DNA from: Bacteroidales bacterium
Lineage (GTDB): Bacteria > Bacteroidota > Bacteroidia > Bacteroidales > P3
Direction: 5' to 3'
DNA length: 46,994 nucleotides
Assembly (NCBI GenBank): GCA_024400505.1
Contig: JAKSMP010000016.1
Location: forward strand, 1-46,994
Each line of letters opens with the position of its first letter. Position 1 is the stretch's first letter. The position numbers and the translations under genes were made by a program. The notes beneath the pieces were generated by a model that was not told where the DNA came from, did no database searches, and was given only the letters and a program-made list of their open reading frames with translations. This document shows, piece by piece, positions 1 through 46,994 of the stretch.

Positions 1-601
1 TAGAAAGGTCAAAGTACCCTCTATCAAACACATAACAGGCAAGAGGCTCGTATGTAAGCCAGTCCATGGAGTTGACATCGTGGACGTCAGCATTGGTGAT
101 TCTATAGAAAACAGGAATCTCCGTAACGATGTCAATCTGGGTGTGTATCCCGATTCCGGACTTTGTCGTACGAAACTTTGCCCATCTAAAAACCGACATG
201 CAGAGGTCGATGGTCGTGGAGTCGACGGCATAGAATCGCCCATGCAGTTCGAATTCTCTGACGAGGCGTTTCTGTTGGGCAATTCGTACCATGTAGAAAG
301 CAAACTCTTCAAAGATGCGATAGTCTCTGATGGAGTTGGCTTTCGAGAGCATTTGCCTGTTGACAGGCAGACTGCCAAATCCAAGAGAGTACCTTTTTTT
401 AGCATGAGCGGTAGTAATATCTGTGAGTTCTCGCAAACTTCGGCATCCAAGTATTTGTCCAAACATCAGTACAAGAAGGTGGTTCCAATGGGAAAGAGCC
501 CAACCCTTCGTGTGATCGTCATAGATGGCTACTATTCTTCGAAATTGTCGTTGGGGCAAGAAATCCACAATTTGGGCAAAGACATATTGTCCTATATGCA
601 T
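1..601 (-). CDS. IS4-family transposase, N-terminal part (runs off the window)
   Basis: The minus strand is open from an ATG at 601 to the window edge, about 200 codons. The translation begins MHIGQYVFAQIVDFLPQRQF, the typical start of IS4-type transposases with a DUF4372 N-terminal domain. It contains YAVDSTTIDLC, which fits the first catalytic Asp of the DDE triad, and near the edge CYVFDRGYFDL, which fits the second. The glutamate part of the triad would lie outside the window. The enzyme would cut and paste its own insertion sequence. I could not identify the terminal inverted repeat; it should lie between 602 and about 720. The family call is confident; whether the element is intact cannot be seen. 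Confidence 0.9.
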   Translation of the reverse strand, partial: MHIGQYVFAQIVDFLPQRQFRRIVAIYDDHTKGWALSHWNHLLVLMFGQILGCRSLRELTDITTAHAKKRYSLGFGSLPVNRQMLSKANSIRDYRIFEEFAFYMVRIAQQKRLVREFELHGRFYAVDSTTIDLCMSVFRWAKFRTTKSGIGIHTQIDIVTEIPVFYRITNADVHDVNSMDWLTYEPLACYVFDRGYFDLS

Positions 602-747
602 TTTCTAATTGTATTAAGTTTAAATACAAAGAAACGCATTTCAAATCGCGGACATATATTATTTGACCGAAAAAATTGTGCATGAATGTATTAAAAAATA
701 ATTTAACAATAATTAAGAGACACTAGTGATAAAAAGACTTCTTATCG

Positions 748-773
748 TGATAGATTTTCTTACATGATTAGCT
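748..773 (+). promoter_or_regulatory. TGATAG-type leader motif, copy 1
   Basis: The sequence TGATAGATTTTCTTACATGA lies 93 bases before the ORF at 841. Similar sequences at 1248, 2457 and 6194 precede other genes of the same locus. It could be a promoter region or operator shared by the cluster, or a dispersed repeat. No canonical TAnnTTTG box was found next to it. Confidence 0.35.
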
Positions 774-840
774 TTTTTGTGCGGTGGCTGATAGAAAGGC
801 TTCCTTTGAATACTCTCTATAGGAAGAAACTTCACATACT

Positions 841-1227
841 ATGAAACTATTAGATTATCTTTTAAAAATCAGAATGGTAGTAGCACGTGTGCTGCTGGAT
901 GGGGTTGCCTGTATGGTGGATAAGGATGCCTTCCCACCGGGCGCGGGATGCTTCTTCTGCATTGTCTCTGATGCTTCGCATCTGCCACGTCTGTGGAGCC
1001 GGTACTATATAGAGGTGCATCGCGAAATGGATTCCATTCATTATCGATTGAATCTTAGGTCGAACTACCTAAGGGGCGACGACTTGAAGGGGTGCACAAT
1101 CATGCACGGCTCCCAACAGGAGGTTCGGGAAAGAGTCCATGACGAAGGGATGGTGGCAGAACTGGCCAAACAGATTGCCATCGTGGAGTCGGGCTTGGAA
1201 TATTATATCAGGACTGACTTGCCGTAA
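841..1227 (+). CDS. Hypothetical protein, first gene of the AAA+/WG locus
   Basis: This 128-residue ORF has no family I recognise. It has no signal peptide; the middle is Cys- and aromatic-rich, with PGAGCFFCIVSDASHLPRLW around residues 33-52, and the C-terminal third is charged and probably helical. Two starts are possible. The ATG at 841 is followed by AAACTATTAGATTAT, and the same 15 bases form the untranslated leader just before the AAA+ gene at 2542. The true start may therefore be the ATG at 874 (117 residues). A strong terminator follows at 1269, so it is probably a separate transcript from the WG-repeat gene. Function unknown. Confidence 0.6.
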   Translation: MKLLDYLLKIRMVVARVLLDGVACMVDKDAFPPGAGCFFCIVSDASHLPRLWSRYYIEVHREMDSIHYRLNLRSNYLRGDDLKGCTIMHGSQQEVRERVHDEGMVAELAKQIAIVESGLEYYIRTDLP

Positions 1228-1247
1228 TGATGAAAAAAATCGCGTCG

Positions 1248-1268
1248 TGATAGTTTTCCTTATCTGAT
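1248..1268 (+). promoter_or_regulatory. TGATAG-type leader motif, copy 2
   Basis: TGATAGTTTTCCTTATCTGAT runs directly into the stem-loop at 1269. The combination of motif and stem-loop is repeated almost exactly at 2457-2513. It lies 114 bases before the WG-repeat lipoprotein gene. Confidence 0.4.
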
Positions 1269-1312
1269 CGGCTCTATAGTATCGTGACTGGTTCTATAGA
1301 GCCGTTTTTTTT
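1269..1312 (+). terminator. Stem-loop plus T-run after the first gene of the locus
   Basis: Arms CGGCTCTATAG and CTATAGAGCCG (11 bp, perfect) are separated by 14 bases and followed by eight T residues. This has the form of an intrinsic terminator for the gene ending at 1227. The same stem-loop recurs at 2478-2513 but without a good T-run, so the hairpin may have a role beyond termination. Confidence 0.75.
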
Positions 1313-1361
1313 GTTATTCATTAATGGTTGTGCCCGACACGTATTATTAGGGTATAAAATT

Positions 1362-2372
1362 ATGAAGAAAGCATTATTGTTTTGTGCAGTCTGTTTGATG
1401 TTGCTCTCCTTGGGGGGATGCAACGGCAGAACATTCGAAATGGATCATTGCGAATTATTCCCAGTTGAGGTTGGAAATGATTCTGGGTGGAGCTATGGGT
1501 ATATCGACCAATCGGGTAGATTGGTGATAGATCCTCAGTTTGATGGAGGTGGGTATTTTTACGAAGGGCTGGCTTGTGTGAGGATGGATAATGCGTATGG
1601 TTTCATAGACAAGACGGGAAGGGTTGTGATAGAACCTATGTTCGCTGAATATACGCATTTCGTAGAAGGGTTGGCCTGTGTATGGGGAGACGATTGTTTG
1701 TATGGTTATATTGACAAGGCGGGAAAGTGGGTGATAGATCCTGTGTTCGATTATGCCCACTCTTTCTCGGATGGGTTGGCGGCTGTTGAGGTCAGCAATA
1801 AATGGGGCTTTATAGACAAGAGTGGTAAGATGGTGATAACACCTCAGTTTGATGAAGCCGAGTGTTTTTCGGAAGGGCTGGCCTGTGTGAGTATGGATAC
1901 TCTGTATGGCTTTATTGACAAGACGGGTAAGATGGTGATAGATACTGCGTTCGGTTATGCCAGGTCTTTCTCGGATGGGTTGGCGGCTGTTAAGGTTGGT
2001 AATAAATGGGGCTTTATCGACAAGACGGGGAAGATGGTGATAAGGCCTCAATTTGATTACGCCGTACATTTCTCGGAAGGGTTGGCCTGTGTGTTGGTGG
2101 ATTCCCTGTATGGGTATATCGACAAGACAGGGAAGATGGTGATAAGGCCTCAGTTTGATCACGCCGAACCTTTCTCGGAAGGGCTAGCGGAAGTGACGAT
2201 TGGCCGTTGGGGAAAAAGCAAAGATGGCTATATTGACAAGGAAGGGAAAATTGTAATAAAACCCCAATTCATTTTGACGTGGCCTTTTAAAAATGTGTTG
2301 GCCTATGTGCAGACAGATGATGGTTTAACTGGTTATATCGACAAGAAGGGAAGGATGGTGTTTACTGAGTAG
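1362..2372 (+). CDS. WG-repeat lipoprotein
   Basis: I place the start at the ATG at 1362 because it opens a clear lipoprotein signal (MKKALLFCAVCLMLLSLGGC, lipobox LGGC). Upstream in-frame codons run through the stem-loop at 1269. The product is 336 residues. After the lipobox come eight full and one partial WG repeats of about 34 residues (pattern YGFIDKTGKMVI..PQFD..A..FSEGLACV). WG repeats are predicted beta-strand repeats used in protein binding; the lipobox predicts membrane anchoring. Repeats 3-4 and 5-6 are nearly identical in DNA (204-bp offset), pointing to a recent internal duplication. It is the third gene-sized unit from the IS end and shares its leader type with the AAA+ gene that follows. 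Confidence 0.88.
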   Translation: MKKALLFCAVCLMLLSLGGCNGRTFEMDHCELFPVEVGNDSGWSYGYIDQSGRLVIDPQFDGGGYFYEGLACVRMDNAYGFIDKTGRVVIEPMFAEYTHFVEGLACVWGDDCLYGYIDKAGKWVIDPVFDYAHSFSDGLAAVEVSNKWGFIDKSGKMVITPQFDEAECFSEGLACVSMDTLYGFIDKTGKMVIDTAFGYARSFSDGLAAVKVGNKWGFIDKTGKMVIRPQFDYAVHFSEGLACVLVDSLYGYIDKTGKMVIRPQFDHAEPFSEGLAEVTIGRWGKSKDGYIDKEGKIVIKPQFILTWPFKNVLAYVQTDDGLTGYIDKKGRMVFTE

Positions 2373-2456
2373 GAACTGAGAAGCGACAAACGGCAGCTAT
2401 CATTTGGGGATGAGGAGGAAGGACTATTTCATAATTATGTAAAAAAAATCTTTTGG

Positions 2457-2477
2457 TGATAGGTTTCGTTATCCGAT
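2457..2477 (+). promoter_or_regulatory. TGATAG-type leader motif, copy 3
   Basis: TGATAGGTTTCGTTATCCGAT precedes the second copy of the stem-loop and lies 85 bases before the AAA+ gene. It matches copy 2 at most positions. Confidence 0.4.
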
Positions 2478-2513
2478 CGGCTCTATAGTATCGTAACAGG
2501 TTCTATAGAGCCG
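2478..2513 (+). terminator. Second copy of the CGGCTCTATAG stem-loop
   Basis: The arms at 2478-2488 and 2503-2513 are identical to those at 1269-1304, with a 14-base loop that differs at a few positions. Only ATTTTGATT follows, so termination would be weaker than at the first copy. It lies between the WG lipoprotein gene and the AAA+ gene and could end one transcript or sit in the leader of the next. Confidence 0.5.
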
Positions 2514-2541
2514 ATTTTGATTAACTATAAACTATTAGATT

Positions 2542-3525
2542 ATGGCATCACTTGAAAAAGAATGGCTCAGGAGGCAGCAGTTGGTACAGACAGCTCTGAT
2601 ATCTCATGAGACCCAAAATGAACAGCAAGCAACATCCGCACAAGTGCCCGATGCGGCTGACAAACAACCTAAGCGTGGATTCAAGGCGGTAGCTGGTATG
2701 GAAGAGCTCAAGGCGCTGGTGACTGAGAGCTTTATCAATGTGCTCAAAAACCGTGAGATTGCCCAGGCATACGGCATTGTTCCTCCGAGTTTGATGTTGT
2801 ATGGTCCCAGTGGCTGCGGTAAGACGTTTTTTGCCGAGGCAGTGGCCGACGAAGTTGGGGTGACATTTATGAAGGTTGCACCCGATGACATCGCCAGCAC
2901 ATGGGTTCATGGAACGCAGGAGAAGATTGCCGAAGTGTTTCGCAAGGCCGAACAGGCTGCGCCCACGCTGCTATTTTTTGACGAATTTGACGCTATGGTG
3001 CCGGCAAGAACCAGCGAGGATCATCATAACCAGAACAATGAGGTGAACGAGTTCCTATGCATGATGAACAATGCTTCTGAAAAGGGCGTCTTCATCATCA
3101 CTGCTACGAACCACCCAGAGAATATCGACCGAGCAATCCTGCGCACTGGCCGCATCGACGAAATCATCTATGTTGGCCTTCCTGACAAGGCTTCCCGCGA
3201 GAGCCTCTTCCGGTTGTCGCTTTCGAAGCTACCCGCATCAGAGGACATAAACTATGAGGAATTGGCTGACATGACCTCCGGCTACACTTGCTCGGACATC
3301 AGCTACATTGTGAAGTCGGCTTCGCGCAAGATGTTCAACGAAAGCATTGCACGGAAAGAGAAGTCCTACTGCCTTATCACTCAACTACAGTTGGAGGATG
3401 CCATCAGACATAAGTCGCCATCTGTCAGTCAGCGTGATTTGAAAGAGTACGAACGTGTGCGCAGCGTTTTTTCGACGAAGGATGGTGGTGACAAAGGATC
3501 AAGAATTGGATTTAAACAACAATAA
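2542..3525 (+). CDS. AAA+ ATPase of the VCP/FtsH-like class
   Basis: The 327-residue product has one AAA+ module. Visible motifs are Walker A GPSGCGKT (88-95), Walker B LLFFDE (143-148), sensor 1 TATN (187-190), and the second-region-of-homology arginines in ILRTGRIDE (about 199-207). The helical lid domain follows (GYTCSDISYIVKSAS). A charged, Gln-rich N-terminal stretch of about 45 residues precedes the module; no protease or membrane segment is fused to it. Such ATPases act as hexamers that remodel or unfold proteins. The two chaperone-like proteins just downstream are natural candidates for adaptors or clients. The start at 2542 follows the leader shared with the first gene. ATPase assignment is firm; the biological role is unknown. 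Confidence 0.9.
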   Translation: MASLEKEWLRRQQLVQTALISHETQNEQQATSAQVPDAADKQPKRGFKAVAGMEELKALVTESFINVLKNREIAQAYGIVPPSLMLYGPSGCGKTFFAEAVADEVGVTFMKVAPDDIASTWVHGTQEKIAEVFRKAEQAAPTLLFFDEFDAMVPARTSEDHHNQNNEVNEFLCMMNNASEKGVFIITATNHPENIDRAILRTGRIDEIIYVGLPDKASRESLFRLSLSKLPASEDINYEELADMTSGYTCSDISYIVKSASRKMFNESIARKEKSYCLITQLQLEDAIRHKSPSVSQRDLKEYERVRSVFSTKDGGDKGSRIGFKQQ

Positions 3526-3550
3526 ACATTCACTAACAAACATTTACATT

Positions 3551-4000
3551 ATGAAAGAAAAAGTCTTAAATGCATTTATGAGCCATGGGTTCTCGTTGGA
3601 CGATCTGGGAGAGCTGGGGTATGGTTTTAGGTATGAAGGTATTCGTTATCTGTGGCTGGCTAATGTGGATAGCGACCTTTTTAGTATCTGCATTCCCGCC
3701 GTATTGGATAAGGACAACGAGCACGAATTGAGCTTCTATCAGGTGATGGACAAGATCAACGCAACCCTCAAGTTTGTCAAGGCCAACGAGGTTGGTGAAA
3801 GCATGTGGCTGTTCTATGAACGTGAGATGCTGGACAACGAAGACTTCGAGAATCTGATTCCCCGCATAATCCTCCATCTAGAACATGCTTATCACATAGT
3901 GTGCGATGCGGACAGTAATAATCAGTCCGAATCAAACGAAGAAGAGGTTCTCACCGATGAGGTGACCATCCACAATAATATATATGAATTACCCGATTAA
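3551..4000 (+). CDS. YbjN/type III chaperone-like protein, copy 1
   Basis: The ATG at 3551 is chosen because it is preceded by CATTTACATT and gives MKEKVLNAFMSHGFSLDDLG, matching the start of the next gene's product. The longer frame begins inside the AAA+ gene. The product (149 residues) has the alternating helix-strand pattern seen in YbjN-type proteins, which share the fold of type III secretion chaperones. Examples are FRYEGIRYLWLANVDSDLFS and then KINATLKFVKANEV. It ends in an acidic tail (about residues 122-149). It sits 25 bases after the AAA+ gene and ends 1 base before the next ATG. Fold assignment is by pattern only. Confidence 0.65.
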   Translation: MKEKVLNAFMSHGFSLDDLGELGYGFRYEGIRYLWLANVDSDLFSICIPAVLDKDNEHELSFYQVMDKINATLKFVKANEVGESMWLFYEREMLDNEDFENLIPRIILHLEHAYHIVCDADSNNQSESNEEEVLTDEVTIHNNIYELPD

Positions 4001-4001
4001 T

Positions 4002-4400
4002 ATGAGCAAGAAAGAACAACTTATGGCCGTGCTACAGGAGATGGGATACTCTCCAAAATGTGACGATGACGGCGATATATTCATGGTCTATCAAATGAAG
4101 ACCATTTATTTCCTCATCCAAGAAGATGATGAGGACAACTTTCTCTCAATAATGTTTCCCCAATTTATGGACATTGAGGAGGGAAAAGAAGGACTTTCGC
4201 TTGCTATCTGCAATAAGATGACCAGGGAACTGAAACTTGCAAAAGTTTATGTTGACCAGACCTTCAAGACCGTCTCTAGCATGTGTGAGTTTTTCTATGT
4301 CAACGAAGAGGCTCTCAAATTCTGTATCAAAAGGTCACTCTGCACGATTGGCATACTGCGAAGCCAGTATCTCAAGACCCAAAAGGAATTAACTGATTAA
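4002..4400 (+). CDS. YbjN/type III chaperone-like protein, copy 2
   Basis: The ATG at 4002 follows the previous stop by one base; an in-frame ATG at 3984 would overlap the previous gene. The product (132 residues from 4002) begins MSKKEQLMAVLQEMGYSPKC, and the segment VYQMKTIYFLIQEDDEDNFL parallels the first copy. The two genes look like old duplicates. Tight coupling to copy 1 suggests that the two are made together, perhaps as a heteromer. Function is not known; the family link is inferred from pattern. Confidence 0.65.
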   Translation: MSKKEQLMAVLQEMGYSPKCDDDGDIFMVYQMKTIYFLIQEDDEDNFLSIMFPQFMDIEEGKEGLSLAICNKMTRELKLAKVYVDQTFKTVSSMCEFFYVNEEALKFCIKRSLCTIGILRSQYLKTQKELTD

Positions 4401-4473
4401 GTGATGATAAAAAAAATAGTCCTTTCGATTATTTTTCTATCCACTCGTGAACTTGTACACGTAGCAACTTATT

Positions 4474-4869
4474 ATGAAATATGCAACTACTGCTGTAACT
4501 GAGGCACTGATAGAGGATATTGTCGGTCTCTTTGTGACTGAAAATGCCTCGGTTTCTATCGACAGGGAGGAAATATTGTCTGCCATTGCAGGTAAAAACG
4601 GAGTGATGTTTGAGGCAACCCAGGAAGAGGAGAATCGTGAGGTGTTCTTTCGACTCCTCAGTAATGAACTGTCCAAAAAGTCAGAGGTGCAGGAATGTCG
4701 TTCGATGCTTCTTTGTTTTGTTGTGCCTGATGGTGACAACTTGGGTATGGATGAAATGGGTTTCTTCATAGATCTTGTTGGGCAGATGTTGCCTGAAGCC
4801 GATGTGATTTGGGGGACAAATATGGTTTCGATGGCTGACCGAATGAAGGTGATTTTGGTCGTAGCATAA
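4474..4869 (+). CDS. Stand-alone FtsZ C-terminal-domain-like protein
   Basis: The 131-residue product lines up by eye with the C-terminal (activation) half of FtsZ. VSIDREEILSAIAGKNGVMF fits the region after helix H7 (LDFADVKTIM..GxAxMG). EENREVFFRLLSNEL fits GEDRAVxAAxxAI. MLLCFVVPDGDNLGMDEM fits the VLxNITGGxDLSLxEV strand. DVIWGTNMVSMADRMKVILVVA fits the final ANIIFGxxIDExLxxxIxVTVIAT. The N-terminal GTPase domain (GGGTGTG signature) is absent, so it cannot bind GTP as FtsZ does. It might bind FtsZ or another tubulin-like protein, or be a repurposed fold. It lies in the AAA+/YbjN/TPR cluster. The similarity is by eye and needs profile confirmation. Confidence 0.55.
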   Translation: MKYATTAVTEALIEDIVGLFVTENASVSIDREEILSAIAGKNGVMFEATQEEENREVFFRLLSNELSKKSEVQECRSMLLCFVVPDGDNLGMDEMGFFIDLVGQMLPEADVIWGTNMVSMADRMKVILVVA

Positions 4870-5017
4870 ATGCCTATTTACTTCTTTGTCAACACAAATC
4901 ATTTTTTTCAAAGAGATGCATTACTTTCGCCTTGAGCTGATAGCTTATAGGTAAAAACCAACTCTATTTACGAAAAAGCACACTCAGATTGTCATATCAA
5001 TATAAAACACTATCATT

Positions 5018-6175
5018 ATGGACGAAAACAAACATCTTTCAGTAAATTTAGCGGGGACTACTACGTTATCAATTGGGAACTATCTTGCCGAATGCCGATA
5101 CCGGGTGGGGAAACTGCAAAAAAAGAAAGAGCAAGGCTGGTTGCAAGAATGCGAAAAGATTTACAGCGAGGCCGCCGAACAGGCTCGCAAACGACTTTGT
5201 CCTGCAAAATTTGCCAAATTTCTTTATGAAGTGGGCGCCTTTTTCCATGACAACCATGTTATAGAAAAGGCTTCTGAGATGTATGCTGAATCTACTGCCA
5301 TCTACAAAAAGTTGACTGAGAATCATCCCGAAAGTTATATGTCCCACACTGCCCTGAGCTTGGGGGGCTGGGCACTCACGCAGTTTGAATTGGAATGGTA
5401 CGACCTGGCTGAAAAAGGGTACAAAGATGCATTAAAGCTTTATTGCAAGTTGGAGGAAATCACCTCCCTACCCCCATCTATGGATTCGCAATTGGGCATA
5501 GCCCGTAATATGAGTAATCTGGGGTACTTGCATAAAATCCAGTGCAAGTACGAGTTGGCCGAGTCCGAGTTATCGGAGTCGCTGAAAATCTATAGATTTC
5601 TGGCAAACACCAACCCAAATAAGTTTCTACCCGCCGTAGCTACTAATCTGTATGATTTGGGAAGAGTGTACATGGATATATTCCAGTATAACAAGGCAGA
5701 AGAGTGTTTAAGCGAAACACTGGAAATCGACCGCATGCTTGAAGAAAGGATTCTGGATGCCCACATAGGCAAAGTCGCCATGGATGTGTATAATGTGGCT
5801 TTTGTGCGCTATTATATGGGATGGTTTGATAGAGCCGAGCAGGAGTTCAATGAGGCTATTGATATTTTCAGGCAGCTGCACGAACAATACCCGATTCAGT
5901 ATTTGGGTGGACTGTGCGACACGCTCAACATGTCTGCTCTGTGTCGTTTGCGGCAAGGGGATACAGGACAAGCCCTCGCGATTATCAACGAAGTGCTTGA
6001 ACTGATGCCAGATGGGGCCAACTACAACGACACCAAGGGTGAGATACTGCTTGCAATGGATGACACTCAGGGTGCATTGGAATTATGGAAACTGGCATTG
6101 GAACTAGATCCAGAAATATTGGAAAAAACTCATTCCGTCCTCTATGATGAATTGTCGAAGAAAGGGTTGGTTTGA
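5018..6175 (+). CDS. Tetratricopeptide-repeat protein
   Basis: The 385-residue product is helical throughout. Repeats with the TPR spacing include AKFLYEVGAFFHDNHVIEKA, ARNMSNLGYLHKIQCKYELA, VATNLYDLGRVYMDIFQYNK and MDVYNVAFVRYYMGWFDRAE. The C-terminus has a more canonical pair (ALAIINEVLELMPDGANYND, then GALELWKLALELDPEI). There is no signal peptide, so it is probably cytoplasmic. TPR proteins are scaffolds for protein binding; here it could link the AAA+ enzyme and the FtsZ-like protein. The 148-base upstream gap contains TTACTTTCG, which only loosely resembles a Bacteroidales -7 box. Confidence 0.8.
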   Translation: MDENKHLSVNLAGTTTLSIGNYLAECRYRVGKLQKKKEQGWLQECEKIYSEAAEQARKRLCPAKFAKFLYEVGAFFHDNHVIEKASEMYAESTAIYKKLTENHPESYMSHTALSLGGWALTQFELEWYDLAEKGYKDALKLYCKLEEITSLPPSMDSQLGIARNMSNLGYLHKIQCKYELAESELSESLKIYRFLANTNPNKFLPAVATNLYDLGRVYMDIFQYNKAEECLSETLEIDRMLEERILDAHIGKVAMDVYNVAFVRYYMGWFDRAEQEFNEAIDIFRQLHEQYPIQYLGGLCDTLNMSALCRLRQGDTGQALAIINEVLELMPDGANYNDTKGEILLAMDDTQGALELWKLALELDPEILEKTHSVLYDELSKKGLV

Positions 6176-6193
6176 TGTTTTTGAGGTCTTTAT

Positions 6194-6214
6194 TGATAGA
6201 TTTTTGCTGATAGG
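6194..6214 (+). promoter_or_regulatory. TGATAG-type leader motif, copy 4
   Basis: TGATAGATTTTTGCTGATAGG lies 60 bases before the YkvA-like gene and begins 18 bases after the TPR stop. It is the least conserved of the four copies. Confidence 0.3.
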
Positions 6215-6253
6215 TTGCTCTTTTATCATATACAACATTAATACACAATTATT

Positions 6254-6604
6254 ATGGCTAAGATTCTTAATTATGATTTCCTATTGCGCGAAATTTGCCG
6301 TTATGCCAAGAAGGCTGGACGTGCTGCCACTAAACCGCTGTTGCTGCTCTACTATGTAATGGTGAGCAAGGATACACCAAAGAAGGACAAACTATTGCTG
6401 GCTTCGACAATCGCTTACATTGTGCTCCCAATCGACCTCCTCTCCGCCAAACGACTGCCTCTCTTGGGGTGGATAGATGAGGCTGTGTCGCTAACAGTTG
6501 CCTTGCAGAAAGTACAGAAGAACATCACCCCCGAGATGCAACAAAAGGCCGATGTGCTGTTGGACAAATGGCTTCCCGACTTTACATCTTACACCGAGGC
6601 GTAG
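6254..6604 (+). CDS. YkvA-family (DUF1232) small membrane protein
   Basis: The 116-residue product carries the DUF1232 core: a hydrophobic, basic helix followed by DKLLLASTIAYIVLPIDLLS and then LGWIDEAVSLTVAL. The PxDxxP-like and DD/DE motifs of YkvA are recognisable as LPIDLLS and WIDEAVSL. Family members are small membrane-associated proteins of unknown function. The start at 6254 follows AATTATT, the same type of leader seen at the other genes of the cluster; the longer reading frame upstream is out of phase. Confidence 0.8.
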   Translation: MAKILNYDFLLREICRYAKKAGRAATKPLLLLYYVMVSKDTPKKDKLLLASTIAYIVLPIDLLSAKRLPLLGWIDEAVSLTVALQKVQKNITPEMQQKADVLLDKWLPDFTSYTEA

Positions 6605-6663
6605 CACCAACACCTTCAAAAGTAATCTGAAATAAGTAAGCACATTATTAACACTTTATAATT

Positions 6664-7824
6664 ATGATGAAGAAAATATCGTGTAAAAAGTTTTTCTCAG
6701 CAATCGGCAAAGGGTTGCAATGGTTTTTCGGGTTGTTTGGTTATGGGCATAAATGGAGGCTGGCCAAGGTGCTTTGGACCATCTTTGCTGTTAGCGCCAC
6801 CACCTGCATTGCGGTTCATACGTTCCTGCTCGTTTTGGGGGTGGCACACAGTTTAGTGTTCGATTACCATTATGAGCAAAGACAGATCCGCAAGGGTGGT
6901 CGATATGTGAGCGATGCCATCGGCTATGCTACTGACTTCAATCGTGATCATGGCTTTATATTCGACAAGAGGACGGGTAGGAAACTTCTTAAAGGAATTG
7001 AATGGATTGCCCTGCCACGTGGCAATGACTCGCTAGTATGTTACTCTGACGGTAAATTGCGAGGCTACTTCAATGCCAATGATGGCAAGGTTGTTATCAA
7101 GCCCAAGTATCGTCATGCCTGGGTATTCAGCAACGGTGTTGCCGCTGTGGAGGAGGATGGCTATATCAGGTTTATTGACGCCACTGGTAAGGTGGTACTG
7201 GACAAGGGTATGATCTACGACAGTCGCAGACTTGGATACGTATTCAACAACGGTTATCTGGTGGCCGCATCAAAGGAGAATGGGAAGTATGGCCTTATAG
7301 ATCGATCAGGAAACTGGGCGCTTCCGCCGGAATATAAATCCATTGTGGCATCGGAGGATGAGGAATTCTGGTGCATGAGCAAAGGTGATTCCTCTGCCGT
7401 ATTCGACAAGTATCTAAATGAAGTGATAACATGCTTACACGGGAAAATCGACTTTGATGAACAGGCCATCACCGCCACCATGGCCGACCACATCATCCGA
7501 GAGTATGACTTAAATGGCAATCTAGTCAATGACTTCTGCATAGCTTATGTACGTCCATTAATTTATAAGACAGATGAGTATTATTGTGATGAAGTGGTTG
7601 TTCAAGACGAAATAGATGCCAATGGTGAGGAATATTTGCGTTGTGCACGACTACGTTACTATGTGGCCGGAGACGATTATCGGGGATTGATGACTGCCGA
7701 AGGACACATCGTAACCATGCCTATCTACAAAGACATTGAGGCAATTGGCCCAGACACCTATCTTTGCCATTTGGGCGGCGGCAACCAGGTGGTGGTCAAC
7801 GGAAACGGCGAGAAGGTGAGATGA
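6664..7824 (+). CDS. Membrane-anchored WG-repeat protein
   Basis: The start is at 6664 or at the adjacent in-frame ATG at 6667; product 386 residues. A basic N-terminus is followed by one strong hydrophobic segment (about 38-66, VLWTIFAVSATTCIAVHTFL onward), so the protein is probably a single-pass membrane protein. The rest shows degenerate WG repeats, for example LRGYFNANDGKVVIKPKYRH, IRFIDATGKVVLDKGM and KYGLIDRSGNWALPPEYKSI, ending with YRGLMTAEGHIVTMPIYKDI. The repeats are more diverged than in the lipoprotein at 1362. With that protein, the locus has two membrane-linked WG proteins bracketing the cytoplasmic components. Confidence 0.8.
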   Translation: MMKKISCKKFFSAIGKGLQWFFGLFGYGHKWRLAKVLWTIFAVSATTCIAVHTFLLVLGVAHSLVFDYHYEQRQIRKGGRYVSDAIGYATDFNRDHGFIFDKRTGRKLLKGIEWIALPRGNDSLVCYSDGKLRGYFNANDGKVVIKPKYRHAWVFSNGVAAVEEDGYIRFIDATGKVVLDKGMIYDSRRLGYVFNNGYLVAASKENGKYGLIDRSGNWALPPEYKSIVASEDEEFWCMSKGDSSAVFDKYLNEVITCLHGKIDFDEQAITATMADHIIREYDLNGNLVNDFCIAYVRPLIYKTDEYYCDEVVVQDEIDANGEEYLRCARLRYYVAGDDYRGLMTAEGHIVTMPIYKDIEAIGPDTYLCHLGGGNQVVVNGNGEKVR

Positions 7825-8018
7825 TTCGGTAAGAAGGACAAGGGTGAAATTCGACCCGACAGACGAGTTGAAGCAACGGCTGAAGGTTGCGTTGAATGAA
7901 ATTGAGGTGGGGTGATGAGGAAAGGGGTAGCTGGACATCGGTCACCTTTTTTTGATATTTTACTATCATATAATCTTAATTATCATGTAAATACAAAAAA
8001 TGCCATTTGTCACATGCA

Positions 8019-8477
8019 ATGAAAATGGATTTTTGCACTCCCCACTCTACCCAATTTTGGGGCACAAAAAGTAACAATCAAATTGTTGGACTAAAAAGTT
8101 CCGAAGTATTGAATTATAGCTATACACCAAAAAATAAAAATTTCCAGTTCGAGTCTATTCAGATTGTAGCAGACAATCCTCTCTGTGGAGCATTTGATAT
8201 CACATTTGATGAAAATGGTGTCCCTACTGCTCATTCTCAGAGTGGCAGCAGCAATACGTTCACCTACAACACAACTGCCACTTCCGGCACCGTTTATTTC
8301 CCCATTATGCCTGGTTCATACAGTAGCTTTGATATCATTTTCTCTGCTCGCCAAACTAAGAGTAACCAACTTGCAACATACCAAGTGTCTTTCAACAATG
8401 AAAATAATCAAACGTTAGACATTGTAAGAGGTCAAAAGCGAGTGATAGGTGGCACTATTAGTTGGGTTCAGCAATAG
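8019..8477 (+). pseudogene. Fimbrillin-like protein fragment lacking a signal peptide
   Basis: The ORF (152 residues from the ATG at 8019; the frame is open further upstream with a TTG at 8007) is rich in Ser, Thr and Asn. It resembles the C-terminal half of Bacteroidales fimbrillin-like proteins: YFPIMPGSYSSFDIIFSARQ, then a strand-rich tail ending in GGTISW. Those proteins normally start with a lipobox; none is present here, so I read it as a 5'-truncated gene. A strong terminator follows 28 bases after the stop. It could instead be a short intact cytoplasmic protein. Confidence 0.45.
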
Positions 8478-8504
8478 ATTTCTTTTAGAAACTGTCAATA
8501 TCAC

Positions 8505-8536
8505 GTCCCTCTTGCCACGGCAGGAGGGACTTTTTT
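8505..8536 (+). terminator. Intrinsic terminator after the fimbrillin-like fragment
   Basis: The arms GTCCCTCTTGCC and GGCAGGAGGGAC pair with one G-T wobble and are followed by six T residues. A second, weaker hairpin (GAGAGAACCGC / GCGGTTTCTC) follows at about 8545-8570 without a T-run. Confidence 0.85.
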
Positions 8537-8578
8537 ATGTGACTGAGAGAACCGCGAGTGGCGGTTTCTCACAATCAT

Positions 8579-8677
8579 TTATAGCTGGCATTCTTTACAA
8601 TCTATCGGACACGATGGCTGGTTCATCTCACCCATAAACCTTTCCATTGAATTGGAGGCATCGTTGGTTTCTATCAT
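8579..8677 (-). CDS. Possible 32-residue ORF in the 8478-8947 gap
   Basis: The gap between 8537 and 8947 has no convincing gene. The minus strand has a short ORF beginning MIETNDASNSMERFMGEM and ending in CPIDCKECQL. Without an ATG, the frame stays open some 24 further codons upstream. The Cys-rich end could be a metal-binding tail or a remnant. The plus strand around 8835-8910 also has a short coding-like run (GKIYFDITEAKYLHKRS) without a start. Both may be decayed genes. Confidence 0.2.
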   Translation of the reverse strand: MIETNDASNSMERFMGEMNQPSCPIDCKECQL

Positions 8678-8947
8678 TTTGATTTCCCCATTGTCGGTTC
8701 TTATCTCAAGCTGTTGGATGAATTGATTTGTTAACAATTTCTTTCAAAAAAATGTGTATGTCAATGATTTTTTGTATTCTTGTAGTGGAAATCAATTTAT
8801 TTAAAAAGCTATCGATATGCACAACTTTTATGCAAAGATACAGAATCCGAGTGGAGTGGCAAAATTTATTTTGATATTACCGAGGCCAAGTATCTCCACA
8901 AGCGCAGCGATAGACAACACCTATGCCACTCCAAGGTTCATCATTAC

Positions 8948-9451
8948 TTATCGTTTGAGGTTTTCCCAAATATTTAAGATAGAGTCGGCCTTGTTTTTCT
9001 CAACGAAACATGTGTGGAATCCATAAAATGGTCCGTCATTATCCTTAATTGCGTATTCGTATGTACACCTCCAGGACTTATCATAATGGTCATATCCTAC
9101 CGATAAAATTTCATGGCGCTTTCCATCTATTGTATTGTACATGTATGGACTATAATACACATCATCTTCCTCCAATAATACCCTGTCACAATATAGTATC
9201 TGTTTATACTGCAAAGACATCGAATGGCTCTTTTGTGGAGTCCAAATATCACTTGAGATAATTTTACCTTGTGCATCAAAGTTCCCTTCATACGGAGCCC
9301 AAGAATAATCGTTATGCTGACATGACCACGTGTCAGTAATAGCGCACAATCCTATATTCGTGTTCTCTAATAACAGACAACCTGTTCTTCTTTCGCATGA
9401 TAAAAAACTGATCGATATGACGATAACTAAAGTATATAATTTCTTTCTCAT
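8948..9451 (-). CDS. Hypothetical lipoprotein
   Basis: The product (167 residues) starts with a lipoprotein signal, MRKKLYTLVIVISISFLSC, with lipobox FLSC. The mature part is rich in Tyr, Trp and acidic residues and has a probable mixed strand pattern (SWRCTYEYAIKDNDGPFYGF). No family is recognised. It lies alone between uvrB and the fimbrillin-like fragment, on the same strand as uvrB and 96 bases after it, so it may be its own transcript. Predicted location is the cell envelope. Confidence 0.7.
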   Translation of the reverse strand: MRKKLYTLVIVISISFLSCERRTGCLLLENTNIGLCAITDTWSCQHNDYSWAPYEGNFDAQGKIISSDIWTPQKSHSMSLQYKQILYCDRVLLEEDDVYYSPYMYNTIDGKRHEILSVGYDHYDKSWRCTYEYAIKDNDGPFYGFHTCFVEKNKADSILNIWENLKR

Positions 9452-9547
9452 TGAGTGTTAATTGTATCAATTTTTATTGTTATTGACACCTTCCACTTTC
9501 CCGCTAGAAATCATTTAGTTATAATATGCCAGAATGTTTTATGGATA

Positions 9548-11692
9548 TTAGCGGGCGTCTTCAAGTGCCTTTTGCATGTCGCGTATTTGGTCGCGATATT
9601 TGGCAGCGGTAAGGAAGTCCATCTCTTTGGCGGCTTGCTGCATCTTGCGCTGTGCCTCTTTTATCTCTTTGCGAAGCTGTGCTTGGGTTTTGTTGCTCCA
9701 AATGATTTCGGGCTCTTGGGCATTGAGCGTGTCGTCCTCCGCCACGGTGGGCAGCGGAGTGGGGTTGTGGTGGGGGGAATAGTTGCCGCCATGGGCAGGT
9801 GTGTTGAGTGCATAGGGCGATGCCGCTATGTTGGGTATGTTGGGTCCCTCGGCTGCCTTGGGTTCGGTGTGCTCCTCGGCGGCGCGTTCAATCACGCTGG
9901 TGGAGCCAATGATGGACTCGGTGTTCTTTACAATCTGTTTGGGCACTATGCCGTGTTCCAGATTGTAGCGTATCTGCTTCTCGCGGTGGCGATTGGTTTC
10001 GTCGATGGCGCGCTGCATGCTGCCGGTTATGGTGTCGCCATAGAGTATGGCTTTGCTGTGTACGTTGCGTGCGGCACGGCCTATGGTTTGTATCAGGGCG
10101 CGGTCGCTGCGAAGGAAGCCCTCTTTGTCGGCGTCGAGGATGGCCACGAGTGATACTTCGGGCAGGTCCAAACCCTCGCGGAGGAGGTTGACGCCCACCA
10201 GCACATCAAACACGCCCATGCGTAGGTCGCGCATGATTTCCACGCGTTCTAGGGTATCGACATCGCTGTGGATGTATTTGCTGCGGATGCCCAGGTTGAG
10301 CAGGTAGGTGGTCATCTCTTCGGCCATGCGCTTGGTGAGGGTGGTTACAAGCACGCGCTCGTGTTTGCCCACGGTTTTTTCTATCTCGTCCAGCAGGTCG
10401 TCCACCTGGCTGATGGCGGGGCGCACCTCCACTACAGGATCCAGCAAGCCGGTGGGGCGGATGATTTGCTCCACCACCACGCCTTCGGCCTCGGCCAGCT
10501 CGTACTGGGCGGGGGTGGCGCTGATGTAGATGGTTTGCCCCGTGATGCCGTAGAATTCGTCGTATTTGAGGGGGCGGTTGTCAAGGGCGGAGGGTAGGCG
10601 GAAGCCGTATTCTACAAGGGATTTCTTGCGGCTGCGGTCGCCGCCGTACATGGCTCCTATCTGGGGGATGGTCACATGGCTTTCGTCAATCACCAGCAGG
10701 AAGTCGTCGGGAAAATAGTCGATCAAGCAGAAGGGGCGGTCGCCTTCGTTGCGGCCGTCGAAGTATCGGGAGTAGTTCTCGATGCCGCTGCAGTAGCCCA
10801 GTTCTTGAATCATCTCTAGGTCGTAGTTGACGCGCTCCTCCAGGCGTTTGGCCTCCAGGCCTTTGTCGATGGACAGGAAATAGTCGCGCTGGGCAAACAT
10901 ATCATCTTGTATTTGGCGGAGGGCGTTGGGCAAGTTTTCTTTGGAGGTGAGAAAGTTGCTGGCGGGATAGATGGTGATGTTGTCGAAGGTATCAAGCTTC
11001 TGCCCGCTCACGGGGTCGAAACTCTCAAGGGATTCAATCTCGTCGTCCCAGAAGGATATGCGGTAGCAGAAGTCGGCAAACGAGGGGAATACATCTACGG
11101 TGTCGCCCTTGACTCGGAATCGGCCATTGATGAACTCAATCTCGTTGCGCACGTATTGTCCATCGAGCAGCTGCATGAGCAGGGTGTCTCGACTGATGCG
11201 GTCGCCCACTTTGATGTTGACTGTGCCGCGCTTGAACTCAGCAGGGTTGCCAATGCCGTAGATGCAGCTGACGGAGCAAACCACTATCACGTCTCTGCGG
11301 CCGCTGAGTAGGGCCGAGGAGGCGCGGAGGCGAAGTTTGTCCAAATCGTCGTTGATGGCCAGGTCTTTCTCGATGTAGGTGTTGGTGGCGGCGATGTAGG
11401 CTTCGGGTTGGTAGTAGTCGTAGTAGGAAACGAAGTACTCCACAGCATTGTTTGGAAAGAACTGCTTGAATTCGCCATAAAGCTGAGCTGCCAATGTCTT
11501 GTTGTGGCTCAGTACTAGTGTGGGGCGGTTGAGCTGGGCAATCACGTTGGCCACGGTGAATGTTTTGCCCGATCCGGTGACTCCTTGCAGCACCTGCGCC
11601 CGCTGGCCATCTTTGATGCCTTGCACGAGTTGGCGGATGGCTTCGGGTTGGTCGCCCATAGGGGCAAAGTCGGATTTTATTTCAAATTGCAT
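9548..11692 (-). CDS. uvrB: Excinuclease ABC subunit B
   Basis: UvrB (714 residues) loads onto damaged DNA from UvrA and recruits UvrC in nucleotide excision repair. The start [19 protein letters not shown] is typical. Walker A is GVTGSGKT (37-44), the beta-hairpin begins [12 protein letters not shown], the DEAD-like box is LLVIDESHV, motif VI reads QTIGRAARN, and the C-terminal UVR domain ends the protein ([19 protein letters not shown]). The unusual part is a Pro-, Ala- and His-rich linker of about 60 residues before the UVR domain (roughly 610-670, [16 protein letters not shown]), making the protein longer than the usual 660-680 residues. A G-rich 7-bp-period array lies just upstream of its start. 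Confidence 0.98.
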
Positions 11693-11700
11693 TGCTGTGC

Positions 11701-11735
11701 GGGTTTAGAGGTCAGTGAATAGGGTTTAGGGAAAG
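11701..11735 (-). repeat. Heptad array between uvrB and the four-helix-bundle gene
   Basis: The plus strand reads TTTAGAG GTCAGTG AATAGGG TTTAGGG, four units of period 7. In transcript (minus) orientation it is C-rich and lies immediately before the uvrB start. It is the inverted counterpart of the array at 12182-12213. Confidence 0.6.
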
Positions 11736-11740
11736 ATACT

Positions 11741-12139
11741 TTAATGGGGCCGATTGCTGTTTTCTTGAATCTTGATTATTAGTGATTTTCTATAGCCTGA
11801 GAGCAGCTTTGACTCGGTTGATATCAGGTTGTTTATTCTGTCGAAAGTTTTTAGGTCAATATAGTTGAGGTCCAGAGATAAAAGAATCTGGGCATATATC
11901 TCCATGAGAGAGCCATGGGCGATTTCGATAAAGTGGAGCTGTTCTTTGGCAGATGACCGACTTGAACCTTCGGCGATATTTGAGGATATAGATATAGAGG
12001 CTCTGCGTAACTGGTCGCATAGGGCGTATTGTTCAAATTTGGGATAGTAGGGAAGAATTTGATACACATCTTTGGCAAGTGTTCTAGCGGTTTGGAACAT
12101 TTGCAGGTGCTCAAATGAATATGTGTGTACGTCGGTCAT
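11741..12139 (-). CDS. Four-helix-bundle protein (23S rRNA intervening-sequence/S23 family)
   Basis: The 132-residue product matches the small four-helix-bundle family first found in 23S rRNA intervening sequences. The conserved core is present: LRRASISISSNIAEGSSRSS (SNIAEG signature, about residues 45-65), followed by the helix KEQLHFIEIAHGSLMEIYAQ. Members form pentameric bundles; a relative (Avd) works with retroelement reverse transcriptases. None of those partners is seen here. The gene sits between two conserved genes and is bracketed by inverted 7-bp-period arrays, so it may have been inserted as a unit. Confidence 0.9.
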   Translation of the reverse strand: MTDVHTYSFEHLQMFQTARTLAKDVYQILPYYPKFEQYALCDQLRRASISISSNIAEGSSRSSAKEQLHFIEIAHGSLMEIYAQILLSLDLNYIDLKTFDRINNLISTESKLLSGYRKSLIIKIQENSNRPH

Positions 12140-12181
12140 CGTATTGTGTGTTTTTGCTATTGCAAGCTAACAATCGTTCTT

Positions 12182-12213
12182 TCTCTAATCACTAACCTCT
12201 AATCACTAAACTA
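12182..12213 (-). repeat. Heptad array downstream of the FAD oxidoreductase gene
   Basis: The plus strand reads CTAATCA CTAACCT CTAATCA CTAAACT (period 7). In transcript orientation it is G-rich and covers the end of the FAD gene. The last codons of that gene (LVIRG, stop at 12192-12194) are made of array units. Confidence 0.6.
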
Positions 12214-13763
12214 TTAATCACATTAATCCCGTCCAGGGCCGATGAAACGATGCCGCCGGCATAGCCTGCGCCTTCGCCGCAGGGGTAGAGTCCGCGGAGC
12301 TGGGGGTGCTGATAGGTGGTGTCGCGGGGGATTCTGACGGGAGACGAGGTGCGGCTCTCGACAGAGAGGATGCTGGCTTGGTCGGTGTAGAAGCCGCGCA
12401 TCTTGCGTCCGAAATCTTGCAGTCCTTGTTGCAGGCAGCGGGCCACGAAGGGGGGCAGCAGCTCATGTTGTGGCGCATTGAGGGTTTGTCCCAAATAGTT
12501 GCTCTTGTTGTTGGTGGAGCTCGGCTTCCCTTGGCAGAAGTCGGTGAGACGTTGGATGGGGGCGGTGATGCTTCCGCCAACGGCGTTGAAGATATGCCGC
12601 TCTACCTGTTGTTGGAAACGCAGGAGGGCAAGCGGGCCTTGCTGCGCGTCGGCAGGAAGGTCGGCAGGGGAGATGGTCACCGCGATGCCGCTGTTAGCAA
12701 ACCCCGAGCTGCGGTTGGCATTGCTCATGCCGTTGACCACTTGTTGGTGGCCATCGGTGGCGGCTGGCACAATCACTCCGCCAGGACACATGCAGAAAGA
12801 AAATACGCCGTGACCTTCGACCTGAGTTACCAGACTGTAGGCTGCGGGTGGTAGATATTGGAGTTGGGAACGATTGCTGGGGTTGATGTGGTATTGTATC
12901 TCGTTGATGAGAGGCTGTGGGTGTTCTACTCTCACCCCCAGCGCAAAGGGCTTGGCTTCGAGCAGCCATCCTTGGCGGTCGAAGAGTTCGTAGATGTCTC
13001 GGGCCGAATGTCCGGTGGCTAAGATGACGGCTTGGGCAAGGTGTTCCTGGCCTTGATGGTCAACCACGCCGCATACTTTGCTGCTGGCTCCATCGGGCTT
13101 GACAATCAGGTTGGTGATGCGGGTGGAGAAATGGTATTCGCCCCCATGGGAGAGGATGGTTTTCCGCATGTTGGCTATTATTCCGCTCAGACGGTCGGTG
13201 CCAATGTGGGCATGGGCATCAATGGTTAGCGTGGGGTCTGCCCCATGCTCGATGAATCGGTGCATCACCTCTTGCACATTGCCTCGTTTGGTGGAGCGGG
13301 TGTAGAGCTTGCCGTCGGAGTAGGTGCCGGCTCCGCCTTCGCCAAAGCACCAGTTGCTGTTGGGGTCCACCTGTTGGGTGCGTGTCAGGTGTGCTATGTC
13401 TTTCTTGCGTTCCTCCACCGGCTTTCCTCGCTCAAAGATGATGGGTTTGAGCCCCACTTCCAATGCCCGCAGGGCTGCAAAGAGTCCGGCAGGACCGGCT
13501 CCAACGATGATGACGGGAGGGCAGTTGTGGCAGTCTTGGTAATGTCCGCGGATGTCGGGTGCTAGGTATTCTTCTCCTACATATACCTCGGTGGTGGTGT
13601 GGTAGAGGATGCGGCCACGGCGAGAGTCGAGGCTGCGCCGTAGCACTTGCACTTGGACTATATCGCCCACGGGAATATTGGCTTTGCGGGCCACCTCTTT
13701 GCGGAGCAGGGTGGGGGTGGTGTATTGTTGTGGGGTGAGGTCTATTTCAATTACTTGTTTCAC
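12192..13763 (-). CDS. FAD-dependent oxidoreductase, COG2509-like
   Basis: The 523-residue product has an N-terminal domain of about 70 residues (IDLTPQQYTTPTLLRKEVAR) followed by the FAD-binding Rossmann motif VGAGPAGLFAALRALEVGLK and the ERGKPVEERKKD loop. It also has GEGGAGTYSDGKL and, at the C-terminus, LYPCGEGAGYAGGIVSSALD, which closes the FAD site. This layout is that of the large uncharacterised FAD-dependent protein family found across many bacteria. The substrate is unknown. The start at 13763 lies 5 bases after the porT stop, so the genes are probably one operon. The final residues are encoded by a heptad array. Confidence 0.9.
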   Translation of the reverse strand: MKQVIEIDLTPQQYTTPTLLRKEVARKANIPVGDIVQVQVLRRSLDSRRGRILYHTTTEVYVGEEYLAPDIRGHYQDCHNCPPVIIVGAGPAGLFAALRALEVGLKPIIFERGKPVEERKKDIAHLTRTQQVDPNSNWCFGEGGAGTYSDGKLYTRSTKRGNVQEVMHRFIEHGADPTLTIDAHAHIGTDRLSGIIANMRKTILSHGGEYHFSTRITNLIVKPDGASSKVCGVVDHQGQEHLAQAVILATGHSARDIYELFDRQGWLLEAKPFALGVRVEHPQPLINEIQYHINPSNRSQLQYLPPAAYSLVTQVEGHGVFSFCMCPGGVIVPAATDGHQQVVNGMSNANRSSGFANSGIAVTISPADLPADAQQGPLALLRFQQQVERHIFNAVGGSITAPIQRLTDFCQGKPSSTNNKSNYLGQTLNAPQHELLPPFVARCLQQGLQDFGRKMRGFYTDQASILSVESRTSSPVRIPRDTTYQHPQLRGLYPCGEGAGYAGGIVSSALDGINVINSLVIRG

Positions 13764-13768
13764 TGCGA

Positions 13769-14491
13769 TTATTCAAAGGTGAATGAGAGCATGAATGTGC
13801 GTGAACGCATGTCGGTGGTGGAGAGGGTGTAGAGGTCGTTGTCGTCCACTCTCAGGTCGATGAGCCCGAATGACATCTTGAGTTCCACGGCGAGTTTGAC
13901 ATAGGGGAGAAAGAAGCTGAATCCAACTCCCATGGTGTAGCGAATGTCTATCGGCTTAAGGCGGATGATGGACTCATCGTTGTTGTTCTGGTTTTTGAAT
14001 AGTGACGCAACATCTCTGCCCACATAGCCGCCCCCCAGAAGGTAAGGGCGGAAATTGCCGTAGCGCTTGGCCCTAACCTTCAGCTCGATGGGCATCTCGG
14101 CATAGACCGACTCCACGGTGCGCTGGGTGTCGTATTTCCAGTGGGTGGAGGTGTAGGCATCGGACCACCTGTAGGCCATATCGCGGCTGACAAGGGTCAC
14201 ACCCGGCAGCAGGCGTAGGTTGAGGAAGTCGTTCAACTTCAGGTCGCCTATCACGTTGATGTGGAATCCGGGGCTGTAGTATGATGTTGTGCCAAGAATG
14301 GTTTGCCGAATGCTGTCTTCGGGGGTGTAGTGCAGGTCGAATTTGGACTGAGTGTAGCCCACCTGGATGCCCCAATGCAGCATGCGGTCGTCAAATGAGT
14401 TGAGATTGCCTGGCCTCACTTGGGCATGGGCATTGAATCCCACCGAGGCTAGGAGTATCAATATGTATGCTAGTTTCTTCAAATGTTGCAA
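13769..14491 (-). CDS. porT: PorT-type outer-membrane beta-barrel protein
   Basis: The 240-residue product has a signal peptide (MQHLKKLAYILILLASVGFN, cleavage after AHA) followed by alternating amphipathic strands ending in an aromatic (RSRTFMLSFTFE), a typical outer-membrane barrel. The opening MLHWGIQVGYTQSKFDLHYT and the length fit PorT/SprT, a protein needed for type IX secretion in Porphyromonas and gliding Bacteroidota. Other beta-barrel families share these features, so the PorT identity is likely but not certain. Its start overlaps the asparaginase stop by 13 bases, indicating coupled translation. Confidence 0.75.
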   Translation of the reverse strand: MQHLKKLAYILILLASVGFNAHAQVRPGNLNSFDDRMLHWGIQVGYTQSKFDLHYTPEDSIRQTILGTTSYYSPGFHINVIGDLKLNDFLNLRLLPGVTLVSRDMAYRWSDAYTSTHWKYDTQRTVESVYAEMPIELKVRAKRYGNFRPYLLGGGYVGRDVASLFKNQNNNDESIIRLKPIDIRYTMGVGFSFFLPYVKLAVELKMSFGLIDLRVDDNDLYTLSTTDMRSRTFMLSFTFE

Positions 14492-15516
14492 GCTTCGTTA
14501 AGGGTGGTGGTAATCTCGCCGCGGAGCGAATACTGCAGGCTTTGGCGCACGTGGTCCGGGTCGTTGGGGTAGGTGCCCAGGATGTACATCATCTTGGTTA
14601 CGGCTGCCTCCAGGGTGATGTCGTTGCCTCCGATAACGCCAATGCGGCTAAGCTCACAGCTGGCCTCATACTGACCCATGATAACGGCACCTGCCTTGCA
14701 TTGGGTCACGTTCAGCACCACTATTCCACGCTGGATGGCATCGGCTATGGCATTGATGAACCAAGGCTCGGTGGGGGCATTGCCCGAACCGAAGGTCTCG
14801 ATGATGACGCCGTGCACCCCTTTGGCGTGCAATACCGACTCTACCACAGCGGGGGTGATGCCAGGGAAGAGTTTCAGCACGGCAATGTTGCGGTCAAATT
14901 GTTTCCTTACCTCAAGGGGCGCAGTGGGTTTGGGCAGGAAAAGGTGCTCTTTGAAGCTGAATTTGATGCCGGCTTTGGCCAAAGATGGGAAATTGAAACT
15001 GGTGAAGGCATCAAAATTCTCGGCACTGACCTTGGTACTGCGGTTGCCGCGATATAGGTGATTCTCGAAGAAAAGGCACACTTCGGGGATATAGGCCTCG
15101 CGGCAAGATGCAATCTCAAGGGCGCAGATGATATTCTCTCGTCCATCGGTGCGCAACACCCCCATGGGCAGCTGGCTGCCAGTGAGCACGATGGGCTTGG
15201 ACAGATTCTTGAACATAAAGCTCAGCGCCGAGGCGGTGTAGGCCATCGTGTCGGTGCCGTGCAAGATCACAAAACCATCGTATTTGTCGTATTGTTGCTC
15301 AATGATTTCTGCCAGCTCTACCCAAAACGACGGTGTCATGTTGGAAGAGTCGATGATGTTGTCCATCTGGCAGGAGTCGATGCTGTAGGGGCATTTCTTT
15401 AGTTCGGGCACCAAGTCGTAGATGTGGTCCATGGGGAAAGGCTTCAGCGAGCCATTCTCGTCCTGCACCATGCCGATGGTGCCGCCGGTATAAACGATTA
15501 AGACTTTGTTGAGCAT
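14479..15516 (-). CDS. ansA: Type I (cytoplasmic) L-asparaginase
   Basis: The enzyme hydrolyses L-asparagine to aspartate and ammonia. The N-terminal catalytic Thr lies in VLIVYTGGTIGMVQDENG, and the second catalytic segment is GFVILHGTDTMAYTASALSF with its HGTDT motif. No signal peptide is present. I use the ATG at 15516 (345 residues), which follows the previous stop by 22 bases and gives the usual start MLNKVLIVYTGG; an in-frame ATG at 15561 would overlap the thioesterase gene. It overlaps porT by 13 bases. Confidence 0.93.
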   Translation of the reverse strand: MLNKVLIVYTGGTIGMVQDENGSLKPFPMDHIYDLVPELKKCPYSIDSCQMDNIIDSSNMTPSFWVELAEIIEQQYDKYDGFVILHGTDTMAYTASALSFMFKNLSKPIVLTGSQLPMGVLRTDGRENIICALEIASCREAYIPEVCLFFENHLYRGNRSTKVSAENFDAFTSFNFPSLAKAGIKFSFKEHLFLPKPTAPLEVRKQFDRNIAVLKLFPGITPAVVESVLHAKGVHGVIIETFGSGNAPTEPWFINAIADAIQRGIVVLNVTQCKAGAVIMGQYEASCELSRIGVIGGNDITLEAAVTKMMYILGTYPNDPDHVRQSLQYSLRGEITTTLNEACNI

Positions 15517-15538
15517 ATCGTATCTTGAATTAGAAAGG

Positions 15539-15943
15539 TCAGTCTTTGTGGGTTTCTTCAAAATGAAAGATTTCTTTCTTTACCGATTCGGGGATGGCTG
15601 CGCTGGTGTTGGTGGTGCGGCTGTAGCCCGACAGTATGGTGCGGCATGAAGCGCAGATATCTCCGGTGGCAGAATTGACCACCTGTTGGAGCATCGTGAC
15701 GCTTTTATTGCCTATTTTCTCGCAATGGGTGATGAGGTGAATCTTGTCGTGGTAACGGATTTGGTTGAGGAAGTCAACTTCAAGGTGAACGATTACAACG
15801 GTGAATTCGCCTTGCTCAGGGGGGATGCCCACGGCTCCGAAATAATCGGATTTGCCTAGGTCGAAATATTCCATGATCACGGCATTGTTGATGTGGCCCA
15901 TTTGGTCAACATCGTTGAATCGTATCTGTATAGGTAGTTTCAT
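15539..15943 (-). CDS. Acyl-CoA thioesterase, hotdog fold (4HBT/YbgC-like)
   Basis: The 134-residue product has the 4HBT signature RFNDVDQMGHINNAVIMEYF, with the catalytic Asp in FNDVDQMGH, followed by the strand-rich hotdog core VVIVHLEVDFLNQIRYHDKI. Family members hydrolyse acyl-CoA thioesters; the chain-length preference cannot be read. I place the start at the ATG at 15943, since the longer frame runs through the tRNA gene. It lies between tRNA-Phe and ansA on the same strand and may share the tRNA promoter at 16139. Confidence 0.88.
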   Translation of the reverse strand: MKLPIQIRFNDVDQMGHINNAVIMEYFDLGKSDYFGAVGIPPEQGEFTVVIVHLEVDFLNQIRYHDKIHLITHCEKIGNKSVTMLQQVVNSATGDICASCRTILSGYSRTTNTSAAIPESVKKEIFHFEETHKD

Positions 15944-16028
15944 GCTATATTTATATAATGCAAAATTGATGCGACAATGTAATAAACGAAAAAAGGAAGC
16001 AATTATTATTGCTTCCTTTAAATTTTCG

Positions 16029-16101
<73 letters not shown>

Positions 16102-16138
16102 ATCGTTTCTTGAGCAATTTCTCTCTCGAAATCGGGTG

Positions 16139-16170
16139 CAAAAATACGCACATTTTTTGAATTGACCAAA
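16139..16170 (-). promoter_or_regulatory. Bacteroidales-type promoter of tRNA-Phe
   Basis: On the minus strand TTTG (16167-16170) is followed by 20 bases and then TATTTTTG (16139-16146), a perfect TTTG-N20-TAnnTTTG arrangement. The expected transcript start is near 16132, about 30 bases before the tRNA. The rest of the gap to 16458 is AT-rich and shows no gene. Confidence 0.85.
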
Positions 16171-16458
16171 TTTTTTTTCTGTTTATATCTTAATCTGTTG
16201 ATATGTAAGTTGAAAAAAATAGTAACGGTTGCTTCTTGTGCCTGTTTTTCTTTGTTTGTTTTCTTCGTTTTTTCCTTTTTTTACCGCTTTTTTAGCCATG
16301 AGCAGCGAAAATAAGTTGTTATTGCTGCAATTTGTTGACAATAATTATATTGCGACTATTTTGATTTTTTATTCAAAATAGAGAGAACTATTCTTGTCCA
16401 TTATAGAATGGAACAATGAAGCTTAGTTTTATCATTTAAACGGAGTTATTGATGTGGG

Positions 16459-17106
16459 TTAATCCTCGGTGGCTGCATTTGCGTTCTTCTGCCGTTTGGT
16501 GCTGAAGAACAATTGATCAACCACTAGCCACGCAGCTCCTACGGTGATGGCTGCGTCGGCCACGTTGAATATGGCGTTGAAGAAGGTGAAATGATTGCCG
16601 CCTACAAAGGGTATCCAATCGGGCCAGGTGGTATCTATCAAGGGAAAATAAAACATATCCACCACGCGTCCTTGTAGGAATTTGCCATATCCACCCTCGG
16701 CGGGGAACAATTCGGCCACATGATAGTAGCTCTCGTTGAATATCAAACCATAAAAGCAGCTGTCAATCAGATTTCCCAACGCCCCTGCAATGATCAATGA
16801 TCCACAAATTGCAAGCGGAGTTGTGAGCCCAGACTTGATTTTGCGAAGCAAAAACCATATCATTGCACCCGAAGCAACGAATCGGAAGAGAGTGAGGGCG
16901 ATTTTGCCCGCTACACCACCGATAGTTGCACCAAAAGCAAAACCCATGTTCTCTACGAAATGGAGTTTGCACCAGTCTCCGATGAGGGGGATTTCTTCGC
17001 CGATTTGCATGCTGGTTTTTACATGGTATTTGACTATTTGGTCTATGAGGATAATGGCAAAAATGATGATGCCTACGAGTATGTACTGTTTCTTTTTCTT
17101 GTCCAT
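16459..17106 (-). CDS. lspA: Lipoprotein signal peptidase (signal peptidase II)
   Basis: LspA is an inner-membrane aspartyl protease that cleaves signal peptides of prolipoproteins. The 215-residue product has an N-terminal membrane helix (YILVGIIIFAIILIDQIVKY), the FVENMGFAFG motif, and both catalytic Asp motifs: IAGALGNLIDS and FNVADAAITVGAAW. An insertion between the two Asp motifs (FNESYYHVAELFPAEGGYGK) makes it longer than the 160-170 residues seen in Proteobacteria and is typical of Bacteroidota. The window encodes several lipoproteins that it would process. Confidence 0.96.
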   Translation of the reverse strand: MDKKKKQYILVGIIIFAIILIDQIVKYHVKTSMQIGEEIPLIGDWCKLHFVENMGFAFGATIGGVAGKIALTLFRFVASGAMIWFLLRKIKSGLTTPLAICGSLIIAGALGNLIDSCFYGLIFNESYYHVAELFPAEGGYGKFLQGRVVDMFYFPLIDTTWPDWIPFVGGNHFTFFNAIFNVADAAITVGAAWLVVDQLFFSTKRQKNANAATED

Positions 17107-17151
17107 AATATTAATAACAAGCGAGGATTGGATTTTATTGTTCGGTGTGCG

Positions 17152-17727
17152 TTATTTGCGATTGAGATATTCATCTACCATTTGAAGTAGTTCGTCGTAC
17201 CACTCTTGTCCGAAACGGCGGATTAGTGGCTCTCTCAGATACTTGTAAAGTGGCTCACCGCAAGCTTCGCCTTTGGCCACAGCGCACTTGCAGATATCCC
17301 AACGGTCGTAGTTGAGTGCGGTGAACTCTCCAAATTCATTCACGCGGATAGGGTAGAGGTGGCATGAGATGGGTTTCTTCCAATCAATCTTGCCGTCGCG
17401 GTAGGCCTTTTCGATGGCGCAGAGAGCCATCCCATCTTCGCCATAAGCTATGTAGGCACACTCCCGATTGTTGATCAAAGGGGTGCAGGGCTCTGCAGCA
17501 TTGTCCAGTCCCGCTACACCCTGGCTTTTCACCACTGCTATTCCTTCGGGAGTCATGTAAGGCTCCACTTGGGGCAACACTCGTTCGAGGATGGGTATTT
17601 CTTCTTCTCTGAGAGGTGCGCCGCAGTCGCCCTCCACACAGCATATACCCTTGCATTGGGCCAAATCGCAGCAGAAACGCTTTTCTGCAATATCTTCACT
17701 AATGATACAGTCTTTTACTATTAACAT
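17152..17727 (-). CDS. DUF3109 family Cys-rich protein
   Basis: The 191-residue product matches DUF3109 by its Cys pattern: KRFCCDLAQCKGICCVEGDC near the N-terminus, CTPLINNRECAYI in the middle, ISCHLYPIRV and later DICKCAVAKGEACGEPLYKY. The spacing suggests a metal or Fe-S site. No function is established. The start overlaps the serA-like stop by 7 bases, so both are translated from one message. Confidence 0.88.
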   Translation of the reverse strand: MLIVKDCIISEDIAEKRFCCDLAQCKGICCVEGDCGAPLREEEIPILERVLPQVEPYMTPEGIAVVKSQGVAGLDNAAEPCTPLINNRECAYIAYGEDGMALCAIEKAYRDGKIDWKKPISCHLYPIRVNEFGEFTALNYDRWDICKCAVAKGEACGEPLYKYLREPLIRRFGQEWYDELLQMVDEYLNRK

Positions 17728-18656
17728 AAGCAGTCATTCATTTTTTCGCCCAAGTAATAGGCCAATTTATACTTTGACTCTACTGTCCAGCCGCCTACGT
17801 GGGGTGAGAAAACCATGTTGGGGCATGATAGGAGGTATTGCAGGTCGGTGTGCGAGGTGTCTATGCTGTCTTTGGCCATCTCTTCATATTCATTCACATC
17901 CAGAGCCGCGCCCAGAACGGTCGTGCACCTGATGGCATCAGCCAGGTCGGCAGTTTTTACTACAGCACCACGCGAGGTGTTGATAAGGTAGAAGGGTTTA
18001 GCAAAGTTGTCGATGAAGTCAGCACATATCATATATCGGGTTTCCTCTGTCAGCGGCACATGCAGGCTCACCACATCAGCCTCCTTTTGCAGTTGCTCCA
18101 GTGTCACTTCCTCTACATAATTTGGGGCATGCCCTGCGGGCTTGTACTTATCGTAGGCAATGATGCGGCATTCAAAGCCTTGCAACCGCTGAGCGAAGGC
18201 TCTACCCATATTGCCAAGGCCTATGATGCCTATGGTCTTACCTTTTATTTCCAGTCCTCTATTCTCTTCGCGATGCCAGATGCCTTGGCGCACTTGCTTG
18301 TCGGCATAGGCAATGTGGTTGAATAGCGAGAGCAATAAACCCAGCGCATGTTCACCCACGGCATCGCGGTTGCCTTCGGGCGAGTTGATGCAGCGTATGC
18401 CAAGACTTTCGGCATACGCCACATCTATCGTCTCCATACCGGCACCCACCCGGCCTATACACTTCAGGTGTCGAGCATGATCCAGGAAGTGGCGGTCAAT
18501 CTCAATCTTGCTGCGCACCACCATGGCATCGTAGCCTTTGATTTCTTCAAGCAACGACTCATAGGTCACCTCGGTGTTCACCACCACTTGGTGTCCGCCA
18601 GCCTCCAACGTCTGCTGTAGGGCGGGGTGTGTGTTGTCGGTAATTAGAACTTTCAT
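17721..18656 (-). CDS. serA: D-3-phosphoglycerate dehydrogenase-like D-2-hydroxyacid dehydrogenase
   Basis: The 311-residue product has the D-2-hydroxyacid dehydrogenase layout. The NAD motif is TIGIIGLGNMGRAFAQRL; the catalytic Arg lies in LINTSRGAVVKTADL and the catalytic His in VFSPHVGGWT. It lacks the ACT domain of longer SerA proteins, as is usual in Bacteroidales. The likely reaction is oxidation of 3-phosphoglycerate in serine synthesis, but no serC is adjacent, so a different 2-hydroxyacid is possible. Its ATG shares a base with the stop of the DUF4249 gene (TAATG). Confidence 0.85.
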   Translation of the reverse strand: MKVLITDNTHPALQQTLEAGGHQVVVNTEVTYESLLEEIKGYDAMVVRSKIEIDRHFLDHARHLKCIGRVGAGMETIDVAYAESLGIRCINSPEGNRDAVGEHALGLLLSLFNHIAYADKQVRQGIWHREENRGLEIKGKTIGIIGLGNMGRAFAQRLQGFECRIIAYDKYKPAGHAPNYVEEVTLEQLQKEADVVSLHVPLTEETRYMICADFIDNFAKPFYLINTSRGAVVKTADLADAIRCTTVLGAALDVNEYEEMAKDSIDTSHTDLQYLLSCPNMVFSPHVGGWTVESKYKLAYYLGEKMNDCLC

Positions 18657-19624
18657 TACTCTTGGTCGGATATCTCATTAAGGATTAATTTTAGAGAAGA
18701 GATGCCGCCCAGGACACCGATGCCGCCATCCACATTGGAGTAGATTTGCACGGGCTCGGCGAAAATGCCAGTAAAGTCATCTTGGCTCTCGGCTGTTTTT
18801 CTCGATTTGTAGAAATAGTAGCTGTCGTGGCTTAGCGAATAAAGCTCCAATCGGTATTGGTTTAGAACTCCGTCATGGTAATACAAGGTGAAGGAGATTT
18901 GATGTCTCTTGCCGTTGATTCTTTCATCGGTGAAAAGGATGTTGGTGCCTTCGTTTTCTGCTTCACCTATTTCAATGATTTCGTTGGCGATGTTTTGGTT
19001 GAATAGCACATTGTCATCAATGGTGAGATATCTGTAGCTCCAGGCTCCCCAAGGGAGATTGGTGTCGTTGTAGGAGTTACTTCTTGATGCCAAGCGAATC
19101 ATGTAGTAGTTCTTTTCGTCGCCGGGATCCGATAGGATGAATTTGCATGTCACATCGCCGTAGGTGTCTTTGATGGTGTCCTCGTCAAAGATGTAAAGAG
19201 AGGTAGTAGTGTCCCAATCGAAGGTGATATCGCTAATGACAGGGCGGGAGGGGATTCGGCATCCTGCCTTCAGTTCGCCACGGTCAGGTATGGTCACACC
19301 TAGTGTGATAGTGTCGCCGCTGCGGGGAATATATCCCATCTGGTACATGCCTTTGCCTAGGTTGGTGGCATAGTTCCCCATTTGCTGTCCGTTCACTTCG
19401 AGGGAGAATATGGCATTGTCGATGGTGGTAATAGGGTCGGAACTTAAGAAGAATCGGCTGTTGGTCAATCGTACTGTCCATGTGCTGTCGGCTTCGGGCA
19501 GAGAAATCATCACGGGAGTCTTTTTGTCGGTGATTTCGCCGGTGAAGTCAATCGTCTTCTCGCAGGCGGCCATTAGCATTACTGTGGCAGCCATCAAGGC
19601 TATTATATGATGTTTATTTTTCAT
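18656..19624 (-). CDS. DUF4249 lipoprotein, partner of the TonB-dependent receptor
   Basis: The start at 19624 opens a lipoprotein signal (MKNKHHIIALMAATVMLMAAC); the longer frame begins inside the receptor gene. The 322-residue product has the DUF4249 pattern, a beta-rich domain with TPVMISLPEADSTWTVRLTN near the start. DUF4249 proteins are regularly encoded next to TonB-dependent receptors in Bacteroidota and are probably outer-membrane companions of the receptor. Here it follows the receptor by 22 bases and is probably cotranscribed with it. Confidence 0.85.
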   Translation of the reverse strand: MKNKHHIIALMAATVMLMAACEKTIDFTGEITDKKTPVMISLPEADSTWTVRLTNSRFFLSSDPITTIDNAIFSLEVNGQQMGNYATNLGKGMYQMGYIPRSGDTITLGVTIPDRGELKAGCRIPSRPVISDITFDWDTTTSLYIFDEDTIKDTYGDVTCKFILSDPGDEKNYYMIRLASRSNSYNDTNLPWGAWSYRYLTIDDNVLFNQNIANEIIEIGEAENEGTNILFTDERINGKRHQISFTLYYHDGVLNQYRLELYSLSHDSYYFYKSRKTAESQDDFTGIFAEPVQIYSNVDGGIGVLGGISSLKLILNEISDQE

Positions 19625-19646
19625 AATTATTAATATTGTATTATAT

Positions 19647-22034
19647 TTAAAAATGCCAGCTATAGCTGATGGATGGGATAATTGGGAAAATGGAGAGCTG
19701 CTTGAGCACCTGGTAGTCGTCCATGAAACCATACTGATAGCTCTTGTAAATCAAGTAGGGATTCTGTCGGTTGTAGAGGTTATAGACGCTAATGTTGATG
19801 GTCTGCTTGCCGTATTTCAGCTTCTTGTGGAAGTTTACGCTCACGTCCATACGGTGGTAGTTGGGCATGCGGTAGTTGTTGCGGCTGCTCACATAGGGGA
19901 TGCTGCGGTCGTAATAGTAGTAGTCGTCATCATCCATGCCGTCTTCGCTGGCATCGATGTCCTCCATGGCCAAGGTGCAGGCATTGCCAGTGCTGAACAC
20001 CCAGCTGAGGCTGGCGTCGATTTTCTCGTTGAACTTGTAGGTGAGCACTAGGCTTACATCATGTCGGCGGTCGTATTTGGCGGGGAATGTGTTTCCCTGG
20101 TTGATGATGTTGCCTTCGCGGTCAAACTTACGGTCGGTGTGGCTCCAAGTGTAGCCCAGCCAGCCGGTGAAACGGCCGAGGGTCTTCTGTGCCAAGAATT
20201 CAACACCGTAGCTCCAGCCACGGCCCATGGCCACTTTGTCCTCCCACCCTTGCGAACTGCCAAAGAATGATGCGCCATCCTGGTATTCGAGCAGGTTGTT
20301 CATGTATTTATAGTAGCCCTCAACGGAGAGGTTCAACGAATCCAACAGATTGTAGAACAAGCCGGCTGCCACCTGGTTGGAATTCATGGGTTTGATGCGT
20401 GCTGTCACAGGCACCCACAAGTCTGAAGGCAGGCTGATGCTGCTGTTGCTCAGCAAGTGGAGGTATTGAGTCATGTAGGCATAGCCCACCTTGGCAGAGA
20501 GTCGGTCGGTGATCAGTATGCGACCGCTCAGGCGGGGCTGGATGCTGGGGTAGAAGGTGCCTTGGACGGCGAATCCGGTGAAGTTCAGTCCGGCATTCAC
20601 TTTGAGCCAATCGTTGATGCGCCAATCGTCTTCGGCATAGATCATCATCTCTTCAGCATGGATAATGCTTTGTCCCAACACGGTGTCCATTCTGTTGTTG
20701 ATGCTGCTCATGCTATCTACAAGATGCAGGCTTTGGGTTTCGGGGGTGAAAATATGGTGCAGCATCTGGCCTCCAAATTTCACGGCATGGTCGGGCGAGG
20801 GAGTATAGTCGAAATCCACGCGGGCTGAGAAATCCTGAATACCCGAATTGTGACCTACCGCCACCTCTTCAAGATAGTTTCGGTCAACAAACTCCATGCC
20901 AATATTCATGTCGTTGCGGTAGCGTGTATAAGAGCCAGTCACATTCATAAACAGCTTGGGATTCAGTTCGTAGTTCCAGCGCAGGCTGCCCACGATGTTG
21001 CCCCAGTTGTAGCCCATCTTCAGATATTCGCGGGTGGTGTAGCTGAAACCCGACTGCATGCGGGCATAGATGCGGTCGTCGCCCATGTAGTAAGAAGCGT
21101 AAAGTCGGCTGCGGTCGTTGAACTTATGCGTCACCTTGGCATTCAAGTCGTAGAAATAGTAGCCTGCATTCACTTTCTCGGTGATGCCCTCCATGGTGGT
21201 GGCCAATGCGATGATTGGTTGCAGTAGCGCGTCGGCGTATGTGCGTCGTCCCGAGATGCTGAAAGTGGTCTTCTCTTTGATGATAGGGCCTTCAAAGTTG
21301 AACTTGGCCGAGATGGCTCCGATGCTCAGTCCGCCATGGTACTCTTTGTCGTTACCATTGTTGGTGGTAATGTCCAGCACACTACTCAGTCGGCTGCTGA
21401 AATGGGCGGGGAAACTGCCTTTGTAGAGGCTGATGTTCTTCACGGCGTCGGAGTTGAAGGCCGAGAAGAATCCGCCGAGGTGGTTCACGTTGTACATGGG
21501 CACACCGTCCAGCAAGAAGAGGTTCTCGTCAGGTCCGCCGCCGCGCACATACATACCACTGGTGCCTTCGCTGCCGCTCTGCACACCAGGCAGCAGCTGC
21601 ACAGCCTTGATGATGTCGGTCTCGCCGAAAAGTACAGGCACAGCCTTCACCTGCTCCACTGGTATTTCAATCAAGCTGGTTTGCGAACTCTCCACATGCT
21701 CTGTCTTTTGGCCCACGATTCTCACCTCGGCCAAGGTCGTGGTGCCGTAAAGCTGAATGTCGAAACGCTGGTTCTGGCTCATGTCGGCTGCCACAAACTG
21801 TGGCTCATAGCCCACAAAAGAGAATCTGAGCACAGCACGTTTGTCTTTGAGTGTGAGGGTGTAGCGTCCGTGCTGGTTTGTCACGGTGCCTTTTTTCGAA
21901 ACCGTGTCATATACGGTGGCGCCTATCAAGGTTTCGCCGGTGTTGCGGTCGGTGATGGTGCCGCTCACAGTATGCTGGGCCCAAGTGGCCAGCGTTGCGG
22001 TCGTGATTAGTAGTAAAATTAATGCTTTTTTCAT
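19647..22034 (-). CDS. TonB-dependent receptor with carboxypeptidase-like N-terminal domain
   Basis: The 795-residue product begins with a signal peptide (MKKALILLLITTATLATWAQ). A carboxypeptidase-regulatory-like domain follows (about 22-105, TVSGTITDRNTGETLIGATV), then the plug domain (VYVRGGGPDENLFLLDGVPMYN-type region, about 165-190), then a long beta-barrel ending in SYSWHF with the C-terminal aromatic. Such receptors import a ligand across the outer membrane using TonB energy. The pairing with DUF4249 rather than SusD does not suggest a glycan importer of the Sus type. The ligand cannot be predicted. Confidence 0.93.
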   Translation of the reverse strand: MKKALILLLITTATLATWAQHTVSGTITDRNTGETLIGATVYDTVSKKGTVTNQHGRYTLTLKDKRAVLRFSFVGYEPQFVAADMSQNQRFDIQLYGTTTLAEVRIVGQKTEHVESSQTSLIEIPVEQVKAVPVLFGETDIIKAVQLLPGVQSGSEGTSGMYVRGGGPDENLFLLDGVPMYNVNHLGGFFSAFNSDAVKNISLYKGSFPAHFSSRLSSVLDITTNNGNDKEYHGGLSIGAISAKFNFEGPIIKEKTTFSISGRRTYADALLQPIIALATTMEGITEKVNAGYYFYDLNAKVTHKFNDRSRLYASYYMGDDRIYARMQSGFSYTTREYLKMGYNWGNIVGSLRWNYELNPKLFMNVTGSYTRYRNDMNIGMEFVDRNYLEEVAVGHNSGIQDFSARVDFDYTPSPDHAVKFGGQMLHHIFTPETQSLHLVDSMSSINNRMDTVLGQSIIHAEEMMIYAEDDWRINDWLKVNAGLNFTGFAVQGTFYPSIQPRLSGRILITDRLSAKVGYAYMTQYLHLLSNSSISLPSDLWVPVTARIKPMNSNQVAAGLFYNLLDSLNLSVEGYYKYMNNLLEYQDGASFFGSSQGWEDKVAMGRGWSYGVEFLAQKTLGRFTGWLGYTWSHTDRKFDREGNIINQGNTFPAKYDRRHDVSLVLTYKFNEKIDASLSWVFSTGNACTLAMEDIDASEDGMDDDDYYYYDRSIPYVSSRNNYRMPNYHRMDVSVNFHKKLKYGKQTINISVYNLYNRQNPYLIYKSYQYGFMDDYQVLKQLSIFPIIPSISYSWHF

Positions 22035-22107
22035 TGTTTAATAATATGTCTTGTTTGTTCCTGTTTAAGTGGGTTCATAGTGTCCCAGTATATGAAGTTT
22101 GCTATTT

Positions 22108-23118
22108 TTATTTCATGTCTTCGGGGGTAGCATCCACGGCAGGGTCGTATTCGTAAGGTATGTTGACGGGTGTCTGTTCCTCGAAGTCGGGTTCTGGGGC
22201 CATTGCCTGGATGCGTTTGTTCTTTTTCTTTCTGCGACGCTCGCGTTGCTGCTTGTGCTCCTCAATCGTTTCTCCAGCCACAATGCCGGTGGGCACAGCA
22301 ATGATGGAGTAACCCAGCAGCATCACCACCATGGAAATGAATTGCCCCACCGAGGTCACAGGCGTGATGTCGCCATAGCCCACCGTGGTGATGGTCACCA
22401 CAGCCCAATACACCCCTCGGGGAATGCTGGAGATATCGGGGTTTTTGCTTCCCTCAATGCCGTACATGGCAGCTCCCAAGATGATGGCCACCACAAACAC
22501 GAAGAGCATAAACACCACGATTTTCACCGCACTGCGACGCAAGGCAGCAATCAAAAACTTGCCTTCGTCGATGAATTGTTCCATCTTGTAGATGCGGAAC
22601 ACGCGCATCACGCGCATCAGTCGCAGCACCGACAGCGTGGTGGCGGCAGGGAAGAAGATGCTCAGGTAGGGAGGAAAGATGGAGATGATGTCAATGATGC
22701 CGTAGAACGATTTCAGATAGACCTTGGGGTGCGACACACAATAGATGCGGAGGTAGAATTCCAGGGTGAATATGATGGTGAACAGCCATCCGAATACACG
22801 CATCAGCACCACAAACCAATGTGCTGCCCCGGTCATGCTCTCCAGCATGATGGTGATAATGTTGAGCGAAATAAGTATCAGAAGCCACACATCGAATTTC
22901 TTGCCTCTGGGAGTGTCCGATTTGAATATGATGGTGTATATCTCATACTTGGTGAGCGAGCGCAGCCGCTTGGGCAGCAGCACGTCGAAGATGGCCCTGT
23001 GGAAGAAGTTGCCCAAATGAATGAGCAATTCCATGACGTATTTTTTATAGTCCGCCTCAATAATCTTTGACCAAAGAAGCGCCAGCTGGTGCTTGATGAG
23101 GGTGAATAATTTCTTCAT
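22108..23118 (-). CDS. Voltage-gated K+ channel-like ion transporter
   Basis: The 336-residue product has six membrane segments in a Kv-like layout. S4 carries regularly spaced Arg residues (SVLRLMRVMRVFRIYKMEQF, about 163-182), and the pore contains TVGYGD (245-250), the K+ selectivity filter. A basic C-terminal tail (QQRERRRKKKNKR) follows S6 and is probably cytoplasmic. K+ selectivity is supported by the filter; voltage gating is inferred from S4. Its start overlaps the M16 protease stop by 4 bases, so the two are cotranscribed. Confidence 0.93.
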   Translation of the reverse strand: MKKLFTLIKHQLALLWSKIIEADYKKYVMELLIHLGNFFHRAIFDVLLPKRLRSLTKYEIYTIIFKSDTPRGKKFDVWLLILISLNIITIMLESMTGAAHWFVVLMRVFGWLFTIIFTLEFYLRIYCVSHPKVYLKSFYGIIDIISIFPPYLSIFFPAATTLSVLRLMRVMRVFRIYKMEQFIDEGKFLIAALRRSAVKIVVFMLFVFVVAIILGAAMYGIEGSKNPDISSIPRGVYWAVVTITTVGYGDITPVTSVGQFISMVVMLLGYSIIAVPTGIVAGETIEEHKQQRERRRKKKNKRIQAMAPEPDFEEQTPVNIPYEYDPAVDATPEDMK

Positions 23119-24395
23119 GACAAATCTTCGTTAGGAGAATCGTTTTCGTCCGCTTGCTTGTGGATGATTAGGGTGGAGCAACGTTCACGGGAGAGGGTCT
23201 TGGCTATGCGTTGCAGCTGCAAAGCGGTCACCTCGCGGTAGCGTTGGGGTTCGTCGTTCACCAGGTTGAGCTGCCCCATCATTTCGAAATAGCATAGGTT
23301 CAGCGCACGGTCAGCTGACTTGTATTGTGAATAAACGAAAGTGTTTTCAAACTTGTTAGCCACCTTCTCCATCTCATGTTCCGATATGGGCTCAGCAGCC
23401 AAACATTCTATCTCGCCCATGATGGCACTTTCAGCTTGCTCGAAAGTGATGTTGTCGCGCAATTTGCCGCTCACCACAAACAACCCTTCGTCCAACTCGC
23501 CGGTGATGTAGGCGTTCACTTCGGTGAACAATCCTTGCTCCTGCACCAGGTGCTGATACATGCGAGAGGAGTTGCCGTTGCTCAGCACATCGCTCACCAT
23601 GTCGTAGGCATAATAGTCGGGGTTCATGCGGTCGCACATCTTCCATGCCATGTAAATGGCGTCGTTGGGCACTTGGCGTGTCACCTCCAGTCGGCGGGGC
23701 TCGGTCTGTTCGGGTTCTCTTTCCAGCAGGGTGGGGGAGGATGGACCTCGGTCGATGTCGGCAAAGGTGCGCTCCACCAATGCCATGCACTCTTCCTCGT
23801 CGATGTTGCCTGCGATGGCCATAATAGCGTTGGAGGGCTTGTAATAGCGTTCAAAGAAAGCTCTCACATCGCTCAATGAGGCCTCTTGCACATGCTTGAT
23901 GTCGGCACCAATGGTGCACCAGCGGTAGGGGTGATGCTTGTAGCATAGCGGACGCAGCAGCATCCACACATCGCCATAGGGTTGATTCTCATATCGCTGA
24001 TGATATTCCTCGGTCACCACCCGTTGCTGCACCCGCAACACGTTCCAGTCGTCGCCTTCTATGTCCCAGTCGCCGCGCATGCGATCGGCCTCCAGCTCCA
24101 ATGCTTGTGGCAGATATTGGGCAGGGATGGTGATGTAGTAGTTGGTATAATCGTTGTTGGTAAAAGCGTTGCTTTCGCCCCCCATGGCATCTACCATCAG
24201 GTCGAAGTCGGGGAAACGGCGTGTGCCGCCAAACATCAGGTGTTCAAACAAGTGGGCAAAACCAGTGCGGTCGGGACTTTCGTTGCGCGACCCCACTTTG
24301 TACAGCAGGTTCACCGTCACCAATGGCGTGGTGCGGTCGCAGTGTGTCAATACCTGCATTCCGTTGTTCAGTGTTTTCTTTTTATAAGAAATCAT
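23115..24395 (-). CDS. M16-family zinc metallopeptidase
   Basis: The 426-residue product has the inverted zinc motif HLFEH (48-52) in GFAHLFEHLMFGG, and a downstream Glu in VVTEEYHQR (about 129) at the spacing expected for the third ligand. The N- and C-terminal M16 domains are both present in one chain of about half the size of pitrilysin, similar to the bacterial PqqL/processing-peptidase-like group. No signal peptide is seen, so it is probably cytoplasmic. The substrate is unknown. Confidence 0.92.
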   Translation of the reverse strand: MISYKKKTLNNGMQVLTHCDRTTPLVTVNLLYKVGSRNESPDRTGFAHLFEHLMFGGTRRFPDFDLMVDAMGGESNAFTNNDYTNYYITIPAQYLPQALELEADRMRGDWDIEGDDWNVLRVQQRVVTEEYHQRYENQPYGDVWMLLRPLCYKHHPYRWCTIGADIKHVQEASLSDVRAFFERYYKPSNAIMAIAGNIDEEECMALVERTFADIDRGPSSPTLLEREPEQTEPRRLEVTRQVPNDAIYMAWKMCDRMNPDYYAYDMVSDVLSNGNSSRMYQHLVQEQGLFTEVNAYITGELDEGLFVVSGKLRDNITFEQAESAIMGEIECLAAEPISEHEMEKVANKFENTFVYSQYKSADRALNLCYFEMMGQLNLVNDEPQRYREVTALQLQRIAKTLSRERCSTLIIHKQADENDSPNEDLS

Positions 24396-25030
24396 AGGTT
24401 ATATTAAACGCATTATCATTGCTATTATTGTATTCTTTTGGATAAAAACTTTTCTTCAATCGAAGGTGGCCGTATTGCTGTTGGTTGCCTTGCTCTACCT
24501 CGAAGGGCAAAGTGATCCGCTCAGGATGGTACCCTTGTCATTTGATGCATCGTTGCCATATCCCTCCACATCCATCTAATTGCTGTATAGACAGAATTAA
24601 TCCGTAGGTCCTTGCTTGCCCACACCTTCGTGCGCCACCACCGTACTTAGGCTTGGCAAAGTCAGCGGAGCTAAAAACGCTGAAAAGATTGCTATTACCC
24701 ATCATTGATTGTTTTTTTGTTTAATCGGTGAATTAGTAGAGCCCATCTTTATTGCATTATTGAAGATCGAATTTGTACATAGGCATCGATTGAGCGGATA
24801 CATTGGCTACGATGCGTGTGATGCATCTTAGATGTATCGGCTTACGCATCTAAGATGCATTGCTTGTGCCTTTGTAATACATTCGGGGTAGGCGTTGTTA
24901 TACATCGTCGTGTCGCAAACTATAGTTTTCGACTGTTCCAAGATGTGTTTCGGTCGGCAATTATGGTGTGGTATTCGATGCTCGAAGTGCTGTTTTTCAA
25001 CTGAAAGCAGTTATAATGAAATAATATTCG
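24396..25030. other. Non-coding gap between the minus-strand block and the glycan locus
   Basis: No intact gene is visible. The minus strand has a coding-like run at about 24405-24532 (ERITLPFEVEQGNQQQYGHL) with no start codon, and another at about 24600-24680 (TVVAHEGVGKQGPTD then stop). These look like decayed gene pieces. A perfect 14-bp inverted repeat lies at 24821-24860. The gap marks the strand switch and is the likely left border of the glycan locus. Confidence 0.5.
24821..24860. repeat. Perfect 14-bp inverted repeat
   Basis: ATGCATCTTAGATG (24821-24834) and CATCTAAGATGCAT (24847-24860) are separated by 12 bases. No T-run follows on the plus strand, and none is seen on the minus strand, so a terminator is unlikely. 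It may be a protein-binding or recombination site. Confidence 0.6.
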
Positions 25031-25038
25031 TATCTTTG
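25031..25038 (+). promoter_or_regulatory. Candidate -7 box before the first glycosyltransferase
   Basis: TATCTTTG fits TAnnTTTG exactly. The expected TTTG 19-21 bases upstream is not present, so the promoter is only half supported. The transcript would start near 25045 with a leader of about 95 bases. Confidence 0.45.
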
Positions 25039-25139
25039 TTTTCGGATACTGGTAGGCGCGACCTATATAAAACTTTGGGGAATAATTGCTTACCACGTAT
25101 GTGTTAAGGAACTTGTTGCACTAAATTAGTAAATAAGCA

Positions 25140-26165
25140 ATGAACCCACTAGTAAGCGTTATCATGCCCATGTACAATGCTGCCCCCTTTGTAGAGGAAG
25201 CTGTGTTGTCGGTACTCAACCAATCATATACTAACCTTGAGTTGATAGTGGTCAACGATGGCAGCACCGACAATTCCATGGAGGTGCTAGGCCGTATTCA
25301 CGACCCTCGTCTTCGAGTCATCAGCCAGATAAATCAAGGGGCTCAAGTGGCACGTAACAGGGGTATATCCGAGTCGCGGGGCGAGTATTTGAAGTTTCTT
25401 GATGCCGATGACATTCTCTATCCCGAAGCCCTTGCCACTCAAGTGGAGCAGATGGCTGACTTGGCCGACAACGAGTCCGTCTTCGGCGATTTCGATATAC
25501 TGGATGAAAAGGGTTGCGTGATACATCAAAATAGACCCGATTGGACCACATTCGATAGATGTGATCAAGCCACATGGTTACTTGGCAATTGGTTCATCAT
25601 CACATCAGTTCCGCTTCATCATCGACAGCAAGTGATCAAAGCTGGAGGTTTCGATATCAGGTTGAAGGATCATCACGAGAGAAAATTCCACTACGACCTC
25701 GTCATGTCAGGCTCTAGGTTTGTCTATCGTCCTTGTGTGGTCTATGGCTATCGTTGCTACACCTCGCCCAATCGTATTTCTTGCAATCGCTTTAACGTTG
25801 CTCCGCTTTATCAGCTTGAATATATGCGAGAGTCATTCATGTCCAAGGCTGCCGCCAATTACGGAACAGAATCCAACCCCATAGCTCAACGATTTATGCG
25901 GTATCTTATGCACAAAGCCGAACAATATGCGCTCCTTGGGAAATATCCCGAGGGCCACTACTGCTATCTCAAGGCACGATCCATCTCCTTCCACGGGCCG
26001 CTCAAATACCGTGGTAGCTCCAAGCTGGGTCTGCTGTATCAGGTGCTGGTGCCCTTGCTGGGATTCAAGCATGCCGCTCGCATCATGTATCGCATTGCTT
26101 GTTTGACGGGGCTCGCCAAAGATGGTGGCGATGAGTTGAGCCAAATGGTGGCCAACGGTAAATAG
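25140..26165 (+). CDS. Glycosyltransferase family 2
   Basis: The 341-residue product has a GT-A domain: VSVIMPMYNAAPFVEEAVLS, then VVNDGSTDNSMEVL, and FLDADD as the DxD metal site. The remainder is the variable acceptor side and has no clear membrane segment. It probably adds a sugar to a lipid-linked glycan in the cytoplasm. It stands ahead of the upxY-like gene and is separated from it by a promoter at 26231, so it may belong to the locus or be an older neighbour. Confidence 0.92.
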   Translation: MNPLVSVIMPMYNAAPFVEEAVLSVLNQSYTNLELIVVNDGSTDNSMEVLGRIHDPRLRVISQINQGAQVARNRGISESRGEYLKFLDADDILYPEALATQVEQMADLADNESVFGDFDILDEKGCVIHQNRPDWTTFDRCDQATWLLGNWFIITSVPLHHRQQVIKAGGFDIRLKDHHERKFHYDLVMSGSRFVYRPCVVYGYRCYTSPNRISCNRFNVAPLYQLEYMRESFMSKAAANYGTESNPIAQRFMRYLMHKAEQYALLGKYPEGHYCYLKARSISFHGPLKYRGSSKLGLLYQVLVPLLGFKHAARIMYRIACLTGLAKDGGDELSQMVANGK

Positions 26166-26228
26166 CGCATTGCCTCCCCGGTGCAGATGGGCGAGCGACT
26201 CCATTCGTTGGGAGTGCGCTAGGGGAGG
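26164..26228 (+). other. Interleaved inverted repeats (possible pseudoknot)
   Basis: AGCGCA (26164-26169) pairs with TGCGCT (26215-26220), and CCTCCCC (26173-26179) pairs with GGGGAGG (26222-26228). The order 1-2-1'-2' is that of a pseudoknot. A smaller stem ACTCC/GGAGT (26198-26202 / 26211-26215) lies inside. It overlaps the stop region of the GT2 gene and ends next to the upxY promoter. Confidence 0.4.
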
Positions 26229-26230
26229 AA

Positions 26231-26262
26231 TTTGTGTAATTGAAAAAAAAGTTGTAATTTTG
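26231..26262 (+). promoter_or_regulatory. Bacteroidales-type promoter of the upxY-like gene
   Basis: TTTG (26231-26234), 20 bases, then TAATTTTG (26255-26262): a perfect match to the class consensus. The transcript should start near 26269, giving a leader of about 70 bases before the upxY-like ATG. Confidence 0.88.
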
Positions 26263-26339
26263 CAAAATCAAAACAAGCATTTCCTATCCATATTGGATTG
26301 GGCTGCAAGTGTTTGGTTTATGGAATAGCTGTAGCGTAC

Positions 26340-26894
26340 ATGGAAGAGGCAGTCAACAACGGCAAAGACTATTGGTATGTGTTGCGTTGCTATCCGGGCA
26401 AGGAGAAAGCCTTGCAGGATGAAATGCGCAATATGTGGCAAGTTGAGACCTTTGTGCCCATGCAACACGAGCGCAAGCGCGATGCCCACGGACGATTCTG
26501 TTGGGTGTCCAAGTGTGCACTTACGGGCTATGTGTTTCTTCACACCACTCAACTGCTCTTCAAAGAGATGGAGAAATCTTCCCGCAAGTATTGGTTCATG
26601 AAACACAAGGTGGATGCATTGTGGAAACCCATCATAGTGCCCGACCGCGATATGGAGAGCTTTATCCGTGTCGCGGGTAGCAAGGAGGAGCGTGTGGCCT
26701 ATGTTGATCCCAACCAGTTGCGCTTCAAGAAAGGCGACCGGGTGCGTGTGGTGGCTGGCCCATTTGTGGGGGTGGAAGGCGAATTTTTGCAAATAGGCGG
26801 CAAGCACGAAAAGCGCGTTGTCATCCAATTGGCAGGATTGGTGGCTGTAGCCACTGCTGCCATTCCAGCATCGATGGTGGAAAAGATTGGGTGA
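26340..26894 (+). CDS. UpxY-like transcription antiterminator (NusG family)
   Basis: The 184-residue product has a NusG N-terminal domain (DYWYVLRCYPGKEKALQDEM) and a C-terminal KOW region (FKKGDRVRVVAGPFVGVEGE). In Bacteroides, UpxY proteins bind the leader of their own capsule operon and let RNA polymerase read through. I chose the ATG at 26340 because it gives the usual short start before the NGN domain; the frame is open to 26298. It stands near the head of the glycan genes with its own promoter. No upxZ-like antagonist gene is visible next to it. Confidence 0.9.
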   Translation: MEEAVNNGKDYWYVLRCYPGKEKALQDEMRNMWQVETFVPMQHERKRDAHGRFCWVSKCALTGYVFLHTTQLLFKEMEKSSRKYWFMKHKVDALWKPIIVPDRDMESFIRVAGSKEERVAYVDPNQLRFKKGDRVRVVAGPFVGVEGEFLQIGGKHEKRVVIQLAGLVAVATAAIPASMVEKIG

Positions 26895-26910
26895 TATATA
26901 TAAATATTAT

Positions 26911-26941
26911 TTTATTATTTCCTAGAAAAATTGTATCTTTG
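26911..26941 (+). promoter_or_regulatory. Candidate promoter of the glycan operon
   Basis: TTTA (26911-26914), 19 bases, then TATCTTTG (26934-26941). The -7 box is perfect and the -33 box has one mismatch. The transcript would start near 26948, inside the overlapping hairpins at 26942-26972. Confidence 0.65.
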
Positions 26942-26972
26942 CTATGCTTTAGCATAGGGAATCTTCCCTATG
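26942..26972 (+). promoter_or_regulatory. Two overlapping, mutually exclusive hairpins
   Basis: CTATGC-TTTA-GCATAG (26942-26957) overlaps CATAGGGAA-TC-TTCCCTATG (26953-26972); CATAG is shared by both stems, so only one can form. The position at the transcript start is suited to a regulatory leader or to a DNA-binding site. Confidence 0.6.
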
Positions 26973-27034
26973 GTTGTTTTGTATTTTGTTGACTGTGTGT
27001 TTGATACATCGCAGTCGATGTGTATGTGTTTTGC

Positions 27035-28147
27035 ATGAAAAAACTTGTGTATTCTTTTTTTATCTCTCTTTACCTGTGGTTTTGGGTGCGTCCTATGCAG
27101 GTGATAGAGTTGCTTCGCCGTCCTTGTTTTTATACTTCGCCCACCTATTATCCCGAATATCCGGAGAAGCTGCGCTCGCATTGGAGCCAGTTTTGGAATC
27201 AGATGGGTGAGATAATGCGTTATAGTCGCATCAACACGCTCTATTTCATGTGTGGCTACGATGTGATGACTCGCGCCGAGCAGCGTCGATACGTCCATTA
27301 CAACACTTTCATGCGTCGGCGTGTGGAATTGAACAAGTCCAATCAGCCACAGAATGTAGCCATTCTGCGTGACAAGCTGCAGTTTGCTCGTTTTGCTCAG
27401 CAATTGGGTGTGGCCACGCCCGAGATTGTCTATTATACCCAAGAAGGGCGTGTGCTCTCTTTCCCCGATGGAAAAGCTGTAGATGAACAGACTTTTATGT
27501 CCCATCCCGGCATGCGCCTATTTTGCAAACCGCTCGACGGCCAATGCGGCAAAGGCATTTTCGTATTGGAGATGCGTGAGGGCTCTCTTTATATTGGCGA
27601 GGAGGCTGTTACTTTTGCTCAAGTGCAGGAACGTTGCGCCGGAGGGTGTTACCTCATGCAGCGGTTTATCCAGCAGCACAATCAGATGGCTGCCTTGCAC
27701 CCCCAGTCAATCAACACCATCCGCTTGATTACCATCCGCAGCCTTCGCGATGGGCAGGTGCATATCCTCCCCTCCATCCTTCGTGTGGGCGCAGGCGATA
27801 GCGTGGTGGACAACACCACCCAAGGCGGTTTGGCAATAGGTATCCACCTGGATACAGGCATGCTCAAGCAGTATGGCTTCTATAAGCCTCAGTTTGGCAC
27901 CAAGGTAGAACAGCACCCTGACAGCCAAATCCGATTCTCGGAATTTCAGATTCCTTATTTCGAAGAAGTCAAACGCCAAGCCGTGCTGTTCCACAACAAC
28001 CTGACAGGCATTCATTCCATTGGGTGGGACATAGCCATAGGCCCCGAAGGCCCCATCTTTGTAGAGGGCAATGACAACTGGGAACTCACAGGCCCGCAAA
28101 CTTGCAATGGCGGTTTCCGTCAAATCTTTGAGGAATACTTCTTTTAG
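27035..28147 (+). CDS. Sugar-transfer-associated ATP-grasp protein, copy 1
   Basis: The 370-residue product matches the ATP-grasp family found in glycan loci (ATPgrasp_ST). Visible parts are an ATP-binding segment FCKPLDGQCGKGIFVLEM, HPQSINTIRLITIRSLRDGQ, DNTTQGGLAIGIHLDTG, and near the end SIGWDIAIGPEGPIFVEGND with the metal-binding acidic residues. ATP-grasp enzymes join a carboxylate to an amine or similar group; here the target is probably a sugar or glycan substituent. The ATG at 27035 gives a hydrophobic N-terminus (KLVYSFFISLYLWFW). Two relatives lie at 34230 and 35321. Confidence 0.88.
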   Translation: MKKLVYSFFISLYLWFWVRPMQVIELLRRPCFYTSPTYYPEYPEKLRSHWSQFWNQMGEIMRYSRINTLYFMCGYDVMTRAEQRRYVHYNTFMRRRVELNKSNQPQNVAILRDKLQFARFAQQLGVATPEIVYYTQEGRVLSFPDGKAVDEQTFMSHPGMRLFCKPLDGQCGKGIFVLEMREGSLYIGEEAVTFAQVQERCAGGCYLMQRFIQQHNQMAALHPQSINTIRLITIRSLRDGQVHILPSILRVGAGDSVVDNTTQGGLAIGIHLDTGMLKQYGFYKPQFGTKVEQHPDSQIRFSEFQIPYFEEVKRQAVLFHNNLTGIHSIGWDIAIGPEGPIFVEGNDNWELTGPQTCNGGFRQIFEEYFF

Positions 28148-28237
28148 TCTGACTTCTCGGTATAGCACTCATCCATGATGGTGGACATCACATTCGTCAT
28201 TAGGTATGAGTCTCAAATATAACTTTTAATTTGCAGT

Positions 28238-29266
28238 ATGACACCCAAGGTTAGTTTCGTAGTGGCTGTATATGGTGTAGAGTCATATATAGCGCAATGC
28301 GCTCAAACTCTGTTTGAGCAAACATTGGATGATATCGAAATCGTGTTTGTGGATGATGCCTCACCAGATAAGAGCGTTGAGATAATTGAGCATCTTCTGG
28401 AACAATACCCCAATAGGAGACACCAGGTAAAGATTGTCCATCATTCCAACAACAAAGGATTGCCCGAAGCCCGAAAAACGGGTGTGGGTGCTGCTAGTGG
28501 AGAATATTTGTTGCTGATAGATGGTGATGACTATGTAGAGCCCCAAATGGCAGAGCGAACCTATCAGTATGCTATTGAGCAAGGGGCCGATATGGTGCTG
28601 TATGATTATTATTTTAATATCGGCGAGCAGGATCTCTACACTAGAGGTCGTTGGAAGGATGGTAACGCCGATAGTGATCAACTCCGAATCGACACTTTGA
28701 ACAGATATTGTGTTCCCTGCGTTTGGAGTAGGCTATATAAGAGGGCTTTGTTTTTGAACGATTTTGCTTGGCCCAAGTGTGCTATGACCGAAGATGTTGT
28801 ACTCACCTCGGCATTGACATTAGCGTCCAAGAAGTTTGTGTATCTGCCCGAAGCGTTCTATCATTATAGGTCCATACCCAACTCTATCTCTCATTCAGCT
28901 GGAAAAGCAAAAGATGTGGCCCGTTTTGAGCAAAGTTGTACCAATCTAGAGACATTATTGCACAATATGCGATTGTACAATATGGAAGCTGCTTGTGAGC
29001 GTGGCATTGTTTTCACCAAGATGTGTGCCAAGAATTACCTGCTGCAGTATTCTCATAAATTGAAATATCGCAAGTTGTGGTTCAGCACTTATCCCGAAAC
29101 AGTCAAACTGATGTGGCAAGGCAGCGACACAATCCATACCACTTGGCGAGAACGATTGTGGATTGTGGTGATATGGCTGGGATTGTTTCCTACTATGAAA
29201 AGGCTAATGATTAATAAGCGGTTTAGACCCAATTTGCTGTGGTTGGGAGATTTGCTAAGGAAATAG
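28238..29266 (+). CDS. GT2 glycosyltransferase, type A, copy 1
   Basis: The 342-residue product has a GT-A fold: KVSFVVAVYGVESYIAQCAQ, FVDDASPDKSVEIIEHLL, and LLIDGDDYVEPQMAER with the DxD. The acceptor part continues with YLPEAFYHYRSIPNS and a conserved tail RGIVFTKMCAKNYLLQYSHK. It has a close relative at 30286, with a type-B gene between them, showing that an A-B gene pair was duplicated. The 90-base gap upstream has no obvious promoter. It probably transfers one sugar in the repeat unit; the donor is unknown. Confidence 0.92.
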   Translation: MTPKVSFVVAVYGVESYIAQCAQTLFEQTLDDIEIVFVDDASPDKSVEIIEHLLEQYPNRRHQVKIVHHSNNKGLPEARKTGVGAASGEYLLLIDGDDYVEPQMAERTYQYAIEQGADMVLYDYYFNIGEQDLYTRGRWKDGNADSDQLRIDTLNRYCVPCVWSRLYKRALFLNDFAWPKCAMTEDVVLTSALTLASKKFVYLPEAFYHYRSIPNSISHSAGKAKDVARFEQSCTNLETLLHNMRLYNMEAACERGIVFTKMCAKNYLLQYSHKLKYRKLWFSTYPETVKLMWQGSDTIHTTWRERLWIVVIWLGLFPTMKRLMINKRFRPNLLWLGDLLRK

Positions 29267-29273
29267 TTGTATT

Positions 29274-30278
29274 ATGATTCCTAAAATTAGTTTTATCGTT
29301 GCCGTTTATAAAGTGGCGGACTATATAGAGGAATGCATGCGCAGCCTCTGCCGCCAGACACTGCGCGATATTGAGATTGTGGCAGTAGATGACTGCTCAC
29401 CGGATGACTGCATGGATAAGCTGAAGTCTGTGGTGGATGAGTTTCCCGAAAGGAAAGATCAGGTGAAACTGATTCGTCATACCCGCAATATGGGCTTGCC
29501 CTTTGCTCGAAGAGATGGATTTGCTGCAGCAACAGGTGAGTATGTGATATTCGTAGATGGCGACGACTATGTGGATGAGCGCATGGCGGAACTGATGTAT
29601 GAGAAGGCCATTCAGACTGGGGCTGATCAAGTGGTGTGCGACTTTTACAAGGATTACGGCGAGAGCAAACTACAAGGAACCATCGTGAAAGGCGAGATAG
29701 GGGAGAAGGGGAAAAGAATTGATGATGCTATTCTGGATTGCCAATCGGCACCTTATGTATGGCTTAAAGCCATTCGCAGAGATTTGTTTTTCGACCACAT
29801 ATTTATGTGGCCTACCCAAGGAATGGGTGAGGATACGGTGATCAGTTCCCAAGTATCATACTATTCAAGACTTACCGCTCATTTGCCTATTCCGCTTTAT
29901 TTCTATCGTCAGTCAAACAATTCCTTTTGCCGCACCAAGTCGAAGGATTGGGCTATGGTACAATACCATCAATTCCGTGAGAATGTGTTGACATACCTCT
30001 ACTTTTTGGAAAGAGAGGGTATCTTGAATAAGTATAGACATGGTGTTGTCACCAAAAAGTACTATACCAAGATTTTTCTGTTCCCATATCTTGACAGTAA
30101 AGAGATGCGCAAGCTGTGGTTGAATACGTTCCCCGAAATCAACCTCAAACTCATATTTGGCTGCAGTTATTACCATCCCACAGTCAAGGAGCGTATGAGA
30201 ACCTTGACGCTTTGTTTGCATATTTATCCTATCGTCAAATGGTTGGATACCATCATTGGCAACAACCGAAAAAAATAG
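29274..30278 (+). CDS. GT2 glycosyltransferase, type B, copy 1
   Basis: The 334-residue product starts KISFIVAVYKVADYIEECMR and has VDDCSPDDCMDKLK and FVDGDDYVDERMAE. The acceptor part includes IFMWPTQGMGEDTVISSQVS and PIPLYFYRQSNNS. It begins 7 bases after the type-A stop. The type-B gene at 31330 is its duplicate; the final third is almost identical in DNA while the first third differs at many silent sites. Both B enzymes likely handle similar donors, perhaps with different acceptors. Confidence 0.92.
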   Translation: MIPKISFIVAVYKVADYIEECMRSLCRQTLRDIEIVAVDDCSPDDCMDKLKSVVDEFPERKDQVKLIRHTRNMGLPFARRDGFAAATGEYVIFVDGDDYVDERMAELMYEKAIQTGADQVVCDFYKDYGESKLQGTIVKGEIGEKGKRIDDAILDCQSAPYVWLKAIRRDLFFDHIFMWPTQGMGEDTVISSQVSYYSRLTAHLPIPLYFYRQSNNSFCRTKSKDWAMVQYHQFRENVLTYLYFLEREGILNKYRHGVVTKKYYTKIFLFPYLDSKEMRKLWLNTFPEINLKLIFGCSYYHPTVKERMRTLTLCLHIYPIVKWLDTIIGNNRKK

Positions 30279-30285
30279 TATTGTT

Positions 30286-31314
30286 ATGACGCCCAAGGTG
30301 AGTTTTGTAGTGGCGGTGCATGGTGTGGAACCCTATATAGCACAGTGTGCTCAATCCATTTTTGAGCAGACAATGACTGATATTGAGATTGTATTTGTGG
30401 ATGATGCCTCGCCAGATAAGAGCGTTGAGATAATAGAACAACTTCTGGAACAGTACCCCAACAGAAAGCGGCAGGTAAAGATTGTTCGTCATCCATCCAA
30501 TCTTGGGGCACCTATGGCTCGGCAAAATGGTGTAAAGGCTGCCAGTGGTGAGTATCTGTTCTTGATGGATGGTGATGACTATGTGGATGTCGGATTTGCA
30601 GAACGGTCTTACCAGTATGCCATTGAGCAAGGGGCAGATTTGGTGTTGCTCGACTGCAATAATGATATAGATGGCGAAATAACAAGAACTGAAACTTGCT
30701 GGTGCGCTGACAAAACAGATAGCGCTCAACTTAGGCTAGGCACATTAAACCGCATGTGTGTGCCCTGCCTTTGGTGCCGCCTTTTCCGAAAGGATTTGTT
30801 CTCGCATGATTTTGCATGGCCAAAGTTCCACATGATGGATGATGTTACGCTCACGTTTGCGCTCACATTGGTGTCTAAGCAAATGGTGTATCTGCCCGAA
30901 GCCTTTTACTACTATAGGTTCAGTCCCACCTCTATTTGCCATGCGGCTGGAGAAGAAAAAGATTTGCTCCGTTTTGAGCAGAGCTGTGCCAATACGGATA
31001 TAATATTGCAGAACATACGATTGTATAATATGGAGTCTGCTTGCGAGCGTGGCATTGTATTCACCAAGATGTGTGCGAAGAATTACCTGTTGATGCATAC
31101 TAATAAATTGAAATATCGCAGAATGTGGTTTCGCACTTACCCCGAGACGGTAAGCTTGATGTGGCACGGCAATGACACCATCCAAACTACTTGGAAAGAG
31201 CGTTTGTGGTTGGTGGTGATATGGCTTGGGTTGTTCCCTGGGCTGAAATGGTTGATGCTCAACAGGCGATTCAGAGTCAATTATGTGTGGAGGGGCGATT
31301 TGTTTAGAAAATAA
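30286..31314 (+). CDS. GT2 glycosyltransferase, type A, copy 2
   Basis: The start at 30286 (MTPKVSFVVAVHGVEPYIAQ) mirrors copy 1; the longer frame would overlap the previous gene. The product has 342 residues with FVDDASPDKSVEIIEQLLEQ and FLMDGDDYVDVGFAER. Its C-terminal half, from YLPEAFYYYRFSPTS onward, matches copy 1 closely, while the middle (residues about 120-160, where the sugar-nucleotide side and loop lie) is diverged. That pattern suggests the copies now use different substrates. It starts 7 bases after the type-B stop. Confidence 0.92.
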   Translation: MTPKVSFVVAVHGVEPYIAQCAQSIFEQTMTDIEIVFVDDASPDKSVEIIEQLLEQYPNRKRQVKIVRHPSNLGAPMARQNGVKAASGEYLFLMDGDDYVDVGFAERSYQYAIEQGADLVLLDCNNDIDGEITRTETCWCADKTDSAQLRLGTLNRMCVPCLWCRLFRKDLFSHDFAWPKFHMMDDVTLTFALTLVSKQMVYLPEAFYYYRFSPTSICHAAGEEKDLLRFEQSCANTDIILQNIRLYNMESACERGIVFTKMCAKNYLLMHTNKLKYRRMWFRTYPETVSLMWHGNDTIQTTWKERLWLVVIWLGLFPGLKWLMLNRRFRVNYVWRGDLFRK

Positions 31315-31329
31315 TATTTATCATTTATA

Positions 31330-32319
31330 ATGACACCCAAAATAAGTTTTATTGTTGCTGTTTATAAGGTGGCTGACTATATTGAGGATTGCATACGCAG
31401 CCTTTGCAGTCAGACCTTGCATGATATAGAAATTGTGGCCGTGGATGATTGCTCTCCGGATGACTGCATGGATAAAATGAAGGCTGTGGTTAATGAGTTT
31501 CCCGAAAGGAAAGAGCAGGTGAAATTGCTCCGCCATGCCCGCAATATGGGCATACCCTTCACCCGTCGAGATGGTCTGGCTGCTGCCAGTGGAGAATATG
31601 TGATATTTATTGATGGCGACGACTATGTGGATGTACGCATGGCAGAATTGATGTATGAGAAAGCCATGCAGACAGGGGCCGATCAAGTGGTGTGCGACTT
31701 TTACAAGGACTACGGCGACTGGAAACAACAAGGTTCCATCGTGAACGGTGAGATAGGGGAGAGAGGGAAAAGAATTGATGATGATATCTTGGATTGCCGA
31801 TCAGTACCTTATGCCGTGATTAAGGCCGTCCGTAGGGATTTGTTTTTCGATCATATCTTCATGTGGCCTACCCAAGGAATGGGCGACGATACGGTGATTA
31901 GTTCCCAAATATCATACTATTCAAGGCTTACAGCTCATCTGCCTATCCCGCTTTATTACTATCGTCAGTCGCACAATTCCATTAGTCGCACCAAGTCGCA
32001 GGAATGGGCCGTGATGCAATGTCGCCAATTCCATGAGAACGTGTTGACATACCTTTACTTTTTGGAAAGAGAAGGTATCTTGAATAAGTATAGACATGGT
32101 GTTGTCACCAAAAAGTACTACACCAAGATTTTTCTGTTCCCATATCTCGACAGTAGGGAGATGCGCAAGATGTGGTTGAATACGTTCCCCGAAATCAACC
32201 ATGTACTCATATTTGGGAGTGGCTATTTCCACCCCTCAGTCAAAGACCGTATGCGTGCATTGGCACTGTGCCTGCATATCTTCCCAATTGTTAAGCGATT
32301 GAGTACCATCGGTAAATAA
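31330..32319 (+). CDS. GT2 glycosyltransferase, type B, copy 2
   Basis: The 329-residue product starts KISFIVAVYKVADYIEDCIR, and has FIDGDDYVDVRMAELMYEKA and IFMWPTQGMGDDTVISSQIS. It is the duplicate of the gene at 29274. From about 32030 to 32200 the DNA is almost identical to 29985-30155. The second A-B pair thus spans about 30286-32319 and the first about 28238-30278. It starts 15 bases after the previous stop. Confidence 0.92.
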   Translation: MTPKISFIVAVYKVADYIEDCIRSLCSQTLHDIEIVAVDDCSPDDCMDKMKAVVNEFPERKEQVKLLRHARNMGIPFTRRDGLAAASGEYVIFIDGDDYVDVRMAELMYEKAMQTGADQVVCDFYKDYGDWKQQGSIVNGEIGERGKRIDDDILDCRSVPYAVIKAVRRDLFFDHIFMWPTQGMGDDTVISSQISYYSRLTAHLPIPLYYYRQSHNSISRTKSQEWAVMQCRQFHENVLTYLYFLEREGILNKYRHGVVTKKYYTKIFLFPYLDSREMRKMWLNTFPEINHVLIFGSGYFHPSVKDRMRALALCLHIFPIVKRLSTIGK

Positions 32320-32328
32320 TAGTATGAT

Positions 32329-33336
32329 ATGACACCCAAGGTTAGCTTTTTAGTGGCAGTATATAATGTGGCGGATTATATAGAAAAATGTGCCCGCTCT
32401 TTGTTTGAGCAAACGCTAGAAGATATAGAGATTGTCTTTTGCGATGATGCTTCTACCGACCAGAGTTTGGAACTGATAAAGAGAACTTTGGAGGATTACC
32501 CTTCTCGGCAGCAGCAGGTAAAGTTCATGTGCCACGAGTAAAACTTAGGCTTGGCTCAGAATAGGTGGACTGGTGTCAAAGCCGCACAAGGCGAATATAT
32601 ATTGTTTGTAGATGGTGACGACTTTGTGGATGTAGAGATGGGTGAAACCCTATACGCTAAGGCTGTTGCCGAGCAGGCTGATATAGTTGTTTGTGACAGC
32701 GTCAAGGAAACTCCCAATGGTAGCATTCTTCTAAAAATGTCAACGAATAATGTAAATCAACGTGATTTGTTGCTGAATAGAGGCTGCCGTCATAATGTTT
32801 GGAATAGATTGTTCCGCAGGACGTTGCTGGATAATTCACATCTGGTGTGGCCTAAGTGCAACATGGCTGAGGATATGGTGGTGAGTATAGTGTTAACGGC
32901 ATTAGCACAGAAAGTGATTTATCTGCCAGAGCCATTGTATCATTATAATTTCAATCCCAATTCGCTTATGAATCAGAATCGATGTTACCCTCATTATTTG
33001 CAGCAATTGGAGAACACGAAGATTCTGCTCGATTTCTGGGAGGAAATGAGACTGTGTGAGCAATATGAGCGTGGTTATATAATCACAAAGACTAACGTGA
33101 AAAATGCCCTGCTGACCATTACCGACAAGCTGAAATATCGGAAACTGTGGTATTCCACCTATCCCGAAGTGAATAAGCTTATGTTCTGGGGAAGCAAAGA
33201 CCATCCCTCTTCGTATCGAAACAAGATTTGGTTTATCGCAATAATGTTGGGACTGTATCCCAAGTTTCGCAGAATCTTATTTTCCAAACGTTTGCGCCCA
33301 TCGGAAGAGTGGCGAGCAGACATTTCATTAAAATAA
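32329..33336 (+). pseudogene. GT2 glycosyltransferase interrupted by an in-frame stop
   Basis: The frame opens at 32329 (KVSFLVAVYNVADYIEKCAR) and meets a TAA at 32539-32541, after CHE. It then continues without frameshift as NLGLAQNRWTGVKAAQGEYI and FVDGDDFVDVEMGE, ending at 33336. In the intact paralogues the position holds a residue just before the NxGLP/NLGxP motif, so one base change (for example AAA or GAA to TAA) explains the stop. A truncated product would lack the DxD site and be inactive. Reinitiation at 32551 (ATG) is possible but would lose the nucleotide-binding half. A sequencing error cannot be excluded. Confidence 0.85.
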
Positions 33337-33344
33337 AAAATGCT

Positions 33345-34172
33345 ATGGGTAGTTTGAAATCCTTTTTGAAGGTGTTTATCAAGGGGTATGATCAGTACAA
33401 GAAGTTGGGTGGCATAGCTCATTTCTCCATTGCGCAAGTGAGCCATGGCAGTATTTTGGCTGGCAAAAAGATCATTGTCACAGGTGGCAGCGAGGGTATC
33501 GGCTTGGCGATAGCCCGCAAGTTCCTTTCAGAAGGAGCGCAGGTGCTTATCGTTGGCCGGAATGCTGAAAAATTGAATCGTGCTAAGAACGAACTAGCAA
33601 GTGGTCAACTGTACCTTATGCAGTGGGATGTTTCCGACTTCGGTTCTCTCAATGCCAAGTTCCAAGAATCCGTTGCACAATTAGGTGGCCTTGATTTGCT
33701 GGTGAACAATGCAGCCTATTTTCCCTCTACGTTGGATGAGACTGACTGGGACAAGACTATCAGTACCAATATGAAGGCCCCCTATTTCCTCTGCCAGGCT
33801 GCGGTAGATTATTATTTGGAGCACAACCAGGGTAGATGTAGCAAGATTATCAATATATCTTCTCTCAATTCGGTTCAAAGCTATGTGCATCCTTATTTTG
33901 TTGCCAAGAGTGGTGTGAATGCTATCACACGAGGGTTTGCCAAAAAATATGCCGAACGCAACATTGTGGTGAATGGCATTGCCCCAGGGCATTGTGCATC
34001 TGCTGTCAACTATCAGGATGTGTCACAGAATGCTTACTATAGGAATGCCCTCAACAAAAGGATTATCACTCCTGAAGAGGTTGCTGAGCTGGCCTGTTTC
34101 TTGGCTAGTGATGCGTCCAATGGCATTGTTGGCCAGACTATCTTCTGTGACGGAGGTACATCGTTATTATAA
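33345..34172 (+). CDS. Short-chain dehydrogenase/reductase
   Basis: The ATG at 33345 follows the preceding stop by 8 bases; product 275 residues. The SDR motifs are present: TGGSEGIG for cofactor binding (46-53), NNAAY, the catalytic Ser in INISSLNSVQS, and YFVAKSG as YxxxK. The C-terminus FCDGGTSLL is typical of FabG-like members. A 40-residue helix-prone extension precedes the Rossmann fold (SLKSFLKVFIKGYDQYKKLG), which classical SDRs lack. In this locus it probably oxidises or reduces a sugar or a lipid precursor. Confidence 0.93.
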   Translation: MGSLKSFLKVFIKGYDQYKKLGGIAHFSIAQVSHGSILAGKKIIVTGGSEGIGLAIARKFLSEGAQVLIVGRNAEKLNRAKNELASGQLYLMQWDVSDFGSLNAKFQESVAQLGGLDLLVNNAAYFPSTLDETDWDKTISTNMKAPYFLCQAAVDYYLEHNQGRCSKIINISSLNSVQSYVHPYFVAKSGVNAITRGFAKKYAERNIVVNGIAPGHCASAVNYQDVSQNAYYRNALNKRIITPEEVAELACFLASDASNGIVGQTIFCDGGTSLL

Positions 34173-34229
34173 TTATACCATTTATTTATATAAGGAATAT
34201 CTTTTGTTATCCCCAATAATTGTTTGCTC

Positions 34230-35282
34230 ATGAATGCTGTTTTGCGTCGAATGCAATCTACTGCTATGTATCGCTTCTGTTCCATCTGTATGCATACCCA
34301 TAAGGTGAAGCAGGCTATTAATGACAACCGGCCCAATTTGTCAACATTTGATGCCCTTGTACTGATGATAAAAGTGATATGGGTTTATTCTGTAAGGAAT
34401 TGGCGACCTGAAGAATATTTTGAAAACGATTATGAGCACATGAGCAAATCGGATTTGAAAGATTTTGTTCCTGTGAACGAATATTTCGCTTTCCGAGATG
34501 GTTTTATTCGACCCGAAGCGTGTGCCATCACCGAGGATAAGTGGAAGAGTTATCAGTACTTTCAAGATTATTACAAACGACTGGCATTTAAGATACCTTC
34601 AAAGGCTGAATTGGATGAGTCTGCTACGATGGCAGATCTCCAATCTTTCTTCAATCTGTGCGGAGGCAAGTCTCATGATTTTATTATCAAGCCCTTGGCT
34701 CTCGATTCGGGCATAGGTGTTAGGAAGCTAAGGATTGAAGCAGGTTTCGGCAAAGATTTCTTGCTGTCGTTGGTTGAGGAATATCCCGATGGCGCCATTG
34801 TTGAGGAATTGATAAATCAAGCCGAGGCATTTGCTAAATTTCATCCTCAGTCGGTCAATACTTTAAGGATTAATACGATTCGCACCGACAACGAGGTGCA
34901 TATCTTTCTTCCGTTCTTGCGTATTGGCCGTAGTGGCAGGATTATTGACAACACACATAATGGTGGTATGTTGGCCCCGATTGATGCAGCGACGGGCACC
35001 TTCTGCGCCGCCATGGACATGAAAAATAATGTTTATCCATCTCACCCCGACACCCATTGTCAGATTGAAGGGACTCAAGTCCCCCTGTGGGATGAAGCCC
35101 AACGCCTGGCTATAGAATTGGCCGAGAAATTTCCCTACACTCGCCTGGTGGGATGGGATTTTGCACTAACTGATGATGGCTTTTCGGTTGTGGAAGTCAA
35201 CTCTTATCCGGGCATCCCTTTGGTGAAAAGACATTTCAGGGAAGAGTTTGAATGGATGAAGCGCCAAAGTTATTCGGACTAA
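34230..35282 (+). CDS. Sugar-transfer-associated ATP-grasp protein, copy 2
   Basis: I use the ATG at 34230 (350 residues) rather than a TTG two codons upstream. Motifs include the ATP loop FIIKPLALDSGIGVRKLRIE, FHPQSVNTLRINTIRTDNEV, IDNTHNGGMLAPIDAATGTF, and LVGWDFALTDDGFSVVEVNS with the Mg-binding acidic and Asn residues near the end. It is closely related to the next gene and more distantly to the one at 27035. The N-terminal segment YRFCSICMHTHKVKQAI is shared only with the next gene. Confidence 0.88.
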   Translation: MNAVLRRMQSTAMYRFCSICMHTHKVKQAINDNRPNLSTFDALVLMIKVIWVYSVRNWRPEEYFENDYEHMSKSDLKDFVPVNEYFAFRDGFIRPEACAITEDKWKSYQYFQDYYKRLAFKIPSKAELDESATMADLQSFFNLCGGKSHDFIIKPLALDSGIGVRKLRIEAGFGKDFLLSLVEEYPDGAIVEELINQAEAFAKFHPQSVNTLRINTIRTDNEVHIFLPFLRIGRSGRIIDNTHNGGMLAPIDAATGTFCAAMDMKNNVYPSHPDTHCQIEGTQVPLWDEAQRLAIELAEKFPYTRLVGWDFALTDDGFSVVEVNSYPGIPLVKRHFREEFEWMKRQSYSD

Positions 35283-35320
35283 TAATTATAATGATCTTAT
35301 ATTAATAAGCGTACCCGATA

Positions 35321-36364
35321 ATGAAAATTCGTAGTATCGATATTCAAGCCTTTTCGTTGTATCGTTTCTGTTCTATTTGTCTTCATCGTAAGAAAATAAA
35401 GCAGGCGATTGCCGAATATCGCCCTGAGTTGAAAGGTGGCAGTAGGCTATTGTTGGAGTTGAAGCTGGTGTGGCTGTACACCTCAAAGATGTGGTTGCCC
35501 GAAGAATATTTTATCATCGATTATGAACACCTGAGCCAGAAGGAAAGGCGTGAGTTTGTGCCCAATAACGAGTATTTCCTCTTTATGAAATCGTTTGTCC
35601 GTCAAGAGGCACGCGATATAACCGACGATAAATGGAAAAGCTATCAGTTCATGGCCGAGTACTACAAAAGAAAGGCCTTTCTCCTTCCTGCCCAAAGTGG
35701 AGCCAATATAGATGATATTGAAGCAGGCTTGCGAAACTTTCTGGTATCCTGTGGTGGCGTTACTCAGGATTTTATCATCAAGCCGCTCTCTTTGGCTTGC
35801 GGTATTGGGGTAAAGCGTTTGACGATAGAATCTTCTTTCGGCAAAGATTTTGTAAGTTCGCTTATGAGCGAATATCCCGATGGTGCAATCATCGAAGAAC
35901 TGATTCGCCAGTCATCAGGTCTGGGACAATATCATCCCCAATCGATCAACACTGTGCGTATAAACACACTGAAAACCAATGATGGAGTGCAGATCTTTCT
36001 CCCTTATCTGAGAATTGGCAGAAGGGGAAAAATCATCGACAATACCAATAATGGGGGAATCCTGTCCTCTATCGACCCGCAGACCGGCCTCTTGTCAGCA
36101 GCCATGGATGTTTATTACAATGCCTTTGCGGTTCATCCTGATAGCGGTTGCAACATTGAGGGCAATCAGATTCCTCGATGGGAAGAGGCAAAGCAATTGG
36201 CCATAGAGATGGCAAATAAGTTCCCCTATACCCGTCTGGTGGGTTGGGATTTGGCTTTGACGGATGACGGTTGGGTGTTGGTCGAACTTAACTCTCAGCC
36301 AGGCATTGCTATTGTCCAGCGCCATTTCCGCAACGAATTCGAACGACTCAAGCAGCTGAAATAA
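35321..36364 (+). CDS. Sugar-transfer-associated ATP-grasp protein, copy 3
   Basis: The 347-residue product parallels its neighbour throughout: LYRFCSICLHRKKIKQAI, FIIKPLSLACGIGVKRLTIE, YHPQSINTVRINTLKTNDGV, IDNTNNGGILSSIDPQTGLL, LVGWDLALTDDGWVLVELNS. The two are tandem duplicates, 38 bases apart. Retention of all core motifs in both suggests that both are active, perhaps on different acceptors. Confidence 0.88.
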   Translation: MKIRSIDIQAFSLYRFCSICLHRKKIKQAIAEYRPELKGGSRLLLELKLVWLYTSKMWLPEEYFIIDYEHLSQKERREFVPNNEYFLFMKSFVRQEARDITDDKWKSYQFMAEYYKRKAFLLPAQSGANIDDIEAGLRNFLVSCGGVTQDFIIKPLSLACGIGVKRLTIESSFGKDFVSSLMSEYPDGAIIEELIRQSSGLGQYHPQSINTVRINTLKTNDGVQIFLPYLRIGRRGKIIDNTNNGGILSSIDPQTGLLSAAMDVYYNAFAVHPDSGCNIEGNQIPRWEEAKQLAIEMANKFPYTRLVGWDLALTDDGWVLVELNSQPGIAIVQRHFRNEFERLKQLK

Positions 36365-36376
36365 ATCGCAGAACGG

Positions 36377-37210
36377 ATGGTCTTACACACAACACTTCCT
36401 AAAATCGGGTTGGGCACTTACGCCATTGCTGACGATTGCTTGCCTGGGCTGGTGGCTGAGGCTTTAAAGATGGGATATTCCCTGTTCGACACGGCATTGG
36501 CTTACCCCAATGAAAGTGTGCTGGGTGCTGTGTTGCTGAGCACAGGGGGTGACCGCCGATCATATTTGGTTGAATCCAAAGCACCATATAAACTATTGTG
36601 CGGACATCGGCAGCTGGGATATCTGGATGCGCGTCATGTGCGCTGCGCTTACCGCAAGACATTGAAGGACGTGGGGCTGTCGCAGCTAGACATTTATCTG
36701 CTGCATACCCCTTTCCCCGGCTATCACAGACACATGCGTCAACTCAAACGGATGAAGGATAGGGGAGAGGTGGCCCTGATGGGAGTCTGCAACATTTCGT
36801 TGGAACAACTAGAACACTTGTATGCCCATCTGCATTTCCTTCCCGATATTGTCCAGGTGGAGGTGCACCCCTATTTCACCAATAAGCAGCTTATCGCTTA
36901 CTGCCAGCATCATGGCGTAATGGTGGAGGCTCGTTCTCCTTTGGCTCATGGCGATGCTATGCAACAATGGCTGCAAGAGCCGGCATTGCTACAGTTGGCT
37001 CAGAAATATCAAAAAAGCATTCCGCAAGTGATACTTCGTTGGCTCACTCAGCAAGATATCATTCCCCTCCCCAGAACCTCCAATGTGCATCATCTGCAGG
37101 AGAATATCAACATCTTCGACTTTTCGATGACGGCAGCGGAGTTGGCCTCAATCGATGCGTTGAACAAGAACCAATCCTTTGGGGTGAAATCTGGCCGCTA
37201 CCAAGCATGA
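36377..37210 (+). CDS. Aldo/keto reductase
   Basis: The 277-residue product has the AKR tetrad: Asp and Tyr in LFDTALAYPNESVLGAVL, Lys in YLVESKAPYK, and His in YLLHTPFPGYHR. The C-terminal cofactor segment is PLPRTSNVHHLQENINIFDF. It would reduce a carbonyl with NADPH. It lies 12 bases after an ATP-grasp gene within the glycan locus, so a sugar-precursor carbonyl is a plausible substrate. Confidence 0.92.
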   Translation: MVLHTTLPKIGLGTYAIADDCLPGLVAEALKMGYSLFDTALAYPNESVLGAVLLSTGGDRRSYLVESKAPYKLLCGHRQLGYLDARHVRCAYRKTLKDVGLSQLDIYLLHTPFPGYHRHMRQLKRMKDRGEVALMGVCNISLEQLEHLYAHLHFLPDIVQVEVHPYFTNKQLIAYCQHHGVMVEARSPLAHGDAMQQWLQEPALLQLAQKYQKSIPQVILRWLTQQDIIPLPRTSNVHHLQENINIFDFSMTAAELASIDALNKNQSFGVKSGRYQA

Positions 37211-37295
37211 CCAACTATCTTGGCCGCAAGTCCAATAAAGACATAATACGTTACCTCCGAACCTATTGAAAGTATATTTTATTTGATTAACACCG

Positions 37296-38291
37296 ATGTT
37301 CCAAATACCTATTCTTCTCATCTGCTTCAATCGCCCCGACCATGTCAGGCAAGTGTTGGGTGAGATTCGCAAGCAACAGCCTGCCCAACTTTTCATAGCT
37401 CAAGATGGCCCAAGGGAGGATTCTCCCACAGATAAGGAGCGTATCCTTCAGGTGCGTGCTGTGGTGCAGGAATTGGTGGACTGGCCTTGCAAATTGCATA
37501 CATGCTATCAGGAGCATAATCTGGGTTGTGGTCCAGGCCCTGTGGCAGGCATCGACTGGTTTTTCAGCCAGGTGGATATGGGCATCGTTATGGAAGACGA
37601 CTGCCTTCCTCATCCCGACTTCTTCGGCTATTGCCAGGAGTTGTTGGTAAAGTATCACCCCCAGGGAAGCAGAGATGGTTCCGTTGGTTTTATCAGCAGC
37701 ACCTTGTATCACGATCGTTGGCATTGCCAAGCCTCATACGGCTTTTCTCATTATATGGTCACTGGGGCGTGGGCTTCGTGGAGCAGCGTATGGCAAGGCT
37801 TTGATATCGACCTCCACAAGGTCAATGCATGCCGTTTCTTTCGGCATGTGAAAAAATTGACTCAGAATCGGCAAGAAGCCGTCTGGTGGTATTACGCCTT
37901 GCGCCAAATCAAGGGCGACAAACAGAAGAAGAGCTATTGGGACTACCAGATGCAGATCCATCTCTTCCGCCACAGTATGCTCACCATCCACCCCCAGCGA
38001 AATCTTGTGTCCAACATAGGCTTTGATGCCGAAGGCACCCACACGCTAGGCAACGATGGTCGCGGCAACAAGCAGACCTATCCCATCCTTCCTCTCTCGC
38101 ATCCTCAACAGATGCAGGTCGATCTCGCCCTCGACAAGTTTTGTTTTGCCAAAGACTTCAACGAAGGATTCAAGCGCGACCTGCGGCGAAACTTCTATTA
38201 TTATTGCATCTATTCCCATGGGTTGTTGAATCTTTTGCTCCGCTGCTACAAAAAGATTACGGGCAAATCCATCAACGTCAACCACATCTAA
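37296..38291 (+). CDS. Glycosyltransferase-like protein (GT-A, GNT-I-like fold)
   Basis: The 331-residue product begins IPILLICFNRPDHVRQVLGE and has LFIAQDGPREDSPTDKERIL and then VDMGIVMEDDCLPHPDFFGY with the EDD metal site. This layout is seen in bacterial nucleotide-sugar transferases related to eukaryotic GNT-I rather than ordinary GT2. It ends in a basic, aromatic tail that may bind the membrane. From here to the right end of the window the coding strand becomes distinctly C-rich at third positions. Confidence 0.82.
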   Translation: MFQIPILLICFNRPDHVRQVLGEIRKQQPAQLFIAQDGPREDSPTDKERILQVRAVVQELVDWPCKLHTCYQEHNLGCGPGPVAGIDWFFSQVDMGIVMEDDCLPHPDFFGYCQELLVKYHPQGSRDGSVGFISSTLYHDRWHCQASYGFSHYMVTGAWASWSSVWQGFDIDLHKVNACRFFRHVKKLTQNRQEAVWWYYALRQIKGDKQKKSYWDYQMQIHLFRHSMLTIHPQRNLVSNIGFDAEGTHTLGNDGRGNKQTYPILPLSHPQQMQVDLALDKFCFAKDFNEGFKRDLRRNFYYYCIYSHGLLNLLLRCYKKITGKSINVNHI

Positions 38292-38302
38292 TACACTGTA
38301 CC

Positions 38303-39598
38303 TTGAAAGTTCTTTTTGTCAATACCAATTATCATTTTGGTGGTGCGGCACGGGCAGCACGGCGCATCATGGACTGCGTATGCAGGTTAGGCATACAGTG
38401 CCAGTACTTTTCCAATGGTAATGACATCAATCCCAGCACGGCTGATGAACGCTTAATAGTGCTCGATGATTTTCATTCCCATTCATGGATTGACAAGGCC
38501 TATTCTTGGTGCTACAGGAAACTGCAGAAAGCATACCAGCTTTTCCAATGGCGTCACATTGATACAGCCCATCGCCAATATTATCTTTCCGATTTCCGCT
38601 CCGAACCTTCGCACCGCGCGCTCCATAAGATTCCGTTTGATATCCTTCACCTCCATTGGGTCAATGGCCAGTTCTTCAATCTTCAGCAACTTCGGCATAT
38701 TCACAAACCCATTGTTTGGACACTGCATGATAGTTGGCCCTTCTGTGGGGTCTGCCACTACTTCCTTTCCTGCGAATCCTACAAGAGCCATTGCGGCTCA
38801 TGTCCTATGTTGAAACCCAAATCAGGCTCACCTCATAGCCGAGATTTGGCTTATTCTCTTTTCGAACAGAAACGGAAATTATATGCACACCTCAATCTCC
38901 ATATTGTGGCTCCAAGCCATTGGATGGCTCGCGCTGCCCAAGAGAGTGCGTTGTTAGGTGGTTTCCCCATCTCGGTCATACCCAATTGTATCGATGTCAA
39001 TCTATATCGCCGAGTCGATTATCAGCAGGCAGCAGCGCGCTGGATACCCGATGCCAATTCCAAGAAATCGTATATCCTCTTCGGTGCCGTAGCTGCCACC
39101 AGTGATACCATCAAAGGGTTCCGTCAGTTGGTCACCGCTTTGCGCCTTTTTGAACAGCAATTTGATTGCAGCAATGTCGAGTTGCTTATCTTTGGCTCCG
39201 ATACTCCCGTGCCGGGCTTGGATCTTCATATCCCGAGTCGCTACTTGGGTTATGTCAATAACGAAGCCGATATGGCCAAACTCTACAGCCTGGCTCATGT
39301 GGTGGTTGTGCCCTCCCAAACCGAGAACCTTTGCGGCGTCATCATGGAGTCGCTCTCCTGCAGCACCCCTGTGGTGGCGTTCAATATCGGTGGCAATTCC
39401 GATATGATTGACCATCAGCAGAACGGATACTTGGCCATCGACGAAGCCGATATGGCTCGTGGCATTGCGTGGTGCCTACAAAACAATACCGATGGACATC
39501 TCGGCGACAATGCTCGGCAAAAAGTGCTAACCCATTTCTCGCCAGAGGTTGTCAGCCGCCAATATGCCGCCTTGTATCAATCTCTCTTGGAGCGCTAG
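38303..39598 (+). CDS. Glycosyltransferase family 4
   Basis: I place the start at a TTG at 38303, which yields MKVLFVNTNYHFGGAARAAR, a normal GT4 beginning with the Gly-rich acceptor loop; the long upstream frame lies within the previous gene. The product (431 residues) has a GT-B fold: the C-terminal domain shows SLAHVVVVPSQTENLCGVIM and ESLSCSTPVVAFNIGGNSDM (the E-x7-E-type donor site). A Cys-rich stretch (CGVCHYFLSCESYKSHCGSC) may bind a metal, as in some related enzymes. Confidence 0.9.
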   Translation: MKVLFVNTNYHFGGAARAARRIMDCVCRLGIQCQYFSNGNDINPSTADERLIVLDDFHSHSWIDKAYSWCYRKLQKAYQLFQWRHIDTAHRQYYLSDFRSEPSHRALHKIPFDILHLHWVNGQFFNLQQLRHIHKPIVWTLHDSWPFCGVCHYFLSCESYKSHCGSCPMLKPKSGSPHSRDLAYSLFEQKRKLYAHLNLHIVAPSHWMARAAQESALLGGFPISVIPNCIDVNLYRRVDYQQAAARWIPDANSKKSYILFGAVAATSDTIKGFRQLVTALRLFEQQFDCSNVELLIFGSDTPVPGLDLHIPSRYLGYVNNEADMAKLYSLAHVVVVPSQTENLCGVIMESLSCSTPVVAFNIGGNSDMIDHQQNGYLAIDEADMARGIAWCLQNNTDGHLGDNARQKVLTHFSPEVVSRQYAALYQSLLER

Positions 39599-39658
39599 TC
39601 TTTCCTAGTAGCCCACCTTTATTAATCCAACGAAACAAATAAATTATTCAATAATATT

Positions 39659-40975
39659 ATGAAAATCACCGTAGCAGGTACCGGCTATGTCGGTCTCAGT
39701 ATCGCCACCTTGTTGGCTCAGCATCACCAAGTAACATCCGTTGATATCGTTCCCGAACGAGTCGATATGGTCAACAATCATCAGAGTCCTATCCAGGATG
39801 ATTATATCGAGGCCTATCTCGCTGGCTACAAGGCTCGCACCGATGAGGATATCCGTGCTTGGCGCGCAGGCAACACCGCTCACCTCGAGCCCATCACCCT
39901 CAACCTCCATGCCACCACCGATTGGGAGGAAGGCTATCGCCAAGCCGAATATGTGGTCATTGCAGCACCCACCAATTACGACAGTCAGAAGAACTTCTTC
40001 GATACCTCAGCCGTCGAAGATGTCATCCAGAAAGTCCTTCAGGTCAATCCCCAGGCCATCATGGTCATCAAAAGCACCATCCCTGTAGGCTATACCGAGA
40101 GCGTCCGCCAGAAGTTCAATACCCAGAATATCATTTTCGCTCCCGAGTTCCTCCGCGAGAGCAAAGCCCTTTACGACAACCTCTATCCCTCCCGCATCAT
40201 TGTTGGTTATCATCAATCCGATGCACGTCTCGAAGAACGTGCCATCCGTTTCGCCCAAATCATCCGCGAAGGAGCCATCAAGCAGGATGTTCCCATGCTC
40301 CAGATGGGCAGCACCGAGGCCGAGGCCGTCAAACTCTTTGCCAACACCTACCTTGCCCTCCGTGTCAGCTATTTCAACGAGCTGGACACCTATGCCGAAC
40401 TCAAAGGTCTCAACACTCAGCAGATCATCGATGGCGTATGCCTCGATCCCCGCATCGGCACCCACTACAACAATCCCTCTTTCGGCTATGGTGGCTATTG
40501 CCTTCCCAAAGACACCAAACAGCTGCTTGCCAACTACGAAGATGTTCCGCAGAACATGATGTCAGCCATCGTTGAGAGCAATCGCACCCGCAAGGACTAT
40601 ATCGCCGATGCAGTCCTCCGCAAGGCTGGTTGGTACGACTACACCACCAACAACCAGTATGGCCAGCAACCAGCAGCCGGCAGCCAGCAGCCAGTAGTCA
40701 TCGGTGTCTATCGTCTCACCATGAAGAGCAACTCCGACAACTTCCGTCAGTCTAGCATTCAGGGTGTGATGAAACGTGTCAAAGCCAAGGGCGCCAATGT
40801 GATTATCTATGAGCCCACCCTCGAAGACGGCAGCACCTTCTTTGGTAGCAAAGTAGTCAACGACCTCGCCACCTTCAAGCAGCAGTGCGATGCCATCATC
40901 GCCAACCGCTACGATGCCACCCTCGATGACGTCGCCGCCAAAGTCTATACCCGCGACATCTTCCGCCGCGACTAG
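39659..40975 (+). CDS. UDP-glucose/GDP-mannose-type sugar dehydrogenase
   Basis: The 438-residue product starts [20 protein letters not shown], the NAD-binding motif of UDP-glucose 6-dehydrogenases. It has the catalytic Cys in [20 protein letters not shown] and the C-terminal domain [20 protein letters not shown]. It oxidises a nucleotide sugar to a uronic acid for the surface glycan; UDP-glucose is likeliest. Between the central and C-terminal domains (residues about 335-347) lies a Gln/Ala/Pro insert, [12 protein letters not shown], encoded by five 7-bp units. This insert is not expected in the family. The conserved folds on both sides remain in frame. Confidence 0.9.
40663..40697 (+). repeat. 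Five-unit heptad array inside the dehydrogenase gene
   Basis: CCAGCAA CCAGCAG CCGGCAG CCAGCAG CCAGTAG are five perfect-length 7-bp units. The period matches that of the intergenic arrays. Confidence 0.8.
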
Positions 40976-40984
40976 TCCCCGAAA

Positions 40985-41068
40985 GCAGGTAGTAGGTAGT
41001 AGGTAGCAGGTAGTAGGTAATAGGTAGCAGGTAGTAGGTAGCAGGTAATAGGTAGCAGGTAGTGGTAG
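40985..41068 (+). repeat. G-rich heptad array after the sugar dehydrogenase
   Basis: About 12 units of AGGTAGT, AGGTAGC or AGGTAAT begin 10 bases after the stop. The gap 40976-41594 (619 bases) contains no gene: it holds this array, two copies of the GCGAAA element and two C-rich arrays. Confidence 0.9.
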
Positions 41069-41170
41069 AAAAAAATCGTCCCTTTCGCGCCTTCCGCTTG
41101 CTCCAGCAAGCCCACCCGTTAGCGACTTAGCCCGATAAAAAATTTCGCATCTTTCGCGTCTTTCGCGGTT
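41069..41170 (+). repeat. GCGAAA element, copy 1 (left end missing)
   Basis: It runs from AAAAAAATCGTCCCTTTCGC through the hairpin GCTTGC-TCCA-GCAAGC to the end TTTCGCGTCTTTCGCGGTT. The left terminal repeat is absent; the G-rich array abuts instead. Confidence 0.8.
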
Positions 41171-41180
41171 CCCAATCCCA

Positions 41181-41322
41181 CCGGCACCCGCCCCACCTAC
41201 TCCCTGCTCCCTACTACCTAAAAACCGGCACCCGCCCCACCTACTCCCTGCTCCCTACTACCTAAAAACCGGCTCCCGCCCACCTGCTCCCTACTACCTG
41301 CTCCCTGCTCCCTAAAATGCCT
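41181..41322 (+). repeat. C-rich array with a 44-bp tandem unit
   Basis: A unit starting CCGGCACCCGCCCCACCTAC repeats at 41181 and 41225 and, with changes, at 41269 (period 44). Each unit contains CCTACTC, CCTGCTC and CCTACTA heptads and ends in TAAAAA. Confidence 0.85.
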
Positions 41323-41337
41323 ACTCCTATTTTCATC

Positions 41338-41462
41338 AACCGCTAAAAACGCAAAATAACGCTAAAAAAATCGTCCCTTTCGCGCCTTCCGCTTGCTTCA
41401 GCAAGCCCACCCATTAGCGCCTTGAAATAAAAATTTCGTGCCTTTCGCGTCTTTCGCGGTTC
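41338..41462 (+). repeat. GCGAAA element, copy 2 (full length)
   Basis: The left end AACCGCTAAAAACGCAAAAT and the right end, read on the opposite strand as AACCGCGAAAGACGCGAAAG, form imperfect terminal inverted repeats of about 28 bp. The central hairpin is GCTTGC-TTCA-GCAAGC. No reading frame is present. Confidence 0.8.
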
Positions 41463-41465
41463 CCC

Positions 41466-41580
41466 CACCCACCTGCTCCCACCTACTACCTACTACCTGC
41501 TACCTACTCCCTAAAAACCGGCCCCCGCCCCACCTACTACCTACTACCTACTACCTGCTACCTAAAAAACTACTACCTTA
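41466..41580 (+). repeat. C-rich heptad array before the fimbrillin-type gene
   Basis: Units such as CCTACTA, CCTGCTA and CCTACTC repeat up to about 15 bases before the next ATG, with one CCGGCCCCCGCCCCA spacer. Confidence 0.85.
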
Positions 41581-41594
41581 AAAAAACTCCCCCC

Positions 41595-42437
41595 ATGTCC
41601 CGTTTCCCCCTCATTCTTCTCATTTCCCTACTCCTCCTCCTAGCCTCCTGTCACAAAGAATCCTCCTTTGTCTCTGTCTCGCTTGGCGTTTCAGGACTGG
41701 AGCAAGTGCAACGCAACGACTCCTTCGACCTGGGCAAAGGCCTCCTGGCCGACAACTGCACCCGCATCTCTTGCGCCCTCTTCCAGAATGGGAAGAAATA
41801 CAAAACCTTCACGCAGGACATCACTTCACCCACCTTCGGCAGCCTTCAGCTCCGCATCCCGGTAGGTGTGTATCAGATGGTGCTCATTGCCCATAGTGGT
41901 GCGCAGCATTGCACCATCTCCACTCCCGAGAAGATCACCTTCAACGGCAAATGCACCGACACCTTCTTCGCTTACGACACACTCTACCTCATCTCCGATA
42001 CCGCATTGTCGCTTACCCTGCGCCGTGCTGTCGCCATGTTCCGACTCCACATCACCGATTCTGTCCCCCCTGCAGTATCCACCATGCGGTTCTACTACAC
42101 CGGAGGCAGTTCCACCTTCGATGCCGTGTCCGGCTTCGGCTGTGTCAACAGCCGACAAACCGAGTATCGCGAGATCTTGCCCGAGATGGTGGGCCATACC
42201 GTCACCTTCCAAATCTACACCTTCCCCCATCAGGAACAGGATACCCTCACTGTCAACCTTCGAGCCCTCAACTCTTCCGAAGAAATCCTCTTTGAGGATA
42301 CCTTCAAGCCCGTTCCTATCCGGCTCAATTGGGTCACCGAGCACTCCACCAAGTTTTTCACCGACCTCAACCACGAGCGCACCGTCAACATCTCCTTGCA
42401 AGACTCTGCCCGTTGGTCCGGTACTATCACCTTCTAG
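41595..42437 (+). CDS. FimB/Mfa2-type fimbrillin-like lipoprotein
   Basis: The 280-residue product starts with a lipoprotein signal (MSRFPLILLISLLLLLASC, lipobox LASC). It continues with a beta-rich fold of the FimB/Mfa2 type: a first domain with YQMVLIAHSGAQHCTISTPE, then LSLTLRRAVAMFRLHITDSV and HTVTFQIYTFPHQEQDTLTV. Such proteins anchor or cap surface fimbriae. It ends 15 bases before the nucleotidyltransferase-kinase gene, so the two are probably cotranscribed despite different roles. Confidence 0.72.
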   Translation: MSRFPLILLISLLLLLASCHKESSFVSVSLGVSGLEQVQRNDSFDLGKGLLADNCTRISCALFQNGKKYKTFTQDITSPTFGSLQLRIPVGVYQMVLIAHSGAQHCTISTPEKITFNGKCTDTFFAYDTLYLISDTALSLTLRRAVAMFRLHITDSVPPAVSTMRFYYTGGSSTFDAVSGFGCVNSRQTEYREILPEMVGHTVTFQIYTFPHQEQDTLTVNLRALNSSEEILFEDTFKPVPIRLNWVTEHSTKFFTDLNHERTVNISLQDSARWSGTITF

Positions 42438-42452
42438 TCTCATCACTGAATC

Positions 42453-43625
42453 ATGAAAAAAGTCTTTGTCTCTGGTTGCTATGACCTCTTGCATAGTGGC
42501 CATGTCGAGTTCTTCCGCCAAGCCGCCCAGTATGGCGAACTCTATGTCGGTATAGGCTCCGACCGCACCATCCTGCATTACAAAAACCACAAGACAGTCT
42601 ATTCCGAGCAAGAACGCCTCTTCATGGTCAAGAGCATCCGCTATGTCAAAGAAGCGTATATCAACCAGGGCGATGGCATTCTCGACTTTCTCCCCACCCT
42701 CGATATCGTCCACCCCGACATCCTTGTGGTCAACAGCGATGGCGGCAGCGACTCCAAACGCCGCGTGTGCCAAGAGCGGGGAATAGAGTATATCGTACTC
42801 CAGCGCGACCCACACGAGGGTCTCGCCGCCCGCAGCAGTACCGACCTCAAAAAAAGTCCCTGCCAGCTGCCCACCCGCCTCGACTTGGCCGGCACCTGGA
42901 TTGATCAACCTTACGTCAGCTGCTATGCCCCCGGTTGGGCCATCACCATCAGCCTCGAACCCTCTTTCGAAATCCGTGAACGTTGCGGACTCTCCACCAG
43001 CACTCGCAATGTCATCAAGCGCATCTGGCCCTACCAGTTGCCCAATATGGATCCTGAAATCCTTGCCCGTTTGGTTTTCTGTTTCGAGAACCATCCGGAG
43101 CGTGAAGACGGCATCATCTCAGGCGCACAAGACGCTATCGGAATCTGTGTTCCAGGTCTTTGCCGCCATTACTACGACAACCACTTCTGGCCCGAACGAA
43201 TCGAGACATGTGAAGACGAGACAGTCCTCTCATGGCTCGAAAACCATCTGGTCATGATACCCATGGATCCCCGCATGCCGGGTTGCTCGGTTGTGGAGGG
43301 GAAAGACATCACCGAACCCAAGGTGATGGCCTTGGCCAAAGCTGCCAGCGACTGCTGGGCAGCAATCCTCAGTTGCGACCTCACATCTTTCGCCCAAGCC
43401 TATCGGGCATCCTTCGCAGCCCAGGTTGCCATGTTCCCCGCCATGATCCAAGGCAGCGTCCAACAATATATCGACCGCTATGCAGCCCTGCCAGAAGTCC
43501 TGGCTTGGAAGATGCCCGGAGCGGGTGGCGGTGGATATCTTGCCTGTGTCGTCACCGATGCCCCCGCATTCTGTCAATCCCACCCCGAATCCATCCCCCT
43601 CCGCATCCGCCGCTCCGGAATGTAA
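42453..43625 (+). CDS. Nucleotidyltransferase-GHMP kinase fusion
   Basis: The 390-residue product joins two domains. Residues 1-130 are a cytidylyltransferase-like domain with the HxGH site (SGCYDLLHSGHVEFFRQA) and a C-terminal RSSTDLK segment. Residues about 140-390 resemble GHMP sugar kinases: RLDLAGTWIDQPYVS, a degenerate GLSTSTRNV loop and PGAGGGGYLACVV (motif 3). Together they could phosphorylate a free sugar at C1 and activate it with a nucleotide, as in the unrelated fusion Fkp for fucose. The sugar is unknown; the next gene (gmd) points to GDP-sugars but does not prove it. Motif 2 of the kinase is weak. Confidence 0.8.
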   Translation: MKKVFVSGCYDLLHSGHVEFFRQAAQYGELYVGIGSDRTILHYKNHKTVYSEQERLFMVKSIRYVKEAYINQGDGILDFLPTLDIVHPDILVVNSDGGSDSKRRVCQERGIEYIVLQRDPHEGLAARSSTDLKKSPCQLPTRLDLAGTWIDQPYVSCYAPGWAITISLEPSFEIRERCGLSTSTRNVIKRIWPYQLPNMDPEILARLVFCFENHPEREDGIISGAQDAIGICVPGLCRHYYDNHFWPERIETCEDETVLSWLENHLVMIPMDPRMPGCSVVEGKDITEPKVMALAKAASDCWAAILSCDLTSFAQAYRASFAAQVAMFPAMIQGSVQQYIDRYAALPEVLAWKMPGAGGGGYLACVVTDAPAFCQSHPESIPLRIRRSGM

Positions 43626-43633
43626 ATGTCTTC

Positions 43634-43669
43634 AGGTAGCAGGTAATAGGTAGCAGGTAGTAGGTAGTG
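43634..43669 (+). repeat. G-rich heptad array after the fusion gene
   Basis: Units AGGTAGC, AGGTAAT and AGGTAGT begin 7 bases after the stop and run into AGTGGTAGAAAAAAA. The gap 43626-44217 (592 bases) contains no gene. Confidence 0.9.
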
Positions 43670-43684
43670 GTAGAAAAAAATCCC

Positions 43685-43720
43685 GGCTCCCTCCCACCTA
43701 CTCCCTACTCCCTCCTCCCT
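43685..43720 (+). repeat. C-rich heptad array
   Basis: CCTACTC, CCTACTC and CCTCCTC units lie between the G-rich array and the next GCGAAA element. Confidence 0.8.
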
Positions 43721-43730
43721 GAAATCCCCG

Positions 43731-43818
43731 AATTTCGCGCCTTCCGCTTGCTCCAGCAAGCCTCCCGTTAGCGACTTAACCCGATAAAAATTTTCGCATC
43801 TTTCGCGACTTTCGCGGT
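43731..43818 (+). repeat. GCGAAA element, copy 3 (left end missing)
   Basis: It starts AATTTCGCGCCTTCCGCTTG, holds the hairpin and CGATAAAAATTTTCGCATC, and ends in CTTTCGCGGTT. Confidence 0.8.
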
Positions 43819-43825
43819 TCCCCAA

Positions 43826-43930
43826 CCCGCCGGCACCCGCCCACCTGCTACCTACTCCCTGCTACCTACTACCTAAAAAAATCCCTGCACCCGCCCCACC
43901 TACTACCTGCTACCTACTCCCTGCTCCCTA
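43826..43930 (+). repeat. C-rich heptad array
   Basis: CCTGCTA, CCTACTC and CCTACTA units with two CCCGCCC(C)ACCT spacers connect copy 3 and copy 4 of the element. Confidence 0.85.
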
Positions 43931-43939
43931 AAATCCCCG

Positions 43940-44028
43940 AATTTCGCGCCTTCCGCTTGCTCCAGCAAGCCTCCCGTTAGCGACTTAACCCGATAAAAAT
44001 TTTCGCATCTTTCGCATCTTTCGCGGTT
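43940..44028 (+). repeat. GCGAAA element, copy 4 (left end missing)
   Basis: It is nearly identical to copy 3, with CTTTCGCATCTTTCGCGGTT at the right end. Confidence 0.8.
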
Positions 44029-44035
44029 CCCCAAC

Positions 44036-44176
44036 CCGCCGGCTCCCGCCCACCTGCTCCCTACTCCCTGCTCCCTACTACCTAAAAACCGGCTCCCGCC
44101 CCACCTACTACCTACTACCTACTCCCTGCTCCCTACTCCCTGCTACCTACTACCTAATAAACTCCCTGCTCCCTAA
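44036..44176 (+). repeat. C-rich heptad array before gmd
   Basis: About 15 units of CCTACTA, CCTACTC, CCTGCTC and CCTGCTA with CCGGCTCCCGCCCCA spacers end 40 bases before the gmd ATG. The last 40 bases (AATTAATAATTTAAATACAC) look like an ordinary leader. Confidence 0.85.
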
Positions 44177-44217
44177 ATCTCTCCCTCGAAAATTAATAAT
44201 TTAAATACACACAAATC

Positions 44218-45288
44218 ATGAAAAACATCGCTCTTATCACCGGTATCACCGGTCAGGACGGCTCATTCCTCGCCGAATTTCTACTTGAAAAAGGTTATGA
44301 AGTTCATGGAGTCATCCGTCGTAGTTCCTCATTCAATACCGGTCGCATCGAACACCTCTATCTCGACGAATGGGTGCGTGATATGAAGCAACAGAGACTC
44401 GTCAACCTCCATTATGGCGATATGACCGACTCGTCCTCACTCGTCCGAATCCTCCAGCAAGTGCGCCCCACCGAGGTCTATAATCTTGCCGCCCAAAGCC
44501 ATGTCAAAGTATCCTTCGACTGCCCCGAATACACAGCCGAGGCCGATGCCACCGGTGTGCTTCGCCTCCTCGAAGCCATCCGCATCTTGGGTATGGAGAA
44601 AACCTGTAAAGTCTATCAGGCTTCCACCTCCGAACTCTTTGGCCTTGTGCAAGAAGTGCCACAAAAAGAAACCACACCCTTCTATCCCCGTTCCCCCTAT
44701 GGCGTAGCCAAGCAGTATGGTTTCTGGATTGTCAAAAACTACCGTGAGTCATACGGCATGTTTGCCGTCAATGGCATCCTTTTCAATCACGAATCCGAGC
44801 GTCGAGGCGAAACCTTCGTCACCCGCAAAATCACCCTCGCAGCAGCCCGCATCGCACAAGGCTATCAAGACAAACTCTATCTGGGCAACCTCAACTCCCT
44901 CCGCGACTGGGGCTATGCCAAAGACTATGTAGAGTGCATGTGGCTCATCCTCCAGCATGAGACCCCCGAAGATTTCGTTATCGCCACAGGTGAATACCAT
45001 ACCGTCCGTGAGTTTGCCACCCTGGCATTCCACCATGTAGGCATCGAACTCCGTTGGGAAGGCGAAGGTGTAGATGAGAAAGGTATTGATACCGCCACAG
45101 GCAAAGTCCTGGTCGAGGTCGATCCCAAGTACTTCCGTCCTGCCGAAGTCGATCAGCTTCTCGGCGATCCCACCAAAGCCAAAACCCTCCTGGGCTGGAA
45201 TCCCACCAAAACCACCTTCGACCAACTCGTCCAGATCATGGTCTCCCACGACATGCGCTTCGTCCGCAAACTCCACCATAGCGAGTAA
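44218..45288 (+). CDS. gmd: GDP-mannose 4,6-dehydratase
   Basis: Gmd converts GDP-mannose to GDP-4-keto-6-deoxy-mannose, the precursor of GDP-fucose, GDP-rhamnose and related sugars. The 356-residue product has the NAD motif [20 protein letters not shown], the [15 protein letters not shown] segment, the catalytic Thr/Glu region [15 protein letters not shown] as YxxxK, and [17 protein letters not shown], which is diagnostic for Gmd. No fucose synthase (fcl) follows in this window, so the downstream 6-deoxysugar enzyme lies elsewhere. Confidence 0.97.
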
Positions 45289-45295
45289 TTGAGTG

Positions 45296-45360
45296 ATAGG
45301 TAGCAGGTATAGTGTAGGGTATAAGATGTGTATGGTATAAAGTATAATGGTATAAAGTAT
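45296..45360 (+). repeat. Short G-rich heptad array and GTATAA repeats after gmd
   Basis: AGGTAGC AGGTATA follows the gmd stop by 10 bases and passes into repeated GGTATAAAGTATAA (two copies). The gap 45289-45638 (350 bases) contains no gene. Confidence 0.7.
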
Positions 45361-45466
45361 AAATGTATATCACAATTTTCCCCCAGAATATCTCCCGCCG
45401 TCGGAGTCCGCACACCTAACAAATACCAATCAAATACCTGCTACCTCCTACCTGTATGGTGGGTGC

Positions 45467-45525
45467 GTCAGCCGTCCCCTCTTTAGAGGGGTCCGCCGTA
45501 AGGCGGGGGGTATGCTACGGCTGAC
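45467..45525 (+). repeat. Three-way-junction hairpin repeat
   Basis: An outer stem GTCAGCCGT (45467-45475) / ACGGCTGAC (45517-45525) encloses two hairpins, CCCCTC-TTTA-GAGGGG (45476-45491) and CCGCC-GTAA-GGCGG (45493-45506). The part GCCGTCGGAGTCCGCAC at about 45393-45409 resembles the sequence just after the outer stem, suggesting a second, broken copy. Confidence 0.75.
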
Positions 45526-45638
45526 GGAGTCAGCACAAATCCAATCTACCAATCAAACACCTGCTACCTAAATAACTCACTCTGCAGTCATCATTAAATC
45601 CAATTAAATAATTAATCATTTAAAAACGTAAAGTCAAC

Positions 45639-46532
45639 ATGAGAAAACTCCTTTCCCTTGCACTCCTCGCAGTGCTTTTCGTCGCTTGTACCAAGAACGA
45701 AGGCGAGTACACCATCAAAGCCAAACTCAACCTCCCCAACGTGTGGACCTCCGTGGCCTCCAAACTCGAAACCAATGGCGATCCCACCGCTCGTATGGGT
45801 ATGTACATCTTTGATAATAACGACGCCTATGTTGGCCTCGTGAACAGAGATATGGCCGGTGCCACCGATTTCACTGCCACAGCCACTCGTATTTCCACCG
45901 CTGGCCATTACACCCTCTATGGCTTTGCCTACATTCCCAATGCCGATCTGCTGCACAACACCGATGCATCTCCGATTACCCCCAGCTCAGTATTCTCCAT
46001 CAGTGAGCCTCGCGACATCTGTCTCGGCAGCCAAGAAATCACTGTGATCTCCTCCCAACTCAACTACACCACCACCATCACCCTCAACCACATCATGGCA
46101 CAGCTGGCACTCTCCGTTACAGGCGTTCCTGCCGATATAGATGCCATCAGCGTCACCCTCCCCAGCCAATCCAATCAGTTCGCCTTCGACGGCACCTTCA
46201 CTGGTACTGCAGCCACCCAGACCATCGATTTGACCCGTGCGGCCACAGCCGATGCCAATGGCAACTACATCTGGTCCTTCCCCGAGACCATCGTCTTCCC
46301 CTGTGCTGCCGGCACCACCTCCATGCCCATCACAGTAGTGGCAACCGATGCCACCCGCACCTACACCTTCAACACCGCCAGCACCACCTGCTGCACCAGC
46401 ACCACCCGCACCGTCCTCACCACCACCTGGAACACCCTCAACTACTACGTCACTGGCAACCTCTCCATCCAGCCCTGGACCACTGTCACCCAATCCGGCT
46501 CCTTCATCCTCGGCGACCCCTCCGTCAACTGA
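45639..46532 (+). CDS. Fimbrillin-like lipoprotein
   Basis: The 297-residue product begins with a lipoprotein signal (MRKLLSLALLAVLFVAC). The mature part is a two-domain beta-sandwich of fimbrillin type: SQLNYTTTITLNHIMAQLAL is the typical transition to the second domain, and IWSFPETIVFPCAAGTTSMP follows. The C-terminal part is Thr-rich with an internal CC (STTCCTSTTRTVLTTTWN). It may be a fimbrial subunit or tip protein, like the lipoprotein at 41595. It is isolated between repeat-filled gaps. Confidence 0.68.
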   Translation: MRKLLSLALLAVLFVACTKNEGEYTIKAKLNLPNVWTSVASKLETNGDPTARMGMYIFDNNDAYVGLVNRDMAGATDFTATATRISTAGHYTLYGFAYIPNADLLHNTDASPITPSSVFSISEPRDICLGSQEITVISSQLNYTTTITLNHIMAQLALSVTGVPADIDAISVTLPSQSNQFAFDGTFTGTAATQTIDLTRAATADANGNYIWSFPETIVFPCAAGTTSMPITVVATDATRTYTFNTASTTCCTSTTRTVLTTTWNTLNYYVTGNLSIQPWTTVTQSGSFILGDPSVN

Positions 46533-46540
46533 TAAAAAGG

Positions 46541-46628
46541 TAATAGGTAGTATGTAACAGGTAGCAGGTAACAGGTAATAGGTAGTAGGTAGTAGGTAGT
46601 AGGTAGCAGGTAATAGGTAGCAGGTAGA
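46541..46628 (+). repeat. G-rich heptad array after the fimbrillin-like gene
   Basis: About 12 units (AGGTAAT, AGGTAGT, AGGTAGC, AGGTAAC) begin 8 bases after the stop. The gap from 46533 to the window end holds no gene. Confidence 0.9.
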
Positions 46629-46675
46629 AGACAACAAGTAGAAACTAACAGGAATCATCCGGGACTCTAAACTTT

Positions 46676-46848
46676 GTTCCCTCCATCCTCCATTCTGAAC
46701 CCTAAACACTCCCCTCTCCACCCTCCACTCTGTCCCCTAATCTCTCCCCCCTAAACACTCCCCTCTCCACTCTGCTCCCTAAAACACCGGCTCCCGCCCC
46801 ACCTACTCCCTGCTACCTACTACCTAAAAGCCCTGCTCCCTATTTTCA
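46676..46848 (+). repeat. C-rich degenerate array
   Basis: First a CCCTCCA/CTCCCCTC-type stretch with AACACTCCCCTCTCCAC present twice, then the usual CCTACTC CCTGCTA CCTACTA units from 46801. Confidence 0.75.
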
Positions 46849-46850
46849 TC

Positions 46851-46971
46851 AACCGCTAAAAACGCAAAATAACGCTAAAAAACTACATCCCTTTCGCGCC
46901 TTCCGCTTGCTCCAGCAAGCCCTAAGTTAGCGACTTGAGAAATTTTCGCATCTTTCGCGTCTTTCGCGGTT
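46851..46971 (+). repeat. GCGAAA element, copy 5 (full length)
   Basis: Left end AACCGCTAAAAACGCAAAAT as in copy 2, central hairpin GCTTGC-TCCA-GCAAGC, right end TTTCGCGTCTTTCGCGGTT. The terminal inverted repeats are the same as in copy 2. Confidence 0.8.
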
Positions 46972-46994
46972 CCCCAACCCGCCGGCCCCCGCCC

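Follow-up and report, generated by a model that had tools for sequence, protein, structure and literature searches.

Tandem arrays of AGGTAGY-type heptamers in a Bacteroidales genome were found to follow a rule of gene edges: at both ends of a gene, the outgoing strand is the G-rich one. The rule does not follow one strand along transcription. This layout was established together with a difference in stop and start codon content between the strands and a predicted difference in leader folding.

Heptamer arrays in the window

The window, i.e. the whole stretch of DNA analysed, comprises 46,994 nt of a genome of 2.09 Mb (73% complete, 81 contigs). Arrays were scored by Tandem Repeats Finder, and genes were taken from our own codon-score caller, not from a curated annotation. 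The following features were found:

40984..41062, plus strand: G-rich AGGTAGY heptamer array of about 11.9 copies, starting 8 nt past the stop of a UDP-glucose dehydrogenase-like gene (39659-40975)
41180..41306, plus strand: 44-base macro-repeat, 2.9 copies, built of CCGGCNCCCGCCC, C-rich heptamers and CCTAAAAA
41338..41461, plus strand: quasi-palindromic element AACCGCTAAAAACGC ... CGCTTGCTTCAGCAAGC ... GCGTCTTTCGCGGTT
41476..41563, plus strand: two C-rich heptamer arrays of CCTACTA type, ending 31 nt ahead of an Mfa2-like gene (41595-42437)
43633..43668, plus strand: G-rich heptamer array, 7 nt past the stop of a cytidylyltransferase-like gene (42453-43625)
43681..44159, plus strand: five C-rich heptamer arrays and two element copies, partly within a 209-base macro-repeat, the arrays ending 58 nt ahead of a GDP-mannose dehydratase-like gene (44218-45288)
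45298..45309, plus strand: short G-rich run of about two units, 9 nt past the stop at 45288, under the array threshold
45435..45459, plus strand: short C-rich run between 45288 and an Mfa2-like gene (45639-46532)
46535..46630, plus strand: G-rich heptamer array, 2 nt past the stop at 46532
46680..46825, plus strand: C-rich heptamers of the CTCCACY type (another unit) and of the CCTACTA type
12183..12221, minus strand: weak array, 2.7 copies of 14 bases, G-rich in transcript sense, overlapping the 3' end of a gene ending at 12192
11693..11740, minus strand: degenerate stretch, C-rich in transcript sense, ahead of a uvrB-like gene start at 11692

AGGTAGY units had been noted just after four stops, and this was borne out with a spacing of 5-11 bases. 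The first AGGTAR units at 40987, 43634, 45298 and 46538 follow stops ending at 40975, 43625, 45288 and 46532, which leaves 11, 8, 9 and 5 bases in between. Tandem Repeats Finder gave three of these blocks best scores of 128, 61 and 138; with only about two units, the block at 45298 was not listed as an array. C-rich CCTACTA-type units, likewise noted ahead of the next gene, were present before 41595, 44218 and 45639, only few of them at 45639, where one more YTACCT unit lies at 45564. Related copies or part-copies of the quasi-palindromic element have their cores at 41090, 43740, 43949 and 46899. A minus-strand block at 11.7-12.2 kb had been described as showing the same order. A G-rich trailer and a C-rich leader were indeed found there in transcript sense, but they are weak or degenerate and occupy two separate gaps, on either side of ORF 11741-12139, rather than one.

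Abundance, period and placement

Across the 2.09 Mb genome, the pattern GTAGNAGGTAGNAGGTAG with one mismatch allowed was matched 231+70 times, and a control with the pattern read in reverse 1+0 times. With 301 matching 18-mers against a single one for the control, chance is excluded for the AGGTAGY-type matches. The repeats were further studied in stretches of this genome (the window plus 288 kb picked for matching repeats), in 80 loci of relatives and in stretches from ten genomes picked for having arrays in their loci. As the own stretches and the ten genomes were selected in this way, array densities cannot serve as estimates; related loci are not independent. Repeated array starts (the first 30 bases the same) were excluded from the counts of edge orientation, distance, two-array gaps and stop and start codons; no such dropping was applied to the period counts, the ten-genome sample, or the unit-class, own-array, unit-complementarity and homology-anchored-gene counts.

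A period of 7 predominated. The own stretches contained 56 such arrays against at most 6 for each of the other periods between 4 and 12; the corresponding numbers were 89 against at most 11 in the 80 loci and 63 against at most 14 in the ten genomes. A small random genus sample gave 12 arrays of period 7 and 11 of period 9, and an order sample 1 and 2. Called genes contained 2 of 56 arrays in the own stretches, 28 of 89 in the 80 loci, 14 of 63 in the ten genomes and 4 of 12 in the genus sample. Compared with a coding share of 78-87%, the arrays are thus concentrated outside coding sequence. By their period of 7, intergenic position and edge layout, the AGGTAGY arrays belong to the intergenic heptameric simple sequence repeats (SSRs).

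Orientation at gene edges

Own gaps carrying both kinds of array had the G-rich one first in 11 of 11 cases, covering all four gene arrangements. Among relatives, whose period-7 arrays are made of other units, the same order was seen in 23 of 27 gaps, giving 34 of 38 overall. The count of edge orientation covered arrays with at least one edge no more than 40 nt away; those whose distances to the two edges were equal to within 30 nt were omitted. In the own arrays the outgoing strand was the G-rich one at all four 5' edges and at 13 of the 14 3' edges. In relatives the 73 arrays at 3' edges divided into 55 G, 17 C and one tie (p 8e-6), and the 37 at 5' edges into 26 G, 10 C and one tie (p 0.011). 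In the ten-genome sample alone the orientation was not significant (9/5 at 3' edges, 6/3 at 5' edges). The 3' bias in relatives was strongest over the stop (G/C 35/4) and amounted to 10/2 at 0-3 nt, 5/2 at 4-10 nt, 4/3 at 11-25 nt and 1/6 at 26-40 nt. 5' arrays alone in their gap lean only 9 to 4, and nearly all lone near-edge arrays of the own genome follow the layout too; in the AGGTAGT class, 3 of 18 edge arrays sit the opposite way. Around one homology-anchored gene in 80 relatives, leader arrays had more C than G in 12 of 12 cases (two by a net one base), and trailer arrays more G than C in 7 of 9, or 6 of 8 without a near-identical copy (L039, L042).

Two own arrays on contig C1 deviated at first sight. 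At L011 1567-1627 the exception is only apparent, as the caller missed an ATG at 1639, about 11 nt ahead of which this C-rich array lies. The C-rich array at L011 2622-2691 precedes an ATG at 2760, yet it is nearer to a stop (38 nt) and therefore remains the sole exception among the 14 own 3' edges. At L012 12979-14691 four G-rich arrays lie at least 193 nt from any called edge, and the first of the four is entered by a plus-strand ORF (13077-13601).

Reverse complementation leaves the layout as it is, and convergent as well as divergent gaps show it. The original prediction, that orientation is tied to transcription, thus held in its regularity in the own genome and in the same lean among relatives, but not as a property of one transcribed strand. 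Random orientation elsewhere was not seen in the stretches examined (the window plus 288 kb of repeat-matching sequence, of 2.09 Mb). General gene-edge composition was rejected as the cause of the skew, as array-free gaps had no comparable G/C difference at their edges.

Stop codons, start codons and leader folding

Because 7 equals 1 modulo 3, any codon in a unit recurs in all three frames. In the array at 40984..41062 all three sense frames meet stops within 23 nt, and the plus strand of 41476..41563 is without ATG, GTG, TTG or stop in any frame. All three frames are closed by the G strand in 54 of 64 skewed own arrays, and none by the C strand in 50. Per unit, the G strand carried 0.20 start codons and the C strand 0.00 in own arrays; for relatives the values were 0.60 and 0.06. 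In a comparison of the two strands at 3' edges, the sense strand had the larger number of closed frames in 44 cases and the smaller in 13. Stops can account for only part of the 3' layout, because relatives' arrays whose strands close equally many frames were still oriented 21 G to 8 C. At 5' edges the sense strand had fewer start codons in only 26 of 38 unequal cases.

When 36 leader arrays were reversed in silico, mean folding energy changed from -17.0 to -25.1 and predicted start-site openness fell from 0.58 to 0.48. Native leaders folded more weakly in 29 of the 36 (p 6e-5) and had the more open start site in 27 (p 4e-4). Openness is not kept everywhere, since the gain belongs to the C-rich leaders: 23 of 26 of these, but only 2 of 8 G-rich ones, are more open in native than in reversed form. 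In eight single cases, openness changed by at most 0.04 or in the wrong direction in four, and the start used was non-ATG in two.

The favoured explanation, put forward tentatively and at slightly less than an even chance, is that these are slipped and copied intergenic heptamer SSRs, with the tolerance of translation deciding which way round they persist at gene edges. The repeats would grow by slippage and spread by copying, here probably often along with the quasi-palindromic element. On the trailer side the C-poor strand would offer stops in every frame within about 20 nt and therefore close the frame where an array adjoins or overlaps the stop of a gene. On the leader side the G-poor strand, almost without ATG, GTG and TTG and predicted to fold weakly, would suit the unstructured-leader translation of Bacteroidetes; Accetto and Avgustin (2011, PMC3155529) describe translation there without Shine-Dalgarno (SD) sequences and with unstructured leaders. 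The G-then-C order in a gap would be accompanied by partial complementarity of its two arrays. Selection on translation would then be the cause of the layout. Against such a filter counts GGGAATC, which by our reading has a stop codon in neither strand, though the Xanthomonas and Nostoc repeats share the layout.

Alternative explanations

Alternatively, the complementary arrays of a gap could fold into one long RNA hairpin between genes, acting on both sides as a processing, stability or termination signal; we consider this possible but rather unlikely. The predicted long-distance pairing of G-rich with C-rich arrays was supported for the RNA of 40970-41600, with a calculated -193 kcal/mol and a whole-gap z of -13.5 against 20 shuffles. 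G and C units sharing a gap also came closer to complementarity, with a mean of 1.86 mismatches of 7 over 28 gaps against 2.99 for equal draws from other genomes; a same-genome figure of 2.51 sets a mean against a minimum and is not a matched control. The prevalent G-then-C order in two-array gaps agrees with a hairpin, but fails to be explained by it, because C-then-G would fold equally well. Terminator-like sites numbered 9 against 5.6 +/- 2.1 expected, and an Rfam search of 39500-46994 gave no match at E 0.1, which counts against the hairpin as an RNA signal. In the 80 loci, marked gap-spanning inverted similarity (z over 3) occurred in 25% of 40 gaps with arrays and in 17% of 265 without; for the own set the shares were 18% of 17 and 6% of 97. 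Gap-spanning palindromes were rejected as a general rule, being present in a minority of gaps only. A possible role as Rho-loading C-rich RNA is considered weak because many units of relatives have one C per seven bases.

It is improbable, in our judgement, that the arrays are the two ends of a MITE-like inserted unit, G-rich at one end and C-rich at the other. Such a unit looks G-left and C-right in either orientation, and the layout would therefore need no selection. Composite copies do recur, with 63 matches to one gap in the own genome (itself included), and of 13 element-core copies in 22 scanned loci, nine are followed by a same-strand CCTACTA-type array and three by other C-rich text, and one is cut off at the end of its contig. 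The strand symmetry in all four gene arrangements fits as well. Relatives, however, show the same layout with unrelated units, the element's end phrase is absent from 120 relative loci and from 38 of 40 other relatives, and the own near-edge arrays standing alone nearly all obey the rule. A link to REP/RAYT systems through the tetranucleotide GTAG was rejected: the lone Y1_Tnp gene found (G000:C34:35392) has no AGGTAG or CTACCT in the 3.3 kb examined, and beside it lie inverted repeats of other kinds and a single short run of TTGTCAT heptamers.

It is very improbable that the arrays are placed by two-layer G-quadruplexes of the G-rich strand, as had been suggested at first: AGGTAGY offers GG every 7 bases, and Rehm et al. 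(2015, PMC4692102) give CD evidence of quadruplexes for GGGNATC-type repeats, but relatives' arrays with no GG or CC in the unit still had outgoing G in 50 of 71 skewed cases (C in 21), which speaks against quadruplexes as a common cause.

A wider reading, which we regard as unlikely, is that across unrelated phyla the unit is rewritten while layout and period, not letters, are selected. Stop-bearing C-poor trailers, G-poor open leaders and partial complementarity within the gap would then form a sequence-independent punctuation layer. If true, intergenic repeats would be a functional, frame-independent gene boundary and not tolerated debris. One layout over unrelated Bacteroidales units, linked to stops and leader folding, gives testable predictions for translation and RNA ends. 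The arrays may also account for the ends of contigs at intergenic gaps in this genome.

Comparison with known heptamer systems

According to the introduction of Rehm et al. (2015, PMC4692102), heptamer repeats are over-represented in many bacteria, and tandem heptanucleotides of Calothrix are mentioned there. The latter resemble the AGGTAGY arrays as tandem heptanucleotides in a bacterial genome. They are reportedly the STRR sequences of Mazel et al. from 1990. A text search of PMC4060949 did not find heptamers, and among the matches listed in one literature collection no study besides Rehm et al. 2015 and MacGregor 2015 dealt with the edge layout. The role of heptamer repeats was left open in both (PMC4692102, PMC4679880).

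TAACTGA direct repeats occur in Beggiatoaceae, Cyanobacteria and some Bacteroidetes. On one of their strands every frame is closed by a stop, a property named as probably among the main determinants of where they are found (MacGregor 2015, PMC4679880). These repeats share with the AGGTAGY arrays the period of 7, a mostly intergenic position and the proximity to gene edges, but the unit differs.

The same layout was described earlier for the GGGAATC and GGGGA(C/T)T heptameric repeats of Xanthomonas and Nostoc, which have the G strand as sense up to 50 bp after stops and as antisense up to 50 bp before starts, and lie nearer to the 5' neighbouring ORF whatever its orientation (Rehm et al. 2015, PMC4692102). 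Both systems have a period of 7 and are dispersed and mostly intergenic. The AGGTAGY arrays differ in unit and phylum and carry GG where the others have GGG tracts; in Bacteroidales, moreover, units differ among related species, and leader folding was compared in both orientations. The edge layout is thus already known from Xanthomonas and Nostoc, and the AGGTAGY arrays add a Bacteroidales case.

Orientation of the arrays in the window and its genome

AGGTAGY units were found 5-11 bases past the stop of four genes in the window, with CCTACTA-type C-rich units ahead of the next gene, in agreement with the original prediction. The genes with this tail are:
UDP-glucose dehydrogenase-like gene
cytidylyltransferase-like gene
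GDP-mannose dehydratase-like gene (third of the four, tail of about two units only)
Mfa2-like gene

A minus-strand block had also been proposed at 11.7-12.2 kb; the repeats there are weak and sit in two separate gaps instead of forming one block. An 18-base pattern, one mismatch allowed, gave 301 matches in the genome (2.09 Mb, 81 contigs; the window is C8:1-46994) versus 1 for the control. Only 8 of 60 relatives had any match, with a maximum of 16 per genome. Contigs terminate in or near heptamer arrays at the window contig end (46994), at the starts of C1, C9, C25, C26, C62 and C81 and at the ends of C22 and C31. The assembly seems to break at the arrays, and array numbers are therefore lower bounds.

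In the window and 288 kb of the same genome picked for repeat matches, 33 array-bearing gaps were tabulated. Both G-rich and C-rich arrays (period-7 repeats) occurred in 11 of these, and the order was G-rich left, C-rich right in all 11: three co-directional plus, three co-directional minus, one convergent, two divergent and two at contig ends. The window gap 45289-45638, below the array threshold and outside the 11 counted gaps, was read by eye as G then C as well. The strand leaving the gene was G-rich for 13/14 arrays at 3' edges and 4/4 at 5' edges. G-rich after the stop and C-rich before the start is a single statement, namely that the outgoing strand is G-rich at both gene ends. The layout is invariant under reverse complement of the gap, so this rule alone cannot show a role of transcription direction, and the proposal that orientation follows transcription was not upheld in that form.

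Anatomy of the gaps

The larger window gaps hold 44-base and 209-base macro-repeats and a quasi-palindromic element, a CGCTTGCTCCAGCAAGC hairpin framed by the ends AACCGCTAAAAACGC / GCGTCTTTCGCGGTT:
41338-41461, quasi-palindromic element
46851-46971, quasi-palindromic element
41090, 43740 and 43949, part-copy cores

With two mismatches allowed, the end phrase had 27 matches in the own genome and 26 in the same-genus genome G020, where this TTTCGCG phrase surrounds a different core; G020 lacks AGGTAG arrays. One gap had 63 matches across the own genome, itself counted. Within a gap, the G and C units came closer to being complementary than did units taken from other genomes, and one whole gap is predicted to fold as a single hairpin; the G-array alone folded no better than shuffles.

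Locus L133 (G000:C34:35392-35730) has one Y1 transposase match in a 162 aa open frame, with paired inverted repeats on either side, an arrangement that resembles a RAYT accompanied by REPs of its own. A 1.7 kb gap in locus L012 (12979-14691) is dense with G-arrays and GGTGGGCGGGAGCCGG-type modules, and a plus-strand ORF extends into its first G-array.

Orientation in relatives

The relatives are Bacteroidales MAGs, many with rumen or gut sample names. The best 80 of 584 confirmed loci around the orthologue of gene 42453-43625 held 89 period-7 arrays with many units, e.g. AGTTAAT, TGAGAGT, GTTTAGT and GCCAATA. Most of these 80 loci had no array at this gene, where arrays are therefore sporadic. 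With edges set by homology, its leader arrays in the 80 loci were C>G in 12/12 (from 11 loci) and its trailer arrays G>C in 7/9. In L031 and L044 the gap past this gene, read by eye, is spanned by an inverted repeat with a phrase like TTTGCGGGATTTGCGTGAGG and no heptamers, which is a different repeat type at the same place.

Over all relative sets the outgoing strand was G-rich for 55/73 edge arrays at 3' and 26/37 at 5', and 27 two-array gaps comprised 23 G..C, 3 C..G and 1 mixed. By contrast, the stretches from the ten genomes behind ten of the 80 loci, taken alone, showed a lean short of significance, 9 to 5 at 3' and 6 to 3 at 5'. Random genus and order samples were poor in arrays (12 and 1). 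Among unit classes, CTAGAGT was outgoing in 9/9 and GAGAATT in 15/18; some small classes had the contrary orientation (ACAATTT 3/3, GTCAACA 2/2). Orientation at other periods, with few arrays each, was 11/5 (period 8), 7/6 (period 9) and 3/5 (period 11). The GG dinucleotides invoked for two-layer G-quadruplexes are not needed, as relatives' arrays with no GG or CC in the unit showed the same lean (50 to 21).

Stop codons, folding and a possible cause

C is absent from all stop codons, G is present in ATG, GTG and TTG, and in a period-7 array every codon comes back in each frame. The G strand closed all frames in 54 of 64 skewed arrays of the own genome, and the C strand closed none in 50 of 64. 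The 3' bias peaked for arrays overlapping the stop and weakened past 10 nt. Arrays of equal stop content still leaned 21 to 8, and stops are therefore not the whole cause.

At 5' edges, 29 of 36 arrays were predicted to fold more weakly in the native orientation than reversed, and in 27 of the 36 the native orientation also gave a more open start site. The openness gain was confined to C-rich leaders (23/26, against 2/8 for G-rich leaders), and it varied between single cases. Trailer arrays alone folded slightly better native than reversed (mean -3.2 vs -2.2, n=41; stronger in 22, weaker in 9), so weak folding is limited to leaders. Bacteroidetes are described in PMC3155529 as having no functional Shine-Dalgarno signal and a preference for unstructured leaders.

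We infer a translation filter on orientation: repeats would originate through slippage and copying, and translation would sort their orientation at gene edges.

Comparison with known repeats

The stop-codon argument was already made for TAACTGA repeats in MacGregor 2015 (PMC4679880). Heptameric G-rich repeats are reported from Xanthomonas and Nostoc in Rehm et al. 2015 (PMC4692102), with the sense strand favoured up to 50 bp past stops and the antisense strand up to 50 bp before starts; the present layout therefore belongs to an already known kind. Added here are its occurrence in Bacteroidales, its independence from the unit, its strand symmetry, and the folding and stop-codon test.
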